Part shown: piece by piece, positions 1 through 64,000 of the stretch
Layout: each line of letters opens with the position of its first letter
Position numbering within the stretch: the stretch's first letter is position 1
Origin: Novosphingobium flavum
Lineage (GTDB): Bacteria; Pseudomonadota; Alphaproteobacteria; Sphingomonadales; Sphingomonadaceae
DNA: 64,000 nt
Assembly (NCBI RefSeq): GCF_014230315.1
Contig: NZ_JACLAW010000008.1
Span: 1 to 64,000, forward strand
Direction of reading: 5' to 3'
Translations under genes and position numbers: made by a program
The notes under the pieces: model-generated
Database searches by the model: none
What the model saw: the letters and a program-made list of their open reading frames with translations, nothing else
What the model was told of the DNA's origin: nothing

Positions 1-201
1 CAAACCATTTTCCTACATCGTCCGCCCCTGTCATCCTCCGCCCGGTCTTTGAAATCGGCCGCGCGGACGAACCGTGTAGGACAAGTGTCACCCATGCACT
101 CGCCCGGTGAGGCCTTGAATAACAGCGGTTTAACCCCCGGATAACGCCCGGACAGGGTGACACTCGTGTCACCCTGCGCCCTCGCTCCTCGCTTCGGGCA
201 C
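1..201. other. non-coding left edge with an inverted repeat
   Basis: I see no credible gene in these bases. They hold a perfect inverted repeat at 153-176 (CAGGGTGACAC, two bases, then its complement) and a further copy of GTGTCACCC at 85-93. A separate 7-bp inverted pair, TCCTACA at 11-17 and TGTAGGA at 75-81, flanks the first copy. The region may be the promoter or operator of a gene lying left of the window. Confidence 0.5.
153..176. repeat. perfect 11-bp inverted repeat (GGGTGACAC motif)
   Basis: The arms 153-163 and 166-176 are exact reverse complements separated by TC. The outer nine bases of the right arm (GTGTCACCC) recur at 85-93. No T tract follows on either strand, so an operator is more likely than a terminator. 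The binding protein is unknown. Confidence 0.5.
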
Positions 202-236
202 AAAAAAAGAGAGCCGGATTTCTCCGGCCCCCTCTC
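202..236 (-). terminator. rho-independent terminator of the TonB receptor gene
   Basis: On the minus strand GCCGGA, a GAAA tetraloop and TCCGGC form the core stem (213-228), extended by GAGA/TCTC after a bulge, and followed by seven T (202-208). It lies about 25 bp beyond the stop codon of the receptor gene that ends at 261. Confidence 0.85.
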
Positions 237-260
237 GCGCATGCTTGATCGCTTGCGGTC

Positions 261-2681
261 CTAGTACTTCATCCCGAGCTTGATCCCGAACTGCTGCGGC
301 TTGGTGGCATAAGCCCGTGCAAACTGGGCGCAGGTGGACGGGATGCAGACCGTGTTGAGGCTGAGGATGCCGCGCTTGTCGAAGGCGTTGAGGGCGAAGG
401 CCTCCCACGACCATCGGCCAATCTTTGCGCCGATCGAAAAGTCGAACGTGGTGAAGCCAGCCGTCTGCCACAGGGCGCCGGGCACCGGCTGGACGAAATA
501 GGCATCGGTGCCGGACTGGTGGTTGGCCGATGCCTGGAGATAGGGCCGGTACTCGCCCCAGTCGAACGCGTAGCGGGCCGTGGCATTGGCCTTGAACTGC
601 GGCTGGACCGGCAGGCGGGTGCCGCTCGCGATGTAGATCCCGAGGCTGCAATCCGGGTTGCCGGAGGCACCGATGTTGCAGAAATCGGCCTTGGTCTTGC
701 CGTCGGTGTAAGCACCCGAGCCGGACAGGGTGAGCTGGCCGAGCCGGAGGTTGAAGTCGCCCTCGATCCCCTTCACCCGCGCGCTGCCGACGTTGTAGAT
801 CGACAGCACCCCGTTGGAATTGGGCGTGGTCAGCCCGATCTGGACCTTGCTCCAATCCTCGTAAAAGGCGGAGAGGTTGACGGTGAGGCGCCGGTCGAGC
901 CACGAGGTCTTGAGGCCGACCTCGTAATTGGTCAGCCGGTCCGCCGTATAGGGCGCGACCTGGGCAAGGCGGTTGATCCCGCCCGGGCGGTAGCCGGTGG
1001 AATAGGTGGCATAGAGGAGGTGATCGCCGGTCACCTTCCAGTTGACCGTGACGCGGTGGGTTTCCCCGCTTTCGTTCGCGGTCTTGTTGTACATCTCGCA
1101 GGGCAGGAAGGCGTTCGACGTGACCGGGCAGACCGCAGTGCCGACCCGGCTGGCCGTGCCGGAGAAGCCCCCGGCCGAATTGCGGGCGATGAACAGGCGC
1201 AGGCCCGCATCGATCGTGACACCCGGCAGGATGTCCCAGGCAACGTCGGTGAAGGCGGCGTAGTCCCGGTCCACGCGGTTGATGCGCGAGCAGAAGATAT
1301 CGTCTCCGCAGCGCGGAACGGCCGGTGAATTGGGCCCGGCGGCAAGGCCGGGAATGATGTAGTCGGCCACGATCCGGTCGGTCTGGCGCTGCAGGAACAG
1401 GCCCGCGATCACGCGGACCGGCTCGGTCCCCGGCGAGGCCATGCGCAGTTCGTGGGTCTGTTTCGTGTAGTGATGGTTGACGTGGTAGAGCTGGCTCGGA
1501 TCGAGGTTCTGCCCATTGGCGCCGATGAAGCTGGTGTAATAGGGGCCGCCCGCCTCGTAGTACGACACGGTATAGCCCGAATAGTCGGCCAGCGTATCGA
1601 CATGGCGGCTGAAATAGCCGCCGGCATAAGTGATGTCCCAGTTGCCCAGCTTGCCGTGGATGGTCAGCGCCGCCTGGAGCCATTCGTCCTTGTTGAGCTC
1701 GGGCGTGTAGTCCTGCACTTGCAGGTCGCCGGTGGCGGGGATCAGCGGGTCGCTCCCCGTCAGCGGGCCGTAAAGGAAGGTGCCGTGGGCGCGCTGGTTC
1801 TGGTATATCACCGCGGGGGTGACGGTCCAGTCCTCGTCAAGGTCGATGCCGAGCGCGGCGCGCCCGCCGAAGGTCTCGACGTCGTTGAAGTTCTTCTTGG
1901 CATAAGGCGCGTTGCTGACCGACTTGATCGCCGGGTTGCCGTTCACATCCTCGACCGGATAGTTCCGGACGCCGGGGATGTTGCTGATGTAGCCGCCGTC
2001 GCGCTGATAAAAGGCCGAAGCCCGCAAGGCGATCGTCTCGGTCACCGGCACGTTGATGAAGCCGTCGAAACTGCCGCCGCTGGAATTGGCGCCCTTGCCG
2101 AAGGTCGTGCCGCTGATGTCGAACCCGGCCTCGAACTTGTGCGAGGGCTTGTTGGTAATCAGGCGCAGGGTGCCCGAGAGCGAGCTGGACCCGAACAGCG
2201 TGCCCTGCGGGCCGGACAGGGCCTCGACCCGCTGCATGTCATATACGTGAAGATCGACCGCGCCGCCGATCGTGGTCAGCGGCACTTCGTCGAGATAAAG
2301 CGCGCTGGTCGGCAGCGAGCCGCCGAACGAACCGTTGAAATTGCTGCCTGAAGTCACGCCGCGGAAGTAGATCTGCGACTGGCCGGGGCCGTAGGACTGG
2401 TAGGAGACGCTGGGCAGCAGCTTGGCATAGTCGTCGAAGCTGGCGACCTGGTGCTGGGCCAGTTTCTGGCTGCCAAGCGCCTGGATCGAGATCGGCACAT
2501 CCTGCAGGTTTTCCTCGCGCTTTTGCGCGGTGACGACGATTTCCTCCGGCGCGTCAAAGGTCGTAGGCGGGGCACTCTGCGCAAGGGCCGAGGTCGTGGC
2601 GAGGATCGTGCCGCCGAGCAGGGCGGCGATGCCGGCGCCCTTCACGGTGCGCGGAGAAAGACAGGAAAACTTGGCCCGCAT
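261..2681 (-). CDS. TonB-dependent outer-membrane receptor
   Basis: An outer-membrane 22-strand barrel importer powered by TonB-ExbBD. The 806-residue product starts at the ATG at 2681 (MRAKFSCL), followed by a signal peptide ending near ATTSALAQ. The TonB-box/plug region reads EEIVVTAQKREENLQDVPIS, typical of the large FecA-like sphingomonad receptor subfamily, and the barrel ends with an aromatic residue (GMKY). An earlier in-frame ATG at 2729 would put extra charged residues before the signal peptide and is unlikely. The gene is divergent from a TPR-sulfotransferase and followed by a strong terminator. The ligand cannot be read from sequence; no Fur-like site was seen upstream. Confidence 0.93.
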   Translation of the reverse strand: MRAKFSCLSPRTVKGAGIAALLGGTILATTSALAQSAPPTTFDAPEEIVVTAQKREENLQDVPISIQALGSQKLAQHQVASFDDYAKLLPSVSYQSYGPGQSQIYFRGVTSGSNFNGSFGGSLPTSALYLDEVPLTTIGGAVDLHVYDMQRVEALSGPQGTLFGSSSLSGTLRLITNKPSHKFEAGFDISGTTFGKGANSSGGSFDGFINVPVTETIALRASAFYQRDGGYISNIPGVRNYPVEDVNGNPAIKSVSNAPYAKKNFNDVETFGGRAALGIDLDEDWTVTPAVIYQNQRAHGTFLYGPLTGSDPLIPATGDLQVQDYTPELNKDEWLQAALTIHGKLGNWDITYAGGYFSRHVDTLADYSGYTVSYYEAGGPYYTSFIGANGQNLDPSQLYHVNHHYTKQTHELRMASPGTEPVRVIAGLFLQRQTDRIVADYIIPGLAAGPNSPAVPRCGDDIFCSRINRVDRDYAAFTDVAWDILPGVTIDAGLRLFIARNSAGGFSGTASRVGTAVCPVTSNAFLPCEMYNKTANESGETHRVTVNWKVTGDHLLYATYSTGYRPGGINRLAQVAPYTADRLTNYEVGLKTSWLDRRLTVNLSAFYEDWSKVQIGLTTPNSNGVLSIYNVGSARVKGIEGDFNLRLGQLTLSGSGAYTDGKTKADFCNIGASGNPDCSLGIYIASGTRLPVQPQFKANATARYAFDWGEYRPYLQASANHQSGTDAYFVQPVPGALWQTAGFTTFDFSIGAKIGRWSWEAFALNAFDKRGILSLNTVCIPSTCAQFARAYATKPQQFGIKLGMKY

Positions 2682-2844
2682 ATCGTTCCAACCCTGGCTG
2701 TTTCGTTTTGTGCGGTGCAGGGTGATCACGCGGGCGCAGAAATTGCAAGCGCGATATTGCGGTGCAATAAGTAATCATGAGCGGATGTGTTGTTGGTGCA
2801 CCGGGATTTGCCAAGCTTCGGGCGAGGCCGCATAGGTCGTGGCG

Positions 2845-4452
2845 ATGAGCGCTGCCCCCATCTCCGCCCGGCTCGCCGCCGCCACGCGCGATCCGCAATT
2901 GCTCCGCGCCGCGCTGGCGCTGCATCAGAACCGGCTGGCGGAGGCCGAGCCGCTGCTCAAGAACCACCTCAAGGCCGACCCCTTCGACGTGGCGGCGATC
3001 CGTATGCTGGCCGAACTGGCCGCAAGGATCGGCCGGACCCGCGATGCGGAGACACTGCTGCGCCGCGCGCTTGAACTGGCGCCCGATTTCGGCGCGGCGC
3101 GGGTCAACCTTGCCACGGTGCTTTACCGCAGCAACCGCGCGGCAGAGGCGCTGGCGGAACTCGATCGGCTGGTGCTGGAGAGCGAGGAGGACGATAATCC
3201 CAACCTGCGCGCCGCCGTGCTCAACCGGCTGGGGGAATTCGAGCAGGCTTTGGCGCTCTACGAGGATACGTTGGAGCGGCGGTCGGACCAACCGCGGGTG
3301 TGGATGTCCTACGGCCACGTACTCAAGACCGTGGGGCGGCTGGGCGAGGCGGTGGCGGCCTATCGCCGGGCGACCGCGCTGCAGCCGGGGTTCGGCGAGG
3401 CCTGGTGGTCGCTGGCCAATCTCAAGACCGTGCGGCTGGACGAAGCTGACATCGCGGCGATGGAACAGGCGCTGGCGGGGAAGGGGAACACGCCGGAAGA
3501 CCGGTTTCACCTAGAATTCGCAGCTGCCAAGGCGTGGGAGGATGCCGGCTATCCTGCCCGCGCCTTTGCCAGCTACAGCGCGGCCAATGCGCATCGCCGG
3601 GCGCTGATCCACTATGACGCGGCGGAAACGACCGGGCGGGTGGACCGCATGATCGCCGGCTTTACGCAGCGGTTCGCGCGCGGCCCGGCGGGCGGCTGCC
3701 CGGCGGCAGATCCGATATTCATCGTCGGCCTGCCGCGCGCGGGCTCGACGCTGGTCGAACAGATCCTTGCCAGTCACAGCCAAGTCGAAGCGATTGCGGA
3801 ACTGCCGGATATTCCAGAGCTGTGGAGCAAGCTCGGCGGGGCCGACGGCAAGGGTAACCCGCATGAGCGATTTGCAGGGTTGTCGGCAGACGAACTGCGC
3901 GCGATCGGCGAGGAGTACCTGCGCCGCGTCTCGCCCCAGCGCAAGACCGACCGGCCGTTGTTCATCGACAAGCTGCCCAACAACTGGCTCTACGTCGGCT
4001 TCATCAGGGCCATCCTGCCGAATGCCCGGATTGTCGACGCGCGGCGCCACCCGCTCTCGGCCGGGGTCGCCAATTTCCGCCAGCACTTCGCGCGGGGGCA
4101 GCACTTCGCCTATGACCTTGCCGATCTGGGCCATTACTATCGCGATTACGTGCGGCTGATGGACGCCTTCGAGCGCGTCTGTCCCGGCGCGGTTTACCGG
4201 GTGACCTATGAACGGATGGTGGACGACAGCGAGGGCGAGATCCGCGCCCTGCTGGATGGGCTCGGCCTGCCCTTCGAGCGGGACTGTCTCGAGTTCCACA
4301 AGACCGAGCGGCCGGTGCGCACGCCGAGTTCGGAGCAGGTCCGCTCGCCCATCTTCCGGCAGGGGACCGAGAACTGGCAGGCCTACGACCAGTGGCTCGG
4401 ACCCTTGCGCGAGGCGCTGGGGCCGGCGTTAGTTGCCGGCGACCAGCCTTAG
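2845..4452 (+). CDS. TPR-repeat sulfotransferase family protein
   Basis: The first ~230 residues contain tandem tetratricopeptide repeats (for example AEALAELDRLV, GRLGEAVAAYRRATALQPGF). The C-terminal half is a PAPS-type sulfotransferase domain whose 5'-phosphosulfate loop reads FIVGLPRAGSTLVEQILASH, with the 3'-phosphate region around RHPLSAGVANFRQHF. The predicted reaction is transfer of sulfate from PAPS to an unknown acceptor, probably in the cytoplasm because no signal peptide is seen. I chose ATG 2845 because AGG lies 8 bases upstream; GTG 2839 is also in frame. The gene is divergent from a TonB receptor, a recurrent pairing in sphingomonads. Its last 24 bases overlap the convergent exporter gene. 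Confidence 0.88.
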   Translation: MSAAPISARLAAATRDPQLLRAALALHQNRLAEAEPLLKNHLKADPFDVAAIRMLAELAARIGRTRDAETLLRRALELAPDFGAARVNLATVLYRSNRAAEALAELDRLVLESEEDDNPNLRAAVLNRLGEFEQALALYEDTLERRSDQPRVWMSYGHVLKTVGRLGEAVAAYRRATALQPGFGEAWWSLANLKTVRLDEADIAAMEQALAGKGNTPEDRFHLEFAAAKAWEDAGYPARAFASYSAANAHRRALIHYDAAETTGRVDRMIAGFTQRFARGPAGGCPAADPIFIVGLPRAGSTLVEQILASHSQVEAIAELPDIPELWSKLGGADGKGNPHERFAGLSADELRAIGEEYLRRVSPQRKTDRPLFIDKLPNNWLYVGFIRAILPNARIVDARRHPLSAGVANFRQHFARGQHFAYDLADLGHYYRDYVRLMDAFERVCPGAVYRVTYERMVDDSEGEIRALLDGLGLPFERDCLEFHKTERPVRTPSSEQVRSPIFRQGTENWQAYDQWLGPLREALGPALVAGDQP

Positions 4453-5037
4453 TGCGGTCACGCCCATGGTCGCGGCGATGACCATTTCGACCACGCGCCA
4501 TGATGAAGGCCGGGCGAGAATCGGGCGCAGCCAGACCGCGCCGTAGCCAAGTGCGAAGAAGAATCCGAACGAGGCAGTGATCGCGCCGAGGGCGAAGCTC
4601 GTGCGGTCATGCGGGAACTGGGCGGCGATCGAGCCGAGCAGGACCACTGTGTCGAGGTAGACGTGGGGGTTGAGCCAGGTCAGGGCGAGGCAGGTGGCCA
4701 TGACGGACCCGAGCGGCTGGGCCGGAGCCTCGCAGGCGGCCAGCGCGCCGGGATCGGTGAAGGCCGCCTTGAGGCTGCGCAGGCCGTAAAGGACCAGGAA
4801 CACCGCACCGCCGTAGCGCATGACTGGCAGGATTGGCGGCAGCAGGGTGCTTATCTGGCGAAACAGCAGGACCCCGGTGACGATCAGCACCGCGTCGGAC
4901 AGGGCACAGGTCAGGATGATCGGCAGGACATGCTCGCGGCGCAGCGCCTGGCGCAGGACGAAGGCATTCTGCGCGCCGATCGCGAAGATCAGGCTCGCGC
5001 ACATGGCGAAACCGGTGGCGAAGACGGACGGGGACAA
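4429..5037 (-). CDS. argO: LysE/ArgO-family amino-acid exporter
   Basis: A 202-residue inner-membrane protein with about six transmembrane segments and the family signature GAQNAFVLRQALRREH near the N-terminus, as in ArgO and LysE, which export arginine or lysine. The start is TTG at 5037 with AGGAG nine bases upstream; an internal ATG would remove part of TM1. The gene is divergent from an ArgP-type LysR gene 96 bp away, the classical arrangement in which the regulator activates the exporter when basic amino acids accumulate. Its 3' end overlaps the convergent sulfotransferase gene. Substrate choice between arginine and lysine is not resolved. Confidence 0.88.
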   Translation of the reverse strand: MSPSVFATGFAMCASLIFAIGAQNAFVLRQALRREHVLPIILTCALSDAVLIVTGVLLFRQISTLLPPILPVMRYGGAVFLVLYGLRSLKAAFTDPGALAACEAPAQPLGSVMATCLALTWLNPHVYLDTVVLLGSIAAQFPHDRTSFALGAITASFGFFFALGYGAVWLRPILARPSSWRVVEMVIAATMGVTALRLVAGN

Positions 5038-5133
5038 GGGGGCGCTCCTGCGGAAAATTCAGGGCCGGCCTAGTCAGGCGTTCAAATTCAGTCCAATTAA
5101 GTCATCTTAGTTCAAATAAGGACGGCTAATCTC
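5038..5133. promoter_or_regulatory. divergent argO/argP control region
   Basis: This AT-rich stretch in a GC-rich neighbourhood separates the divergent exporter and regulator. It holds two direct copies of GTTCAAAT, at 5080-5087 and 5110-5117, exactly 30 bp apart. By analogy with ArgP systems it should contain the regulator's binding site; the exact bases are inferred. Confidence 0.5.
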
Positions 5134-6033
5134 ATGCTGGACTATCCCGCGCTTCGCGCCGTGGCCGCGGTGGCCCAGACCGGGTCGTTCGAGGCAGCCG
5201 CGCGCCAGCTCAACGTGACCCCCTCGGCGATTTCGCAGCGTATCAAGAATCTCGAGACGCGGCTGGGGTTTTACGTGATCGAGCGAGGCAATCCCTGCGT
5301 GGCGACGCCCAAGGGGGATTGGCTGTGCCGCCATGTCGAGCAGGTCGGCCTGCTCGAAAGCGACCTGTTGAGCCGCTTGCCGATCCTTCAACCGGCGACG
5401 GGCGCCCAGCGGCTGACCCTTCATGTCGCTGTCAATTCCGATAGCCTTGCCACATGGTTCATGCCCGCCGCAGCCGCCTATGCCGAGGCGAGCGGGCACC
5501 TGCTTCACCTTGAAGTGGACGAGGAGAGCCAGACGGCCGAATGGCTGGCGCACGGCCGCGTCTCGGCGGCCGTAACCAGCCGGGAAACGCCAATCCCGGG
5601 TTGCCGCCGCTTCGCGCTGGGAACGATGCGCTATTTCGCGGTGGCAAGCCCGGCCTTCAAGGCGCGCTATTTCCCTGATGGGCCGAGCGCCGAGGCTTTT
5701 TCTGCTGCCCCGGCGCTGACCTTCAGCCGGCATGACCAACTCCAGTCACGCTGGCTGGCGGGCGTGCTGGACGATGCGCCGGCCTGCCCCAGCCACTGGT
5801 TGCCGACCACGCAGGGCTTTCTCGACGCCAGCCTGACCGGAATGGGCTGGGGGATGAACCCGCTCGCCATGGTCGAGGAGCACCTTGCGGCCGGAAAGCT
5901 GGTCGAGCTCGTGCCGGGGCGTCCGTTCGACGTGCCGTTGTTCTGGCAGGTAAACCGGCTTGCCGCCGATCACATCCAGCCGCTGTCGGAAGCGGTGATC
6001 AGGGCGGCGGGAGCGGTCCTGTCGCCGGGGTGA
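5134..6033 (+). CDS. argP: LysR-type regulator, ArgP family
   Basis: A 299-residue LysR regulator. The N-terminal winged helix reads AVAAVAQTGSFEAAARQLNV followed by TPSAISQRIKNLE, the characteristic ArgP/IciA recognition helix, and the rest is a periplasmic-binding-protein-like effector domain. The start ATG has AAGGA 11 bases upstream. It probably senses arginine or lysine and activates the divergent ArgO/LysE exporter. It is convergent with the efflux operon that ends at 6071. Confidence 0.88.
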   Translation: MLDYPALRAVAAVAQTGSFEAAARQLNVTPSAISQRIKNLETRLGFYVIERGNPCVATPKGDWLCRHVEQVGLLESDLLSRLPILQPATGAQRLTLHVAVNSDSLATWFMPAAAAYAEASGHLLHLEVDEESQTAEWLAHGRVSAAVTSRETPIPGCRRFALGTMRYFAVASPAFKARYFPDGPSAEAFSAAPALTFSRHDQLQSRWLAGVLDDAPACPSHWLPTTQGFLDASLTGMGWGMNPLAMVEEHLAAGKLVELVPGRPFDVPLFWQVNRLAADHIQPLSEAVIRAAGAVLSPG

Positions 6034-6043
6034 TGCGGGCATT

Positions 6044-6071
6044 CAGGCTCAAGGTTTCAGGCCCAAGGTTT
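6044..6071. repeat. 14-bp tandem duplication at the nodT stop
   Basis: CAGGCTCAAGGTTT (6044-6057) is followed directly by CAGGCCCAAGGTTT (6058-6071), 13 of 14 bases identical. The second copy runs into the stop codon of the outer-membrane factor gene, so a small duplication has shaped this 3' end. No function is evident. Confidence 0.6.
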
Positions 6072-7477
6072 CAAGCAGGTCCGCCCATCGCCTTGACCAG
6101 TGCGATCGAGGCCTGCATTCGCTGCGTCTGGACCGAGATCAGGCTGCGCTGCGCGGTCAGGGCGTCGGTCTGGGCAGTGACGACCTCGAGATAGTCCGAG
6201 GCACCATCGCGGTAGCGCGAAAGGGCAATGTCGCTGGTGCGTTCGGCGGCGCGGGCGGCGTCCTGCTGGGCCTCGGCCTGCTGGGCAAGGTGGCGGATCG
6301 AGGCGGCGGCATCCTCCACCTGACGGAAGGCGGCTAGCACGGTCTCGCGGTAATTGGCGGCCTCTTCCTCGTATTGGGCGTGGCTGAGGCGAACCTGCGC
6401 CTTGCGCTTGCCGCCGTCGAACAGGGTCAGCGCGGCGGAGAGGGGGCCGAGTGCCCAGAAGGTGCTGGGGGCCGAGAGCAGGGCCGCACCCGTGCTCTGC
6501 CAGCCCCCGGCCGCGCCGAGGTTCAGTGAGGGGTAGAAGGCGGCGCGGGCCACGCCGATCCGGACATTGGCGGCGAACATGCGGCGTTCGGCCGCCGCGA
6601 TGTCGGGCCGCCGTTCGAGCAGCTGCGACGGGGTAGCCGCCGGGATCGCGGGGACGATCATGTCGCCCGGCGCGGGAGAGAGCGCGAACTGGCTGGCCAC
6701 GGCACCGGTCAGTGCCGCGAGTTCGTGTTCGGTTGCCGCGCGCTGGCTAGCGATGGCCGAGACCAGCGCCCGCGCATTGCCGAGCACGGTGGCGGCGCGG
6801 TTGACGTCGATCCCCGAGGCGATCCCGCCGCCGTGGCGGCGCTGGGTGAGGTCGTAGGCCCGGCCGAAGGCATCGACCGAGCTGGCGAGCAGGCTGGCTT
6901 GGGCATCAAGCCCGCGCAGGCGGAAATAGGCATCGGCCACGGCAGCCTGCAGGCTCAGCCGGGCCGAGGCGAGGTCGGCCTGACTTGCCTGGGCATCGGC
7001 CTTGCCGGCGGCGACCGAGGCGCGGACCCGGCCCCAGAGGTCGATCTCGTAGTCCACGCCGCCGCCGCCGACGTAATTGTCATAGGTCACGGCACTGCCG
7101 TTGGTCAGCGGGCGGTTCCTGGAAACGCGCGCGCGCGCGGCGGCGCCCTCGATCCCGACGGTGGGGTAAAGCGCAGCCTCGCTCTCGCGCGCGGCGGCGC
7201 GGGCCTGATCGTAGCGGGCGAGGGCGGCGGCGAGGGTCGGACTGGCGGTGAGGGCCTGCTGCTCGAGCGCGTCGAGCGCGGGGTCTTGGTAGACCGACCA
7301 CCAGTCTCCGCGCGGGGCATCGTCGTGCGGGGCGGCCTCGGTCCAGCCGGCCACTTCCTTGAACCGGGCCGGGGCGGCGATCTTCGGCGGGTTGTAGGCC
7401 GGGGCGGAGGAGCAGGCAGCGAGCGCCAGCGAGGTCATGGCGGCGACCAGCGGGGCTACGGCCGGGCGCAGGCGCAT
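6071..7477 (-). CDS. RND efflux outer-membrane lipoprotein (NodT family)
   Basis: The 468-residue outer-membrane factor of the tripartite pump. It begins with a lipoprotein signal whose lipobox ends at Cys22 (LALAAC), followed by the NodT/OprM pattern APHDDAPRGDWWSVYQDPALD and two OEP repeats rich in alanine and glutamine helices. It would form the TolC-like trimeric channel. It is the last gene of the operon: its start overlaps the adaptor's stop by one base, and 37 bp separate its stop from convergent argP. Confidence 0.92.
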   Translation of the reverse strand: MRLRPAVAPLVAAMTSLALAACSSAPAYNPPKIAAPARFKEVAGWTEAAPHDDAPRGDWWSVYQDPALDALEQQALTASPTLAAALARYDQARAAARESEAALYPTVGIEGAAARARVSRNRPLTNGSAVTYDNYVGGGGVDYEIDLWGRVRASVAAGKADAQASQADLASARLSLQAAVADAYFRLRGLDAQASLLASSVDAFGRAYDLTQRRHGGGIASGIDVNRAATVLGNARALVSAIASQRAATEHELAALTGAVASQFALSPAPGDMIVPAIPAATPSQLLERRPDIAAAERRMFAANVRIGVARAAFYPSLNLGAAGGWQSTGAALLSAPSTFWALGPLSAALTLFDGGKRKAQVRLSHAQYEEEAANYRETVLAAFRQVEDAAASIRHLAQQAEAQQDAARAAERTSDIALSRYRDGASDYLEVVTAQTDALTAQRSLISVQTQRMQASIALVKAMGGPA

Positions 7478-8664
7478 CAGGACGCGGCTCCCTTGGCCTT
7501 CGATGGAGCGGGAGTGGCCACCTTGACGCGGTCTCCGCTCTGGATCGAATCCGGCGGGGTATCCACCACGTTGTCAGTGGGCGAGAGGCCGCCGGCGACT
7601 ACCACCGTGGCGCCGAGATCGCGCGCAATGGTGACCGGGCGGATCGTCACGCGGCCATCGCTGCCGACCACGACCACGCTTGACCCCTTGTCGCCCGTCA
7701 GGATGGCGCTGCCGGGAATGGCGAGGCCGCCCGCCGCGCCGGGAATGGCGAAATGGACCTGAGCGAAGGCGCCGGGCATCAGGGCGCCATCGGGATTGTC
7801 CGCCTGCAGTTCGACCAACTGGGCGCCGGATTTGGGGTCGACCGCGCCCGAGCTGCGGATCAGCACGGCGTTGAAGCTGCGTCCCGGATATTCAGGCAAG
7901 GTCAGCGTGGCGGAGAGGCGGCCGCGGACCTGAGCCGCGTAGGACTGCGGAACCTGGACGTAGATCCGCATGCGGTGGACGTCAGACACGGTGAACAGCG
8001 GCAGGGCGGCGGCATTGTTGGCCACGACCAGCGCGCCGATCTGGGCCGAGCGGCTCGTGACCACCCCGGCGAAGGGCGCCGAAAGGTGGGTGAAGCCATG
8101 CATGGCGGCGAGCTGGCGGACATTGGCGAGGGCGGCATTGGCAAGTGCGGTCTTCGCGGCATAGTCGCCCGCCTTCTCGTCGGCTTCCTGCTGCGAGACG
8201 GCGTCCTGTCCCAGCATGGATTTCCAGCGTGTGGCGGTCGTCGCGGCGAGGCGCTGGTTGGCAAGGGCTGTCTGGTAGTCGGCTCGGGCCGACGCGAGCT
8301 GCTGGTCAAGCTCGGGCGCGTCAAGCACGGCGAGGGTCTGGCCCGCGGCGACGCGCTGGCCGATGTCGGCCTGCCATGAGCGGACATAGCCGTTCGTGCG
8401 GGCGAAGATCGCCGCGCTGTTGAAGGCCTGGACCTGGCCAGGCAGGACGAGTCCGTCGCTGTCGCCGGGCTTGGCGGGATGGACGACGGAAACCGTGGTG
8501 ACACCGGCGTCGGCGGCCGAGGCTTCCAGCGCGCCGGTCGCCTGCAGGCGGCTGGCGACGCCGAAGGCCACCACGCCTAGCGCGGCGACGGCGACGACCA
8601 GGCCAGTGCGCTTCAGGGTTCTGGCCGAAGGGCCGGTGGATTCTGGGATTTCAAGATCAGGCAT
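7477..8664 (-). CDS. RND efflux periplasmic adaptor (membrane fusion protein)
   Basis: A 395-residue MFP/HlyD-type adaptor. One N-terminal transmembrane anchor (GLVVAVAALGVVAFGVA) precedes a lipoyl/biotinyl half-motif (IFARTNGYVRSWQADIGQRV), a coiled-coil hairpin around residues 110-170, and beta-barrel and membrane-proximal domains. It bridges the RND pump and the NodT channel. The start overlaps the permease stop by eight bases, indicating translational coupling. Confidence 0.92.
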   Translation of the reverse strand: MPDLEIPESTGPSARTLKRTGLVVAVAALGVVAFGVASRLQATGALEASAADAGVTTVSVVHPAKPGDSDGLVLPGQVQAFNSAAIFARTNGYVRSWQADIGQRVAAGQTLAVLDAPELDQQLASARADYQTALANQRLAATTATRWKSMLGQDAVSQQEADEKAGDYAAKTALANAALANVRQLAAMHGFTHLSAPFAGVVTSRSAQIGALVVANNAAALPLFTVSDVHRMRIYVQVPQSYAAQVRGRLSATLTLPEYPGRSFNAVLIRSSGAVDPKSGAQLVELQADNPDGALMPGAFAQVHFAIPGAAGGLAIPGSAILTGDKGSSVVVVGSDGRVTIRPVTIARDLGATVVVAGGLSPTDNVVDTPPDSIQSGDRVKVATPAPSKAKGAAS

Positions 8665-11600
8665 GGCTGGGCTTCAGGTCCGGGTTCGGGGTCAGTTCGG
8701 AGGTCTTGGCGTGGCGGCGGTGCGCGAAGGCGAAGACGGTGGGAACAAAGAACAGGGTGGCCGTGGTGGCGAAGATCAGTCCGCCGATCACGGCCCGGCC
8801 GAGCGGGGCATTCTGCTCGCCGCCGTCACCAAGGCCCAGCGCCATCGGGGCCATGCCGATGATCATGGCCAGTGCGGTCATCAGCACCGGGCGGAAGCGG
8901 ACGAAGCCGGCGCGCAGGGCAGCCTCGAATGCGTCGCCGGTCTCGGCCAGCTGGTCGCGGGCGAAGCTGACCACGAGGATCGAATTGGCCGTGGCCACGC
9001 CCATGCACATGATCGCCCCGGTCAGCGCTGGCACCGAGAGCGTGGTGCCGGTGGCAAAGAGCGTCCAGACGATCCCGGCGAGCGCCGCGGGCAGGGCCGT
9101 GATGATCACGAAGGGATCGAGCCAAGACTGGAAGTTGACCACGATCAGCAGGTAAACGAGGAAGATCGCGGCGACGATGCCCCAGCCGAGGCCGGAAAAG
9201 GCGGTGTTCATGGTTTCGAACTGGCCGCGGATGGTGACCGTGGTGCCCTTGGGCTGCTCGGCTTCGAGTGCGTTGATCGCCTTCTGGATCGCCTTGGACA
9301 CGCTGCCGAGGTCGCGCCCCTGCGGGGTGGCGTAGATGTCGAGAACGGGCTGGATGTTGTACTGCGAGACGACCGGGACCGTGTTCGAGCGCGTGATCTC
9401 GGCAAAGGCGCCCAGCGGCTGGCTCGCCCCGGCGCTGCCGGCAATGGGAATGCCGGACAGCTGGCTCATCGTCCCGACGTTGTAGAGCGGGGTCTGGGCG
9501 ACGACCGGGTAGGACACGCCGTTGTCCGGGCTAACGAAGAACACCGGCGCGGTCTGCTGGGTGCCGGCCAGCGCGCTGGCGAGGCCGTTGGTGACGTCGC
9601 GTTCGGCGAGGCCATATTGCCCGACGCGCGAGCGGTCGACCTCGACATCGAGCTGCGGGGCATGGGCCGGCTGCTGGATGCGCAGGTCGGCGAGGCCCGG
9701 GATTGCCTTCAGCCGGGCCATCAGCTTGTGGGCATAGGCGCGGGCGGCCTCGGGGTCCTTGGCCGTGATCTGGACGTCGATCGGCGAAGGCGTGCCGAAG
9801 TTCAGGATCTGGCTGGTGATGTCGGCCGGCAGGAAGGAAAAGGTCGCGCCGGGGAAGCGGCGCGGCAGTTCGTGGCGCAGCCGGTCAACGAACCCGGCGG
9901 TTGGCGCGTGGCCTTCCGTGAGCGTGATCAGCACGTCGCCGTCTTGCGGGCCGACCGTGCCGGAATTGTTGTAGACCGTATTGATCGCGGAAATCGGCAG
10001 GCCGATGTTGTCGGTGATCGTCCCCAGCTGGTCGGCGGGAATGATCGCGCGCACCGCCTTGCCGACGCGGTCGAACTGGGTGGCCGAAGCCTCGATCCGG
10101 GTGCCGACGGGCAAGCGGACGTGCATGGCGATCTGGCCGGAATCGACATCGGGAAAGAAGTTACTGCCGAGCAGGGGGACAAGGGCGAAAGAAAGGAGGA
10201 CCACGACCATGAAGCCCGTCATGAAGCCCTTTCGGCTGGCCAGCGCCCGGCGCAGCAGGCCGATATAGTTCGAGCGGACGCGCTCGAAGCGTTCCTCGAA
10301 GCCGCGCTGGAAGCGGACCAGCGGGTTGCGCGAGGCGGGGCTGCCGGCCTGGTGCAGTTCGCTGTCGATCTCCGTCGGGGTGCCGTGGGTGTGCGGCTTC
10401 AGCAGGTACATCGCCATGGTCGGCACCAGGGTGCGCGACAGGACGAATGAGGCGATCATTGCGAAGACCACCGAGAGGGCCATCGGCACGAACAGGTAGC
10501 CCGCCACTCCTGGCAGGAAGAACATCGGCACGAATACGATGCAGATGCACAGCAGCGAGACGAAGGCCGGGGTGACGATCTGGGCCGCCCCGTCGAGGAT
10601 CGATTCAATCACGCCCTTGCCTTGCTCGAGGTGCCAGTTGATGTTCTCGATCGTGACGGTCGCATCGTCGACGAGGATGCCGACGGCGAGGGCGAGACCG
10701 CCGAGCGTCATCACGTTGAGGGTCTGGCCGAACAGGGCGAGCGTGGCGATCGCGGCGAGGATTGCCAGCGGGATCGACAGGGCGATGATCACGGTCGAGC
10801 GCCAGGAGCCGAGGAACAGCAGGATCATCAGGCTGGTCAGGGCCGCCGCGATGGCGCCCTCGTGGACCACGCCCGAAACGGCCGCCTTGACGAACATCGA
10901 CTGGTCGCCGACTTGCAGGACCTTCAGCGTTTCGGGCAGGGAGGTCTGGAGCTGGGGCAGGGCCTGCTTGACCCCATCGACCACGGCGAGGGTCGATGCG
11001 GCACCGTTCTTGAGCACCGTGAGAATCACCGAGCGCCGGCCCTCGACATGGACCACGTTCTGCTGCTGGGCGCTGCCGTCGCGCACGTGGGCGACGTCGC
11101 GCATATAGATCGTTGCGCCGTTGACCACCTTGACCGGGAGGTTGTTGAGGCCCTCCACGCTGTCAGGCGAATTGTTGAGGCGCACCGAATATTCGGTCGG
11201 CCCGATCCGGGCGAAACCGGCGGGATTGATCTGGTTCTGCGCGGCAAGGGCATTGCCCACGTCCTGCGCCGAGAGGCCGAGCGCCTGGAGCGCGCCGGGA
11301 TCGAGGTCGATCTGTATCTGGCGCTGCCGCCCGCCCGAGGGATAGGGCATGCCAAGGCCGGGGATCGTCACCATCCGCGTGCGCACCACGTTCTGGCCAA
11401 GGTCGAACAATTGCTGTTCCGACAGGCCCTTGCCCGACAGGGCAAGCTGGAGGATCGGCACGGTCGAGGCCGAATAGTTGAGCACCAGCGGCGGGGTCGT
11501 TCCGGGCGGCATCTGCTTGAGAATGGTCTGCGATACCGCCGTGACCTGCGCCGTGGCCGTGCGGATGTCGACCGTGGGCTGGAAGTAGATCTTGACGACC

Positions 11601-11872
11601 CCGATGCCCTGGAACGACTGCGCCTCGATATGGCTGATGTCGTTGACCGTGGTGGTCAGGGTGCGCTGGTAAGGTGTGATGATCCGGTTCGCCATGTCTT
11701 CGGGCGGCAGGCCAGAATATTGCCAGGCGACCGCGATGACCGGAATCTTGATGTCGGGAAAGATGTCGACAGGGGTGCGCAGCGCGGCGATGATCCCGCC
11801 GATCGCGATCAGGATCGCCATGACGATGAAGGTCAGCGGACGATGCAGCGCAACCTTGACGATATCGATCAT
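8657..11872 (-). CDS. RND efflux permease, HAE1-like
   Basis: A 1071-residue inner-membrane proton antiporter of the AcrB/CzcA superfamily with twelve transmembrane helices and two large periplasmic loops. TM1 follows MIDIVKVALHRPLTFIVMA, and the proton-relay Asp pair sits in TM4 (AVGILVDDATVTIENI). The second half repeats the fold (PALTGAIMCMGVATANSILV). The ATG is preceded by GGAG at seven bases. It is the first gene of the operon, 315 bp from a divergent LysR gene. Hydrophobic drugs are more likely substrates than metal ions, but specificity is not determined. Confidence 0.93.
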   Translation of the reverse strand: MIDIVKVALHRPLTFIVMAILIAIGGIIAALRTPVDIFPDIKIPVIAVAWQYSGLPPEDMANRIITPYQRTLTTTVNDISHIEAQSFQGIGVVKIYFQPTVDIRTATAQVTAVSQTILKQMPPGTTPPLVLNYSASTVPILQLALSGKGLSEQQLFDLGQNVVRTRMVTIPGLGMPYPSGGRQRQIQIDLDPGALQALGLSAQDVGNALAAQNQINPAGFARIGPTEYSVRLNNSPDSVEGLNNLPVKVVNGATIYMRDVAHVRDGSAQQQNVVHVEGRRSVILTVLKNGAASTLAVVDGVKQALPQLQTSLPETLKVLQVGDQSMFVKAAVSGVVHEGAIAAALTSLMILLFLGSWRSTVIIALSIPLAILAAIATLALFGQTLNVMTLGGLALAVGILVDDATVTIENINWHLEQGKGVIESILDGAAQIVTPAFVSLLCICIVFVPMFFLPGVAGYLFVPMALSVVFAMIASFVLSRTLVPTMAMYLLKPHTHGTPTEIDSELHQAGSPASRNPLVRFQRGFEERFERVRSNYIGLLRRALASRKGFMTGFMVVVLLSFALVPLLGSNFFPDVDSGQIAMHVRLPVGTRIEASATQFDRVGKAVRAIIPADQLGTITDNIGLPISAINTVYNNSGTVGPQDGDVLITLTEGHAPTAGFVDRLRHELPRRFPGATFSFLPADITSQILNFGTPSPIDVQITAKDPEAARAYAHKLMARLKAIPGLADLRIQQPAHAPQLDVEVDRSRVGQYGLAERDVTNGLASALAGTQQTAPVFFVSPDNGVSYPVVAQTPLYNVGTMSQLSGIPIAGSAGASQPLGAFAEITRSNTVPVVSQYNIQPVLDIYATPQGRDLGSVSKAIQKAINALEAEQPKGTTVTIRGQFETMNTAFSGLGWGIVAAIFLVYLLIVVNFQSWLDPFVIITALPAALAGIVWTLFATGTTLSVPALTGAIMCMGVATANSILVVSFARDQLAETGDAFEAALRAGFVRFRPVLMTALAMIIGMAPMALGLGDGGEQNAPLGRAVIGGLIFATTATLFFVPTVFAFAHRRHAKTSELTPNPDLKPSHA

Positions 11873-12187
11873 TTAATGCTCCGCACGGCAATCAGCTCGG
11901 GCAGGAATGCCCGGCGCCATTCACGTTTCACTCTCCGTGCGTTCTGTCGTCCGGCGCGGTGCGGGGCTGGCGTGAATGGATCGCGTTCCATCGCCCTGTC
12001 CGCCTTCTGCCGTGGCGAGATGCTTGTGATCGACCGGGCCCCGTGCCGCATTGGGGGGGCTGGGGGGCGGCACCGGGCGCCGGTCGATCCGTTGCAGGTC
12101 TTTTGCCTGCGGGGAGCCGAATGCGCGCTTGCCCCCTGCCTGTCCAATATATAAATTAGCCAAATTGAGACGATTTGGATATCAATA
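11873..12187. promoter_or_regulatory. divergent control region, efflux operon and LysR gene
   Basis: These 315 bases contain no credible gene. The part nearest the LysR gene (12140-12187) is strikingly AT-rich and holds an inverted repeat CCAAAT-N7-ATTTGG at 12160-12178, just upstream of the regulator's ATG. The GC-rich remainder is probably the long leader of the efflux operon. Confidence 0.5.
12160..12178. promoter_or_regulatory. candidate LysR binding site CCAAAT-N7-ATTTGG
   Basis: A 6-bp inverted repeat with a 7-base spacer fits the T-N11-A geometry of LysR operators. It lies nine bases before the start of the divergent LysR gene, a position suited to autorepression together with control of the pump operon. 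Confidence 0.5.
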
Positions 12188-13084
12188 ATGGACCTTCGGC
12201 ACCTGCGATACTTCATCTGTGTTGCCGAGGAGATGCATTTCGGGCGGGCGGCTGAGCGGCTCGGCATTTCGCAGCCGCCGCTCAGCCAGCAGATCCGGGG
12301 ACTGGAAGATTCCCTTGGGGTCACGCTGTTCGAGCGGACGAGCCGGCGCGTCCGACTGACCGAAGCAGGAACGCGCTTCCTGCCCGAGGCGCGCGAAACC
12401 CTGGCCCAGGCGGAGCGGGCCGCGCGCACTGCCCAGCGCGCGCATCGCGGAGAGATTGGCAGCCTGCGGCTGGGCTTCTCGGTCTCGGTGCCGTTCGTGC
12501 CGCACATCATGGACACGCTGGCGCGGTTCCGCCGGACCTATCCCGCGGTCGAGATCTCGATCGATGAGCTGGCGCGCGACGAGCAGGTCGAGCATGTCGA
12601 ACGGGGCACGCTGGACCTCGGTATCCTGCGTACGTTCGACGATCCGCCACTGGCGCCGCATGTCGTCTCAACCTGCGTCCAGAAGGACACGCTGATGCTG
12701 GCCATGCGCCACGATCACCCGCTCGCGCGCGAAAATCGGGAGCTTGGTCCGAACGACCTGAGGGACGAGCCGCTGATCCTGTTCGGCACGATCAACGGCG
12801 CAGGGTTCAACGAGCACCTATATGCGCGGTGCGAGCGGCTGGGCTTCCGGCCGAAGATCGCGATGGAGGCGAGCAGCTTCGCAACGCTGCTCGGCCTAAC
12901 CGCGGCGGGCTTTGGGGTAACCGTGCTGTCGGGGACGCTGGCTCGGCTCAACGTCGATACGCTGACGTACCGGCCATTCGAGCTCGACGTGGTCAGCCGC
13001 CTGCTGATGATCCGCGCCCAGAATCCCTCGCCGACGACGGCCGCGTTCTGCGAAATGCTCGGCGCGGCGGCGCAGGACGGCTAG
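12188..13084 (+). CDS. LysR-type regulator divergent from the RND pump
   Basis: A 298-residue LysR protein. The helix-turn-helix region reads DLRHLRYFICVAEEMHFGRA then AERLGISQPPLSQQIRGLE, the CatR/BenM-like subfamily, followed by the effector-binding domain. The divergent efflux operon is the obvious target. Its last four bases overlap the convergent gene at 13081. The inducer is unknown. Confidence 0.88.
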   Translation: MDLRHLRYFICVAEEMHFGRAAERLGISQPPLSQQIRGLEDSLGVTLFERTSRRVRLTEAGTRFLPEARETLAQAERAARTAQRAHRGEIGSLRLGFSVSVPFVPHIMDTLARFRRTYPAVEISIDELARDEQVEHVERGTLDLGILRTFDDPPLAPHVVSTCVQKDTLMLAMRHDHPLARENRELGPNDLRDEPLILFGTINGAGFNEHLYARCERLGFRPKIAMEASSFATLLGLTAAGFGVTVLSGTLARLNVDTLTYRPFELDVVSRLLMIRAQNPSPTTAAFCEMLGAAAQDG

Positions 13085-13695
13085 ACGCCGCCCTTGCGCC
13101 AGTTCGCGACGGCGCTGAGCAGGCCGGCGGCCTCGGCAGGCGCAAGGCCGCCGCGGATTGCATCGCCGCCGTCGACGGCGAAGCGCAGCGGCCAGGCGCT
13201 GCGCGAGCCGGACTGCCACGAGGCGGCGATCTCGCGCACCACGCTTTCCGGCAGGTCGAACACGACGCGCTGGTGGACGAAGCAGGGGGCGTTGACGTCG
13301 GCCATCTGGCAGGCGTCCTGCCATTGCTCGACCTGCACGGCCTGGGCGGTCCGCACATTTCCGCCGGCTGCGTAGTCGACCGCGGCGATCCGGGCCTTGT
13401 GGCGGAAGTTGATGAGGTCGTGCCAGACCTGCCAAGTGACCTGACCCGTGACGCGATCGACCTTTGCGCGCAGGTGGACGTCGTCGGCAAAAGCGCCATC
13501 CATGGCCTGGCCGCGGCGATGGGCCCAAGCCGTGGAGAATACGATGGCGCTGTCCAGCGGATCATCATGAACCGTGGTGCGCATGGTGAAGTCGGCCGGG
13601 GCGAGCCGTGCGAGCCCGGCGGGAAGCGGGCGTTCGGCGGCGGCGGGCATGGTAAGGAGGGCGGCGGCGGCAACGGCGCAGGACCAGCGGATCAT
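13081..13695 (-). CDS. secreted protein of unknown function
   Basis: A 204-residue product starting at ATG 13695, where a clean signal peptide begins (MIRWSCAVAAAALLTMPAAA). The mature part is polar and has a single well-spaced Cys pair (DACQMADVNAPC) that could form a disulfide in the periplasm. I recognise no family. An upstream in-frame ATG at 13737 would bury the signal peptide. It is convergent with the LysR gene (4-bp overlap) and shares direction with the porin gene upstream, 170 bp away. Confidence 0.7.
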   Translation of the reverse strand: MIRWSCAVAAAALLTMPAAAERPLPAGLARLAPADFTMRTTVHDDPLDSAIVFSTAWAHRRGQAMDGAFADDVHLRAKVDRVTGQVTWQVWHDLINFRHKARIAAVDYAAGGNVRTAQAVQVEQWQDACQMADVNAPCFVHQRVVFDLPESVVREIAASWQSGSRSAWPLRFAVDGGDAIRGGLAPAEAAGLLSAVANWRKGGV

Positions 13696-13864
13696 CGGCA
13701 ATCTGTTCCCCGGAGCAAAGCAAAGGGCGGGCGGCAAAGGCGCCGCCTGCCCTGTGTTTCCGGGGTAAGCGACGCGCTTTGCCGCGATGGATCGGGATTG
13801 TTACAAAACGTGTGCGGCTCCATGACATCGGAGCGGGAAATGGTGGAGACCCGCGCCCCGACGC

Positions 13865-15328
13865 TCAATAGTTCCACTGGAGCTGCGCGCGCAGCAGATC
13901 TCCGACGGCGCGGCCCGCGCGGCGCTCGTCGGCCTCGGCCCGCTTCATCCGGGCATAGGCAAGGGTCAGCTCAAGTTCCTTGAGCGGCTGGAACTCAACG
14001 CCCAGTTCGATCTCGTTGGTTTCGAGGCGCGGGGCATTGATCGCCGCCTTCCACCCGCCGCGGTAGTGCTGCCAGCGGGCATAGGGCATCAGGGCGCCCA
14101 GCGGGGAATTCGTCACCCGTGCCATGGCCTGGATATAGCCACCGCTGAGCGGACGGGACGCGATCGACTGGGTCGAGGGATCCCACTCCGGCCCGCGCCC
14201 CCACGACCATTCGGCTTGCAGGCCAAACGGGGCGGGATAGAGCACGGCATGGAGGTTGACCCGGCGTTCGGCGATGGAGACGGGGTTGACCCCGCCGCTG
14301 CGCAGTTCGGGCTGGACCCGGTTGAGCATCCCCTGCGCGCCGATCTCGATCACCTGCCCGGCAAAGGCCTCGCCCAGTCCGTCCAGCGCGAAGGGCCAGG
14401 AGACCATGGCGACCTGCATCAGGCTGTCGTTCTTTTCAGTACGGTTGATGCCCTGGCCGTTGAACACGCCGAGGCCGATGGCGCCGTAATTTCCGAAAAG
14501 CTTCTGTCCGTCGCGGCCCAGCCGATCCCAGATCGCCTGCACGGAGCGCGGTGTGAAGTAGGCCACAACGCCAAGATCGCGCTCGCCGGGGACCGCGCTG
14601 TTGGCCGCGTCGGCCCGGTCGATCGCGATGCGATTGGAGGACGATTGCAGGTTTTCCCAGCCGAACGGCACTTTCGACTGGCCGAAGCGCAGCTTGAGCC
14701 GGCGATCGAGCAGGAAAAGGTCGGCATAGGCATCGCGCATCTGGAAGAAGTGCTCGCGCCGCTCGCCGCTCGACTGCGCGTTGACGGCCGAGGCGAGGTC
14801 GCCCTGCAAGTAGAGCGAGACCTTGTCGGACAGGTCGCCCTGGATCACGATGCGGGCGCGGCGCAGGCTGAAGGTGCCGCGTTCGCCGACCGAACTGTCG
14901 TGGACGGAGCGGAGGCGAGCCAGCCCGGTGGGGGCGTCGATCGGGCCGGACAGGGCCTCGTTGGCGCGCATCTGGACATAGCCGCGAACCTGGATCCGGT
15001 CGTACCAGCCCTTCTTCGGCGCGGCGGCGGCTGGCGCGGGGACCGGATTGGCAGGGGCCTGGGCTAATTGCGGGGCGGCGGGCACCCTACCCGCCGGTTC
15101 GGTGGCAGGCGATTTGGCCTTCGGCGGTGTTGCGGAAGCCGGCAACCGGGCGCGCAGGCTTTCCATTTCCGCGCGCAGGACGGCCAGTTCGCTGCGCAGC
15201 GCGGCGATGGCCTCGTCCTGCTCTCCCGCCTTCGCGGGAAGCGGTGCGAAGCCGATGGCGCCGGCCAGCAGAAGCCCCTTCAGGCTGCGCGAAATCCGGC
15301 CATGCCCGGCCGTCCGCCGCCCCGTCAT
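13865..15328 (-). CDS. OprO/OprP-type porin (phosphate-selective family)
   Basis: A beta-barrel outer-membrane porin of the phosphate-selective porin O/P family. From ATG 15328 the 487-residue product has a signal peptide ending near LPAKA, then a short coiled coil (AIAALRSELAVLRAEMESLR), a Pro/Ala-rich linker, and the barrel with VRGYVQMRANEALS, FSLRRARIVIQGDLSDKVSL and FGQSKVPFGWENLQSS. GTG 15337, with AGGGA six bases upstream, is an equally good start. The in-frame ATG at 15430 would place the upstream Pho box inside the coding region and is rejected. The Pho box at 15385-15402 supports induction by phosphate starvation. Confidence 0.88.
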   Translation of the reverse strand: MTGRRTAGHGRISRSLKGLLLAGAIGFAPLPAKAGEQDEAIAALRSELAVLRAEMESLRARLPASATPPKAKSPATEPAGRVPAAPQLAQAPANPVPAPAAAAPKKGWYDRIQVRGYVQMRANEALSGPIDAPTGLARLRSVHDSSVGERGTFSLRRARIVIQGDLSDKVSLYLQGDLASAVNAQSSGERREHFFQMRDAYADLFLLDRRLKLRFGQSKVPFGWENLQSSSNRIAIDRADAANSAVPGERDLGVVAYFTPRSVQAIWDRLGRDGQKLFGNYGAIGLGVFNGQGINRTEKNDSLMQVAMVSWPFALDGLGEAFAGQVIEIGAQGMLNRVQPELRSGGVNPVSIAERRVNLHAVLYPAPFGLQAEWSWGRGPEWDPSTQSIASRPLSGGYIQAMARVTNSPLGALMPYARWQHYRGGWKAAINAPRLETNEIELGVEFQPLKELELTLAYARMKRAEADERRAGRAVGDLLRAQLQWNY

Positions 15329-15384
15329 TGTCTGCACCGTCAATCCCTTTCGTGTCACTGATGTGACCCGCCTGCGTCTGTTAA

Positions 15385-15402
15385 ATGACAGTTGTGTGAC
15401 AC
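15385..15402 (-). promoter_or_regulatory. Pho box (PhoB binding site)
   Basis: On the minus strand the bases read GTGTCAC-ACAA-CTGTCAT, two 7-bp half-sites with a 4-base spacer and therefore an 11-bp period, followed by TTAACAG. This matches the CTGTCAT-N4-CTGTCAY Pho-box design. It lies 57 bp before the porin start and about 110 bp before the divergent small gene at 15512, so it could serve either or both. Confidence 0.75.
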
Positions 15403-15480
15403 GACGCGGCAGCAAGGACGGCGGCAACAAATCGTCACAGTCAGGTGCGCGTGAAGCAACAGGACAAGAGCTAGATCACC

Positions 15481-15500
15481 CTCGATGCTCTGACATCGAG
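15481..15500 (+). promoter_or_regulatory. stem-loop abutting the ribosome binding site
   Basis: CTCGATG (15481-15487) and CATCGAG (15494-15500) form a perfect 7-bp stem with a 6-base loop. It ends directly before TGGAGAAAATC-ATG, the ribosome binding site and start of the small secreted protein. It could modulate translation or messenger stability. Confidence 0.55.
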
Positions 15501-15511
15501 TGGAGAAAATC

Positions 15512-15763
15512 ATGCTGACCATTGCCATGGCCCTCGGCCTTGCAACTGCCCCTGCCGCCGTCCCCGCCGCCGGGTTCTATCCGTGCCATCCCGACAAGCA
15601 CCTGGCCTGCATCGCGGCCCGTTCGTCGGCCAAAAAGAAGGCCGCTTACGAACTGCCTGCCGGCAAGCGCTGCCATCCTGACCCGACCCGTTCGCTGGGC
15701 TGCGTGGAGAATCTCCAGGTCAAGGCAAAGCAGGCTCCGGCCAAGGAACAGACCGAGGGCTGA
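15512..15763 (+). CDS. small secreted Cys-rich protein with duplicated CHPD motif
   Basis: An 83-residue product with GGAG eight bases before the ATG and a terminator 31 bp after the stop. The N-terminus (MLTIAMALGLATAPAAVPAA) is a signal peptide. The mature chain carries two related blocks, CHPDKHLAC-I and CHPDPTRSLGC-V, separated by a Lys-rich stretch, giving four cysteines in a C-x7-C and C-x9-C pattern. The blocks suggest an internal duplication with two disulfides or a metal site. I recognise no family. It is divergent from the Pho-box-controlled porin. GTG 15500 is in frame but would sit inside the stem-loop and lacks a ribosome site. Confidence 0.75.
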   Translation: MLTIAMALGLATAPAAVPAAGFYPCHPDKHLACIAARSSAKKKAAYELPAGKRCHPDPTRSLGCVENLQVKAKQAPAKEQTEG

Positions 15764-15794
15764 TAGCCCCGCCACCCAATTCCATCCCCCCTCG

Positions 15795-15822
15795 GGAGCC
15801 GCTTTGCGGCTCCTCTTTTTTT
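15795..15822 (+). terminator. rho-independent terminator of the CHPD gene
   Basis: GGAGCCGC, a TTT loop and GCGGCTCC form a perfect 8-bp stem (15795-15813), followed by TCTTTTTTT. It confirms that the small gene at 15512 is a single transcription unit. Confidence 0.92.
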
Positions 15823-15838
15823 GCCCGCCGCAGACGCG

Positions 15839-15870
15839 AAAAAGGCGGGGAATGCCGTGCATTCCCCGCC
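15839..15870 (-). terminator. rho-independent terminator of the TorF porin gene
   Basis: On the minus strand a perfect 11-bp stem, GGCGGGGAATG and its complement around a 5-base loop (15844-15870), is followed by five T (15839-15843). It lies 23 bp beyond the porin stop. Confidence 0.9.
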
Positions 15871-15893
15871 TCCGTCGGGATGGTTCGCTCAGA

Positions 15894-16742
15894 TCAGAAC
15901 GAGCCGGTCACCGAAACCACGACCGTGCTGCCGGCGATGGTCGAGCCGTCCTTGGTCGAGGAGAAGTTCGGCTGGAGGTAGGCGCCCTGCGCATTGGTGA
16001 TATCGGTGTCGATGTACGACACGTTCAGCGTCAGCGGGCCGACGGCGACATCGGCGCCAAGCGACCAGTCCCAGTACTTGCCGGTCGGCGCAACGCTGGT
16101 GCCGTTCGGGCCGAGGCCGGGGTTACCGTCCGAATAGCCCAGGTGGGCCTTCAGGGTCACCGGGGTCGAGGGAAGGGCGGTGTTGGCATCGGCCCAGATG
16201 TAGAGGTTGTCATCCTTGGCGCCCGGCTTGTTGTAGTTGCCGCCGGCCAGAACGGCCTGGGCATTGGCGCCGGTCAGCGACCACGGACCCAGGGCTTCCT
16301 GCTTGGGGGCATAGGCCACGCCGACGAGCAGGTTGGCCGGGCCGACGGCGCCGCTCAGCTTGACGAAGGGTTCGGCGAAGTCGGTCTTGTCCGAGCCGCC
16401 CGGATACATGTACCAGGTCAGGCCGGCGTCGAGCGTCGCGCCGCCCACCGGCAGGGTGTAGCCGCCGTAGATGTCGAGTTCGGTGTTGCTGCCGCCGAAG
16501 GTGCCCCAACCGGCGAGGTTCGAGGCCCAGACGCCCGCGTAGAGACCGCTCTGGTGCTTGGCGGTGAAGCCGGCCTGGACGGCCATGCCCTTGTTGCTCT
16601 GCGAAACGCCGCGGAAGCGATAGTCGCTGGCGATCGTGGCCGAGCCGGAGATCTCGATTTCCTTGGGCTCTTCCTGAGCGAAGGCGGGAGCGGCGAGGCC
16701 GAGCGCGAGCGCGCTGGTGGCAACGGTGATCAGCTTGTTCAT
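15894..16742 (-). CDS. TorF-family outer-membrane porin
   Basis: A 282-residue protein with signal peptide MNKLITVATSALALGLAAPA-FAQ. The mature N-terminus (ISGSATIASDYRFRGVSQS) and the segment SGLYAGVWASNL are diagnostic of the TorF-type porin family, predicted beta-barrels ending in an aromatic residue (VTGSF). The start ATG 16742 has GAGGGA upstream; the longer reading frame from 16853 lacks a signal peptide. It has its own terminator and about 240 bp of upstream DNA, so it is a single gene. Substrate unknown. Confidence 0.88.
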   Translation of the reverse strand: MNKLITVATSALALGLAAPAFAQEEPKEIEISGSATIASDYRFRGVSQSNKGMAVQAGFTAKHQSGLYAGVWASNLAGWGTFGGSNTELDIYGGYTLPVGGATLDAGLTWYMYPGGSDKTDFAEPFVKLSGAVGPANLLVGVAYAPKQEALGPWSLTGANAQAVLAGGNYNKPGAKDDNLYIWADANTALPSTPVTLKAHLGYSDGNPGLGPNGTSVAPTGKYWDWSLGADVAVGPLTLNVSYIDTDITNAQGAYLQPNFSSTKDGSTIAGSTVVVSVTGSF

Positions 16743-16922
16743 GGTTTTTCCCTCATGGTTTGCTCTTGCCCCTCCAGCATTCCGGGGCCGCAGCATGCAC
16801 TTGCGCAGCAGGTGTGAGGGCACCGGCGCGCCGGGCTGCGTACCCCGGAACATTGCCGGTCTAACCGCGCGGCGCGTATGCTGCGTTGCGGCGATATTTC
16901 AAATCATTGCTGAACGCCTGAA

Positions 16923-16963
16923 GCCCCGGTCTCCCGCCCAGAGGGCTGGGGGGAAACCGGGGC
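16923..16963 (-). terminator. GC-rich stem-loop after the SulP gene
   Basis: GCCCCGGT (16923-16930) pairs with ACCGGGGC (16956-16963), and the interior CCC/GGG runs can extend the stem. No T tract follows on the minus strand, so it may be a weak terminator or a 3'-end stabiliser of the SulP message. Confidence 0.5.
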
Positions 16964-16984
16964 CCCGGACGGGATGTTGGGCGC

Positions 16985-18538
16985 TCAGGCGTGAAGCGGC
17001 TTGAGCACGTCCGAGTGGCCGGCCAGTTCGACCTGCCGGCCGTTCGAGCGGCGCCGCGACAGCCATTCGCGCAGGGTCTGGGCAGTCGTATGGTCGATCC
17101 CGTGGACCGACCTGAGGTCGAGCTTCACGTCGTGGTGATCGGGGATCGTGTCGAGCGCCGAGTTGAGGCGGACCAAGCCGAGGAACGTCGCAGCGCCCTC
17201 CAGCTTGAGTTCGGTCGCCTCGCCTTCGTGCTCGCGCGCGACCTTGAGGTTGAGCCCGCGCCGGTGCGGCACGAGTTCGACCAGCGAGAGGGCGAGGCCG
17301 GCAAGGACCCCGGTCAGCAGATCGGTGGAAACCACGAGCGCGAAGGTGATGGCCCAGATCGCCGCCGGAAGCGGACCGTACTGGTGCAGCAGGTGCTTCA
17401 CGTCGTCGATCTTGACGAGGCGCCAACCGGTCACAACCAGCACGCCGCCGAGAGCGGCCATCGGAATCTCGCGCAGCAGCCAGGGCAGCAGGGCGACGAA
17501 GCCGAGAATCCACGCGCCGTGGAGGATGGTCGAGATGCGGGTGCGGGCACCGGCCTGGACGTTGGCCGAGGAGCGCACGATCACCCCGGTCATCGGCAGG
17601 CCGCCAAACAGGCCGCACAACAGGTTGCCCACGCCCTGGGCGCGCAGCTCCTTGTTGTACTCCGTCCGCTCCCCGTCATGCATTCGGTCGACTGCCGCAG
17701 CCGAGAGCAGGGTCTCGGCGCTGGCGATGAATGCCATCGCCACGGCCGAGATCAGCAGGCCCGGCAGGAGGGCCGTATCGGCCAGAGGCGCGAACAGGTC
17801 TGCCCCCGGCATGCGGAAGGCGGCGGCGATCGATTCGGGAACCGCGACGCGGGTCACGTCGAGCTTGAGGGCAAAGGCCAGCAGGGTGGCCGCGGCCACG
17901 CCGAGGAGGGCGCCGGGAACCAGCGCAAGGCGAGCGGGGCGCAACTTTTCCCAGCCGACCATGACGACCATGGTGATCAGGCCGAGCACGATCGCGAGTT
18001 CGGACTGGCTGGGGTTGTCGAGCGAGATTCCGGTGATGCGGCCCGGAATGGCGGCGAGGTTCTGCAGGCCGCTGGAGAGCGGGCGCGCGTCGAACAGGAT
18101 GTGGAACTGCCCGAGCACGATCAGCGCGCCGATCCCGGCGAGCATGCCGTGGACCACGGCCGGCGAGATCACCCGGAAAACGCCGCCGAGCTTGAGCGCC
18201 CCGGCGGCGAACTGGATCGCGCCGACCAGGACCAGAACCGGAAACAGGGCGGCAAGGCCGTATTGGTTGACGAATTCGAAGACGATCACGGCAAGGCCCG
18301 CCGCCGGGCCGCTGACCTGCAGCGGCGATCCGGCGAGAGAACCGACCACGAGCCCGCCGATGATCCCGGTTACCAGGCCCATTTCGGCCGGCACGCCCGA
18401 GGCGATGGCAATGCCCATGCACAGCGGCATGGCGACGAGGAATACGACGACCGAGGCGGTGAAATCGCGGGCGAGGTGAGCGAAAGGCCCCCTTTGGACG
18501 GCGCCGGCGGCGTTCATGGTGTTGGCGGTCCCGCTCAT
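16985..18538 (-). CDS. SulP-family anion transporter with STAS domain
   Basis: A 517-residue inner-membrane transporter. The N-terminal two thirds have ten or more hydrophobic segments with the SulP pattern LVTGIIGGLVVGSLAGSPLQ then VSGPAAG. The C-terminal ~80 residues are a STAS domain (ATFLGLVRLNSALDTIP, KLDLRSVHGIDHTTAQTL). Its start overlaps the stop of a beta-carbonic anhydrase gene by four bases. That coupling suggests the substrate is bicarbonate, the two proteins working together in inorganic-carbon or pH handling. Sulfate cannot be excluded from sequence alone. Confidence 0.88.
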   Translation of the reverse strand: MSGTANTMNAAGAVQRGPFAHLARDFTASVVVFLVAMPLCMGIAIASGVPAEMGLVTGIIGGLVVGSLAGSPLQVSGPAAGLAVIVFEFVNQYGLAALFPVLVLVGAIQFAAGALKLGGVFRVISPAVVHGMLAGIGALIVLGQFHILFDARPLSSGLQNLAAIPGRITGISLDNPSQSELAIVLGLITMVVMVGWEKLRPARLALVPGALLGVAAATLLAFALKLDVTRVAVPESIAAAFRMPGADLFAPLADTALLPGLLISAVAMAFIASAETLLSAAAVDRMHDGERTEYNKELRAQGVGNLLCGLFGGLPMTGVIVRSSANVQAGARTRISTILHGAWILGFVALLPWLLREIPMAALGGVLVVTGWRLVKIDDVKHLLHQYGPLPAAIWAITFALVVSTDLLTGVLAGLALSLVELVPHRRGLNLKVAREHEGEATELKLEGAATFLGLVRLNSALDTIPDHHDVKLDLRSVHGIDHTTAQTLREWLSRRRSNGRQVELAGHSDVLKPLHA

Positions 18539-19230
18539 TCGGCCGCCTCCGCCTGGTGGTCATTTCCCCAGCCGCGCCGGCTGGCGGGCACGGCCACCGG
18601 CAGCGGCGCGTCCTCGCGCAGCGGCTCGAAGCGCCCGGTCATCCCGTCGAGCCCCAGCACCTGTCCGGCGCCAATATCGACGAACCAGCCGTGAAGCGAC
18701 ATGGCACCTTCCGCGATCGCGGCGGCAACCGAGGGATGAGTGCGCAGGTGGTTGAGCTGGGCGATCACGTTTTCAAGGCTGAGCTGGCGGATGCGCTGGC
18801 TGCCCTCGAGATGGCCGTGGCAGGTGTCTACCACATGGGCAGCGGCCGTGCCGTGGCGCAGCCACGCGGCAACATTAGGCATGCCGCCGAGCTTGGAAAG
18901 GTCGGACAGCCCCTTCATCGCGCCACAATCGGAATGGCCGCAAACGATGATGTCGCGCACGCCCAGCGCCGCCACGGCATATTCGACGGTGGAGGAAACG
19001 CCGCCGTTCATCGTGGCAAAAGGCGGGACTATGTTGCCGGCATTGCGGCAGACGAACAGCTCGCCCGGCTCGGCCTGCAGGATCTGCTCGGGCACGATCC
19101 GCGAATCCGCGCAGGAGATCATCAAGGCCTTGGGCGCCTGGCCCTCGCTCGACAGCTTGTGAAACAGTTCGCCGCTATTGGGGAACACGGTCTTCTCGAA
19201 GCTGAAAACACGTCCGATCAGTTCGTTCAC
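18535..19230 (-). CDS. beta-class carbonic anhydrase
   Basis: A 231-residue cytoplasmic zinc enzyme interconverting carbon dioxide and bicarbonate. The ligands are visible: Cys40 with the Asp42/Arg44 dyad (SCADSR), and His99 and Cys102 (VCGHSDCGAM). The start is GTG 19230 (NELIGRVFSFE follows), with AGAGGT seven bases upstream; the in-frame ATG at 19248 lacks a ribosome site. It is the first gene of a two-gene operon with the overlapping SulP transporter, to which it probably supplies or from which it receives bicarbonate. Confidence 0.93.
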   Translation of the reverse strand: MNELIGRVFSFEKTVFPNSGELFHKLSSEGQAPKALMISCADSRIVPEQILQAEPGELFVCRNAGNIVPPFATMNGGVSSTVEYAVAALGVRDIIVCGHSDCGAMKGLSDLSKLGGMPNVAAWLRHGTAAAHVVDTCHGHLEGSQRIRQLSLENVIAQLNHLRTHPSVAAAIAEGAMSLHGWFVDIGAGQVLGLDGMTGRFEPLREDAPLPVAVPASRRGWGNDHQAEAAE

Positions 19231-19367
19231 GGTTGCACCTCTGGGCAAATGGAGAATCCGGGCATGACCCGGATCGATGGTGCCAATGTGCGAGGTGGAC
19301 CTGTCGTGCGTTGTGCGGCGACGTTACGAATTGTTGCTTTGCAGCAGGCTGCGGCGAGCCGATCGTA

Positions 19368-20717
19368 TCAGGCGGCGGACTGAGCGGCGATGACGTTGCC
19401 GGGGAGAACCAGGGTTGCGGCCAGGCCGCCGCCGGAGCGGTTGGCCAGCACCAGCTGCCCGCCTTCGGCCCGCACCGCGCGGTCGACGATGGCAAGGCCG
19501 AGGCCCATACCGGCCGTATTGCGGGCGCGGGTCTCGTCAAGCCGGGCAAAGGGGCGGGTGACGGCCTCTAGCTGGTCTGTCGGAATCCCGGGGCCGCGAT
19601 CGAGGACGGTCAGCTCGATGCCCTCTCCGGCCCGGCTCAGCACGACTTCGGCATTGCCGCCATAATGGAGCGCGTTGCTGACGAGGTTGGCAACCGCGCG
19701 GCGCAGGCTGACCGGGCGCGCCTTGATCAGCAGCGATTGCGGCCCGGCATAGGACGCATCGCCGCCGAAGTCGTGAGCCTCGTCGATCTGGTTGCGGGCG
19801 AGGGCGGCAATGTCCATCAGCTCCGGCTCGCCTTGGTCCTGCCCAGTCTCGACGAAGGACTGGAGTGAGGCCAGCAGTTCGGCCATCTCGGCAATGTCGG
19901 AGGCCATCTCGGACCGCGAGCCCTCATCCATCTTTGCGCCGTCCAGCCGAAGCTGCAGCCGGGAAAGCGGCGTGCGCAGGTCATGGCCGATCGCCAGCAG
20001 GTTCTGGGTGCGGCTGGCCAGCAGGTGCTGGATGCGTTCGTGCATCCGGTGGAAGGCGTCGACCAGCTGGCGCACTTCGCTCGACCCGGCGAGTGGCAGG
20101 GGATCGAAATCGTCGGTACCGACCTGCCGCGTGGCGACGACCAGCCGGGTCAGCGGGCGGAAGCTTGTCCGCACAAGCCACCAGGCGAGGGCCAGCAGGA
20201 AGATGAGCGGTAGCGAGAAGCGCAGCAACTGCCCGGCATTGAGCGTCCAGTTGACCGGGCTGGACGAGCGGAAACCGAGAGTAGTACCGTCGGGCAGGAC
20301 CATGGAGCCGCCGATCCCGCCGCCGCTGGCGAGCGGCTGGAGGGTGATGCGCAGGCTGGCTGCGGAAAGCTCGGGCTCTACGGCTACGATCTGGTCGCGC
20401 AGGTTGGGCAGGCGCAGCGCATTGTCGGCGCCTCGCCGCCCGCCCGGCCAGACGATTTCGAAATGCTCGGTGCTGAGCTGGCGGGCAACCTCACCGCGCT
20501 GGGCGGGGCCGGCGGCGGCGGTCAGCCGGCGGGCGATGACGAGGTGCTCGCCAAGGCGCGAGGCTTCCTCGTTGTTGACGGTGAAATTGTTTGTGCGCAC
20601 GAACAGCGCGGTGTTGGCCGCGAAATCGACCACCAGCAGCGCCGCCACGATCGCGAAAAGCCGCCCTGCAAGGCTGATCCGGTCACGCAGGGCCACGAGG
20701 GCCGAGCGCAGGGTCAA
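19368..20717 (-). CDS. sensor histidine kinase, EnvZ-like
   Basis: A 449-residue membrane kinase. TM1 is near residues 16-38, a periplasmic region follows, TM2 lies around 165-185 and a HAMP-like linker ends near 235. The phosphoacceptor is His245 (GHDLRTPLSR). The ATPase part shows the N box (NLVSNALHYG), G1 (LDRGPGIP) and G2 (TAGMGLGLAIV). The start appears to be TTG 20717, overlapping the response-regulator stop by four bases; a GTG eight codons... further in could also serve. It forms a two-component pair with the gene just upstream. The signal is unknown. Confidence 0.88.
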   Translation of the reverse strand: MTLRSALVALRDRISLAGRLFAIVAALLVVDFAANTALFVRTNNFTVNNEEASRLGEHLVIARRLTAAAGPAQRGEVARQLSTEHFEIVWPGGRRGADNALRLPNLRDQIVAVEPELSAASLRITLQPLASGGGIGGSMVLPDGTTLGFRSSSPVNWTLNAGQLLRFSLPLIFLLALAWWLVRTSFRPLTRLVVATRQVGTDDFDPLPLAGSSEVRQLVDAFHRMHERIQHLLASRTQNLLAIGHDLRTPLSRLQLRLDGAKMDEGSRSEMASDIAEMAELLASLQSFVETGQDQGEPELMDIAALARNQIDEAHDFGGDASYAGPQSLLIKARPVSLRRAVANLVSNALHYGGNAEVVLSRAGEGIELTVLDRGPGIPTDQLEAVTRPFARLDETRARNTAGMGLGLAIVDRAVRAEGGQLVLANRSGGGLAATLVLPGNVIAAQSAA

Positions 20718-21523
20718 GATCGGTCGACCTTGGCGGTGAACATGTAGCCCACGCCGCGCACTGTGCGAATTAGCGGCGTATCGTGGGCCGCGCCAAGCTT
20801 GGCGCGCAGGCGGCTGACCAGCACGTCGACGCTGCGATCGGACGATTCTCCAAGCCGCGCGCGCGACAGCTCGATCAGCCGCTCGCGCCCGATTACCCGT
20901 TGGGGCTGGCTGACGAAGGCGCTCAGCAGGTCGAATTCGGCACTGGTCAGTTCGACCTGCAGGCCGGAAGGCGCGCGCACTTCGCGCCGCGAGCGGGAAA
21001 GGGTCCAGCCTTCGAAAGTGACGTTCCGGTCGGCCGGTTCGGGCTGGTGGCGGACCTCGCCCTTGTGGCGGCGCAGCACGGCGCCGATCCGCGCCACCAG
21101 TTCGCGCGTGTTGAACGGCTTGGGCAGGAAATCGTCGGCCCCCAGTTCGAGGCCGATGATGCGGTCCTCCTGTCCGCCGCGCGCGGAAACGAAGATCACC
21201 GGCACGTCCTGGGTCTGGCGCAAGCGGCGCAGGATGTCGAACCCGCTGGAGCCGGGCAGCATGATGTCGAGCAGGATGACGTCGAAGGCTTCATTCTCGA
21301 GCGTGACCCACATTTCCGCTCCGGTGGCGACGGCCGAGACCTCGAATCCGTGTTCACGCAGGTTGCGCGTGGTCAGAGTGCGCAAGGGGCCGTCATCCTC
21401 AACGAGAAGGATACGGGATGCGGTTACCGGGCTGTCGTACAAGTTTTCCTCGCAGAACGGACGGTCCGCCTCTTGCGGCCGTTGCGGCTGGCCGGGTCTC
21501 CCCGAATCCTGCATGTTGCTCAT
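20714..21523 (-). CDS. OmpR-family response regulator
   Basis: A receiver domain (LLVEDD; phosphorylated Asp86 in VILLDIMLPG; Lys in LPKPFN) is followed by a C-terminal OmpR winged helix (DRSVDVLVSRLRAKL, RTVRGVGYMF). Counted from ATG 21523 it has an unusually long ~35-residue tail before the receiver. A TTG at 21442 with GAGG upstream would give a more usual OmpR length, and ATG 21568 is the longest choice. Its stop overlaps the kinase start, so the pair is co-translated. The target genes are unknown; the neighbouring carbonic anhydrase/SulP unit is one candidate. Confidence 0.85.
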   Translation of the reverse strand: MSNMQDSGRPGQPQRPQEADRPFCEENLYDSPVTASRILLVEDDGPLRTLTTRNLREHGFEVSAVATGAEMWVTLENEAFDVILLDIMLPGSSGFDILRRLRQTQDVPVIFVSARGGQEDRIIGLELGADDFLPKPFNTRELVARIGAVLRRHKGEVRHQPEPADRNVTFEGWTLSRSRREVRAPSGLQVELTSAEFDLLSAFVSQPQRVIGRERLIELSRARLGESSDRSVDVLVSRLRAKLGAAHDTPLIRTVRGVGYMFTAKVDRS

Positions 21524-21604
21524 CGCCTCAATGCGTTGCGAATGTCGCACGGCAATATCACAAAACATTTCTGTACGGCAGCATGCACTTGGCTTCTGCC
21601 GGGA

Positions 21605-22321
21605 TCAGGCCGCGGGGCGCATTTGCCGCGCCGAAAGGAAGGTCTGGATTCGCTCCAGCGTGTTGGTCAGATGAACGCGCATTGCCTGTTCCGCGCGTTC
21701 GGGGTCGCGCGCGCGCACTGCCTCGCAAATGCCGAGATGCTCCGGCAAGGTGACGAACAGCGGTTCGTCGAGTTGGGCGATGATCGTGTTCTGGCACCAG
21801 TGGACGAGCTCGCCCAGTTCCTCCAGCAGCTTTGCCAGCCGGGCATTGCCACACCATTTCTGCGCGATCGAATGGATCAGCGCATCGACCTTGCGCAGCA
21901 GCCGCTCCCGCTCGCGCGGGTCGGTGGTCGTGCCGGCGTCAGTATAGAGGCCGATCGCGCGGACGATCTCGTGCTCGGGAATGTCCGGGGTGGCAAGGCG
22001 GATCGCGGCACATTCGAGCGCTATGCGGACATCGAAGATATCCCTCACTTCCTTGGGTCCCAGTTCGGCCACGAATACGCCGCGCCGCGCGCGGACCTTG
22101 AGGAAACCCTGGGTTTCCAGGTTCTTGGCGGCATCACGCACCGGCGTGATGCTGACGTCCCAGAGCGCGGCATAGGCGGCGAGATCGACCCGGGCGCCGG
22201 GCAGGAGCCGGGCCGAGAAGATCTCCCGAAGCAGGGCCTCGCCGACGGACTCCGCAAGGCTGCGCTGGGCGATAGGTTCGGGCCTTGGCCCTTTCCCACG
22301 GGATATGATGCCCTTGTCCAT
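21605..22321 (-). CDS. GntR-family regulator with FCD domain
   Basis: A 238-residue regulator. The winged helix (residues ~20-85) contains LREIFSARLLPGARVDL and the recognition region VSITPVRDAAKNLETQGFL. The C-terminal all-helical FCD ligand domain has the metal-binding pattern DALIHSIAQ with His further on (VRVHLTN region). It is divergent from a carboxylesterase gene 226 bp away, whose upstream DNA carries palindromes, so it probably represses that esterase and perhaps the hydrolase block beyond. The ligand is likely an organic acid, as in most FCD regulators. Confidence 0.87.
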   Translation of the reverse strand: MDKGIISRGKGPRPEPIAQRSLAESVGEALLREIFSARLLPGARVDLAAYAALWDVSITPVRDAAKNLETQGFLKVRARRGVFVAELGPKEVRDIFDVRIALECAAIRLATPDIPEHEIVRAIGLYTDAGTTTDPRERERLLRKVDALIHSIAQKWCGNARLAKLLEELGELVHWCQNTIIAQLDEPLFVTLPEHLGICEAVRARDPERAEQAMRVHLTNTLERIQTFLSARQMRPAA

Positions 22322-22419
22322 TGCTTGCCCCCCGGTGCCATTTGCTTGGCGTGCCGGCCTTTCGCCGCCGGATCTGTGCTGGATAACGCGCGAGGCGGCA
22401 GCGGCACAACTTTAAAATG

Positions 22420-22445
22420 TGATGCATCAGGCACGCGAGTGTGCC
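22420..22445. promoter_or_regulatory. candidate GntR operator palindromes
   Basis: TGATGCATCA (22420-22429) is a perfect 10-bp palindrome, directly followed by GGCAC-N6-GTGCC (22430-22445). Both sit between the divergent GntR and esterase genes, about 100 bp from either start. FCD-type GntR proteins bind short palindromes of this kind. Confidence 0.5.
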
Positions 22446-22547
22446 ATTCGCCCGAAGCTTGCCGCTCATTCAATTTATCACCCGGTCGGCGCCGGCCGGG
22501 TCTACAGCTCGGGGAGAAGGCCGATCACGGCCAGCGAGGGAGAGGGC

Positions 22548-24233
22548 ATGTCGAAATATCGGGACCACTTGTTGCTGTTTGCCGGGGTGGCTGCGTTACA
22601 GTCCCTGCCGCTCGGCGCGCAGGAGCGCGCTGGCCCGGTCGTCGCCGTGACCGGCGGGCAGGTCCGGGGTGACTTCATGCCGGGGCCGGGAGGCGCCGCC
22701 TTCAAGGGGATCCCCTATGCCGCCCCGCCGATGGGCGACCTGCGCTGGCGTGAGACACGGCCACTCAAGCCGTGGCGCGGAGTACTGGCGGCCGGGGTCT
22801 ATCGTCCCGGTTGTGGGCAGATGGACCCCGCCACCAAGCAGGCTGGGGAGGATTGCCTGTTTCTCAACGTCTGGTCGCCCGAGTGGCCGGCCAGGACCAA
22901 GAAGCCGGTAATCTTCTGGATCAACGGCGGGGAACTGTTCGGGGGGTCGGGCGCGCTGAAGCCCGGTTCGGAAAGCCTCGCCCGCCAAGGGGTTGTGCTG
23001 GTCAGCGCCAATTACCGGGGAACCCTGCTGGGCATGATGGGGCATGCTGAACTGGCCGCGGAATCGCCGCATCGCTCCTCGGCCAACTACATGCTGCACG
23101 ACCAGGTTGCCGTGCTTAACTGGATCCACCGCAACATCGCCCGCTTCGGCGGCGATCCGGACAACGTGACGATCTTCGGTCAGTCGGGCGGAGGGCATTC
23201 GGTCTCGATGCTGCTTGCCTCGCCGCTGACCAAGGGCCTCGTCCACCGCGCGATCATCGACAGCGGGGCGCCGATGCAGGTGCCGCGGCCCTATGTGACG
23301 CGGCAGGAGCTTGAACAGATCGGCACGGTCACCGCCGAGGTGCTCCATGCGCCGAAGACCGATACGATCAGGTATCTTCGCGCGCTTCCGGCGGCGCAGG
23401 TCGTTGCTGCCATGCCCGAGGTTCGCGCGCGCTTGCTGGCCATGGGCGGCGAGGCCTACGACGAGGGCACGGACGGCTATGTGATCCCGGTTCCGCCGGG
23501 CGAGGTCTGGGCCGCCCATAACGAACACCACGTGCCGTTGATCATTGGCAGCACCTCGCAGGATACGGCGGGCACGATCCGTGGCGTGGCCGTGCCCGGC
23601 CCGGGCGCGTCGATCGAGGCCGTGGCGGCGTGGAAGAAGGAGGCGCTCGAACTGTTCTACGGCAAGGACGCGGATCTGCTCGAGGCGGCGACGCGGATTT
23701 ACGGTCTGCGCGGCAAGCCGGACGAGCAGACGGACTATGCGCCCTATGGCACGCAGGTCCAGCAACTCGGCACCGATCTCAACCACCGCTGCGGCACGAT
23801 CTACTCGGCCGCGCTGCACAGCAAGGTGGCGCCGACCTGGCTGTTTGAGTTCTCGCGCACGACGCCGGGCAAGCTGCCGGTCCACAGTTCAGAGCTGCCT
23901 TATCTCTTTGGGCATGATGACCTGCCCGATGCCGCGGCGCGGGCCTATTCCGGAATGATGCAGCGCTACTGGGTCAATTTCGCGCGGAGCGGCAATCCCA
24001 ACGGGCCGGGGCTGCCGCAATGGCCGGGATACGAGCCCACAAGCCGGGCCTCCATCGAGTTCGCCAATGAAGGGCCCGTGGTGCGCAAGGGAATGCGGGT
24101 TGCGGCCTGCGCCCCCTACGAGGCGAAGCTGGCCCGCGATCCGCGGCCGTTAACCGGTGGGTTGGGGACGTGGATCCGTGGCCCTGCGATCACGGTCAAC
24201 ACGGAAGCTGCGACCCCGCGCCGGCCGGAGTGA
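22548..24233 (+). CDS. type-B carboxylesterase, secreted
   Basis: A 561-residue serine hydrolase of the carboxylesterase type-B/cholinesterase family. ATG 22548 has a GAGGG ribosome site, and the signal peptide ends at LGAQ. Family blocks are FKGIPYAAPP, EDCLFLNVWSPEW and NGG for the oxyanion hole. The nucleophile is Ser213 (FGQSGGGHS, the bacterial GQSGG form rather than GESAGG), with catalytic His446 (VHSSELPYLFG). It is closely related to the protein at 33938. It probably cleaves an ester substrate in the periplasm. It is alone in its direction, divergent from a GntR gene. Confidence 0.9.
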   Translation: MSKYRDHLLLFAGVAALQSLPLGAQERAGPVVAVTGGQVRGDFMPGPGGAAFKGIPYAAPPMGDLRWRETRPLKPWRGVLAAGVYRPGCGQMDPATKQAGEDCLFLNVWSPEWPARTKKPVIFWINGGELFGGSGALKPGSESLARQGVVLVSANYRGTLLGMMGHAELAAESPHRSSANYMLHDQVAVLNWIHRNIARFGGDPDNVTIFGQSGGGHSVSMLLASPLTKGLVHRAIIDSGAPMQVPRPYVTRQELEQIGTVTAEVLHAPKTDTIRYLRALPAAQVVAAMPEVRARLLAMGGEAYDEGTDGYVIPVPPGEVWAAHNEHHVPLIIGSTSQDTAGTIRGVAVPGPGASIEAVAAWKKEALELFYGKDADLLEAATRIYGLRGKPDEQTDYAPYGTQVQQLGTDLNHRCGTIYSAALHSKVAPTWLFEFSRTTPGKLPVHSSELPYLFGHDDLPDAAARAYSGMMQRYWVNFARSGNPNGPGLPQWPGYEPTSRASIEFANEGPVVRKGMRVAACAPYEAKLARDPRPLTGGLGTWIRGPAITVNTEAATPRRPE

Positions 24234-24258
24234 TCCGGGCCGGCCGCCCGGCCGCGCC

Positions 24259-24939
24259 TCAGCGCGCGGTCAGGCGGACCTGGTCGATCGTCGCGCTCTC
24301 GACCACCTCGGGATTGTGGGCCGAAAGGAACAGGCCGAGGTAGATTTCCTCCGGCAGGGCCAGTTCGGTTGTACGGGTCAGGTCGGGCTTGCCTGGGGCG
24401 CGAAGCACGATCGTGAAAAGGTTGCCGCGGCGCTCGAGATGCACCGACTGCGGAACGGTCGGCGCCGGGGCGGGGGCGGGCGTACCAGCCGCTTCAGGCC
24501 CGCGCGGCTCAAGCTCGGAAATTGTTGTGGGCCCGCCATCGGCCTGCCGCACGACCGCAGAGCGCGGCCCGTCTCCCATCACTGTCGCGTCGATGTGAGC
24601 TGCACCTTCGCCAAGGCTGGCGCGGGCCATGATGCCGCCCTTGCGGTGCGGCGTAATGCCCGGTCCGGTGAAGGCCACCCGCGCATCCATGGCGAAATCC
24701 CCCTTCACCTTGCGCCAGACGAAGTGGAACTCGTCGCGCGTGCGCGCCACGTTGTAGCCACCGGACTTGATCGCATAGCGCCCCCGCGAAAAGGTCACGC
24801 CGCCGGCCAGCTTGGGATTGCCGACATCCGATTGGCCGTCGAAAATACCGATCTTGGCGGGCTTGGCTGGGGCGGCAAGGGCCGGTGCTGCGAGGGTGAC
24901 GGGAGCCAGCAGCAGGGCGGCGAGCAGCAAGGGACGCAT
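24259..24939 (-). CDS. secreted DUF1349-like (concanavalin-fold) protein
   Basis: About 226 residues from ATG 24939 (MRPLLLAALLLAPV), with GGAG nine bases upstream and a signal peptide ending at ALAA. Starts at 24948 and 24969 are possible, the last overlapping the PepSY stop by four bases. The segments EFHFVWRKVKGDFAMDARVA and GGIMARASLGEGAAH are typical of DUF1349/laminin-G-like jelly-roll domains that bind or accompany carbohydrate or other ligands. An Ala/Pro linker splits the domain near residue 150. It is the last gene of the minus-strand hydrolase operon. Confidence 0.7.
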   Translation of the reverse strand: MRPLLLAALLLAPVTLAAPALAAPAKPAKIGIFDGQSDVGNPKLAGGVTFSRGRYAIKSGGYNVARTRDEFHFVWRKVKGDFAMDARVAFTGPGITPHRKGGIMARASLGEGAAHIDATVMGDGPRSAVVRQADGGPTTISELEPRGPEAAGTPAPAPAPTVPQSVHLERRGNLFTIVLRAPGKPDLTRTTELALPEEIYLGLFLSAHNPEVVESATIDQVRLTAR

Positions 24940-24965
24940 CGGTTTCATCTCCACGGCAAAAGCGG

Positions 24966-26174
24966 TCATTTCCAGATCAGGGCGCCGCGGCCCGTACGCC
25001 GCCGCCGGGTCCAATCCTGATAGTACATTACGAGGCCCGAAATCGCGAGGTAGCACATGGCGAGCGCGCCGAGCGTGATCAGCCAGCGGCCAGCCATGCC
25101 AAGGGAATCGCCGCGATGCAGGCGCTTGAGCACCTGATTGCCTTCCCATTCGAAGACGTAGCCGACGTCGGGATAACCCGGTTCCGACATGGTCATCCGC
25201 GCGCCGGTCTTGGCGTTGAACACGAGCTGGGTCGTGTCCGCGTCTGCTGCGACGATCACGCCTTGGGCATAGCCGGCGAAGTAGCGCAGGCGCAGCACCT
25301 TCAGCGCCGTGTCCGGCTCGGCGCGGTGGAAGGCATCGATCGAGGTGCTTGCCATCGACGCCAGTTCGCCGTCACTGAGCGGCGATGACATGTCCTTCTG
25401 CTCCGGGCTCTTGCCGGGGTGGCCGACGATCAGCCAGTGGATGTTCTGCCCGACATTGTTGATCGAGAGCAGCAGCCCCGTCACCAGCAGCCAGACGAGC
25501 AGGGCGGCCGAGCCGAGCGACAGCCAGCGGTGCAGTTGCCGCCACCAAGAGCCGCCTTTCCAGAACAGGTCGTTGCGCTTCATCTTGGCCCGCGCCCGGT
25601 AGACGCGGTAGTAGTGGATGAAACCGGTCACTGTCAGGATCGCCAGCGCGATCCCGCTGATGAGGTCGAAAGTGGTCGACCACGATCCGATCGGGATGAA
25701 GGCGAAGCGGTGCAGCCGCTTGAAGGTCTGCCGGGGCGCGGCGAATTCATAGGGCAGTGGCGGCGGCGGCAGGAACTTTTCGGGCAGCGGCGTGCCACTG
25801 GCGAGATCGAAAATGAGGTGTTTGTCGCCCATCTGCACATGGCCGGCCGGAACCGTGCCGGCCATGCGCAGTTCGACCAGCTTCATCGGCGCGCCGGGCG
25901 CGGCTTTGCGTCCGAGGGCCGCTGTCTTCTCGAGTTCGCTTGCGTAGTCGATCCCGCCGGGCAGGGGGGCGGCCGCAAAATCCGGCGCCTGCCGCACGAG
26001 GAAGTTTGGCGGCCCGGCATGGTGCTGCCACATCTTTTCCATGTCCGGATCGGTAGCCGGGGCGTGAGTCACCAGCGCACGCATGTCGGCGAGCTGGATG
26101 CCGGTTCCGGTCCAGATGATGTGGACGACGAGGAGCGCCGTCAGGAGTGCACAGAGGCGGTGCCAGCGCAGCAT
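24966..26174 (-). CDS. PepSY-domain transmembrane protein
   Basis: A 402-residue inner-membrane protein with four transmembrane helices and PepSY-like periplasmic regions. Histidines flank the helices (MLRWHRLCALL, GFIHYYRVYR, RQLHRWLSLGS, LKRLHRGDSLGMAGRW), as in the PepSY_TM proteins often encoded near TonB receptors and thought to reduce imported metal complexes. ATG 26174 has GGAGG nine bases upstream; upstream in-frame codons encode an Arg/Pro-rich stretch and are rejected. It lies between the esterase-D gene (23 bp) and the DUF1349-like gene in one operon. A reductase role is inferred. Confidence 0.82.
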   Translation of the reverse strand: MLRWHRLCALLTALLVVHIIWTGTGIQLADMRALVTHAPATDPDMEKMWQHHAGPPNFLVRQAPDFAAAPLPGGIDYASELEKTAALGRKAAPGAPMKLVELRMAGTVPAGHVQMGDKHLIFDLASGTPLPEKFLPPPPLPYEFAAPRQTFKRLHRFAFIPIGSWSTTFDLISGIALAILTVTGFIHYYRVYRARAKMKRNDLFWKGGSWWRQLHRWLSLGSAALLVWLLVTGLLLSINNVGQNIHWLIVGHPGKSPEQKDMSSPLSDGELASMASTSIDAFHRAEPDTALKVLRLRYFAGYAQGVIVAADADTTQLVFNAKTGARMTMSEPGYPDVGYVFEWEGNQVLKRLHRGDSLGMAGRWLITLGALAMCYLAISGLVMYYQDWTRRRRTGRGALIWK

Positions 26175-26197
26175 GATTGAACCTCCCTTGCTTGGGA

Positions 26198-27328
26198 TCA
26201 GGGCCGGAAGAGGCGGCTGGCGAAATCGGCAAGTCCGGCGCGGAAGAAGCGGTAGTCGTGCCCGCCCGGATAGTCCGCCCAGACCGGCTGAACGCCGTGC
26301 GCCCGAAAATCGGCGAGGGCCTGCTTCTGGAACGGCAGGCGCGGATCGTCCTGCCCACACGACATGTAGAATAGCTTAGGCTTGGTCTTGGGATCGACGA
26401 GGTTCTTGTAGATCCCCGGGGCGATCTTTTCCGGGTCATAGGGCACGAGGTAGGAGGTGTAGCCGCTCGGGTTGGCGAGGCCGCCGAACGTGCCGGTGCC
26501 GAATTCGCCGACATAGTCGAACAGCGGTAGGTTGCGCATGCCCACGCCGAAGGCCGTGCCGCCGCCGAACGATAGCCCGGCGATGGCGCGGTTCGCGCGA
26601 TCGCCCAGCGTCCGGTAATTGCCTTCAATCCAGGGCATGATTTCCTGCGGAATCTCGCGCTCGAGCACAGCCACGGTCTCGGCGCTGGAGGCCAGGCCAT
26701 CGCGGATCGTGTTGTTGGGCATGACCACGATCATCGGCACGGCCTTTTTCGTGGCGATCAGGTTGTCCAGCACCACGTTGGCGCGGCCGATTTCTGTCCA
26801 CTCGGTCTCGTCCTGCGGGTTGACGAGATAGAGCACCGGGAAGCGGCGCTTCGGCTGGGAATAGTATTCAGGCGGCAGGTAAACGCGCATCTTGCGGGCG
26901 CGGTTCTGGATCCTGGAATAGTAACTGACGATGGTCAGCGTGCCATGCGGCACGTTCTGCGGCTCGTGCAGCCCAGGCGGCGTGCCGGGCACGGTGACAT
27001 CGCCCGGATTGACCCGGCCCCCGGCCACCTTGAACAGGTAGGCATAGAGCTGTGGCACCATAGGGTGGGTGGTCACCGACCAGACCCCGGCGGCATCCTT
27101 CGTCATGGCGAATTCCTCGCCCTCGACGATCACCGAGGCGGAAGGGGCTTCGGGCGCGGCAATCTTGAAGACCACGCTGCGGTCCGGCAGGACTTCAGTG
27201 GTCTTGAAGGTCTGGCGGCCAGCGCCTGCGACCGGGAGCGGTGACGGTGCTGCGGCCTGGCCGAGCGCAAGGTCGGGCCCCGCGCAGGCGGCAAGGGCGG
27301 CAAGCGATACCGCGAGGCGAAAATTCAT
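26198..27328 (-). CDS. esterase-D-fold hydrolase with N-terminal E-set domain
   Basis: A 376-residue periplasmic alpha/beta hydrolase. ATG 27328 lies seven bases after AGGAG, and a signal peptide ends near DLALGQ. Residues ~35-125 form a CBM48-like E-set domain (SVVFKIAAPEAPSASVIVEG). Residues ~135-375 are an esterase-D domain (RKMRVYLPPEYY, RFPVLYLVNP) with nucleophile Ser253 (GLSFGGG) and His in GGHDYRFFR. The same architecture occurs in feruloyl esterases of the XynY/XynZ type and, more distantly, siderophore esterases. It is cotranscribed with the PepSY gene. Confidence 0.87.
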   Translation of the reverse strand: MNFRLAVSLAALAACAGPDLALGQAAAPSPLPVAGAGRQTFKTTEVLPDRSVVFKIAAPEAPSASVIVEGEEFAMTKDAAGVWSVTTHPMVPQLYAYLFKVAGGRVNPGDVTVPGTPPGLHEPQNVPHGTLTIVSYYSRIQNRARKMRVYLPPEYYSQPKRRFPVLYLVNPQDETEWTEIGRANVVLDNLIATKKAVPMIVVMPNNTIRDGLASSAETVAVLEREIPQEIMPWIEGNYRTLGDRANRAIAGLSFGGGTAFGVGMRNLPLFDYVGEFGTGTFGGLANPSGYTSYLVPYDPEKIAPGIYKNLVDPKTKPKLFYMSCGQDDPRLPFQKQALADFRAHGVQPVWADYPGGHDYRFFRAGLADFASRLFRP

Positions 27329-27381
27329 GGACATACTCCTGATCTGGTCGGCGACGGGGCGCGGCGGTTGTTGGGGGCGGC

Positions 27382-28767
27382 TCAGAACCGGCCGGGCTTG
27401 CTCAGCCAGGCATCGACAAAGTCGAAGGTCGCCTTCCGGGTATTGCCATATTGCGGCTTGCAGGGGGTGAAGTTGTGCGTTGCCCCCTCGACCGCGGCAT
27501 AGGTCTTGTCCTTGGCGGCGAGGTGATCGAACACGATCTCGCCGGGCACGACGAAGTGGAAGCAGGTCATGGTCAGGATCAGGCTCGGCACGGTGATGCT
27601 CTCGGCGCTGCCGGGGGTGGTACGCATGCCCGAGCGCCAGTCGATCCCGACGATATCGTCGGCGGTCACGGCAAATTGCGGCGTAGTGCGGATCGCGTCG
27701 TTCTCGAGGAAGTGGCGCACCGAGTAGTTCAGCGTGGCGCAGCACAGGGTATCGAGGTTCTTGACGTCGGCCGCGCTGGTGGTCGGACGGACCGAGCGAA
27801 GGATAGTTTCGGTCTGGCTGCCGTCACCGCGCACGAGGATATGCGGCCGCTTGGTGTGGGAAAGCAGGCTGAGGTCGGCGTGATAGGGGCTTGCCCCGTT
27901 GCCGCCGTTGACCGCGCCAGGCACCAGGAAGGGCTCGTCGCCCTTGAACGAACCCTTACCGCTCTCCGCCGCTTTGAGCTTGGCCAACGCTTCCGCCACG
28001 GCCGCGTTGTTGCGCGCGCTCTGTGCGGCATAGAAGCGCTTGAGGAAGGCGGAGGAATAGGTTGCCGCACCGGTCTTCGCGTTGAATCCGTTCGCGGCGG
28101 CATACATGTCGAGCGCGGCGCGGCTGCGTTTGCCGGTGACCCCGAGGTAGGCCGGGTCCATCGCACTTGCCGTGTTGAACCCGCCCGGCGCCGGATCGAG
28201 CAGGACCAGCCCGTCGGCCTTGGCGATGCCGGTGGTCTGCTCGGTCTTGCAGGGGTGGATCATGGTGGGGCCCTGGCAGGCCGCCGGGCCCTTTTCGGCC
28301 AGCGCGGCATAGAAGGCCATCATCCGCCCGCCGCCGCTGTGCGACATGACGACGACTTTCTCCACCCCCGGCAGGCTGCGGGCATAACGCACGGCGGCCG
28401 AAGTTTCTGCGATCCCGTCGAACGGGCTCTCATCCTCGGTATAGGGCGTCACGAGCAGGACGCGGTATCCGCGCGTGGCCAGATCCGGTCCGGCCGGGGC
28501 GCCGAAGGTGGCACGGGGAAAGGTGAAGACCACGGCGATGCGCGATTTCGCGCCCGGCGCATTGGGCTCGAACAGCAGCCCATCCGCGCGGTCGGAGCCG
28601 AGCCGGACGAAGGTGGCGTGATAGTGGTCGGTGACGATCGGTCCGGTCGGGGCGGCGCTGGCCGCGCGCGGCTCCTCGGCCTCCTGCGCGCGTACCAGCG
28701 TGGGTGCGGCCGAGGTCAGGGCGGCGAGCGCTAGGGAGAGGGCGGCGGAGCGAAGGCGAAGCGTCAT
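27382..28767 (-). CDS. secreted alpha/beta hydrolase (paralogue A, intact)
   Basis: A 461-residue secreted protein with a signal peptide ending LVRAQ. It has an alpha/beta-hydrolase core with nucleophile Ser144 (VVVMSHSGGGRMM) and a probable catalytic His in VEGATHNFTPCKP. It is a tandem paralogue of the gene upstream (28820-30223), sharing YHATFVRLGS/FRVSFVRLGS, LPGVEKVVVM, FRSDG-like central repeats and the C-terminal block AKDKTYAAVEG. The family is unrecognised beyond the fold. The gap to the next gene is 53 bp, so it is probably in the same operon. Confidence 0.82.
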   Translation of the reverse strand: MTLRLRSAALSLALAALTSAAPTLVRAQEAEEPRAASAAPTGPIVTDHYHATFVRLGSDRADGLLFEPNAPGAKSRIAVVFTFPRATFGAPAGPDLATRGYRVLLVTPYTEDESPFDGIAETSAAVRYARSLPGVEKVVVMSHSGGGRMMAFYAALAEKGPAACQGPTMIHPCKTEQTTGIAKADGLVLLDPAPGGFNTASAMDPAYLGVTGKRSRAALDMYAAANGFNAKTGAATYSSAFLKRFYAAQSARNNAAVAEALAKLKAAESGKGSFKGDEPFLVPGAVNGGNGASPYHADLSLLSHTKRPHILVRGDGSQTETILRSVRPTTSAADVKNLDTLCCATLNYSVRHFLENDAIRTTPQFAVTADDIVGIDWRSGMRTTPGSAESITVPSLILTMTCFHFVVPGEIVFDHLAAKDKTYAAVEGATHNFTPCKPQYGNTRKATFDFVDAWLSKPGRF

Positions 28768-28819
28768 GGCGCGGTCCTTGGGGAAGTCGGGGGAGAGCGG
28801 CGGGGCGGTGTCCGAGGTC

Positions 28820-30223
28820 TCAGAACCGGCCGGGCTGGGCCAGCCAGCTGGCGACGAAATCGAAATTGCGCTTCTTCGTATCGCCGTATTCCGGCTTGCA
28901 GGCGCGGAAGAAGTGTTCCGAACCTTCGACCGCGACCAGGGTCTTGTCCTTGGCCGGAATATGGTCGAGCACGATCTCGCTCGGCACGACGAACTGGAAA
29001 CAGGTCGTGGTCATGATCAGGGTGGGAACCACGATCCCCTCGGCGGCGGTGGGGGTGGAAGTGGCTGAGGTTGCCCAGTCCACGCCCTTCACGTCATCCT
29101 CCGTCAGGGCGTAGTCGGGCGCGGTGCGCACGGCGTCGTTGGCGAGGAAGCGGCGCACGCCGTAGTTGCCGTTCTCGCAGCAGGCGCCAACCACCTTTAC
29201 GTCCTGCAAGCCGGTGGCGGGCCGGATCGAGCGGATCATTTGCGTGCTGCTGGTCCCGTCGGCCTTGAGCAGCAGGTAGGGCTTCTTGGTGCGCGAGAGC
29301 AGCGAGAGGTCGTTGCGGTGGAGGCTGGCAGGGCTGCGGACGTTGAAGGCGCCGGCCACGGTAAAGGGCTCGTCGTCGGCGAGGTTGCCTTTGCCGGCGT
29401 TGAGCGCGGCGAGGCGGGCCAGCGCGCGGTCGATCAGGGCATTGTTGCGCGCGCCCTGCGCGGCGAAATAGCGCTGGCGGAACGCGGGCGAATAGGCGGC
29501 AAGGCCGGTCTTGGGGTCGTAGCCGTTGGCGGGGGCATACATGTCGAGCGCCGCGCGGTCGCGCCTCGCCCCGGCGGGGCCGTCGCTATAGGCCGGATCG
29601 ACGTTGTAGGCCTTGGTCGGCGCACCGAGGCCGGGGTCGAACAGGATCACCCCGTCGGTTTTGGCGAGGCCCGTCACGGTCTGGGCATCGCACTTGTAGA
29701 GCAGTTCGGGACGCTGGCAGACTGCGGGGCCGCGCTCGGCCGCGCCGGCATAGAAGGCGGCCATCCGCGCACCAGTGCCCCAGCCCATCACTACAACCTT
29801 TTCCACTCCCGGCAGGGTGCGGCCAAATTTGATCGCCAGCGAAGTGCCCGCGATACCGTCGAGCGGGCTTTCCACCTCGCCCCGGCGCGAGCCGAGGTAA
29901 TTGCGCACCATCAGGACCCTGTATCCGCGCGCGGCAAGCCCTTCGGCGGGCGAGGCATCATAGCGCGCGCGGGGATAGGTATAGACGAGTAGCACACGCG
30001 GATCGGCGGCGCGGCCGACCGGTTCATAGAGCAGGGCATTGCTGCTCTGGCTACCCAGCCGCACGAAGCTGACCCGGAAGGCATCGGTCGCCACCGGTCC
30101 TCCGGCGACGGTCTGCGGCGGGGCGATCGGCGACGGGGCGCCCTGCTGGCCCGATGCCGCCGCCGGCATGGCCATGGCCGCGGCGATCGATGCCAATCCT
30201 GTCAGGGTGGTTGCAGGGCGCAT
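28820..30223 (-). CDS. secreted alpha/beta hydrolase-like protein (paralogue B, no nucleophile)
   Basis: A 467-residue secreted paralogue of the gene at 27382, first in the minus-strand operon, with GGAG nine bases before the ATG and a signal peptide ending ASGQ. The aligned nucleophile elbow reads VVVMGWGTGARMA, so Gly149 replaces the catalytic Ser144 of paralogue A. The histidine region (VEGSEHFFRACKP) is kept. The protein probably binds rather than cleaves, or uses another mechanism. The frame is open throughout, so it is not a broken pseudogene. It is divergent from the large TonB receptor. Confidence 0.8.
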   Translation of the reverse strand: MRPATTLTGLASIAAAMAMPAAASGQQGAPSPIAPPQTVAGGPVATDAFRVSFVRLGSQSSNALLYEPVGRAADPRVLLVYTYPRARYDASPAEGLAARGYRVLMVRNYLGSRRGEVESPLDGIAGTSLAIKFGRTLPGVEKVVVMGWGTGARMAAFYAGAAERGPAVCQRPELLYKCDAQTVTGLAKTDGVILFDPGLGAPTKAYNVDPAYSDGPAGARRDRAALDMYAPANGYDPKTGLAAYSPAFRQRYFAAQGARNNALIDRALARLAALNAGKGNLADDEPFTVAGAFNVRSPASLHRNDLSLLSRTKKPYLLLKADGTSSTQMIRSIRPATGLQDVKVVGACCENGNYGVRRFLANDAVRTAPDYALTEDDVKGVDWATSATSTPTAAEGIVVPTLIMTTTCFQFVVPSEIVLDHIPAKDKTLVAVEGSEHFFRACKPEYGDTKKRNFDFVASWLAQPGRF

Positions 30224-30831
30224 CGGCGATCGTCTCCTCGGGTGGTCCGGCGCCGGGACGCGCGGACGGGCTGGGTATCATCGACGCCGCGCGAGGGCCG
30301 GAGGGCGTTGAAGAGCCTGAATGCCTGGTCCCGATCCGCCGCCTTGTTACCGCAGCGGCCATCCCCGTGGCTCCCTTCGCGCCCGCCCTGGCCTGTCATG
30401 GCATGGCGAATCGTCGTTGGCGGATGGCTAGCCTGCGGCGAGTGCCGGGCGGATATAACAACTGTTATCCGTCGTCTGGCCGGGGCGTGTTCACTCAGTT
30501 GTGCCGGATCTGACGGGGCGCGCCGGTCGGCTGGTCGGGAAACGAGCTTGTTGGCGGCAATACGAATTCTGATCACGGTGCGGGCCGCGCGGCGATCGGC
30601 TGGGGGGCGGGTGCCGTGGCCCCGAAATCCGCAAGTCCTTACGCAACAAAGGCCCTTGCGGCGCGGCGCGGCGGGTGGTCCGGCGCCTCACGGGGCAAGG
30701 GGTGCCGCGATGGGTCTGCGGGCCGAAGGTTCGGGGCACCTGCGAAATAAGCAATCTGATTATCGCTGGTCCGGCAAGGCGCGTTACCCTGCAGGGCATA
30801 AGGCAAACATATAAATGGGAGGGATCTTGCC
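30224..30831. promoter_or_regulatory. 608-bp divergent control region without a gene
   Basis: No credible gene is seen between the divergent hydrolase operon and TonB receptor gene. A 14-bp inverted repeat, ATAACA-AC-TGTTAT (30455-30468), stands out in GC-rich DNA and is the best operator candidate. The AT-rich bases near 30745-30765 and 30800-30820 probably hold the receptor promoter; GGGAGG before 30832 is its ribosome site. The length leaves room for an undetected small RNA. Confidence 0.5.
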
Positions 30832-33828
30832 ATGAAGCGCCTTTTGGCTGTTACCCTGCTGGCCAGTGCCAGCATAATCGCCGTCGACCCGGCTCTGGCC
30901 CAGGACAAGGCGGCCGATGCGGAAAATACGGCGGACATCATCGTCACCGGCTCCCGCGTCATCACCAACGGTAACGAAAGCCCGACCCCGGTCACCACGC
31001 TGACCACCGATGCTCTCCAGGCCTCCAAGCCGACCACCGTGTACCAGGCGCTGCTCGAGCAGCCGCTGATCGCGGGCGCCAAGGGCGGCAAGCTTGCCGG
31101 TTCGACCGGGCAGGGCGGCAACAACAACTCGATTTCCTCACTCAACCTGCGCGGCCTCGGCGGCGTCCGTGGTCTGGTGCTGTTCGACGGCAAGCGCGTG
31201 GCGCCACAGAACCTCAACGGTGAAGTCGACCTTGCCCAGATCCCGCAGATGCTGTTGCAGCGCGTCGACCTGCAGACCGGCGGCTCTTCGGCGGTCTACG
31301 GTTCGGACGCGATCGCCGGCGCGGTGAACTTTATCACCAACCGCAAGTTCAACGGCATCCGCTTCGACGGGTCGTTCGGCGTTTCGACTTACGGTGACTA
31401 CGCGACATACGATTTCGGCGCCGCCTATGGTCATGACCTGTTCGAAGGGCGCGGACACTTCGAAGCCAGCGTCCAGTACCGCAACGATCCGGGCCTGCTG
31501 CGCACGGATCGTGACTACATCCAGGAGTTCGGTAAGACCCCGTGGCAGTTGCTCGGCAACGGCACGAGCGTGCCCTATTTCTATTCGAACATCGGTTTCA
31601 ACAACCAGGCGACCTATGGTGGCCGGATCAACCGCGTCAGCGGTCCAAGCTCGGTGTTCCTCAACGGGGTCGACATCTACAAGCTCGACTTCAGGCAAAA
31701 CGGGGTGGCGACGCAGTTCGTCAACGGCACGCTCGTGACCGGGTCCACCGAGCTCGGTGGCAATGGTGGCCAGCAGACGGAAATCGTCTCGCTCGGGGCC
31801 AAGGACAATTTCCTGCAGACCTTCGGCCGGTTCGATTATGACCTGACCGACGACGTTCATTTCTATCTCACCGGTTACTGGAACCGGGAGAATCAGTTCA
31901 ACTACCTGTCGAACACCCGCCTTTATAACGCCGGGGCGACCTCGGGCTCGACCGGCGGTGTCCTCCTGACCACCCAGAACGCGTTCCTGCCGGATGACAT
32001 CCGCGCCGCCTTGCAAGGCGCCGGGGTCACCACGTTCCGGCTCGGCAAGATCTTCACCGGCGCCAACGTCGATCCGATGAACACGTCGTATGTCAACGAC
32101 AACATCAACGTGAGCACCGGGCTGGAAGGAAAGCTGGGCACGTTCAACTGGGACATCGGCTACAGCCACAGCTTCAACAAGCAGAAGAACGTGTCCAACA
32201 ACACGTTCAACACCAGCCGTCTGCTCGCCGCGCTGGATTCGGTGCTGGTCAACGGCACCCCGACCTGCCGCGTCCTGACCCAGCCGCAGTTCGCCGCGCA
32301 ATATGCGGGCTGTATTCCGCTCAACCCGTTCGGCCCGACCGCGACGACCAAGGCGCAGTGGGACTACATCCGCCAGCCAACCACTTACATCGGGCGCACG
32401 ACCCAGGACTCGGTTTCCGGCGGCATCTCCGGTTCGCCATTCGAAACCTGGGCCGGTCCGCTCAACGTGGCGCTCTCGGGTGAATGGCGTCGCCTTGGCT
32501 ACTCGTTGTACAGCGAAGCCGAGGTGGCCAACGTCACGGCGCTGGACTGCGCCGGCCTTGGCATTCCCAACACCACCACGTCATGCGTGAATGGCGGCAC
32601 CACCTCGATCTGGCCGAATGGCTCGGCCAGCCGTCCGCCGGTCAGCCAGCGGGTGGTCGAGGGCGCGATCGAGGCCGACGTTCCGGTGCTCAAGGATGTG
32701 CCGCTGGCGCAGGACGTGCGCTTCAACCTTGCGGCTCGCCACGCGCGCTATACCTCGACCGGCAACGTCGTGATCACCGACCCGAACGTGACCCGCAAGT
32801 TCAACGCCACCACCTGGAAGGTTGGCCTGAACTGGCAGGTGAGCGACGCGATCAAGATCCGCGCCACCCGTTCGCGCGACTTCCGTGCGCCGAACCTTTC
32901 GGAACTGTTCCTGCCCGGTCGCACCCAGGCGCTGACCGGGACGACCGACTATCTGACCGGCGCCATTTCCGGCCAGAGCCCCGCCCCCAACGCGCCGATC
33001 GTGACGATGAGCCAGACCATCGGCGGCAACCCCAATGTCAAGCCGGAAGTGGGCTATACCACCACCGTGGGCGTGGTCCTGACCCCGTCGCCGGCGTTCA
33101 GCCTTGCGATTGACTACTACAACATCAAGATCAAGAACGCGATTACCACGGTCGATGGATCGCAGGTGGACATCCAGCAATCCTGCTATGCCAGCGGCGG
33201 CGCCTCGCCCTACTGCTCACTGCAGGAACGTCCGCTCGGCTTCGCCAACAAGGATCCGCTGACCAACGCCGCCACCAAATTCTACACCGCGACCCCGCTC
33301 AACATCGGTGAACTGCGCACCCACGGCGTCGACGTGGAAGCCAACTTCCGCACCGAGCTCGGCGGACAGCCGCTCTCGATCCGCGCCTTGGCGACCTATC
33401 AGCCGCATCTGCGATCGATCCAGCCTGGCACCAAGGACACCGACGCTGCCGGTGTCTCCATCCCCAAGCTGCGCATCCAAGCCTCGATCCGGTACAACCT
33501 GACCGATACCTTCCGCATTGACTGGACGACCCGCTGGCGCAGCCATCTGCTCAATGTCGATCCACTGCTCGGTCTGAACGTAAAGGACGGCTACAACTAC
33601 GTGAAGGCGGTGTCCTACTCGAACCTCAACCTTTCGTGGAAGGTCACGCCGGCGTTCGAGACCTACCTGAACGTCCAGAACGTGTTCAACCAGCGCCCGC
33701 CGGTCTATACCCCGCTTGCCAGCGGCAGCCCCTTCGCCAGCGGCGCGGGCGTCGGTGGCGTGGGCTACTACCCGGCGGACGACGCGATCGGCCGGTACTT
33801 CATCGTGGGCTTCCGCTCGAAGTTCTGA
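30832..33828 (+). CDS. TonB-dependent outer-membrane receptor, large
   Basis: A 998-residue receptor with a signal peptide (MKRLLAVTLLASASIIAV...DPALAQ). The TonB-box/plug start is ADIIVTGSRVITNGNESPTP, the plug repeats NLRGLGGVRGLVLFDGKR and GSSAVYGSDAIAGAVNFIT, and the barrel ends in Phe (GFRSKF). It belongs with the receptor at 49863 and the remnant at 44901 (shared VTGSR motif). It leads a unit with the carboxylesterase at 33938, separated by a stem-loop with a T run. Context suggests import of an ester-containing organic compound processed by the neighbouring hydrolases; the ligand is not identified. Confidence 0.94.
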   Translation: MKRLLAVTLLASASIIAVDPALAQDKAADAENTADIIVTGSRVITNGNESPTPVTTLTTDALQASKPTTVYQALLEQPLIAGAKGGKLAGSTGQGGNNNSISSLNLRGLGGVRGLVLFDGKRVAPQNLNGEVDLAQIPQMLLQRVDLQTGGSSAVYGSDAIAGAVNFITNRKFNGIRFDGSFGVSTYGDYATYDFGAAYGHDLFEGRGHFEASVQYRNDPGLLRTDRDYIQEFGKTPWQLLGNGTSVPYFYSNIGFNNQATYGGRINRVSGPSSVFLNGVDIYKLDFRQNGVATQFVNGTLVTGSTELGGNGGQQTEIVSLGAKDNFLQTFGRFDYDLTDDVHFYLTGYWNRENQFNYLSNTRLYNAGATSGSTGGVLLTTQNAFLPDDIRAALQGAGVTTFRLGKIFTGANVDPMNTSYVNDNINVSTGLEGKLGTFNWDIGYSHSFNKQKNVSNNTFNTSRLLAALDSVLVNGTPTCRVLTQPQFAAQYAGCIPLNPFGPTATTKAQWDYIRQPTTYIGRTTQDSVSGGISGSPFETWAGPLNVALSGEWRRLGYSLYSEAEVANVTALDCAGLGIPNTTTSCVNGGTTSIWPNGSASRPPVSQRVVEGAIEADVPVLKDVPLAQDVRFNLAARHARYTSTGNVVITDPNVTRKFNATTWKVGLNWQVSDAIKIRATRSRDFRAPNLSELFLPGRTQALTGTTDYLTGAISGQSPAPNAPIVTMSQTIGGNPNVKPEVGYTTTVGVVLTPSPAFSLAIDYYNIKIKNAITTVDGSQVDIQQSCYASGGASPYCSLQERPLGFANKDPLTNAATKFYTATPLNIGELRTHGVDVEANFRTELGGQPLSIRALATYQPHLRSIQPGTKDTDAAGVSIPKLRIQASIRYNLTDTFRIDWTTRWRSHLLNVDPLLGLNVKDGYNYVKAVSYSNLNLSWKVTPAFETYLNVQNVFNQRPPVYTPLASGSPFASGAGVGGVGYYPADDAIGRYFIVGFRSKF

Positions 33829-33846
33829 TGAAGCGATGATACCCGC

Positions 33847-33886
33847 TCCGGGCCGGCCGCCCTGCGCGCCGGCCCGGACGATTTTT
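33847..33886 (+). terminator. stem-loop with T run between receptor and esterase genes
   Basis: TCCGGGCCGGC (33847-33857) and its exact complement (33868-33878) form an 11-bp stem with a 10-base loop, followed by CGATTTTTGA. Only five T follow, so partial termination is likely. This would give more receptor than esterase message from one promoter. Confidence 0.75.
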
Positions 33887-33937
33887 GACGACGAGGCCGA
33901 AACGGCCCGGCCGGGCGCCGGCACAAGGAGAGACGCC

Positions 33938-35668
33938 ATGCAAACACCAGACCTGTTCCGCAGCCTGTTCGACAAGCACCGCCGGACGGGTCTGATGGGG
34001 GCTGCGATCCTGCCTGCGTTGATGGCGGCGCTTCCGCTGGGGCTTGCCTCGCCTGTCACAGCCCAATCGGCCTCCGCTGCGGCCAAGCCCGGTCCCGTTG
34101 TCGCCGTGACCGGCGGCAAGGTGCAGGGGCGCTGGCTGGCGGGACCGGGCGGGGCGGTGTTCAAGGGCATCCCCTATGCCGCGCCGCCGGTCGGCAAGCT
34201 GCGCTGGCGGGAAACCCAGCCGGTCAAGCCGTGGAAAGGCATCGTCCAGGCCGGTGACTATCGCCCCGGCTGCGGACAGGCGCCGACTGGCGGGGACAAT
34301 CCTGCCGGCGGGGTCGAGGATTGCCTCTACCTCAACGTCTGGGCGCCGCAGTGGCCCGCCCGGACGAAACAGCCCGTGATGCTTTGGATCAATGGTGGCG
34401 AATTGGCGGGTGGATCGGGTTCGCTTCGCGCGGGGGTGGAAAGCCTCGCACGCCACGGGGTGATCCTCGTCAGCCTGAACTATCGCGGCACTCTGCTTGG
34501 CATGATGGGCCATCCCGAACTGACCGCCGAATCCCCGCACAAGGCGGCCGCCGGATACGGCTCTTTCGACCAGTTGGCAGCGCTTCACTGGATCCGGGCC
34601 AATATCGCCAGATTCGGTGGCGATCCGAGCAATGTGACCGTCTTCGGCCAGTCGGGCGGCGCACACATGATCTCGATGCTGCTGGCCTCGCCGCAGACCA
34701 AGGGCCTGATCCACAAGGCGATCATCCATTCGGGCGCGCCGATGCAATCGGTCCGTCCCTATCTCACCAAGCGGGAACTGGAACGCATCGGCGAAGTCAC
34801 CGCCGATGTGCTGGGCGCGCCGAAGACCGGCACGATCGACTACCTGCGCTCGCTGCCGGCGGCAAAGGTCGTGCCGGCCATGGCCGAGGTGCGCACGCGC
34901 CTGCTCAAGAACGGCGGCGCGGCCTATGATCAGGGTGCGGATGGTTACATCGTGCCGCGCGCGCCGAACGAGGTCTGGGCCGCGCATCAGGAACTGCGTA
35001 TCCCGCTGATGATCGGCTCGACCTCGCAGGATACCATGGCCGCCGTCGCCGGCATCGTGCCGCCCGATCAGCATGGGGCGCCGGACGCGGTGAGCGCCTA
35101 TCAGCGCCAACTCGTCGAAGTGTTCTATCGCGAGGACGCCGATCTCGCCCAGCGCGCGATGCAGGCCTATGGCCTCGTCCCGGGGCCAAACGGCGTCTCG
35201 ACCTACGCGCCATACGGCTCGCCGCTGCAGCAGCAGACGACGGACCTCAATCACCGCTGTTCCGCGCTGATGTCCGCCGCGCTGCACAGCGCCATCGCTC
35301 CCACCTGGGTCTATGAGTTCTCGCGCAGCACACCAGGCCATCTGCCCTCGCACAGTTCGGAACTGCGCTACGTCTTCGGCTTCACCGACCTTGAGGATGA
35401 TGCCGCGCGCAAGCAATCCGACATTATCCAGACCTACTGGACCAATTTCGCGAAAACCGGCAATCCGAACGGGCCCGGCGTGCCGCAATGGGGTAGCTTC
35501 GAGCCGGCGAAGAAGGCGTCGATCGAACTGGCCCAGGACGGACCGATTGCGCGCAGCGCGATCCGCGAACAGGCCTGCGCGCCCTATGCCGAGAAATACA
35601 CCCGTCATCCCGGGCTGCTCTCGAACGGGGAAAACCTGATGATCCGCGGGATCGGCGGCAATCGTTGA
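33938..35668 (+). CDS. type-B carboxylesterase, secreted (paralogue of 22548)
   Basis: A 576-residue secreted esterase. ATG 33938 follows AAGGAG; a long signal region ends near TAQS. It matches the esterase at 22548 along its length (VVAVTGGKVQGRWLAGPGG, FKGIPYAAPPVGKLRWRETQ). The nucleophile is Ser239 (FGQSGGAHM) and the catalytic His is His472 (SHSSELRYVFG). It follows the TonB receptor after a leaky terminator and is convergent with a GntR gene. It probably acts on the compound taken up by that receptor. Confidence 0.9.
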   Translation: MQTPDLFRSLFDKHRRTGLMGAAILPALMAALPLGLASPVTAQSASAAAKPGPVVAVTGGKVQGRWLAGPGGAVFKGIPYAAPPVGKLRWRETQPVKPWKGIVQAGDYRPGCGQAPTGGDNPAGGVEDCLYLNVWAPQWPARTKQPVMLWINGGELAGGSGSLRAGVESLARHGVILVSLNYRGTLLGMMGHPELTAESPHKAAAGYGSFDQLAALHWIRANIARFGGDPSNVTVFGQSGGAHMISMLLASPQTKGLIHKAIIHSGAPMQSVRPYLTKRELERIGEVTADVLGAPKTGTIDYLRSLPAAKVVPAMAEVRTRLLKNGGAAYDQGADGYIVPRAPNEVWAAHQELRIPLMIGSTSQDTMAAVAGIVPPDQHGAPDAVSAYQRQLVEVFYREDADLAQRAMQAYGLVPGPNGVSTYAPYGSPLQQQTTDLNHRCSALMSAALHSAIAPTWVYEFSRSTPGHLPSHSSELRYVFGFTDLEDDAARKQSDIIQTYWTNFAKTGNPNGPGVPQWGSFEPAKKASIELAQDGPIARSAIREQACAPYAEKYTRHPGLLSNGENLMIRGIGGNR

Positions 35669-35702
35669 AATAATCGATCCGGCACTGACCTGATCGTTCA
35701 CG

Positions 35703-35730
35703 GGCGGAGGAAATTCACTTTTCCTCCGCC
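35703..35730. terminator. bidirectional stem-loop between esterase and GntR genes
   Basis: GGCGGAGGAAA (35703-35713) pairs perfectly with 35720-35730 around a 6-base loop. It spans the GntR stop codon and lies 35 bp after the convergent esterase stop. The A/T pairs at the stem top provide short T runs on both strands, but no external T tract exists. Confidence 0.6.
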
Positions 35731-36380
35731 ATGGCGGGCTGGTTGATCGCGCAGAGATCCTCGAAGCTCTGTTCGACCCGCATCACGTGCTGCAGCATGG
35801 CGGCATGGGCGGCGGGGGCGTCCGCCCGCAGGATGGCGCGGACGACCTGGCCATGTTCGTCGTGCGAACGGGGCAGGCGGCCTTCCAGTCGGAATTGGGC
35901 GCGGCGGAACGGCGACAGCCGCCGCCGCATCGCCGCCGCCATGTCGGCCAGCACGATGTTGTGCGCCCCGGCATAGATCATCGTGTGCAGGGCATGGTTG
36001 GCGTCGGCGAAGGCACTGACGTCGTTGGCCGCGGCAAGGGCGCCCATCCGCTCGTGCAGATCCTGCAGGCGGCGGCGTTCGGTCGGCGCCATGGACAACG
36101 CGGCGAGCCGCGCGCAGGTCGCCTCCAGCTCGCCCATGGCGACGAACAGTTCCTCGAGCTGGGCTGGGGTGACCTGCGCTACGATCGCCCCGCGCCGGGG
36201 CCGGATCTCGATCAGCCCTGTCGTGGCGAGCTGGCGCAGGGCCTCGCGCACGGGAGTGCGCGAGACGGCATAGCGCTGCGCAAGTTGCTGTTCGTCAAGC
36301 CGCGCGCCGGGGGCGAATTCCCCGTCGATGATCGCCTTGGCCAGATCATCAGCAAGCATGTCTACCGCCGTACCGCTCAA
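35715..36380 (-). CDS. GntR-family regulator with FCD domain
   Basis: A winged-helix domain (LAKAIIDGEFAPGARLDEQQ, VSRTPVREALRQLATTGLI) is followed by an FCD ligand domain with the metal pattern DANHALHTMIY and later His residues. I prefer TTG 36380 as start because GGAG lies seven bases upstream and the product then begins SGTAVDMLAD, the usual lead-in; ATG 36359 is the alternative. The gene faces the beta-barrel/BiuH/AtzGEH operon across DNA with three GCATRCAA-type sites, so it most likely controls that operon and itself. Confidence 0.85.
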   Translation of the reverse strand: MSGTAVDMLADDLAKAIIDGEFAPGARLDEQQLAQRYAVSRTPVREALRQLATTGLIEIRPRRGAIVAQVTPAQLEELFVAMGELEATCARLAALSMAPTERRRLQDLHERMGALAAANDVSAFADANHALHTMIYAGAHNIVLADMAAAMRRRLSPFRRAQFRLEGRLPRSHDEHGQVVRAILRADAPAAHAAMLQHVMRVEQSFEDLCAINQPAMAEEK

Positions 36381-36439
36381 GTTCGCACTCCGCTTCGCTC
36401 GCCTCGTCCGGCCCCACTGCCGGCTTTGCACAGGCCATA

Positions 36440-36521
36440 TTGCATACAAGCGTCACGAAATCGCGACAATGAGTATTGCCGAATCGTTAATTGCATGCAA
36501 ACTTCACTATCGCGCATACAA
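36440..36521. promoter_or_regulatory. three GCATRCAA sites, candidate GntR operators
   Basis: TTGCATACAA (36440-36449), the perfect palindrome TTGCATGCAA (36491-36500) and GCATACAA (36514-36521) lie between the divergent GntR gene and the beta-barrel gene. FCD-type GntR regulators bind short palindromes of this form. The last site is about 95 bp before the barrel gene's start, suitable for repression. Confidence 0.65.
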
Positions 36522-36615
36522 AAGAAGCGCCACGGCCCAATAATGGCCTACAAGAACCGAGCACAATTTTCCGGGGGGATGTCTGGACGCGATCTTTCAA
36601 AGGGAGCGACCAGAT

Positions 36616-37473
36616 ATGAGGAAGTGCACAATCGCATTCGCAGCTGTCGGCGCGCTGGGCTGGAGCCAGGCCGCGCTGGCTGACGACGCAAGCTGGAGCC
36701 TGCACGGCTTCGGCGACGTTTCGGTGAAGAACGACTACATCACACCGCGCGGGCTGGTCGTGACCACTAAGGGCACGACCATCCAGGTTCTGAACGGGCT
36801 GGTCTTGGTCTCACCGGGCGGTGTCGCCGTCACGGCGGGGACCTGGACCGACCTCAATCCCGGCTATCGCGACGGCAACATCACCTCGCTCAACGAGTTC
36901 GACTTCTTCGTGGGCGTCAGCGCCCCGATCACGTCCCGGCTCGAAGCGGGGGTGCAATATGTCCAGTTCGTCAGCGGTCAGCCATCGGTGGCGTTCAAGG
37001 ATGAACGCAACATCGAATTCAGCCTGAAATACAAGGACGGGGCCAAGGGCGCCCCTGTCACCATCAACCCCTATGCCAAGTTCTTCTGGGCGGTTGACGG
37101 GGATTCGACCGTGGTGCTGGGCAAGAAGGGCGATACCTTCGACATCGAGCTGGGCGCTGTGCCGACCTACGCAGGCAAGGGCTTCACCCTCTCCGCGCCG
37201 ACCTGGATCACGGTCGGCCCCAAGACCTACTGGGGCGCCAAGGGCAATCCGCTCGCGGTCGAGGGGCAGAACTTCGGCGTCGTCTCGATCGGGCTCAAGG
37301 CCGCCATGCCGCTTACCTTCATCAAGGGCGCGGCCGGGGCCTCGGTCTATGTCCAGGGGCAGTACTACCACTTGATCAACGACAACCTCGTCACCTCGCA
37401 GAAGCTGCTCAACAGCGGACGCGGCGGCCGGGACAAGTTCGTCGGGGCAGTCGGCATCAGCTTCGGGTTCTGA
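36616..37473 (+). CDS. predicted outer-membrane beta-barrel protein
   Basis: A 285-residue protein with GGGAG upstream and a signal peptide (MRKCTIAFAAVGALGWSQAALA). The mature sequence alternates polar and hydrophobic residues and ends in Phe (VGISFGF), as barrels do. Segments such as SLHGFGDVSVKNDYITPRG and FDFFVGVSAPITSRLEAGVQ resemble TorF/porin-type repeats only loosely; the family is not recognised. It heads the operon containing the biuret-hydrolase-like enzyme, the NCS2 permease and AtzGEH, so it may be the outer-membrane entry route for their substrate. A strong stem-loop follows. Confidence 0.72.
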   Translation: MRKCTIAFAAVGALGWSQAALADDASWSLHGFGDVSVKNDYITPRGLVVTTKGTTIQVLNGLVLVSPGGVAVTAGTWTDLNPGYRDGNITSLNEFDFFVGVSAPITSRLEAGVQYVQFVSGQPSVAFKDERNIEFSLKYKDGAKGAPVTINPYAKFFWAVDGDSTVVLGKKGDTFDIELGAVPTYAGKGFTLSAPTWITVGPKTYWGAKGNPLAVEGQNFGVVSIGLKAAMPLTFIKGAAGASVYVQGQYYHLINDNLVTSQKLLNSGRGGRDKFVGAVGISFGF

Positions 37474-37479
37474 ACGGCA

Positions 37480-37514
37480 AACCGGCGCGCCGCCGCCCGC
37501 GCGGCGCGCCGGTT
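37480..37514 (+). terminator. 14-bp stem-loop between barrel and hydrolase genes
   Basis: AACCGGCGCGCCGC (37480-37493) and its exact complement (37501-37514) enclose a 7-base loop, immediately before the ribosome site GAAGGAG of the next gene. No T tract follows, so it is more likely a processing or stability element than a full terminator. Confidence 0.65.
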
Positions 37515-37531
37515 CTTGAAGGAGCATCCGC

Positions 37532-38218
37532 ATGGTCTCCATTCCAGCGAAGCCCTATGATTTCGCGCTGAAACCCGAAAGGGCCGCGCTGCTGATCATC
37601 GACATGCAGCGCGATTTCGTCGAGCCGGGGGGCTTCGGCGAGGCGCTTGGCAACGACGTGAACCTGTTGCGCGGCTCGATCGAGCCGCTGAGGGCCCTGC
37701 TGGCCGCGGCGCGGCAGGCGGGGCTTTTCATCATGCACACGCGCGAGGGCCACAAGCCTGACCTGTCCGACCTGCACGAGACCAAGCGGGTGCGAGGCAA
37801 AGGCAAGGTGACGATCGGCGACGAGGGCCCGATGGGCCGCATCCTGATCATCGGCGAGCCGGGGCACGACATCATCCCCGAGCTTTACCCCATTGCCGGG
37901 GAACCGGTGATCGACAAGCCGGGCAAGGGTGCATTCTACAACACCGACCTCGCCGACATCGTGGCGTGGCAGGGCATTGCCCAGCTGATCGTTTGCGGGG
38001 TGACCACCGAGGTCTGCGTCCACACCACGGTGCGCGAGGCCAACGACCGGGGGATCGAGTGCCTCGTCCTGTCGGACTGCACGGCCAGCTACTTCCCCGA
38101 ATTCCACGAAGCCGCGCTGAAGATGGTCGCCGCCCAAGGCGGGATCTTCGGCTGGGTCAGCGATTCCGAGAGCGTGATCGCCGCGCTCGCCGCACCGGCG
38201 GAACCGGCAACATCGTAA
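37532..38218 (+). CDS. isochorismatase-family cysteine hydrolase, biuret-hydrolase-like
   Basis: A 228-residue cytoplasmic amidohydrolase of the isochorismatase superfamily. The Asp-Lys-Cys triad is visible: LLIIDMQRDF (Asp), VIDKPGKGAF (Lys) and CGVTTEVCVHTTVREAND (Cys). The segment HTREGHKPDLSDLHETKR resembles biuret hydrolases and related amidases. The neighbouring AtzG, AtzE and AtzH homologues strengthen a role in cleaving a biuret- or ureide-like compound. GAAGGAG is nine bases before the ATG. The true substrate could also be a ureidoacrylate- or carbamoyl-type amide. Confidence 0.82.
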   Translation: MVSIPAKPYDFALKPERAALLIIDMQRDFVEPGGFGEALGNDVNLLRGSIEPLRALLAAARQAGLFIMHTREGHKPDLSDLHETKRVRGKGKVTIGDEGPMGRILIIGEPGHDIIPELYPIAGEPVIDKPGKGAFYNTDLADIVAWQGIAQLIVCGVTTEVCVHTTVREANDRGIECLVLSDCTASYFPEFHEAALKMVAAQGGIFGWVSDSESVIAALAAPAEPATS

Positions 38219-38223
38219 GCGTG

Positions 38224-38257
38224 GCAAGGCCGAGCCGACAGCAAGGCCAAGCTGACA
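38224..38257. repeat. 17-bp tandem repeat before the NCS2 gene
   Basis: GCAAGGCCGAGCCGACA (38224-38240) is followed directly by GCAAGGCCAAGCTGACA (38241-38257), 15 of 17 bases identical. It lies between the hydrolase stop and the AAGGAGGT ribosome site of the permease. It is probably a local duplication; a role in translation is possible. Confidence 0.6.
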
Positions 38258-38272
38258 GAAGGAGGTCACCAG

Positions 38273-39886
38273 ATGATTGCGACCACCAAAAGCGCCGCCA
38301 AGCCGGCCATCAACCTACCCATGTGGACACCGGGCGACTGGAACGCCTTTTTCGGATTTGGAACCAACATCCTCGTCAATGTGCTGGTCCTCACCGGGCT
38401 GCTGCGCTTCGTGCTCAAGCTGCCGGACGAGATCGTCTTCGGCCGGATCCTGCCCGCGACCGGGCTGATGATGTTCCTCTCGACCGGATACTACGCCTGG
38501 CTCGCCCGGCGTCTCGCGCTGAAGGAAGGGCGGGACGATGTCTGCGCCCTGCCATCGGGCATCTCGGTGCCGCACATGTTCGTGGTCACATTCGTGGTCA
38601 TGCTGCCGATCCTGATCAAGACCGGAAATCCGATCGACGCCTGGGGGGCAGGGCTCACCTGGGTCTTCGTGCAGAGCTTCGTGCTGATGATCGGCGGCTT
38701 CATTGCCCCGGTGATCCGCCGGATCACGCCGCGCGCGGCCTTGCTAGGCTCGCTGGCGGGGATCTCGGTCACCTTCATTTCGCTCAGCCCCGCCTCACAG
38801 CTCTACATGACGCCGGTGATCGGCGTGGTCTGCCTCGCGGTGATCCTCGCCTCGTGGCTTGGCGGATACCGCTATCCGGGCGGCATTCCCGGTGGCCTTG
38901 CCGCGATGCTGATCGGCTCGCTGATCGCCTGGGGCGGTCAAATGATGGGCTTTGACATCGGCGGCATCGGCCCGGTCAAGGTGACCGGGGCTATGGCCGA
39001 TTTCGGCTTCCACGTGCCGATGCCGGCCATCGACGAGGTGTTCAGCGGCTTCAAGTACATCGGGGTGATCCTGGTCACCGCGATCCCCTTCGGGATCTAT
39101 GACCTCGTCGAGGCGATGGACAACGTCGAGAGCGCCGAGGCTGCGGGCGATCACTTCCCCACCACCCGCGTACTGACCGCCGACGGCGTGGTCAGCCTGA
39201 TCGGCTGCATGATGGGTAACCCCTTCATCAACGCGGTCTACATCGGCCATCCCGGCTGGAAGGCCATGGGCGGGCGCACCGGCTACTCGGCGGCGACCGG
39301 CGTGATGATGCTGGTGCTAACCTGGTTCGGCGTCGTCGCCCTGATGATGGCGGTGATCCCGGCGGTCGCCCTGCTGCCAATCCTGCTCTACATCGGCATG
39401 CTGATCGGCGCACAGGCCTTCCAGGAAAGCCCGCATCGCCATGCTCCCGCCATCGTGCTGGCGCTGATCCCCAACATCGCGGCCTGGGGCACCAACCAGA
39501 TCAACAATGCCCTCGGCGCGGCCGGAACCGACGCGGCCAAGGTCGGGATGGAGGCGCTCGCCAACAACGGCGTACTCTATGACGGGCTCGTCACCCTCGG
39601 CAGCGGGGCGACGCTTGCGGGAATCATCCTTGGCTCGGTCGCGGTGATGATCATCGACAACAAGTTGATGAAGGCCGCTGCCTTTGCCGCAGCGGGCGGG
39701 GTGCTGACCTTCTTCGGTCTCATTCATTCCGAGGCGATCGGGGTGATGAAGGCCCCGGCCGTGGCCGCTGCCTACCTCGTGGTGGCCGCATTCCTTGCAG
39801 TGCTGTCGCGCAAGGACCAGATCGTGGCGGAAATCGACGAAGTCGTGCATCATCACGAGCATCCCATCACCCAGCCGGCGGAATGA
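38273..39886 (+). CDS. NCS2/AzgA-like permease
   Basis: A 537-residue inner-membrane transporter with about 12-14 helices. The pattern FGFGTNILVNVLVLTGLLRF, ALPSGISVPHMF and IGCMMGNPFINAVYIGHPGW fits the xanthine/uracil/AzgA group of nucleobase-cation symporters. A near-perfect ribosome site (AAGGAGGT) precedes the ATG. It sits inside the hydrolase/AtzGEH operon, so it most likely imports the ureide, biuret or related cyclic nitrogen compound. The His-rich tail (VHHHEHP) is unusual. Confidence 0.85.
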   Translation: MIATTKSAAKPAINLPMWTPGDWNAFFGFGTNILVNVLVLTGLLRFVLKLPDEIVFGRILPATGLMMFLSTGYYAWLARRLALKEGRDDVCALPSGISVPHMFVVTFVVMLPILIKTGNPIDAWGAGLTWVFVQSFVLMIGGFIAPVIRRITPRAALLGSLAGISVTFISLSPASQLYMTPVIGVVCLAVILASWLGGYRYPGGIPGGLAAMLIGSLIAWGGQMMGFDIGGIGPVKVTGAMADFGFHVPMPAIDEVFSGFKYIGVILVTAIPFGIYDLVEAMDNVESAEAAGDHFPTTRVLTADGVVSLIGCMMGNPFINAVYIGHPGWKAMGGRTGYSAATGVMMLVLTWFGVVALMMAVIPAVALLPILLYIGMLIGAQAFQESPHRHAPAIVLALIPNIAAWGTNQINNALGAAGTDAAKVGMEALANNGVLYDGLVTLGSGATLAGIILGSVAVMIIDNKLMKAAAFAAAGGVLTFFGLIHSEAIGVMKAPAVAAAYLVVAAFLAVLSRKDQIVAEIDEVVHHHEHPITQPAE

Positions 39887-39893
39887 ATCCCTG

Positions 39894-40070
39894 ATGCCAT
39901 TAACCGAAGAACAGGTCCGGCAACTCGCCGCCCTGAGCGGACTGGAGATCGCGCCCGGCCATCTGCCGGGCGTGATCCGCAATCTCGAAGTCCTGCAGCA
40001 ACAGATCGCCCTGTTGTTCGCGGATCCGGTCGATCCGGTGATCGAGCCTGCCGCGGTCTATCGTCCGTGA
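39894..40070 (+). CDS. atzG: AtzG-like small subunit (GatC-related)
   Basis: A 58-residue product (PLTEEQVRQLAALSGLEIAP, ending PAAVYRP) of the AtzG/HpxX type, a shortened GatC relative that stabilises the AtzE amidase as a heterotetramer. The ATG is seven bases after the permease stop, and its stop overlaps the atzE start (TGATG). Position, size and helical content all fit the family, which usually has about 60-70 residues. Confidence 0.82.
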   Translation: MPLTEEQVRQLAALSGLEIAPGHLPGVIRNLEVLQQQIALLFADPVDPVIEPAAVYRP

Positions 40071-41455
40071 TGCAGGCCGAAACCGCCGCGCTGCCCAGCG
40101 CCGTCGCCATTGCCGCTCAGGTCCGCGCCGGAAGGCTCTCCGCCGTGGCCCTGATCGAGGCGCACCTCGCCCGTATCGCCGCGCGCGACGGAGAGCTGAA
40201 TACCTTCACCGAGGTCATGGCCGAACGCGCCCTGCGCGAGGCTGTGGCGGTCGATGCCATGGTCGCTGCCGGGCGGGATCCGGGCCCGCTTGCCGGCGTG
40301 CCGTTCGGGGTGAAGGACAATTACGACGTGGCCGGCCGGGTCACCCTTGCCGGGTCGATCATCAACCGCGACCTTCCACCTGCCACCGCCGATGCGGTCC
40401 TGCTGCGCCGGCTCACGGCGGCCGGGGCCGTGCTGCTCGGCACCCAGAACATGGACGAGCTGGCCTACGGCTTCACCTCTGAAAACGCGCATTACGGCGC
40501 GGTTCGCAACCCGCTCGATCAGATGCGCAGTGCCGGGGGGTCCTCTGGCGGTTCGGCGGCTGGGGTCGCGGCGGGGCTGGTTTCTTTCGCGCTCGGCACT
40601 GATACCAACGGGTCGATCCGCGTGCCGTCCTCGTTCTGCGGCCTGTTCGGGCTCAAGCCCACCTATGGCCGCCTGCCGCGAACCGGCACCTTCCCCTTCG
40701 TTCACGATATCGACCACCTCGGGCCCTTCGCCCGCAATCTGACCGACCTCGCGCTGGTCTACGATGTCCTGCAGGGCCACGATGCGGGAGACCTCGCCTG
40801 CGCGGACTTGCCGGCTAGCCCGGTGGGGCCGGGGCTGGGAACGCCGTTTTCCGGCAGTGCCGCCGTGCTGGGCGGCTGGTTCGAAGAACTGGCTGACGCG
40901 CAGGGACGCGAGGCGGCTGCCCTGGTTGCCAAGGTGCTCGGCGCGGCGGCGCGGGTTACGCTGCCAGGCACGGCGCGGGCGCGGGCCGGTGGCTTTGTCC
41001 TGACCTGCGCCTCGGGCGGCAATCTCCACGCGGAAAAGCTCAAGGCCGCGGCGGACGAGTTCGATCCCGCCACGCGAGACCGTTTGCTCGCCGGTCTGTT
41101 GATCCCGGCCAATGCCGTGCTTCAGGCCCAGCGGGTGCGCACGCTTTACCGCGAGGAAGTGCTCGAAGTGTTCCGACACCACGATTTGCTGATCGCCCCG
41201 GCCACGCCGTGCAGCGCGCCGCTGCTCGGCCAGCCGACCATCACCGTCGGCGGACGGGAACTGCCGGCCCGCCCCAACATCGGCCTGCTTACCCAACCGC
41301 TCAGCTTCATCGGCCTGCCGGTGGTGACCGTGCCGGTGCGCAATGGGCCGATGCCGATCGGGGTCCAGCTCGTCGCGCCCCCATGGCGCGAGGATATCGC
41401 CTTCAGCGCCGCCGCCCTGCTCGAACGGGCGGGCATCGTCACCGGACCGGAGTAA
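40070..41455 (+). CDS. atzE: AtzE-like amidase (1-carboxybiuret hydrolase type)
   Basis: A 461-residue amidase-signature enzyme. The Ser-cisSer-Lys triad is present: Lys in GVPFGVKDNYDV, and the cis-Ser and nucleophile in SAGGSSGGSAAGVAAG. In s-triazine catabolism AtzE, with AtzG, deaminates 1-carboxybiuret; the related HpxY acts in oxalurate catabolism. The start ATG overlaps the AtzG stop by one base, with the GTG at 40067 as the alternative. No cyanuric acid hydrolase or allophanate hydrolase is encoded in this window, so the exact substrate is open. Confidence 0.87.
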   Translation: MQAETAALPSAVAIAAQVRAGRLSAVALIEAHLARIAARDGELNTFTEVMAERALREAVAVDAMVAAGRDPGPLAGVPFGVKDNYDVAGRVTLAGSIINRDLPPATADAVLLRRLTAAGAVLLGTQNMDELAYGFTSENAHYGAVRNPLDQMRSAGGSSGGSAAGVAAGLVSFALGTDTNGSIRVPSSFCGLFGLKPTYGRLPRTGTFPFVHDIDHLGPFARNLTDLALVYDVLQGHDAGDLACADLPASPVGPGLGTPFSGSAAVLGGWFEELADAQGREAAALVAKVLGAAARVTLPGTARARAGGFVLTCASGGNLHAEKLKAAADEFDPATRDRLLAGLLIPANAVLQAQRVRTLYREEVLEVFRHHDLLIAPATPCSAPLLGQPTITVGGRELPARPNIGLLTQPLSFIGLPVVTVPVRNGPMPIGVQLVAPPWREDIAFSAAALLERAGIVTGPE

Positions 41456-41465
41456 GCCCCCCAAG

Positions 41466-41861
41466 ATGGCAAATGAACTGCAGATCAACGATCCCCAGAC
41501 CCTGGCCGAGGTCGAGGCCGCCTTCGATGCCTATGAGGCGGCGCTGATGGCCAACGACCTCGATGCACTCGATGCGCTGTTCTGGCAGTCTCCGCTCACC
41601 GTGCGGATCGGGCCGGGCCAGAACCTGTACGGGATCGAGGCGATCCAGGCATTCCGAGCCGCCCGCCCGGGCGGCTCGCCGCAGCGCAGCCTGCTCAAGG
41701 TGGTGATCACGACGTTCGGCAGCGATTTCGCTACGGCCAATGCTGAATTCCAGCGCGTCGGCGGCGCCGTGCCGGGGCGGCAGAGTCAGACCTGGGCCCG
41801 CTTCGGGGACGGCTGGCGCGTCGTCTCGGCGCATGTCTCGATGCTCGGCGAGGGGCACTAG
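41466..41861 (+). CDS. atzH: AtzH/HpxZ-like protein (NTF2 fold)
   Basis: A 131-residue protein of the AtzH/HpxZ (DUF3225) group. The pattern VEAAFDAYEAALMANDLDAL, LFWQSPLTVRIGPGQNLYG and GRQSQTWARFGDGWRVVSAH is characteristic. In the s-triazine route AtzH is reported to hydrolyse 1,3-dicarboxyurea, completing what AtzE starts. It is the last gene of the operon, ten bases after atzE, and is convergent with a LysR gene 11 bp away. Confidence 0.86.
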   Translation: MANELQINDPQTLAEVEAAFDAYEAALMANDLDALDALFWQSPLTVRIGPGQNLYGIEAIQAFRAARPGGSPQRSLLKVVITTFGSDFATANAEFQRVGGAVPGRQSQTWARFGDGWRVVSAHVSMLGEGH

Positions 41862-41872
41862 GCACCTCCGCT

Positions 41873-42733
41873 TCAGGCTTGCTGCGAAGCCTCGATCAGG
41901 CAGGCGGTCAGGTGATCGACCGCCGGCTCGGCAAGGTCGATCTGCGAGCGAATGATCCCGATTTCGCGGAACAGGTCGTCGTTGTCGAGCGGAAGGATGC
42001 GCAGGCCCGGCAGGTCGGCTCCGGGCGAGAGCGGCACCAGCGCCACGCCGAGACCGCTGCGCACCGCGTTGATCATCGCCTGCATCGGCATTTCCATCGC
42101 CGGCTTGATTATGAAGGGCAGGCGCCGCAGGAACCGGTTCACTCGCCGCCCACCCGAGGACAGCCGGTGATAGCCGATGAAGGGCTGGGTGCGGATCACA
42201 TCCTCCCAGGTCTCCCCCGGATGATCGGCGTGGGCGAGCAGGAAGTAGGATTCGCGGTGCAGCGGATACCAGGTGAATTCCGGCGGCAGCGGGAAGGGCG
42301 GATGAGTGACCAAGGCGAGGTCCATCTCCCCGGAATCGACCTGCTCGATCAGGTGGAGCGAAAGGCCCGGAGCCACGTGGACGCCGTGATGGGGATAGGT
42401 CTCGCGAAATTTGCTCAGGGCTTGGGATAGAGTGGCCGACTGCAGGGAGCCGATCGAGCCCACTCGCAATGTACCGGCCCCCGGATCGGCATCCGGTTCC
42501 AGCAGGTTGTCGACCGAATCGAGGATTGCCTGGACTCGGGGCAGGAGCCGTGCCCCCGCGGCGTTGACCGTGGCCGAGCGGCCCGTCCGGTCGAACAGCG
42601 GCATCCGGAGATGATCCTCAAGCCGTTTGATGTGTCCGCTCACCGCTGCCGGGCTCAGCCCCACTCGTTCGGCGGCGAGGGCAAATGTCCCCCACCGGGC
42701 GATGGCAACGAAGGTCCTGAACTCATCCAGCAT
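41873..42733 (-). CDS. LysR-type regulator
   Basis: A 286-residue LysR protein. The recognition region reads FALAAERVGLSPAAVSGHIK and is followed by a substrate-binding domain. It lies 39 bp after the NTF2-like gene in the same direction as the tannase operon, so it may be its last gene, and it is convergent with AtzH. Its target (the tannase operon or the AtzGEH operon) cannot be decided from sequence. Confidence 0.85.
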   Translation of the reverse strand: MLDEFRTFVAIARWGTFALAAERVGLSPAAVSGHIKRLEDHLRMPLFDRTGRSATVNAAGARLLPRVQAILDSVDNLLEPDADPGAGTLRVGSIGSLQSATLSQALSKFRETYPHHGVHVAPGLSLHLIEQVDSGEMDLALVTHPPFPLPPEFTWYPLHRESYFLLAHADHPGETWEDVIRTQPFIGYHRLSSGGRRVNRFLRRLPFIIKPAMEMPMQAMINAVRSGLGVALVPLSPGADLPGLRILPLDNDDLFREIGIIRSQIDLAEPAVDHLTACLIEASQQA

Positions 42734-42772
42734 TGCCGATCCTCGATTCGCGCCCCGGTCGGCAATGCTGCC

Positions 42773-43216
42773 TCATCGCCCAGCCTGTGCCAGCCGGGTA
42801 TTCTGCCACCGCAGCAGCAGCCACCTGCCGTGCTCCTTGCGATAGACGGCCAGGTAGCGCGCCGGGTTCTCTCCCTTGCCGACGTCGTAGCCGATTATGC
42901 CCACGATGACCCCGATCCGGCCAGCAATTTCCACGTTCCGCTCGATCACCCGCGCCGAGCGCACCGGAAACCCCGCGTCGGCCGTCCCTTGCAGGTATTG
43001 GGACTTGTCCTGCACCTGCCCGGAGGCGTGAACATAGACGAGGTCGTCCGACAGGGTCTGGGCAAGCGCCGCAAGATCGCCGCCACTCACGGCCCGCGCA
43101 TAGGCGTCCTCGGCCTTGGCCAGTGCGGCCATTTCAGAGGGCGCGGCTGCATGGACCGCGGGAGCGGCGAGCGCGATCATCAGCGGCATGGCCGCAAGGC
43201 GGAGCAGCGGTGTCAT
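42773..43216 (-). CDS. secreted NTF2/SnoaL-like (DUF4440-type) protein
   Basis: A 147-residue protein with signal peptide (MTPLLRLAAMPLMIALAAPAVHA) and one NTF2-fold domain: EMAALAKAEDAYARAVSGGD, LSDDLVYVHASG and YLAVYRKEHGRWLLLRWQNT. Such domains bind small molecules or act as minor hydrolases/isomerases. Its start overlaps the tannase stop by four bases, so the two are translationally coupled and may act on the same compound in the periplasm. Confidence 0.8.
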   Translation of the reverse strand: MTPLLRLAAMPLMIALAAPAVHAAAPSEMAALAKAEDAYARAVSGGDLAALAQTLSDDLVYVHASGQVQDKSQYLQGTADAGFPVRSARVIERNVEIAGRIGVIVGIIGYDVGKGENPARYLAVYRKEHGRWLLLRWQNTRLAQAGR

Positions 43217-44904
43217 CGGTCTACTCGGCGCGCCACCGGCTGGAGCCGGCTATCGATTACCTCGTACCAGCGCTGGTTGTCGGGTCCGAAGAACTGCGCC
43301 ATCTCAGGGGGGAGGGGCTGCCCCGTCGGTCCTGTCGGCGGTGCCTGGCGGTAGCTGGCGGCGCTGCGGGGGTCTCCCTTTCCGCCATATCGCGCCACCT
43401 GCGGCCAGGGATAGATCGGGCGGCTGTAGAGCGCCGGAGCTGCCGCCTCGGAATAGGGCAGGGCCGGGTCCGAACGCCGCCTTTCAACCTTGTCCGCCAC
43501 CAGCATGGCCGGAGCCTTGCCCTGCTCGGTCCAGTTCATGATCGCGCTAACGACGTCGATCTGGTTGGGTCCTTCGCCGCCGCCGCAGTGATTGACCCCG
43601 GGCAGCAGGAAGAACCGCGCGAAACGGTCGGTCGCCGCCGCGCCCATGGTCTGCTGGATGCCCCGGTAATAGGCGATCGTACTGGCGGGCTGGACTGTCT
43701 GGTCCGATCCCCCGATCCACAGGATCAGCTTGCCGCCGCCGCGCTGGAATGGGCGCAGGTTGGTATTGGCCGTGTTCCAGAGCGGCGCCATCGCGGCGGT
43801 GCGGCGGAACCAGGCATTGTCGAAGGCAAAGGTCCGGCTCATCATGGCCTGATCTTGGGCCCGATCGGTCGGCGCAAGCAGGCGCACAAGCGCATTGCCG
43901 GGATCGGTCGCCTCGTTGGCTGGCCCGGCCGGCGTGCTCAGGCGCCACGACAGTTCCGAGCCGAGCGGGAACCCGCCGGCATCGAGCAGGCGCCCCTCAC
44001 GGTCGGTCGGGCCGGTGTACAGCTTCTGCGCGACCCGCGCTTCCTCGGACGTCAGGCAGGTGGTGCGATCGGTCTGCCCCTTGGCGCAGGTCACCCATGC
44101 CGGATCGAAGGTGCAGGCTGCGGCGTGCTGCAACATCCCGTCGATCAGGCCGGAGCGCGCCGCGCAGTGCCGGATCGCCGCGGCATGGAGGATCGGGAGG
44201 CGGTCCGCAGTGAGGATGATCGAGCCGTCCATTCGCCGGTTGGCCGCCCATTCCCATCCGGGATAGAACGCATTGTGGACGCTATCGACCACCACCGGCG
44301 CCCCGGCAACGACCCCGTCGAAGTCCTGCGGATAGCGTTGGACCTCGGCCAGCGCCTCGCGCCCACCCATCGAACAGCCAAGGAAATAGGCAAACCGCTG
44401 CGTCTGTCCGTAAAACGCCTTGATCAGGGCCTTGGCTGCGAGCGAGGTGATGTGGTTCGCCCGGTAGGCCCAGTCGATCCGTTTCTGCTGGTTTTCGCTG
44501 GTCCACAAGGTGCCGCGCGATATGCCGGGCCCCCCCTTGTCGTTGATGGCCAGGGCCAGTTCGCCGTTCAGCGCCGGACGATTGGCACCGGCGCGCGGGA
44601 TGGTCAGCACGTTCTGGGCGGCCTGGGCAAAGCGCTGGGTCCAGCGCTCGATCGGCAGCCAGACCTCGAACTTCACCGTGCCGGGGCCGATCCCGCCGGT
44701 CACCTTGCAGAACGGCCCCTGCGCGCTGGCGATCACGGCAGCCGTGTCGAGGGTCACGTCGGTCAGCTCGCCCCGGCCGAGCCTTGCCGACGCCAGCCGT
44801 TGGCAGGCGAGGACTGGCTTGACCACGGGCAGGGCCGGCGGCCCGGCAGCCTGGACCCCGCCAGCGAGGCCCGCCATCAGCAGAGCCAGTCCCACTTTCC
44901 TCAT
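43213..44904 (-). CDS. tannase/feruloyl-esterase-family protein, secreted
   Basis: A 563-residue secreted serine esterase with signal peptide MRKVGLALLMAGLAGGVQA. The nucleophile motif is GCSMGGREAL, with the acidic/His end in LPGVNHCGGGEGP and the paired cysteines typical of tannases. It would hydrolyse gallate, ferulate or similar aromatic esters. Its start overlaps by four bases the stop of a 48-codon TonB-receptor remnant, so translation is probably coupled to that remnant. A GAGG ribosome site also lies within the remnant. Confidence 0.87.
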   Translation of the reverse strand: MRKVGLALLMAGLAGGVQAAGPPALPVVKPVLACQRLASARLGRGELTDVTLDTAAVIASAQGPFCKVTGGIGPGTVKFEVWLPIERWTQRFAQAAQNVLTIPRAGANRPALNGELALAINDKGGPGISRGTLWTSENQQKRIDWAYRANHITSLAAKALIKAFYGQTQRFAYFLGCSMGGREALAEVQRYPQDFDGVVAGAPVVVDSVHNAFYPGWEWAANRRMDGSIILTADRLPILHAAAIRHCAARSGLIDGMLQHAAACTFDPAWVTCAKGQTDRTTCLTSEEARVAQKLYTGPTDREGRLLDAGGFPLGSELSWRLSTPAGPANEATDPGNALVRLLAPTDRAQDQAMMSRTFAFDNAWFRRTAAMAPLWNTANTNLRPFQRGGGKLILWIGGSDQTVQPASTIAYYRGIQQTMGAAATDRFARFFLLPGVNHCGGGEGPNQIDVVSAIMNWTEQGKAPAMLVADKVERRRSDPALPYSEAAAPALYSRPIYPWPQVARYGGKGDPRSAASYRQAPPTGPTGQPLPPEMAQFFGPDNQRWYEVIDSRLQPVARRVDR

Positions 44905-45047
44905 CGCATCCTCGCTTCGCTGTTGATGATGACGCGCGAGCCGGTGACGAGGATGTCCGAAGCCGCCTTCGCGTCCTGGGCCGTGGCGGGCTGGATTGCG
45001 GCAGTGCTCGCGCTGACGAGCAGCGCCGCGAACAACTTGGTTCTCAT
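44901..45047 (-). pseudogene. 5' remnant of a TonB-dependent receptor gene
   Basis: A 48-codon frame with its own GGAG ribosome site. It encodes a signal peptide (MRTKLFAALLVSASTAAI...ATAQ) and the receptor N-terminus SDILVTGSRVIIN, matching DIIVTGSRVITN of the receptor at 30832, then switches to unrelated SEARMR and stops, overlapping the tannase ATG. About 950 residues of plug and barrel are missing. I infer that a deletion fused the promoter and leader of a receptor gene to the downstream esterase. The short peptide may still be made and serve only for translational coupling. Confidence 0.78.
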
Positions 45048-45452
45048 ACCTGCTCCCAATTCGTCCTTGCGCGGCGCGGGCGAGCGCTTGCTCCTTTCCG
45101 TGCCGGGTATCCTCTGGTCATTGCCGTCAGGGACCAATCACTTTCCGCGACGAATGATCCGAATTGTCCGCTTCTCTCACTTGGCCGGATTTTTTCCGGA
45201 ACGGCCATTGATCAACGCGTTTTGCCGCCCTGATCTTCTTGTCGATACTACAAGCTGCCACTCACGTCTGTCTTGCAAAAGCGGTATTTTCTGACCCTCA
45301 CGTTCACGATATCTGAATGTCGGCGCACGGGCCCTGCTGGGCGGGTGTCACGGTGGAGGTCGTGCGGCGCAGCGATTTTTCGGCGGCCAAAGGGCCGGGA
45401 GACCGCGCTTGTTTGACTTGAGAAAGGCGCGATTGGAACGCATGGTAAGCCG
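45048..45452. promoter_or_regulatory. 405-bp divergent control region, no gene seen
   Basis: This lies between the receptor-remnant/tannase operon and the hybrid kinase gene. A short inverted repeat (GGCCGGA...TCCGG, 45183-45199, around a T run) and generally AT-richer DNA from 45160 to 45320 suggest promoters. I see no coding or RNA gene. The kinase start at 45453 has only a weak ribosome site (GGTAAG). Confidence 0.45.
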
Positions 45453-48400
45453 ATGGACGTGGGGCTTACCGTTCTGCTCGGGATCGCGGTCTATTTCGTG
45501 GGCCTGTCGCTGGTTGCGTGGTGGGCCAATCGCCATCGCCCGGGGCCGGGCATCCGCTCGGCCGCCTATGGCCTGTCACTGGCGACTTTCGGCACTGCCT
45601 GGACCTATTTTGCCGGCATCGGCAACGCCACGCTTGGCAACTGGTCGGGCATCGCCAATGCGATCGGGCCGGTCGTGGCCTCCACCATCGGGCTGCCGGT
45701 GTGGTACCGCATCGCGCGCCGGGTGAAGCAGGAAAACACCGGCTCGCTGTCCGATTTCCTGGCCGTGCGCTATGGCAAGAGCCTTGCCGTCGGCGTGCTC
45801 GCTACGCTGGTCTCGATCGCCAGCGCCTTGCTGTACCTTGCTCTCCAGCTGAAGCTCCTGACCGAGGTCATCGTCTACTTTTCGGGCAGTCCGCGCTGGG
45901 GGGCTTCCGCCTCTTTCGTGATGATGGCCGCGCTGGTGGCGATGGCGATCCTGGTGGGTGCCCGCAAGCCGAACCTGACCGAGTACAACCGCGGCTTTGT
46001 TCACATGATCGCCATCGATTCGATCATCAAGCTGGTCGGGTTGGTCACCGCCGCCGCGACGCTGATCTGGTTGCTGGGCTTTGCCAATTTCGCCGAGACC
46101 ATGAGCCTCGACCCGCTGATTACCTCCCAGCGCTTCGACTTCACCTTCATCGTCTTTACCCTGCTCTGCATCACGGCGACCTTCACCCTCCCGCGCCAGT
46201 TCCACCTCAGCTTCGTCATGGTCGAACGGCTGGAGGACATTCGCAGTCTCTGGATCTACCCGGTCTATTTCGTGGTCTGGATACTGTGTATCTACCTGAT
46301 TTCCGAGGCCATTCGCGGTGGACTGGCGATGCCGGGCGTCGATGCGCGGATGCAGGTCCTGGCCATTCCCTATATGCACGGGTGGTTGCTGGCGACGGTG
46401 ATCATCGTGCTCGGCGGCGTCTCGGCGGGCGCGGGCATGGTCATTGTCGAGCTGACGGCCATTTCCTCGATGATCTCCAACGAGCTGATCCTGCCGATCA
46501 TGACCCGGTTCTGGAGCCAGACGCGCGACCGGCGCAATGCCAGCCAGGACGTCACGCGCATTCGCCGCGCTTCGATGGTGGCATTCGGCCTCGCGGCATG
46601 GCTGGTCTATCTCCGGCTCGGTACGCCGCTGCATCCCTTCAATCTCGCGATCATTGCCCTGACGCTCAGCGCGCAGCTCGCGCCCGCCCTGCTTGCCGGG
46701 CTCTACTGGCGCCGGGCCAACGAACTCGGGGCGATCGCCGGGATCCTGGCGGGCCTGTTCGCCTGGGTGCTGATCGCCTCGTCGGGGCCGCTCCTGCACC
46801 TTCCGCTGATCGACACGATCTGGCCGCACCACCGGGAGCTGACCTTTTCGTTTTCCGCGCTTGCCAGCCTTGTCATCAACGCGCTCGTCTTCGTCGTGGT
46901 GTCGCTGCACGCCCGGCCCCGCCTGATCGATTCCATCCAGGCCGAAGGCTTCGTCGGCCATTCGCGCGAGAGCCCGGTTCACCTCTCCTCGCTCACCCAT
47001 GCCACTGTGGGAGACATGCGCCGCCTGCTCACCCAGTTGCTGGGAGACGAGGAGGCGCGCCGGGCCCTGCTGGAATTCGAGGTCAGTATGCACATCGGCG
47101 GGCTCGGCGACGATTCGCTGGTCACGCCCACGCTGGTCCTGACCGCCGAACGGATCCTTGCTGGGGTGATCGGAGCCCCGTCGGCCCGCAACGTGATTGC
47201 GCTGACTCTCGCTGCGGACCGGCAGGACGCCGCATCGATTGGCCGCCTGCTCGACGAGGCGGGCTTGGCCATCATATTCAGCCGGGAACTCTTGCTGCGC
47301 ACCCTCGAATCGCTCGAGGAAGGGGTCGGCGTGGTCGACAACGAGCTGCGGCTGGTCGCCTGGAACAGCAATTACCTCAATCTCGTCGATCTTTCGCTGG
47401 AGGAAGTCCACGTCGGCCAGTCGTTGCAGCACCTGCTGACCGACCGCGGCGTGAAGGGCGGCAATTCCCCGGTACGCGCCCTGCTGCGCGAGCGGATGGA
47501 CCACATCGCCGAGGGCACGCCCCTGCAGGCGGAAATCCCGCTCGGCGATGGCCGGATCTACCGCCTGTTCGGCACCCGCATCGCCGGCCACGGCTACCTG
47601 ATGACCTTCACCGACGTGACCGACATGCGCCGCGCGGCCATGGTTCTTTCGCGCAGCAATGAAGAACTGGAGCGCTCGGTGCGTGATCGCACGCAGGAGT
47701 TGATCGCGCTCAACGACCAGCTGCTCAAGGCCAATGTCCTGGCCGAACAGGCCTCCCATGCCCAGCGCCGCTTCGTTGCCGCCGCCAGCCACGATCTCGT
47801 CCAGCCGCTTCACGCCGCGCGGCTGTTCATCGGCACGGCCCTGGCGGAATCCGGCCCCGAAGGCAGCCTGACCCCGCTGCTCCAGCGCGCCGACATCGCG
47901 ATCGAGGGCGCGCACCGGCTGATGCGCGCCCTGCTCAACCTGTCCAAGCTCGAAATGGGGGCGGCAAAGCCCAAGGTGGCCCCGGTCGATCTCGGCTCCT
48001 TCCTCGAGGCGATCGCGGACGAATTCCGCGGCCAGGCCGATGCCGCCGGCCTCGAACTGATCTGCCTGCCGACCCGCCTGCGCTGCATCACAGACCGCGA
48101 CTTGCTGCGCTCCATGCTGCAGAACCTGATCGCCAATGCGATCCGCTATACTGAGACGGGCCGGGTGGTGCTGATGGCGCGCCGTGCCGGGGAAAACGTG
48201 CGGATCGAGATTCGCGATTCCGGCGTGGGCATGGCGCCCGAGGCGATGGAGCGCGCCTTCCGCGAATTCGAACGGCTCAACGAGGGCCAGCGCATGGCCG
48301 ACGGCACCGGGCTCGGCCTCTCGATCGTCGCGCGCATTGCCGAAGTGCTTGGGCACAAGGTCTCCGTCCGCTCGATGCCGGACAAGGGCAGCACCTTCGC

Positions 48401-48854
48401 CGTGTCCGTGCCGATAACCGACAGCCCCGAACGCCGCGTGCGCACCCGGATCGTGCCGGCCGACCTCAAGGGCCTGCGGGTCCTGTGCGTCGATGACGAG
48501 CGCGAGGTTCTTGCCGGAACGGCGGCCCTCGTCACGCGCTGGGGCGGGGCGGTGACCACGGCGCCCAGCGCGGAACGGGCCCTCCAGTTGGCGGAACAAT
48601 GGGACGTGGTGATCGCCGACTACCTGCTGGGTGACGGGATGGACGGGCTCGAATTGCTGCGCCGCATGGCGGCCCGGTGCAGCGCGCGGATCCTGATCAC
48701 CGCCACGGCCGGCAGCCTGCCCGAGGAAGCCCTGCTGCGCGAAGGCGTGCGGATCATGGAAAAGCCGCTATCGCCGATGGCCCTGCAGACCATGCTGGTT
48801 GATTTCGCAGGCCGGCGCGGGGTTCAGGTCCTGCAGGACAGCGCCAGCAACTGA
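45453..48854 (+). CDS. symporter-linked hybrid histidine kinase, CrbS/MxtR-like
   Basis: A 1133-residue membrane protein. Residues 1-~480 are a sodium/solute-symporter domain with about 13 helices (FGTAWTYFAGIGNATLGNWS, VGGVSAGAG-type). A linker and PAS domain follow at ~610-735 (LESLEEGVGVVDNELRLVAW), then a coiled coil. The kinase core has His near 780 (ASHDLVQPLHAARLF), an N box (QNLIANAIRYTETG), GVGM and GTGLGLSIV. A C-terminal receiver (~1007-1125) has the phosphorylated Asp in IADYLLGDGMDG. This is the architecture of CrbS/MxtR kinases, which with a LuxR-type partner control acetate or carbon-source use. The partner-type regulator is convergent, overlapping by 31 bp. Confidence 0.9.
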   Translation: MDVGLTVLLGIAVYFVGLSLVAWWANRHRPGPGIRSAAYGLSLATFGTAWTYFAGIGNATLGNWSGIANAIGPVVASTIGLPVWYRIARRVKQENTGSLSDFLAVRYGKSLAVGVLATLVSIASALLYLALQLKLLTEVIVYFSGSPRWGASASFVMMAALVAMAILVGARKPNLTEYNRGFVHMIAIDSIIKLVGLVTAAATLIWLLGFANFAETMSLDPLITSQRFDFTFIVFTLLCITATFTLPRQFHLSFVMVERLEDIRSLWIYPVYFVVWILCIYLISEAIRGGLAMPGVDARMQVLAIPYMHGWLLATVIIVLGGVSAGAGMVIVELTAISSMISNELILPIMTRFWSQTRDRRNASQDVTRIRRASMVAFGLAAWLVYLRLGTPLHPFNLAIIALTLSAQLAPALLAGLYWRRANELGAIAGILAGLFAWVLIASSGPLLHLPLIDTIWPHHRELTFSFSALASLVINALVFVVVSLHARPRLIDSIQAEGFVGHSRESPVHLSSLTHATVGDMRRLLTQLLGDEEARRALLEFEVSMHIGGLGDDSLVTPTLVLTAERILAGVIGAPSARNVIALTLAADRQDAASIGRLLDEAGLAIIFSRELLLRTLESLEEGVGVVDNELRLVAWNSNYLNLVDLSLEEVHVGQSLQHLLTDRGVKGGNSPVRALLRERMDHIAEGTPLQAEIPLGDGRIYRLFGTRIAGHGYLMTFTDVTDMRRAAMVLSRSNEELERSVRDRTQELIALNDQLLKANVLAEQASHAQRRFVAAASHDLVQPLHAARLFIGTALAESGPEGSLTPLLQRADIAIEGAHRLMRALLNLSKLEMGAAKPKVAPVDLGSFLEAIADEFRGQADAAGLELICLPTRLRCITDRDLLRSMLQNLIANAIRYTETGRVVLMARRAGENVRIEIRDSGVGMAPEAMERAFREFERLNEGQRMADGTGLGLSIVARIAEVLGHKVSVRSMPDKGSTFAVSVPITDSPERRVRTRIVPADLKGLRVLCVDDEREVLAGTAALVTRWGGAVTTAPSAERALQLAEQWDVVIADYLLGDGMDGLELLRRMAARCSARILITATAGSLPEEALLREGVRIMEKPLSPMALQTMLVDFAGRRGVQVLQDSASN

Positions 48855-49411
48855 GCGCGGGACTTTACCCCAAGACGCTTGAAGATATTGGCGAGGTGAT
48901 ACTTCACCGTGGCCTCGCAGATGCCCACCTCGAAGGCGATCTGCTTGTACATCAGCCCGCGCTGGACGGCGTCGAGGATCCGCATCTGGGTCGGGGTCAG
49001 GGTTTCCAGTCCGCCCGGCGCCACATCCTGCTCGAACCATTCCTCGCCCTCTAGCAGGCACTCGATCGCGGCCGACAGTTCGGTCACGGCCACGGCCTTC
49101 GAGATATAGCCTGCCGCACCGCAGATGATCGCGTTGTTGATCATCTCCGGATCGTCGTTGGCCGAGACGATGGCGATCGGGATGTCCGGGAAGGCGCCCT
49201 TGAGCGCGGGAAGCCCGACCATGCCCGAGCAGTCGGCAAGATTGAGGTCGAGCAGGATCAGGTCCGGCGCGGGGTGTTCTTCCAGTGCTACCCGGACGCT
49301 GGCCAGTGAACCATATTGTTCGACCGTGATGTCCTTGTTGATCCGTTGCACCGTTGCGGCCAGCGCCTGCCGGAACAACGGGTGGTCATCAACGAGCAAA
49401 ACCCGTTTCAT
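48824..49411 (-). CDS. NarL/LuxR-type response regulator, CrbR/ErdR-like
   Basis: A 195-residue regulator starting at ATG 49411 (MKRVLLVDDHPLFRQ) after GGGAG. The receiver domain carries phosphorylated Asp55 (LILLDLNLADCSG), and the LuxR helix-turn-helix reads LTPTQMRILDAVQRG, then KQIAFEVGICEATVKYHLAN. It is encoded opposite the symporter-kinase and is its obvious partner, as in CrbS/CrbR systems that activate acetyl-CoA synthetase. No acs gene is in the window. An in-frame ATG at 49459 lacks a ribosome site. Confidence 0.88.
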   Translation of the reverse strand: MKRVLLVDDHPLFRQALAATVQRINKDITVEQYGSLASVRVALEEHPAPDLILLDLNLADCSGMVGLPALKGAFPDIPIAIVSANDDPEMINNAIICGAAGYISKAVAVTELSAAIECLLEGEEWFEQDVAPGGLETLTPTQMRILDAVQRGLMYKQIAFEVGICEATVKYHLANIFKRLGVKSRAQLLALSCRT

Positions 49412-49862
49412 CTGTGCTCTCCCTATCGTGCAGAATGCGCGATTTGAGGGGTGAGGCAAGGGAATGCCGCAGCGCTAGACGTAAGTATAGGCGAATTTGC
49501 CGCAAGTCCGGCTAAGATGGCCCCACAGTCACCGGCGACGACCGGGGCGTGAAAGGGGGCGGATGAGCTTGGGTATCGCAGTGCGATGACAGTCCGCATA
49601 TTTGTTGTGTCAGTTCAATCCGGTTCGCGCTGAGCGGCGGTTCCGGAGGCTGGCCTGCGTCAGGTGCTCGGTGGCGCCTGGGTGCTGCGCGCCGTGCCGG
49701 TGCGCGGGGCGGAGGCGCGCGTTCTGGTTATTCCGAAAGTATCGGCGATTTCGATCTTGGGGTCATGTCTTTGACCATGTGGAGGGATAGCCGGTCATCC
49801 TGATGTATTCGGACGGCAACAAGCAAGCGTTCGAGACAAAAAATGAAATGGGAGCGAATGAC
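49412..49862. promoter_or_regulatory. 451-bp divergent control region, no gene seen
   Basis: This separates the LuxR-type regulator and the third TonB receptor. It holds an inverted repeat GGTCA-N6-TGACC at 49761-49776, about 90 bp before the receptor start, and AT-richer DNA at 49590-49620. Short reading frames here have no ribosome site or recognisable product. Confidence 0.45.
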
Positions 49863-52778
49863 ATGAAAGATGCATTCATGGGTGGGGTTTCCGCAATTGC
49901 CTGCGTCATGGCGCTGGCCCTGTCCGGCACTGCCGCAGCCCAGACTGCGCCTGCCGCGGACGATAGCGCCGAGGAAGCGCGCGACGAGGCCATCGTGGTC
50001 ACCGGCAGCCGTCTCCAGACCGGCTTCAGCACGCCCACGCCGGTAACGGCCATCGCCGCTGAAGACCTGGTGAAGACCGCGCCGACCACCGTTGCGGAAT
50101 CGCTGCAGCAATTGCCGGCGCTGAGCGGCACCCAGGTGTCGTCGAGCAGCGGTCGCGGTTCGGGCAATTCGCAAACCAACGGGCAGAGTAACCTCAACCT
50201 GCGGGGCATGGGCACGGCGCGAACGCTGGTCCTGTTCAACGGCTCGCGCCTCGGGCCGACCAACGTCGTCGGCTCGGTCGACGTCAACATCATTCCCAAG
50301 GAGCTGATCCAGAAGGTCGATGTCGTGACCGGCGGTGCATCGGCATCCTACGGCTCCGACGCCGTGGCCGGCGTCGTCAACTTCGTGCTCGACACCCGGT
50401 TCAAGGGCCTCAAGCTCAATGCCTCCAAGGGCGTGACCACTTACGGGGACAATCCCAACACCAGCCTCTCCGCCGCCTTCGGCGCCGGGCTGGGCGACAG
50501 GGTGCGGATTGTCGGCAGTGCCGACTACTTCAAGTCCAAGGGCATTCCCTATGGCCTGAACGGCCGCGGCTGGATGGATCATCCCACCGCCGGCTACCCC
50601 AATCCCGTCGCCGGCGGCGTGGCGACGATCATGGCGCCCGACGTGCGTGTCTCGAACGCTTCCTACGGCGGCCTGATCACCAGCGTGGGCAGTTGTCCGG
50701 CCGGTACGGCCGGCGATGCCTGCCGCGCACTGGTCGGCAAGGAGTTTGTCGGAAACGGCATCCTCCAGCCATTCCAGTACGGCACCAATGTCGGCTCGGC
50801 CTTCATGTCGGGCGGCAACGGCCCGATCGCGACCAACGGTATCACGCCTGACGAGGAGCGATACGCGTTCTTCGGCCATGCCGAACTTGACCTTGCTGCC
50901 GACCATACCCTGTGGGTCGAAGGGCTCTATTCCAACAGCAAGACCTATACCGGTGCGCAGCCCTCCCGCGTGAACGGGGCGACTGCCTTCACCATCTACG
51001 AGGGTAACGCCTATCTGCCGTCGAGCGTGTCATCCGTACTCGCCGGCGCGACCGGGACCCAGACCTTCCGCCTCGCGCGGTACGGCCTCGACTGGCCGAC
51101 GACCGACGTGCGCGGCAACACCATGGTCGTGCGCGGCGCGCTGGGCATCAAGGGCAACCTGGGCGGCGACTGGTCATACGATGCCATGGCGGCCTACCAG
51201 CACGCCCACCAGGATCTCGACATCCTCAATTCGATCGAGAACCGCAAATATGCCGCGGCCGATGCCGTGATCGATCCGTCGACCGGCAATATCGTCTGCC
51301 GTGTCACCCTGACCAATCCGGGCCTCTATCCGGGCTGCGTACCGATCAACCTGTTCGGCAACAACGTGGCCAACAAGGCGGCGACAGATTGGATCATGGC
51401 CTGGAACACGGCCGACATCGACCTCAACCAGACCTCGGGCGAGGCCAACGTGCGCGGCTCGCTCGGCTTCGGCCTGCCGGCCGGAAACATCTCGGCCGCA
51501 TTCGGCGGCGCGGCCCGCAAGCTCACCGCCAAGCGCACGGTCGATGCGCTGTCTGACGACTTCATCGACGGCACCGGCATTCGCGGCTTCCCGGCCTCGC
51601 TGCAGGGGCGCTACGGCTCCTACGCGTTCTACAACCCGAGCCCGCTTTCGGGCGAGGTCAAGGTTTACGAGTTCTACGGCGAACTCGGCATCCCGCTGAT
51701 CGCGGACAAGCCGCTGTTCGAATCCCTCGCCGCCACCGTGGCCGGGCGCTACACCCACTACAGCACCAGCGGCTGGGAGCCGACCTGGAAGCTGGGCCTC
51801 AACTGGACCGTCAGCTCCGCATTCCGCCTGCGCGCCACCTATTCGCAGGACAGCCGCGCGCCCAACATCCTCGAGCTGTTCAACAGCGCTCAGGTGACCA
51901 CGCTGAACTCGGTCGCGCCCTATTCGACCGCGCCGACCCAGTACAAGCTCGGCGGGCAGGCGATCACTGTCGGCAACCCCAAACTGGAGACCGAACGCGC
52001 CAAGACCCTGACCGTCGGCGCGATCATCTCGCCGCCCTTCGTGCCGGGCCTGCAGCTCTCGGTCGACTACTACCGCATCAGCGTGAAGGGGTCGATCGAT
52101 ACCCCCGGGTCGCAGCAGGTCATCGACCAGTGCCATGCCGGCGTGATGTCCTACTGCAACCTGATCGTCTTCAATAACACGACGGTCACCCCGGCGATCC
52201 TGGATGGCCTTCGGGCCGACGATCCGGTGTTCGTGACCGTGCCGATGCTCAACTTTGGCTCCGCCCGCAATTCGGGCATCGATGCCGAACTGCTCTATCG
52301 CACGCGGCTTGGCAGCGGCGACCTGCGCCTGCGCGCCACCGGCACGCTGCTGCTCGACGTGCGAGATCCGGGCGGCTGCCTTGGCGGCGGGCGCAACGAG
52401 GTCGGCAGCCACGGCCTAAACTGCTCCTACCCGCGCCTGCGCGGCAACCTGTCCGCCAACTACAGCAACGGGCCGTTCTCCGTTTTCCTGCAGGAACGCT
52501 TCATCCAGGGCGGCGTCGCCGATGGCAGCCAGACCGAAGGCGTGACCATCAGCTCCAACAGCGTGCCCAACGTCTGGTACACCGATCTCAACCTCAGTGC
52601 GAAGATCGGCAACACCTGGGCGGGCGACGCGGAGGTCTATTTCAACGTGACCAACGTGTTCAACCAGGCCCCCCCTCCGACCACGACGGCAGTCCGCTCC
52701 TGGGTCGAGGCCTCCAACCCCGCGCTCTACGATCTTCTCGGCCGCCGTTTCGTCGTCGGCGTCCGGTTCAAGATGTGA
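49863..52778 (+). CDS. TonB-dependent outer-membrane receptor, large
   Basis: A 971-residue receptor from ATG 49863, nine bases after GGGAG, with a signal peptide ending TAAAQ. In-frame ATGs at 49848 and 49803 are weaker. The plug begins DEAIVVTGSRLQTGFSTPTP and contains NLRGMGTARTLVLFNGSRLG and GASASYGSDAVAGVVNFV. The barrel ends VVGVRFKM, with Phe third from the end rather than last. It is the same subfamily as the 30832 receptor. It is followed by a stem-loop and a Tat-exported CapA-family protein; the ligand is unknown. Confidence 0.93.
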   Translation: MKDAFMGGVSAIACVMALALSGTAAAQTAPAADDSAEEARDEAIVVTGSRLQTGFSTPTPVTAIAAEDLVKTAPTTVAESLQQLPALSGTQVSSSSGRGSGNSQTNGQSNLNLRGMGTARTLVLFNGSRLGPTNVVGSVDVNIIPKELIQKVDVVTGGASASYGSDAVAGVVNFVLDTRFKGLKLNASKGVTTYGDNPNTSLSAAFGAGLGDRVRIVGSADYFKSKGIPYGLNGRGWMDHPTAGYPNPVAGGVATIMAPDVRVSNASYGGLITSVGSCPAGTAGDACRALVGKEFVGNGILQPFQYGTNVGSAFMSGGNGPIATNGITPDEERYAFFGHAELDLAADHTLWVEGLYSNSKTYTGAQPSRVNGATAFTIYEGNAYLPSSVSSVLAGATGTQTFRLARYGLDWPTTDVRGNTMVVRGALGIKGNLGGDWSYDAMAAYQHAHQDLDILNSIENRKYAAADAVIDPSTGNIVCRVTLTNPGLYPGCVPINLFGNNVANKAATDWIMAWNTADIDLNQTSGEANVRGSLGFGLPAGNISAAFGGAARKLTAKRTVDALSDDFIDGTGIRGFPASLQGRYGSYAFYNPSPLSGEVKVYEFYGELGIPLIADKPLFESLAATVAGRYTHYSTSGWEPTWKLGLNWTVSSAFRLRATYSQDSRAPNILELFNSAQVTTLNSVAPYSTAPTQYKLGGQAITVGNPKLETERAKTLTVGAIISPPFVPGLQLSVDYYRISVKGSIDTPGSQQVIDQCHAGVMSYCNLIVFNNTTVTPAILDGLRADDPVFVTVPMLNFGSARNSGIDAELLYRTRLGSGDLRLRATGTLLLDVRDPGGCLGGGRNEVGSHGLNCSYPRLRGNLSANYSNGPFSVFLQERFIQGGVADGSQTEGVTISSNSVPNVWYTDLNLSAKIGNTWAGDAEVYFNVTNVFNQAPPPTTTAVRSWVEASNPALYDLLGRRFVVGVRFKM

Positions 52779-52789
52779 CCTGAATTGGG

Positions 52790-52807
52790 CCTCCCCTCGG
52801 GGGGAGG
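52790..52807 (+). terminator. stem-loop between TonB receptor and CapA-family genes
   Basis: CCTCCCC (52790-52796) pairs with GGGGAGG (52801-52807) around a TCGG tetraloop. No T tract follows, so it is probably a 3'-end stabiliser or partial terminator inside the operon. Confidence 0.6.
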
Positions 52808-52840
52808 TCCTGAAACCTGCAAGCAAAAGGATGGGATGAG

Positions 52841-54367
52841 ATGACGGATAATTCCGAAGGAAGAAACGCGCCCAAGCTCGATCGCCGCTCGCTGCTCGGC
52901 AAGGGGGCGACCACGGTGGGCGCCGTCGCCGCGGCGGCCAGCCTGCTGCCCCGCACGGCCATGGCGCAGCCCAGGCCGGTCAAGGGCGGGGCCAAGCCCG
53001 GCTTCAGCGTGGCAGCGATGGGCGAGGCGATGGTCGGCCGCCGCTTCGGCAACGAGGGCGACCCCAACTTCCTCGCCCTGGTCAAGCTTCTGCGCGATGC
53101 TGACATCGGCTACTGCCACCTCGAGACCAACCTCGGCGATGATGACGAGCTGGAATGGGCCGCGCGCGGCTCGGCCGGTGCCTCGGGCTACCTGATCACC
53201 GACGGCGATACGGCCAAGGATTTCGCCTGGGCCGGGATCGACGCCATGTCGCTCGGCATGAACCACAGCTTCGACTGGGGCACGGCGGGCATCGCCTCGA
53301 CCATCCGCCACTGTCAGGCCGCCGGCATCGCGCACGCCGGCACCGGCAAGAACCTCGAGGTCGCCCGCGCGCCGGGCTATTGGCAGAACGCCAAGGGCCG
53401 CATGGCCATGGTCTCGGTCGCCTCGGGCAACTCGCCCTATGAATGGGCCGGCCGCCCCAAGGGCGCCATTCCCGGCCGCCCCGGCGTCAATCCGCTGCGC
53501 GTCCTGACCACCTATGAAGTGCCCCGGGACGTGGCCGGGCAGATGAAGGATGCCGCCCAGAAACTGGGCATCATGAACGCGGCCGCCGCGGCGAAGCCCG
53601 ACTTCTCGATGACCCCCGGCGCCGTTTCCGGCTCCAACGGCTTCTCCGGCTCGACCTACCGTGAGGGCGACAAGTTCGCCATTCACAGCTCGAGTCATCC
53701 GGCCGACCTCAAGGGCAACCTCGCCTCGGTCACCGAGGCCCGCCGCATCGCCGAATACGTCATCGTCGCGCACCACAACTCGACCTCGGAAGGCACCCGC
53801 TCGCAAGACCCGAGCGACTTCGTGGTCGACTTCGCCCGCGCCTCGATCGACGCCGGTGCCGACGTCTATTTCGGCCACGGCTGGCACACCTTCCTCGGGG
53901 TGGAGATCTACAAGGGCAAGCCGATCGTCTACGGCATGGGCTCGATGTTCGTGCAGAGCAACTTCATGCAGCGCGTGCCGGCGGACCAGTACGAATCCTA
54001 CGGCTTCGACATGGACATGCTGCCGACGTACAACATGGCGAGCGACAACCTCCACCCCGGCGGCGGGCCGGAATGGGGCTGGTCGGCGCTCTACCAGCTC
54101 AACTACGACACCGACGCGCTCGACGGGAATTCGAAGCTCAAGGAAGTGCTGTTCTACCCGGTGGAATGCGGATGGGACTATTCGTTCAACCCGCCGCGCA
54201 AGTATCGCACCGTCGGCGTCGGCCAGGCCGAATATGTCGCTGGTGATCCGCGCCTTGCCACCGGCGCCAACGGCCAGGCGATCCTTCAGAAGCTCAAGGC
54301 GGTCAACGCCCGCCGGGGCACTCCGATGGAAATTCGCGGCAACGTCGGCGTGATCACCGTCGCCTGA
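52841..54367 (+). CDS. CapA-family (PGA_cap) metallophosphatase-like protein, Tat-exported
   Basis: A 508-residue protein. A twin-arginine signal (LDRRSLLGKGA, Arg15-Arg16, ending AMAQ) sends it folded to the periplasm. The rest matches the CapA/PGA-capsule fold related to metallophosphatases: FSVAAMGEAMVGRRFGNEGD, IGYCHLETNLGD, LGMNHSFDWGTAGI, VIVAHHNS and YFGHGWHTFLGVEIYKGKPI. Despite the family name, no capsule genes are nearby. Placed 62 bp after a TonB receptor, it may process the receptor's ligand. The CapA name is by family only. Confidence 0.84.
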   Translation: MTDNSEGRNAPKLDRRSLLGKGATTVGAVAAAASLLPRTAMAQPRPVKGGAKPGFSVAAMGEAMVGRRFGNEGDPNFLALVKLLRDADIGYCHLETNLGDDDELEWAARGSAGASGYLITDGDTAKDFAWAGIDAMSLGMNHSFDWGTAGIASTIRHCQAAGIAHAGTGKNLEVARAPGYWQNAKGRMAMVSVASGNSPYEWAGRPKGAIPGRPGVNPLRVLTTYEVPRDVAGQMKDAAQKLGIMNAAAAAKPDFSMTPGAVSGSNGFSGSTYREGDKFAIHSSSHPADLKGNLASVTEARRIAEYVIVAHHNSTSEGTRSQDPSDFVVDFARASIDAGADVYFGHGWHTFLGVEIYKGKPIVYGMGSMFVQSNFMQRVPADQYESYGFDMDMLPTYNMASDNLHPGGGPEWGWSALYQLNYDTDALDGNSKLKEVLFYPVECGWDYSFNPPRKYRTVGVGQAEYVAGDPRLATGANGQAILQKLKAVNARRGTPMEIRGNVGVITVA

Positions 54368-54379
54368 ATCACCCTGCAC

Positions 54380-54405
54380 GGACGGCGGGGCATGCCCCGC
54401 CGTCC
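54380..54405 (+). terminator. 26-bp perfect palindrome after the CapA-family gene
   Basis: GGACGGCGGGG, a CATG loop and the exact complement form an 11-bp stem starting 13 bp after the stop. No T tract follows. It is probably a terminator of the T-less type or a 3'-end stabiliser. Confidence 0.7.
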
Positions 54406-54524
54406 GGCTCCTTGATCGGCATGATCCGCCATGCGCGGCACGAAGATAAACGGGCGAGATCGGGCTGACCGCGACCTGACCGAAATGTCGGACCGGTGAA
54501 CCCTCGCGGCGAAAGGGACTGCGC

Positions 54525-55808
54525 GTGGAATGGTACAAGGTTCTCGACGGCAAGCAGCGCAAGGCTTTCTGGGCCTGCTTCGGCGGCTGGGCGCTCGACG
54601 CGATGGACGTTCAGATCTACGCCCTGCTGCTGCCCACGATCATGGCCGTCTGGGGGCTGACCAAGGCCGAGGCGGGCACGCTCGGCACGGTCGCCCTGCT
54701 GGCCTCGTCGGTGGGCGGTGCGATCGCGGGCAACCTGGCTGACCGGATCGGCCGTGTCCGGGTGCTCCAGATCAGCATCCTGTGGTTTTCCGCCTTTACT
54801 TTCCTCAGTGGCTTTGCCCAGAACTATGGGCAACTGCTGGCGGCACGCACCCTGCAAGGGCTGGGCTTCGGCGGAGAATGGGCGGCCGGCGCCGTGCTGA
54901 TCGCCGAACTGATTGCGCCCAAGCATCGCGGGCAGACCATCGCCGCCGTATCGAGTGGATGGTCGGTCGGCTACGGTGCGGCGGCGATCCTCTTCGCGAT
55001 CATTTTCAACTTCGTACCGGCGGAAACGGCCTGGCGGGTGATGTTCTTCCTCGGCGTCCTACCGGCCCTGCTCATCCTCTTCGTGCGGCGCCACGTGCAT
55101 GAGCCGGACATGTACACCGCCGCCCGCAAGCAGGCCCCGGCGGGCGCGGCGCCCCGCTTTGCGGAGATATTCGAGGGACGGCTGGCCTTGCGCACCCTGA
55201 CCGCCTGGCTGATCTGCCTCGGCGTGCTCGGCGGCAACTACACGGTCCTGACCTGGCTCCCCGCCTTCCTCCAGAGCGAGCGCGGGCTGTCCTATTCAAA
55301 CACCGGCCTGTTCCTGCTGGTCAATATCCTCGGCAGCTTCGTCGGCTACATGGTCGGCGGCGGGGCATCCGACCGGTTCGGGCGCAAGAATGCGCTGCGG
55401 CTCTTCGCCCTGCTCGGCACGGGCAGCGTTGCTTCCTATCTGCTGTTCGGTTCCAGCTCGATTGCGATCCTTTTGCTGGGCTTCCCGTTGGGCTTTGCCC
55501 AGTCCGGCATGAATGCCGGCGTGGCCCCGCTCTTGTCGGAACTCTATCCCACCCGGCTGCGCGCCACGGGGCAGGGGTTCTGCTACAATGCCGGGCGCGG
55601 GGTCGGTGCGCTGTTCCCGATGCTGGTCGGCGTCGCGGCGGCGCAGATGAGCCTGACCGCGGCGATCAGCATTGGCGCGGCCTGCGCCTATGCCCTCGTC
55701 GTCGTGGCCAGCCTCGCGCTCGACGATACGCGGGAACGGGAACTGTCGGACATCGATACTGGCGCAGAGACGCCGGAAGGTTCGGCACCCAGTCCGGAAC
55801 GAGCCTGA
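54525..55808 (+). CDS. MFS transporter, aromatic-acid/organic-acid type
   Basis: A 427-residue inner-membrane protein with 12 helices. The loop 2-3 signature is GNLADRIGRVRVL, and TM1 reads FGGWALDAMDVQIYALLLP with the D-x-x-D pattern of aromatic-acid:proton symporters and sugar-acid relatives. The start is GTG 54525 after GAAAGGGA; the nearby ATG is out of frame. It lies 157 bp after the CapA-family gene, beyond a palindromic stem-loop, so it may have its own promoter. It could move a breakdown product of the receptor's ligand. Confidence 0.87.
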   Translation: MEWYKVLDGKQRKAFWACFGGWALDAMDVQIYALLLPTIMAVWGLTKAEAGTLGTVALLASSVGGAIAGNLADRIGRVRVLQISILWFSAFTFLSGFAQNYGQLLAARTLQGLGFGGEWAAGAVLIAELIAPKHRGQTIAAVSSGWSVGYGAAAILFAIIFNFVPAETAWRVMFFLGVLPALLILFVRRHVHEPDMYTAARKQAPAGAAPRFAEIFEGRLALRTLTAWLICLGVLGGNYTVLTWLPAFLQSERGLSYSNTGLFLLVNILGSFVGYMVGGGASDRFGRKNALRLFALLGTGSVASYLLFGSSSIAILLLGFPLGFAQSGMNAGVAPLLSELYPTRLRATGQGFCYNAGRGVGALFPMLVGVAAAQMSLTAAISIGAACAYALVVVASLALDDTRERELSDIDTGAETPEGSAPSPERA

Positions 55809-55858
55809 TCCCAGTGCTGCGGGCATTGTTTGACGTAACTGATCCGTCACGCAGCGCC

Positions 55859-55881
55859 CGCTCAGCCTGAGCCTGTCGAAG
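55859..55881. repeat. REP-like intergenic repeat unit
   Basis: The bases contain CTCAGCCTGAG, an interrupted palindrome, followed by CCTGTCGAAG. From general knowledge, units of the form CTTCGACAGGCTCAG are scattered between genes in many sphingomonads. It lies between two convergent genes, the usual place. Only one copy is seen here. Confidence 0.55.
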
Positions 55882-55915
55882 TCGTCGCGCCGAAGCTCGT
55901 CGCGCTCACCCAGTC

Positions 55916-56770
55916 TTACCGCACCGCTGGATCGGCAACACGGGCGGCCTGCTGCCCGGCATTGTCCAGCGCCTTGCGCACAAAGCCGTCCGTCTTCAAT
56001 TCCTCGATGACCTGCGCCACCCAGGCCAGGGCGGCCTCGCGCCCGCGCGGAATGGCCACGGCCTGCTCGATCCGGGTGAAGGCGTCGGGCAGGACCCGGT
56101 AGCCCTGCGTCCTGCCGGTTTGCTCCTCAAGGGCTTGCCGCACGCCCGCCACCGTATCGATAGCCGGATCGCGCTCGAACAGGGCGATGGCCTCATTGGA
56201 AGTCGAGGCGCGGACCAGTGCCGCATTCTTGAGCGCGCGTGACAGGTACAGGTCATAGGCCGCGCCCTTGCCGACCGCGATCCTGATCCCGGAGCGGTCA
56301 AGATCGGCCACCGATCGGAACGGTGCGTCCGCGCGCACCAGATAGGTGCCCTCGATATAGACATAGGGCGCGGTGAAGGTGATCTGATCGGCCCGCTGCG
56401 GGTCAACCGCCATGAAGCCAATGTCCCACTTGTCCTGTTCCAGCCGGCTGACCACGTCGCCCGCGGCACGGTAGATCACGAATTCGAGCGGCACCCCCAG
56501 TCGCCGCGCCACTTCGCCGGCAATGTCGACCGAGGGGCCGGTGGCCCCGCGCGGTCCGCCTTCCCGGGCCAGCACGACATTGCCGAAATTGATCGCCGCG
56601 CGCAGCTTGCCCGATGGGGCGAGCTGGCTGACGATCTCGCGGCTCGGGGGCGGGGCGGGCTTCGCTGCTGTCATGCCCTGAACCTTAGGGCCGGGCACGG
56701 CCGCGGTGCAACCGGCGCTCATCGCCAGTGCGCCGGCCGCAACCAGCAATGCGCGCGCGTTCAGGGCCAT
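55916..56770 (-). CDS. periplasmic solute-binding lipoprotein (family 3)
   Basis: A 284-residue lipoprotein with lipobox ALAMSAGC and a family-3 bacterial solute-binding domain: RAAINFGNVVLAREGG, GPSVDIAGEVARRLGVPLEF, DKWDIGFMAVDPQRADQI and FTAPYVYIEGTYLV. These proteins bind amino acids or other small polar ligands for ABC importers or signal kinases. No permease or ATPase gene is adjacent, so it is an orphan here. It is 24 bp after the MBL-fold gene in the same operon. Confidence 0.87.
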   Translation of the reverse strand: MALNARALLVAAGALAMSAGCTAAVPGPKVQGMTAAKPAPPPSREIVSQLAPSGKLRAAINFGNVVLAREGGPRGATGPSVDIAGEVARRLGVPLEFVIYRAAGDVVSRLEQDKWDIGFMAVDPQRADQITFTAPYVYIEGTYLVRADAPFRSVADLDRSGIRIAVGKGAAYDLYLSRALKNAALVRASTSNEAIALFERDPAIDTVAGVRQALEEQTGRTQGYRVLPDAFTRIEQAVAIPRGREAALAWVAQVIEELKTDGFVRKALDNAGQQAARVADPAVR

Positions 56771-56794
56771 TGTATCCTCCGCAATGGGCGCTGA

Positions 56795-57757
56795 TCAGCC
56801 GCGCGCCTTCAGTTCGTTGTAGAGATCGCGCACGAATTGCTGCGCGGAAACGTGGCCGGGCAGCGCTTCGGCGCCAAGGCCTTGGGTAATATCGGCAGCC
56901 TGCACCTCATCGAGGGACTTGCCCTGTCCGATCATGGCGGCGGCATGGTCGCGCGCGGTGATCAGCAGGCGGCGCTGCGCCTCGGCGGCGTCGCGGTGCA
57001 CCACTTGCCCGTGGCTGGTGATGAGCCATGTATTCGGCCCGGCGAGCGCCAGAATCCGGTCGAGCCCGGCCAGCATCCCGTCCAGCGTTCCGCCATCGGC
57101 CCGGTTGATGCTTGGAAACTCCCCGGCCCGCAGCACGTCGCCCACCACGATCACGTCAAGTGCGGGAAAGCGGATCAGGATATCGCTCGCCGTATGGGCG
57201 CGCGGCACGGCGATCAGGCGTAGTTCCTGCCCGCCGAAGGTAAGGCCCATCTCCCGGTCAAAGGTAATCGTCGGCGCTGCTTCGCGCGGAAAAGCCCGCG
57301 CCTGCCGCGCCGTTCGTCCATCCGCCCCGGCGGGCGGGGCTCGCGGAGTGAGCATGAACTCGCGCACCCCGTCCTGCCCGACGATCGTCGCCCCCTTCCC
57401 GGCGAAGAAGCCGTTGCCCGCGATCTCGTCGACATGGGCATGGGTGTTGATGACGTAGCGCACCGGCCCGGGCCCAAGGCGGCTGACAGTCGCGGCAACG
57501 GCCGGTGCCCAGCTTTCGACCCCGGTATCGACCAGCAGAAGGCCCTCGGGGCCGGCCAGGATCGTGATCGAGCCGCCGTGGGCTGGCGTCTCGTCAATCA
57601 CCCACAATCCGGGGACCACCGACCGCGCTTGCAGGTCTGCCGGCGGGGGCGGGACGGGAGGGGCGGCAGGGCGCTGGGCGGACGCAGCCGTGCCGAGGGC
57701 GGCAAGGCCCACAGCAACCAGCATGCTCCCCCGTTGCAGTGTCGTTGCAACCTTCAT
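56795..57757 (-). CDS. metallo-beta-lactamase-fold hydrolase, secreted
   Basis: A 320-residue protein from ATG 57757 (MKVATTLQRGSMLVAVGLAA), with a signal peptide ending SAQ and a Pro-rich linker. The MBL fold is clear (ITILAGPEGLLLVDTGVESW, VINTHAHVDEIAGN, HTASDILIRF, VIVVGDVL, TSHGQVV). The usual H-x-H-x-D-H motif reads HAHVDE: Glu replaces the last His that binds zinc 2 in most family members, although class B1 lactamases also lack it. It is cotranscribed with the solute-binding lipoprotein and divergent from the formate dehydrogenase regulator. Substrate unknown. Confidence 0.83.
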   Translation of the reverse strand: MKVATTLQRGSMLVAVGLAALGTAASAQRPAAPPVPPPPADLQARSVVPGLWVIDETPAHGGSITILAGPEGLLLVDTGVESWAPAVAATVSRLGPGPVRYVINTHAHVDEIAGNGFFAGKGATIVGQDGVREFMLTPRAPPAGADGRTARQARAFPREAAPTITFDREMGLTFGGQELRLIAVPRAHTASDILIRFPALDVIVVGDVLRAGEFPSINRADGGTLDGMLAGLDRILALAGPNTWLITSHGQVVHRDAAEAQRRLLITARDHAAAMIGQGKSLDEVQAADITQGLGAEALPGHVSAQQFVRDLYNELKARG

Positions 57758-57826
57758 GCAGTGGTTTTTCGGGGGTGTTGGGGGTTGGGTCAACTACGCG
57801 TTGGTATAGGGGTGGGTGGCGTTGTT

Positions 57827-57843
57827 GATAGGGATTGGCTATC
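57827..57843. promoter_or_regulatory. GATAG-N7-CTATC inverted repeat before the LysR gene
   Basis: A 5-bp inverted repeat with LysR-type spacing lies ten bases before the regulator's ATG at 57853. The same motif, extended to 7-bp arms, recurs upstream of fdsG at 58749-58769. It is the probable autoregulatory site of the LysR protein. Confidence 0.7.
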
Positions 57844-57852
57844 ATCTGGCCC

Positions 57853-58752
57853 ATGCAGTTGCAGCACCTTCGCTATTTCACCGCGCTCGCCCGCGAGCGG
57901 CATTTTGCCCGTGCCGCTTCGGCCTGCGGGGTTTCGCAGCCGACTCTTTCGGCAGGCCTTTCCGCGCTGGAGCACGATCTGGGCAAGCGCCTGATCGAGC
58001 GGGACCGGCGCTTCATCGGGCTGACCGAGGAGGGGGCGGCGATCCTGCCGTGGGCGGAGCAGGTGCTGGGCGCGGTGAGGGGGCTGACCCATGCCTCGGC
58101 AGCGCTTTCGGTAGAACTGCAGGGGGAATTCCGCCTTGCCGCGATCCCCGCCGCCCTGCCGCTGGTCGGGGCCTTTGGCGAGGCGCTGCTGGCGCAGAAC
58201 CGGGGGCTGGCGATGTCGGTCCATTCGCAAACCTCGCGCGAGATCGAGCGCGGGCTGGCGGCCAATACCTTCGATGCGGGGATTACCTATCTCGACCATG
58301 AGCCGGCGGGCAATGTCCTGTCGGTGCCTTTGCACGAGGAGCAGTACCTGTTCGTTGCCCGGCGCGGGACGGGGTTCGATGGCCGCACCTGTGTCGACTG
58401 GGCGGAAGTGGCGGAAATGCGGCTCTGCCTGCTGCACCAGGGGATGCAGTTCCGCCGGATTCTGGACCGCCAATTCGCGGATTGCGGCCTTTCGGTCATG
58501 CCGCCGGCCATTGCCGACAGTTATGTCTCGCTGCTCTCGCTGGTCCGTTCGGGAGAGTTCGTCACGATCTTTCCGGCCGCCTATGCCGACCTCGTGAGCG
58601 GGCTGGACTGGTGCCTGTTCCTGCCCTTCGATGCCGAGCCCGCGCCGCGCCGGATCGGGCTGGTCGTGGTCGACCGCGACCCGATGGGGCCGATGGCCCG
58701 CGCCGGCCTGCTGGCGGCGCAGGCCTTGCAACGGGTCGGCAAGGTGGGTTGA
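57853..58752 (+). CDS. fdsR: LysR-type regulator of the formate dehydrogenase operon
   Basis: A 299-residue LysR protein (MQLQHLRYFTALARERHFAR, CGVSQPTLSAGLSALEHDLG) with a standard effector domain. I start it at ATG 57853, the usual LysR N-terminus; ATG 57835 lies inside the operator. Position just before fdsGBA and the shared inverted repeats on both sides of the gene identify it as the operon's regulator (FdsR type). Formate or a cellular redox signal is the likely effector, by analogy. Confidence 0.87.
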   Translation: MQLQHLRYFTALARERHFARAASACGVSQPTLSAGLSALEHDLGKRLIERDRRFIGLTEEGAAILPWAEQVLGAVRGLTHASAALSVELQGEFRLAAIPAALPLVGAFGEALLAQNRGLAMSVHSQTSREIERGLAANTFDAGITYLDHEPAGNVLSVPLHEEQYLFVARRGTGFDGRTCVDWAEVAEMRLCLLHQGMQFRRILDRQFADCGLSVMPPAIADSYVSLLSLVRSGEFVTIFPAAYADLVSGLDWCLFLPFDAEPAPRRIGLVVVDRDPMGPMARAGLLAAQALQRVGKVG

Positions 58753-58769
58753 TAGATATATCCTATCAA
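58749..58769. promoter_or_regulatory. TTGATAG-N7-CTATCAA operator of fdsGBA
   Basis: Perfect 7-bp arms with a 7-base AT-only-plus-C spacer overlap the stop codon of the LysR gene and stand 96 bp before the fdsG start. Its core equals the repeat before the LysR gene. It is the probable activator site of the formate dehydrogenase promoter. Confidence 0.75.
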
Positions 58770-58800
58770 TCGTTGGCCAAATCGATTTGACCGGGCGCCC

Positions 58801-58864
58801 CTGCAAGCCCACTGCAAGCGGACTACAACGGCACTGCAAGCGGACTGCAACCAAGGTGCAAGCC
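58801..58864 (+). repeat. six 11-bp direct repeats abutting the fdsG start codon
   Basis: Units begin at 58801, 58812, 58823, 58834, 58845 and 58856, the last cut to nine bases by the ATG at 58865. The consensus is CTGCAAGCGGA. Units 2 and 4 are identical; unit 3 reads CTACAACGGCA and unit 5 CTGCAACCAAG. The period equals one helical turn. Since the repeats lie in the leader they could bind protein on DNA or RNA, or reflect slippage expansion. AAGGTG inside units 5-6 acts as the ribosome site. Confidence 0.8.
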
Positions 58865-59275
58865 ATGCTCGACGAGATTCTCACCCGCCATGCCAATCGC
58901 GAAGGCGCCTTGCTACCGATCCTGCATGACGTTCAGCACGCGCTGGGTTGCGTCAGCGAGGCGGCCGAGGCTGTGATCGCCAAGGCGCTCAACCTGAGCC
59001 GGGCCGAAGTGCACGGGGTGGTCTCATTCTATCCCGACTTTACCGCCGCGCCCGATCCGCGTCCCTGCGTTCAGCTCTGCCGGGCCGAGGCCTGCCAGTC
59101 GCGCGGGGTGGAGGCGCTGGTTCCAGTGGCCGAGGCGGCGGCGGGGGATCGGGTCCGTCTCGCCACGGTCTATTGCCTGGGGCTGTGCAGCGTTGGTCCC
59201 TCGGCTCGGGTGGGCGACAAGCTCCATGCCCGGCTTGATGCGGACAGGCTGCGCGAACTGGTGGAGCAGGCCTGA
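58865..59275 (+). CDS. fdsG: NAD-dependent formate dehydrogenase, gamma subunit
   Basis: A 136-residue thioredoxin-like [2Fe-2S] protein related to NuoE. The four cluster cysteines appear as C-R-A-E-A-C and C-L-G-L-C, and the helical N-terminal part reads GALLPILHDVQHALGCVSEA, AEVHGVVSFYPDF. It passes electrons between FdsA and FdsB in the soluble cytoplasmic complex. The longer upstream frame runs back into the LysR gene and is rejected. Its stop overlaps the fdsB start (TGATG). Confidence 0.94.
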   Translation: MLDEILTRHANREGALLPILHDVQHALGCVSEAAEAVIAKALNLSRAEVHGVVSFYPDFTAAPDPRPCVQLCRAEACQSRGVEALVPVAEAAAGDRVRLATVYCLGLCSVGPSARVGDKLHARLDADRLRELVEQA

Positions 59276-60786
59276 TGACCCTCGTTCGTATTTCCGACGA
59301 TAGCCTTGCGCTGGCCTGCGGGGCGGACGAACTGGCCGACGCTTTCGCGGCGGCGGGCTGCACGGTCGAACGGGTTTCTTCGTGGGGGATGCATTGGCTG
59401 GAGCCGCTGGTCGAGATCGGCGGGCAGGGCTTCGGGCCTGCCGTTCCCGCCGACGTTTCCGCGATCCTTGCGGGGACTTCGGACAAGGCGATCGGCGCGA
59501 TTGCCGAGCATCCCTTCATCGCCGGGCAGCAGAGGCTGACTTTCGCGCGCGCCGGCAAGACCCGCCCGCTCAGCCTGGCCGACTATGCGGCGACCGGCGG
59601 CTGGCAGGGGCTGGACCGGGCGCGGGCGATGAGCGGCGAGGACGTGGTGGCGGAGGTGATCGTCTCGGGCCTGCGCGGCCGGGGCGGGGCGGGTTTTCCC
59701 GCCGGGATCAAGTGGCGCACCGTGATGGAAGCCAAGGGCCCGCGCAAATACGTCGTCTGCAACGCCGATGAGGGCGACAGCGGGACCTTTGCCGACCGCA
59801 TGGTGATGGAAGGCGATCCCTTCCTGCTGATCGAGGGCATGGCGATTGCCGCCCATGCGGTGGGCGCGCAGCGCGGCTATATCTACGTGCGCAGCGAATA
59901 TCCCCATGCGGTGGCCAAGCTGGAGGCCGCGATCGCGCTTGCTGCGGACCGGATCGCGCCCTTCGTGCTGGAAGTGCGGATGGGGGCAGGGGCTTACGTG
60001 TGCGGCGAGGAAACATCGCTGCTGGAATCGCTGGAAGGCAAGCGCGGCGAGGTTCGCGCCAAGCCGCCGCTGCCCGCGCTCGAAGGGCTGTTCGGCTGCC
60101 TCACCGTGGTCAACAACGTGCTGACGCTGGCCGCCATTCCGCACATCATGGTGCCGGGCGGGGCGAGCCTTTACGAAAGCCTCGGGATCGACCGCAGCAA
60201 GGGCACGATGCCTGTCCAGCTGGCGGGGAATATCCGCCGTGGCGGGCTGTACGAAACGGCCTTCGGGATCACGCTGGGCGACCTTGTCGAGCGGATCGGC
60301 GGGGGCACGGCCTCGGGCCGGCCGGTCAAGGCGGTGCAGGTGGGCGGGCCGCTGGGCGCCTATTTGCCGCCAAGTCAGTTCGGCCTGCCGTTCGACTATG
60401 AGGCCTTTGCCAAGGTTGACGCCCTGATCGGGCATGGCGGCGTGGTGGTGTTCGACGATACGGCGGACATGGCCCGGATGGCCCGCTTCGCCTTTGAATT
60501 CTGCGCGGCGGAAAGCTGCGGCAAGTGCACGCCGTGCCGGATCGGATCGACCCGCGGGGTGGAGCTGGTGACGCGGATAAGCGCGGGGGGCAAGGCGATG
60601 GCCGATGCGGTGGAGGCCCTGCCGCAAATGCACAATGCCCCGAAGTTCGGACGCAGCCGCGAGGACGATATTACCCTGCTGGAAGACCTGTGCGAGACGA
60701 TGAAATTCGGATCGCTCTGTGCGCTCGGCGGTTTCACCCCATATCCGGTGCTTTCGGCGCTGAAGCACTGGCCGGAGGATTTCTGA
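59275..60786 (+). CDS. fdsB: NAD-dependent formate dehydrogenase, beta subunit
   Basis: A 503-residue flavoprotein related to NuoF, with an extra N-terminal thioredoxin-like region (~1-110). It carries the NADH/FMN site (GLRGRGGAGFPAGIKW, NADEGDSGTFADR, GAGAYVCGEETSLLES), an SLBB region and the [4Fe-4S] motif ESCGKCTPCRIGSTRG plus a later Cys (LCALGG). It reduces NAD+ with electrons from formate. It lies two bases before fdsA. Confidence 0.95.
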   Translation: MTLVRISDDSLALACGADELADAFAAAGCTVERVSSWGMHWLEPLVEIGGQGFGPAVPADVSAILAGTSDKAIGAIAEHPFIAGQQRLTFARAGKTRPLSLADYAATGGWQGLDRARAMSGEDVVAEVIVSGLRGRGGAGFPAGIKWRTVMEAKGPRKYVVCNADEGDSGTFADRMVMEGDPFLLIEGMAIAAHAVGAQRGYIYVRSEYPHAVAKLEAAIALAADRIAPFVLEVRMGAGAYVCGEETSLLESLEGKRGEVRAKPPLPALEGLFGCLTVVNNVLTLAAIPHIMVPGGASLYESLGIDRSKGTMPVQLAGNIRRGGLYETAFGITLGDLVERIGGGTASGRPVKAVQVGGPLGAYLPPSQFGLPFDYEAFAKVDALIGHGGVVVFDDTADMARMARFAFEFCAAESCGKCTPCRIGSTRGVELVTRISAGGKAMADAVEALPQMHNAPKFGRSREDDITLLEDLCETMKFGSLCALGGFTPYPVLSALKHWPEDF

Positions 60787-60788
60787 TC

Positions 60789-63632
60789 ATGGCCTATGAA
60801 CCCCAGGCCGATTTCGGGACGCCGCCTTCCCGATCCGAAAGGACGGTGACCCTGACCATCGACGGGCGCGCGGTGACCGTGCCGGAAGGCACCAGCGTGA
60901 TGCGCGCGGCGGCGACCAGCGGCGGCTCGATCCCCAGCCTTTGCGCGACCGACAGCGTCAAGGCCTTCGGCTCGTGCCGCCTGTGTCTTGTCGAGGTTGA
61001 GGGAATGCGCGGCACGCCGGCAAGCTGCACCACCCCGGTGGCCGAGGGCATGGTGGTGAAGACCCAGACGCCCCGCCTTGCCAAGCTGCGCAAGGGGGTG
61101 ATGGAACTCTACATCTCCGACCACCCGCTCGACTGCCTGACCTGCAGCGCCAACAACGACTGCGAATTGCAGGACGCGGCGGCCGAAGTGGGCCTGCGCG
61201 ACGTGCGCTATGGCTATGAGGGCGCGGGGCACCTTGGCACGCCGACTGACAGTTCCAATCCCTATTTCGACTTCGACCCGGCCAAGTGCATCGTCTGTTC
61301 GCGCTGCGTGCGGGCCTGCGAGGAAGTGCAGGGGACGTTCGCGCTGACCATCGACGGCAAGGGATTTGCCTCCAAGGTCAGCGCGGGCCAAGCGGGCGAC
61401 GATTTCCTGTCCAGCGACTGCGTTTCCTGCGGGGCCTGTGTTCAGGCCTGCCCGACCGCAACGCTGAACGAGAAGGCCGTGGCCGAGATCGGCAAGCCCG
61501 AGCGCGCCGTGGTGACGACCTGCGCCTATTGCGGGGTGGGCTGCACGTTCCGCGCCGAGATGCGCGGCGAGCAGCTGGTACGCATGGTGCCGTGGAAGGA
61601 CGGCAAGGCCAATCACGGCCATTCCTGCGTGAAGGGCCGCTTTGCCTGGGGCTATGCCAACCACCGCGACCGGGTGCTGAGCCCGATGATCCGCGAGGGC
61701 ATCGAGCAGCCGTGGCGCGAGGTTTCGTGGGATGAGGCGCTGCAATTTACCGCGCGGCGGATTGCCGAGATCAAGGCGGCGCATGGCGCCCGCGCGCTGG
61801 GCGGGATCACGTCCAGCCGCTGCACCAACGAGGAGGCCTACCTCGTCCAGAAGCTGGTTCGCGCCGGGTTCGGGTGCAACAACGTCGATACCTGTGCGCG
61901 GGTCTGTCATTCGCCCACCGGTTATGGCCTGAAGGCCACGTTCGGGACCAGCGCGGGGACGCAGGATTTCGACAGCGTGATGGATGCCGACGTGATCCTG
62001 GTGATCGGGGCCAATCCGACCGATGCCCACCCGGTGTTCGCCAGCCAGATGAAACGGCGACTGCGGGAGGGCGCGAAGCTGATCGTGATCGATCCGCGGC
62101 GGATCGACCTCGTGCGCAGCCCGCATGTCGAGGCGGCTTTTCACTTGCCGCTACGGCCCGGCACCAACGTGGCCGTGCTGACCGCCATGGCCCACGTGAT
62201 CGTGACCGAGGGGCTGGCGGACGAGCAGTTCATCCGCGAGCGCTGCGATACCGAGGAATATGCCGATTGGGCGCAGTTCGTTTCCGACGCGAAGCATAGC
62301 CCGGAAGTGCTGGAGCCGGTGACCGGCGTGAGCGCGGCGGACCTGCGCGCGGCGGCGCGGCTCTATGCCACGGGCGGGAATGGGGCCATTTACTACGGGC
62401 TTGGCGTGACCGAGCATTCGCAAGGTTCATCGACGGTGATGGCCATTGCGAACCTTGCCATGGCGACTGGCAACATCGGCCGGCGCGGGGTGGGGGTGAA
62501 CCCGCTGCGGGGTCAGAACAACGTGCAGGGTTCGTGCGACATGGGCTCGTTCCCGCACGAGTTGGCGGGATATCGCCACATTTCGGACGCAGCGACGCGG
62601 GCGCTGTTCGAGGCGGACTGGGGCGTGGCGCTCGACCCCGAGCCGGGTCTGCGCATTCCCAATATGCTGGACGCGGCGGTGGATGGCTCTTTCCGGGCGC
62701 TTTACGTGCAGGGCGAGGACATTCTCCAGTCAGACCCCAATACGCATCACGTGGCGGCCGGGCTGGCGGCGATGGACCTTGTCATCGTCCACGACCTGTT
62801 CCTCAACGAGACGGCGAACTACGCGCATGTCTTCCTGCCGGGGAGCACTTTCCTTGAGAAGAACGGCACGTTCACCAATGCCGAGCGCCGCATCCAGTTG
62901 GTGCGCAAGGTGATGGAGCCGGCTAATGGGCTGGAGGACTGGGAAGTGACCCAGGCGCTGGCCAATGCCATGGGGCTGGGCTGGGACTATGCTCACCCGG
63001 CCGAGATCATGGCAGAGATCGCGCGGCTGACGCCCAGCTTTGCCGGCGTGAGCCATGAGGCGCTGGACCGCGAGGGTTCGTTGCAGTGGCCGGTCAACGC
63101 GGCTCATCCCGATGGCAGCCCGATCATGCATGTGGATGGCTTTGCCAACGGGAAGGGCAAGTTCGTGATCACGGACTATGTGCCGACCGACGAGAAGACC
63201 GGGCCACGCTTCCCGCTGCTGCTGACCACGGGGCGCATTCTCAGCCAGTACAACGTGGGCGCGCAGACGCGGCGCACGGCCAATACCGTGTGGCATGAGG
63301 AGGACGTGCTGGAGATCCACCCGCATGACGCGGAAAACCGGGGGATCGCCAGCGGGCAGTGGGTGCGGCTCGCCAGCCGGACCGGGGAAACCACGCTGCG
63401 GGCCGAGGTGACGGACCGAGTGGCGCCGGGCGTGGTCTATACCACCTTCCACCATCCCGCGACGCAGGCCAACGTGGTCACCACCGACTATTCGGACTGG
63501 GCGACCAATTGCCCGGAATACAAGGTGACGGCGGTGCAGGTCGCCCCCAGCAACGGGCCGAGCGACTGGCAGCAGGACTACGAGGCGCTGTCGCTGCGTT
63601 CGCGGCGGATTGCGGCCGAGCCGGCGGAGTAA
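60789..63632 (+). CDS. fdsA: NAD-dependent formate dehydrogenase, alpha (catalytic) subunit
   Basis: A 947-residue molybdenum enzyme oxidising formate to carbon dioxide. It has an N-terminal [2Fe-2S] domain (SCRLCLVEVEG), a His-ligated [4Fe-4S] site (HPLDCLTCSANNDC), two ferredoxin clusters (CIVCSRCVRACEEVQG, CVSCGACVQACPT) and the bis-MGD domain beginning with CAYCGVGC. The Mo ligand is Cys373 next to His374 (ARVCHSPTGYG), so this is the cysteine, not selenocysteine, form. The ATG at 60789 is three bases after the fdsB stop. The usual fdsC and fdsD genes do not follow. Confidence 0.96.
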   Translation: MAYEPQADFGTPPSRSERTVTLTIDGRAVTVPEGTSVMRAAATSGGSIPSLCATDSVKAFGSCRLCLVEVEGMRGTPASCTTPVAEGMVVKTQTPRLAKLRKGVMELYISDHPLDCLTCSANNDCELQDAAAEVGLRDVRYGYEGAGHLGTPTDSSNPYFDFDPAKCIVCSRCVRACEEVQGTFALTIDGKGFASKVSAGQAGDDFLSSDCVSCGACVQACPTATLNEKAVAEIGKPERAVVTTCAYCGVGCTFRAEMRGEQLVRMVPWKDGKANHGHSCVKGRFAWGYANHRDRVLSPMIREGIEQPWREVSWDEALQFTARRIAEIKAAHGARALGGITSSRCTNEEAYLVQKLVRAGFGCNNVDTCARVCHSPTGYGLKATFGTSAGTQDFDSVMDADVILVIGANPTDAHPVFASQMKRRLREGAKLIVIDPRRIDLVRSPHVEAAFHLPLRPGTNVAVLTAMAHVIVTEGLADEQFIRERCDTEEYADWAQFVSDAKHSPEVLEPVTGVSAADLRAAARLYATGGNGAIYYGLGVTEHSQGSSTVMAIANLAMATGNIGRRGVGVNPLRGQNNVQGSCDMGSFPHELAGYRHISDAATRALFEADWGVALDPEPGLRIPNMLDAAVDGSFRALYVQGEDILQSDPNTHHVAAGLAAMDLVIVHDLFLNETANYAHVFLPGSTFLEKNGTFTNAERRIQLVRKVMEPANGLEDWEVTQALANAMGLGWDYAHPAEIMAEIARLTPSFAGVSHEALDREGSLQWPVNAAHPDGSPIMHVDGFANGKGKFVITDYVPTDEKTGPRFPLLLTTGRILSQYNVGAQTRRTANTVWHEEDVLEIHPHDAENRGIASGQWVRLASRTGETTLRAEVTDRVAPGVVYTTFHHPATQANVVTTDYSDWATNCPEYKVTAVQVAPSNGPSDWQQDYEALSLRSRRIAAEPAE

Positions 63633-63645
63633 GGGCGCCCCGGAC

Positions 63646-64000
63646 TCAGAGCCGGACGCACTCGACCCAGTTGGGGCCTTCGCCGGTGGCGTATTCGTGG
63701 ACCTTCTCGCAGGCGCCGCTGGCCGGCTCGATCCGGTAGACCACGAGCTTGGCGACGTTGTCGGCGGCGACGATCATGTAGCGGCCGAGCGGCTCGATGG
63801 CGAAACCGCGCGGTTCGGAGAGGACCGGGAAGTGGCCGGCGGCGGTGAGCAGGCCCGTCTCGGGATCGACCGCGAAGATCGCCATGACAAGGGCGCCGCG
63901 CACCGAGGCGTAGAGCCAGCGGCCATCGGGGGTAAAGTGCAGGTCGGCCGCCCCGGCGGAGGGGCCGCGGCCGCGCCGGTCGACGATCTCGAAATCGGGG
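63646..64000 (-). CDS. lactonase-type beta-propeller protein, partial (5' end outside window)
   Basis: The frame is open to the right edge and stops at 63646. The visible ~117 C-terminal residues contain beta-propeller blades: DLHFTPDGRWLYASVRG, FAVDPETGLLTAAGHFPV, FAIEPLGRYMIVAADN and YRIEPASGACEKV. They match 6-phosphogluconolactonase-like lactonases (seven-bladed). It is convergent with fdsA, 13 bp away. Its real substrate and start cannot be seen. Confidence 0.82.
   Translation of the reverse strand, partial: PDFEIVDRRGRGPSAGAADLHFTPDGRWLYASVRGALVMAIFAVDPETGLLTAAGHFPVLSEPRGFAIEPLGRYMIVAADNVAKLVVYRIEPASGACEKVHEYATGEGPNWVECVRL

Follow-up and report, generated by a model that had tools for sequence, protein, structure and literature searches.

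The window, the whole 64-kb stretch of DNA that was analysed, carries the genes of a formate dehydrogenase (fds) behind a LysR-family regulator gene, with an array of short direct repeats directly before fdsG. The following features were recognised.

57734..57760, minus strand: second array, TGCAT-N6-TGCAA-N6-TGCAA (strict pair at 57734-57749, third unit read in the sequence).
57853..58752, plus strand: LysR-family regulator, named fdsR in the initial annotation (Pfam HTH_1 and LysR_substrate).
58749..58792, plus strand: putative fds promoter region, a TTGATAG-N7-CTATCAA dyad and AATCGATTTGACC, common to relatives.
58801..58864, plus strand: six-unit 11-bp direct-repeat array (read in the sequence; Tandem Repeats Finder, TRF; length ranking).
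58810..58851, plus strand: 22-bp period inside this array (TRF, 1.9 copies, 95% match).
58865..59275, plus strand: fdsG (best NCBIfam match formate dehydrogenase subunit gamma, below the cut-off).
59275..60786, plus strand: fdsB, a NuoF-like subunit (best NCBIfam match below the cut-off).
60789..63632, plus strand: fdsA, formate dehydrogenase alpha subunit (TIGR01591, above the cut-off).

In Pfam, fdsG matches a thioredoxin-like 2Fe-2S ferredoxin. Six units phased at 11 bp run up to its start codon, as the initial annotation had described and as the sequence reading and TRF confirm. TGCAA cores begin at 58802, 58813, 58835, 58846 and 58857 and a TACAA core at 58824, at intervals of exactly 11 bp; 58864 is the last base of the array, and the ATG follows immediately (58865-58867). 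The consensus first proposed, CTGCAAGCGGA, stands for the core common to the units; in full it occurs in two of the six only (58812 and 58834), and the spacers vary. The top three TRF rows for the window all belong to this array (scores 77, 64 and 58; next best 57). Counted as consecutive hexamers with at most one mismatch to TTGCAA at period 11, the strict run in the window comprises 3 hexamers, while none of 100 first-order Markov resamples gave more than 2; it reaches only 3 at the fds array because the TACAA unit interrupts it. The 22-bp period in part of the array points to an internal duplication, which probably lengthened an originally shorter array. With six units it is the longest among 46 genomic arrays examined. 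The array at 57734-57760, only 1 kb away, crosses the likely start codon of a gene with a metallo-beta-lactamase fold (Pfam).

The dyad and AATCGATTTGACC before fdsG are probably a regulator site and promoter. The dyad resembles those of LysR-type sites. Loci of fdsG in relatives have an upstream dyad and a AATCGATTTGACC-like box as well, and an ATTTGAC box was present in 15 of 104 fdsG loci examined. The leader from TTTGAC to ATG measures 73 nt here versus 29-30 nt in the five of these 15 loci with a clean ATG, so that it is about 43 nt longer with the array than in these relatives. One further locus (L058) has 45 nt; values of -5 to 21 nt in the remaining 9 of the 15 are mostly unreliable, the script having mostly chosen an upstream alternative codon. 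Neither a sigma-70 promoter nor a terminator was found in 58600-58900. The leader RNA folds less well than shuffled sequences (z +2.06), and RNA structure in the fds leader was rejected.

No three-unit array occurred within 220 bp upstream of fdsG in 80 loci of other genomes, the best 80 of 183 from a collection that may omit records very near this genome. A single loose phased pair was present in two of the 80 (L275 and L321). At 29 FdsG loci of relatives, no strict pair was found anywhere in the fetched stretch. The initial annotation had named absence of the array from close relatives with unchanged expression as evidence against its proposal; as regards presence, this is what the 80 and 29 loci showed, and fds-specific regulation was rejected.

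When the fds leader was searched against its own genome, arrays of the same sort turned up next to leuS and within a sulfatase gene (names by reading). In the 4.10-Mb genome, TGCAA-N6-TGCAA has 73 matches (39 forward, 34 reverse, two palindromic sites being counted twice), and its reversed pattern has none. With the gap one base wider, 4 pairs were present, and 9 of the reversed pattern at that gap; chance may account for as many as about 4 of the 73. Distances between TGCAA words on the same strand in 400 kb of contig C11 peaked only at 11, 22 and 33 (12, 8 and 5 cases), all remaining distances from 5 to 79 occurring at most twice each. Opposite-strand TTGCA kept the 11-bp register in these 400 kb, and runs of three cores numbered 6 at period 11 and none at periods 9, 10, 12 and 13. 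No spacing peak was found for a control word or in 200 kb of the array-poor genome G302, and none was visible in a 200-kb stretch of G446, a moderately rich genome. Forty-six arrays were counted after exclusion of two of 48 clusters (L067 and L102, palindromic or AT-rich TTGCAA sites), an average density of about one per 90 kb. The fds array is a member of this genome-wide family of phased arrays.

Conservation of the unit was analysed with 50 strict pairs as anchors, L067 and L102 still included. Neighbouring units that had not been selected carried the core at +22 (z 10.4), +33 (z 6.7) and -11 (z 5.8). C or T predominates at the base preceding the core, and the spacer columns are biased only weakly (commonest spacers CGCCGC and CGGCAC); the units are therefore described as (C/T)TGCAA direct repeats with a nearly free spacer. 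Within an array they mostly share one orientation. Allowing one mismatch per neighbouring core, 8 arrays have two units, 22 have three, 15 have four and one, that of fds, has six; thus 37 of the 46 consist of 3-4 units and span 33-44 bp. This sharp limit of length suggests a bound complex of fixed size.

Arrays occur in both orientations, within genes and between them. According to gene calls made with a codon-usage script and not a gene finder, 31 of the 46 lie inside coding sequences (31 of the 44 fetched loci have the array in a gene) and 15 outside genes, where 8.7% of random positions fall. At fds, too, the frame of fdsG stays open across the array (ORF 58631-59275); with this and the 31 coding arrays, the earlier argument that an 11-base period cannot be coding does not hold as a rule. 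Host genes, named by reading of translations, comprise ligA, recF, mutY, murE, argJ, metG, tsaE, bioA and others. Sixteen arrays lie within 100 bp of starts (expected 8.2) and 16 within 100 bp of stops (expected 7.8), a near-equal enrichment, so the arrays are not promoter-specific. Within 150 bp of starts, 12 are upstream (expected 5.6) and 9 downstream (expected 6.2), a mild upstream excess. Counts per contig are compatible with even dispersal (P 0.46) in this draft of 26 contigs, where chromosome and plasmid contigs are indistinguishable, and a contig hot spot was rejected.

A three-unit array near position 1488 (minus strand) of locus L087 (G000:C20:219585-222585) lies 13 bp upstream of a response-regulator gene that reads as OmpR-family, a class binding such direct repeats. 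No similar locus was seen among the compared array loci of G324 (34), G446 (24) and G304 (6). By eye, no DNA-binding gene recurred among those that follow intergenic arrays in four genomes, and no replication initiator was recognised among the proteins encoded there. On this inspection by eye, an autoregulated binder adjoining its array was rejected.

Among 149 genomes of the genus, strict pairs were most numerous in the genome of this window (G000, 73), followed by G324 (51), G300 (49), G402 (44), G364 (41), G446 (30), G304 (21), G443 (20) and G395 (18); all others had at most 14. These nine pair-rich genomes had 1-14 pairs at the wider gap. A strict three-unit array was present in 14 of 195 Novosphingobium genomes, with no control match in any; across the phylum, 5 of 398 genomes had such arrays (15 in G000, 1-3 in the others). 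As far as sampled, the dispersed form is limited to a lineage and patchy. In a four-gene protein tree of eight genomes (G446 without metG, G324 without murE), G000 and G324 split from the rest with a support of 100 and G300 joined G304 with 100; the other nodes had 59-81, among them the array-poor G296 beside the array-rich G446 (59). Similar arrays, of TGCAACGGGGTTGCAACGGCATTGCAA type or parts of it, lie in G324 at C76:11522, C102:1690, C192:2469 and C204:1002. No description of such arrays was found in open-licence PubMed Central articles.

Orthologues were sought for the 31 coding arrays and 19 were aligned; some of the other 12 had matches at about 52% identity or less. In all 19 comparisons with the nearest orthologue, the array and about ten codons on each side were free of gaps in the relative, so these arrays originated by substitution. 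Other comparisons yielded single-codon differences in metG and, against G446 and G302, in L080; in L108 against G302, one end is truncated. No array-sized indel was seen in any of the 19, which speaks against a mobile or inserted repeat of the MITE or REP type, since such a block would lengthen the host sequence. The intergenic fds leader, by contrast, is longer than that of relatives.

Five of the 19 coding arrays (bioA, tsaE, mutY, recF and ligA, by reading) have every strict core base preserved in G324, and the tsaE and ligA cores are intact in G446 too. In these five, 55 of 55 core positions, 25 of 36 spacer positions and 720 of 956 flanking positions agree, and the spacers drift like the flanks. 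The core value holds by construction because the cases are defined by intact cores; the weight of the set lies only in the number of cases and the drifting spacers. The other 14 arrays retain 94 of 170 core positions (0.55), 69 of 120 spacer positions (0.57) and 1999 of 2856 flanking positions (0.70), which block replacement or variable, fast-evolving stretches of protein could also explain. Counted by the genome compared, cores are fully intact against G324 in 5 of 13 cases, against G446 in 2 of 14 and against the array-poor G302 in none of 5. An identity of 0.75 would leave ten core bases unchanged at about 6% of loci, a rough estimate that ignores codon correlations; 5 of 13 is therefore well above chance. 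Core identities of 80-99% occurred in one of 27 comparisons with G324 and G446 (L108, 13 of 15). Such a split into intact and clearly different cases, with little between, would be predicted by selection on the site. A third-codon test (23 of 26 versus 1160 of 2034 identical, p 0.001), which was ascertained on pairs both with strict arrays, is superseded by the comparison of cores, spacers and flanks.

Several known systems share single traits with the arrays. PhoB and ArcA boxes have a period of 11 bp and are located at promoters. The arrays resemble these OmpR-type boxes as head-to-tail direct repeats of one helical turn with several units per site, and differ from them in lying mostly in genes and at stops as often as at starts. 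GTTGCA, the operator of the ribbon-helix-helix protein PutA, is the complement of the commonest array core, TGCAAC; we know of no chromosome-wide arrays for PutA. Dozens of dispersed, sequence-specific sites, mainly in coding sequence, are known for SlmA, the nucleoid occlusion protein of E. coli, with 50 sites (PMC3116907). The SlmA site is a single 12-bp palindrome, GTGAGTACTCAC, excluded from Ter, unlike the tandem 11-bp direct-repeat arrays of the present 26-contig draft, where no contig bias was detected. SegB, a ribbon-helix-helix protein of chromosome segregation in Sulfolobales, likewise has scattered and mostly intragenic sites; 46 motif sites are counted, 83.7% of them intragenic, and the authors take the intragenic sites to argue for chromosome organisation rather than regulation (PMC12284271). 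The SegB site is a 13-bp palindrome, archaeal, and richest near segAB, unlike the arrays. With 46 arrays, 31 of them coding, the present set is of this dispersed kind, dozens of sites mostly in genes.

There is about an even chance, in our judgement, that the dispersed arrays are sites maintained by selection for a cooperative DNA-binding protein that acts chromosome-wide and is not directed at fds. A multi-site for a DNA-binding protein had been among the first proposals for the fds array and fits the conserved core, the nearly free spacer and the period of exactly 11 bp; its specificity for fds was unsupported. Cores of (C/T)TGCAA every 11 bp would present one face of the helix, and one protein, OmpR/PhoB-like, ribbon-helix-helix or similar, could bind them head-to-tail and cooperatively. 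The putative protein would serve the chromosome as a whole, in organisation, segregation or control of division. Several observations run against this reading: 14 of the 19 coding arrays are not the same in the genome compared, no DNA-binding gene recurs by eye after intergenic arrays, the upstream side of starts is somewhat enriched, 200 kb of G446 shows no spacing peak, and an essential function of the chromosome would hardly be expected to have sites so patchily distributed over the genus. Somewhat more tentative is a narrower form, a Novosphingobium-specific system for chromosome organisation or coupling to division, in which a putative cooperative protein reads the 33-44-bp arrays and selection acts on the DNA and not on the protein encoded. 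Sites would then enter housekeeping genes by codon-compatible substitution and afterwards be kept by selection. If true, this would be a bacterial genome-wide set of sites built from tandem 11-bp units, most often 3-4, that shape codon choice within ligA, recF and mutY and are gained or lost among the lineages of one genus. It would also offer a handle on chromosome organisation and partition in alphaproteobacteria without known SlmA or Noc systems. The array could also influence fds expression locally, but such an influence would be incidental; a repeat that stands out upstream of a gene is not necessarily there to regulate it.

An unlikely alternative, on account of where the arrays lie, is that they are operators of a transcriptional regulon spanning the genome, controlled for instance by an OmpR/PhoB-type response regulator and with fds among its targets: regulon sites should be concentrated upstream of genes, and starts and stops are enriched alike with two thirds of the arrays (31 of 46) in coding sequence. 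The array-bearing genes are unrelated, as far as reading tells, and the L087 arrangement, with an array 13 bp before a response-regulator gene, does not recur in the 34, 24 and 6 loci of G324, G446 and G304. In favour of a regulon count that arrangement itself, the uniform orientation of most units, the direct-repeat period of about 11 bp and the 12 arrays, against 5.6 expected, in the 150 bp upstream of starts. Direct repeats spaced by about one helical turn are frequent targets of regulators of the OmpR family (PMC9275681); the same paper describes Rhodobacter CenR, an essential alphaproteobacterial regulator, with the direct-repeat box TGA-N8-TGA, a different motif. The CenR box was rejected for the arrays, which differ from it in core and spacing.

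A functionless dispersed repeat family generated by mutation (slippage, template switching or conversion) appears less likely again. It would suit the unshared coding arrays, which differ from the orthologue alike in core and spacer, the enrichment at gene edges, where constraint is weak, and the 22-bp period and longer leader of the fds array. Copying would, however, keep the spacer too, while the unselected neighbouring units keep mainly the core; 45 of the 46 arrays stop at four units, and retained arrays have all core bases, L108 being the one intermediate case in 27 comparisons. Improbable, in turn, is a signal for recombination, uptake or repair spread through biased inheritance in the manner of uptake sequences, which the arrays resemble in their two orientations, their origin by substitution within coding DNA and their restriction to a lineage. 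In DNA uptake sequences, a single short word is present in at least hundreds of copies, and we know of none in tandem phased arrays; about 46 arrays per genome are far sparser, and the 73 strict pairs and 46 arrays in 4.1 Mb do not reach such numbers. Highly improbable, finally, is a device specific to the fds leader, the RNA target or slippage-prone tuner of formate dehydrogenase expression initially suggested: the array is the longest of the 46, lies right against the ATG and makes for a leader of 73 nt after the TTTGAC box, where the five loci with a clean ATG have 29-30 nt, but this reading fails because about 46 similar arrays lie beside or inside unrelated genes in both orientations, 45 of them elsewhere than at fds, and it is further contradicted by the lack of the array at the 80 and 29 other fdsG loci (very near strains possibly missing) and by a leader RNA less structured than shuffles.

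Arrays with the same core and period occur in phages. TGCAAC arrays at 11 bp were found in at least 120 IMG/VR stretches, compared with 15 and 29 for two scrambled cores. Spacing controls gave at least 120 at period 12 and 52 at period 10 and were uninformative, so the scrambled cores served as control. In 80 fetched pieces (750 kb), spacing 11 gave 13 pairs outside the arrays found, no excess over the 14 pairs at spacings 9, 12 and 21. One contig gave two array loci. The neighbours of TGCAAC arrays are mixed, integrases being the most frequent (8 of 107 scanned, 159 listed), and two scanned neighbours carry the domain PF14657 Arm-DNA-bind_4. TGCAAC arrays lie near or inside integrase genes in L381, L385, L412, L433, L440 and L446; arrays at integrase genes could be arm-type sites. 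According to ARAGORN, the arrays of L395 (9649-9675) and L451 (354-380) immediately follow the 3' end of a tRNA gene, and no tRNA adjoins those of L384 and L425, which had looked similar by eye. Both tRNAs belong to phage tRNA clusters, and a role as attachment sites was not borne out. The phage arrays look like ordinary single cis-sites, with at most a possible link to the chromosomal arrays. Among neighbours of the scrambled-core arrays, replication initiation proteins account for 7 of 78 scanned (92 listed); in L672-L715 these 11-bp arrays adjoin replication-initiation and primosomal genes, like ordinary origin iterons.
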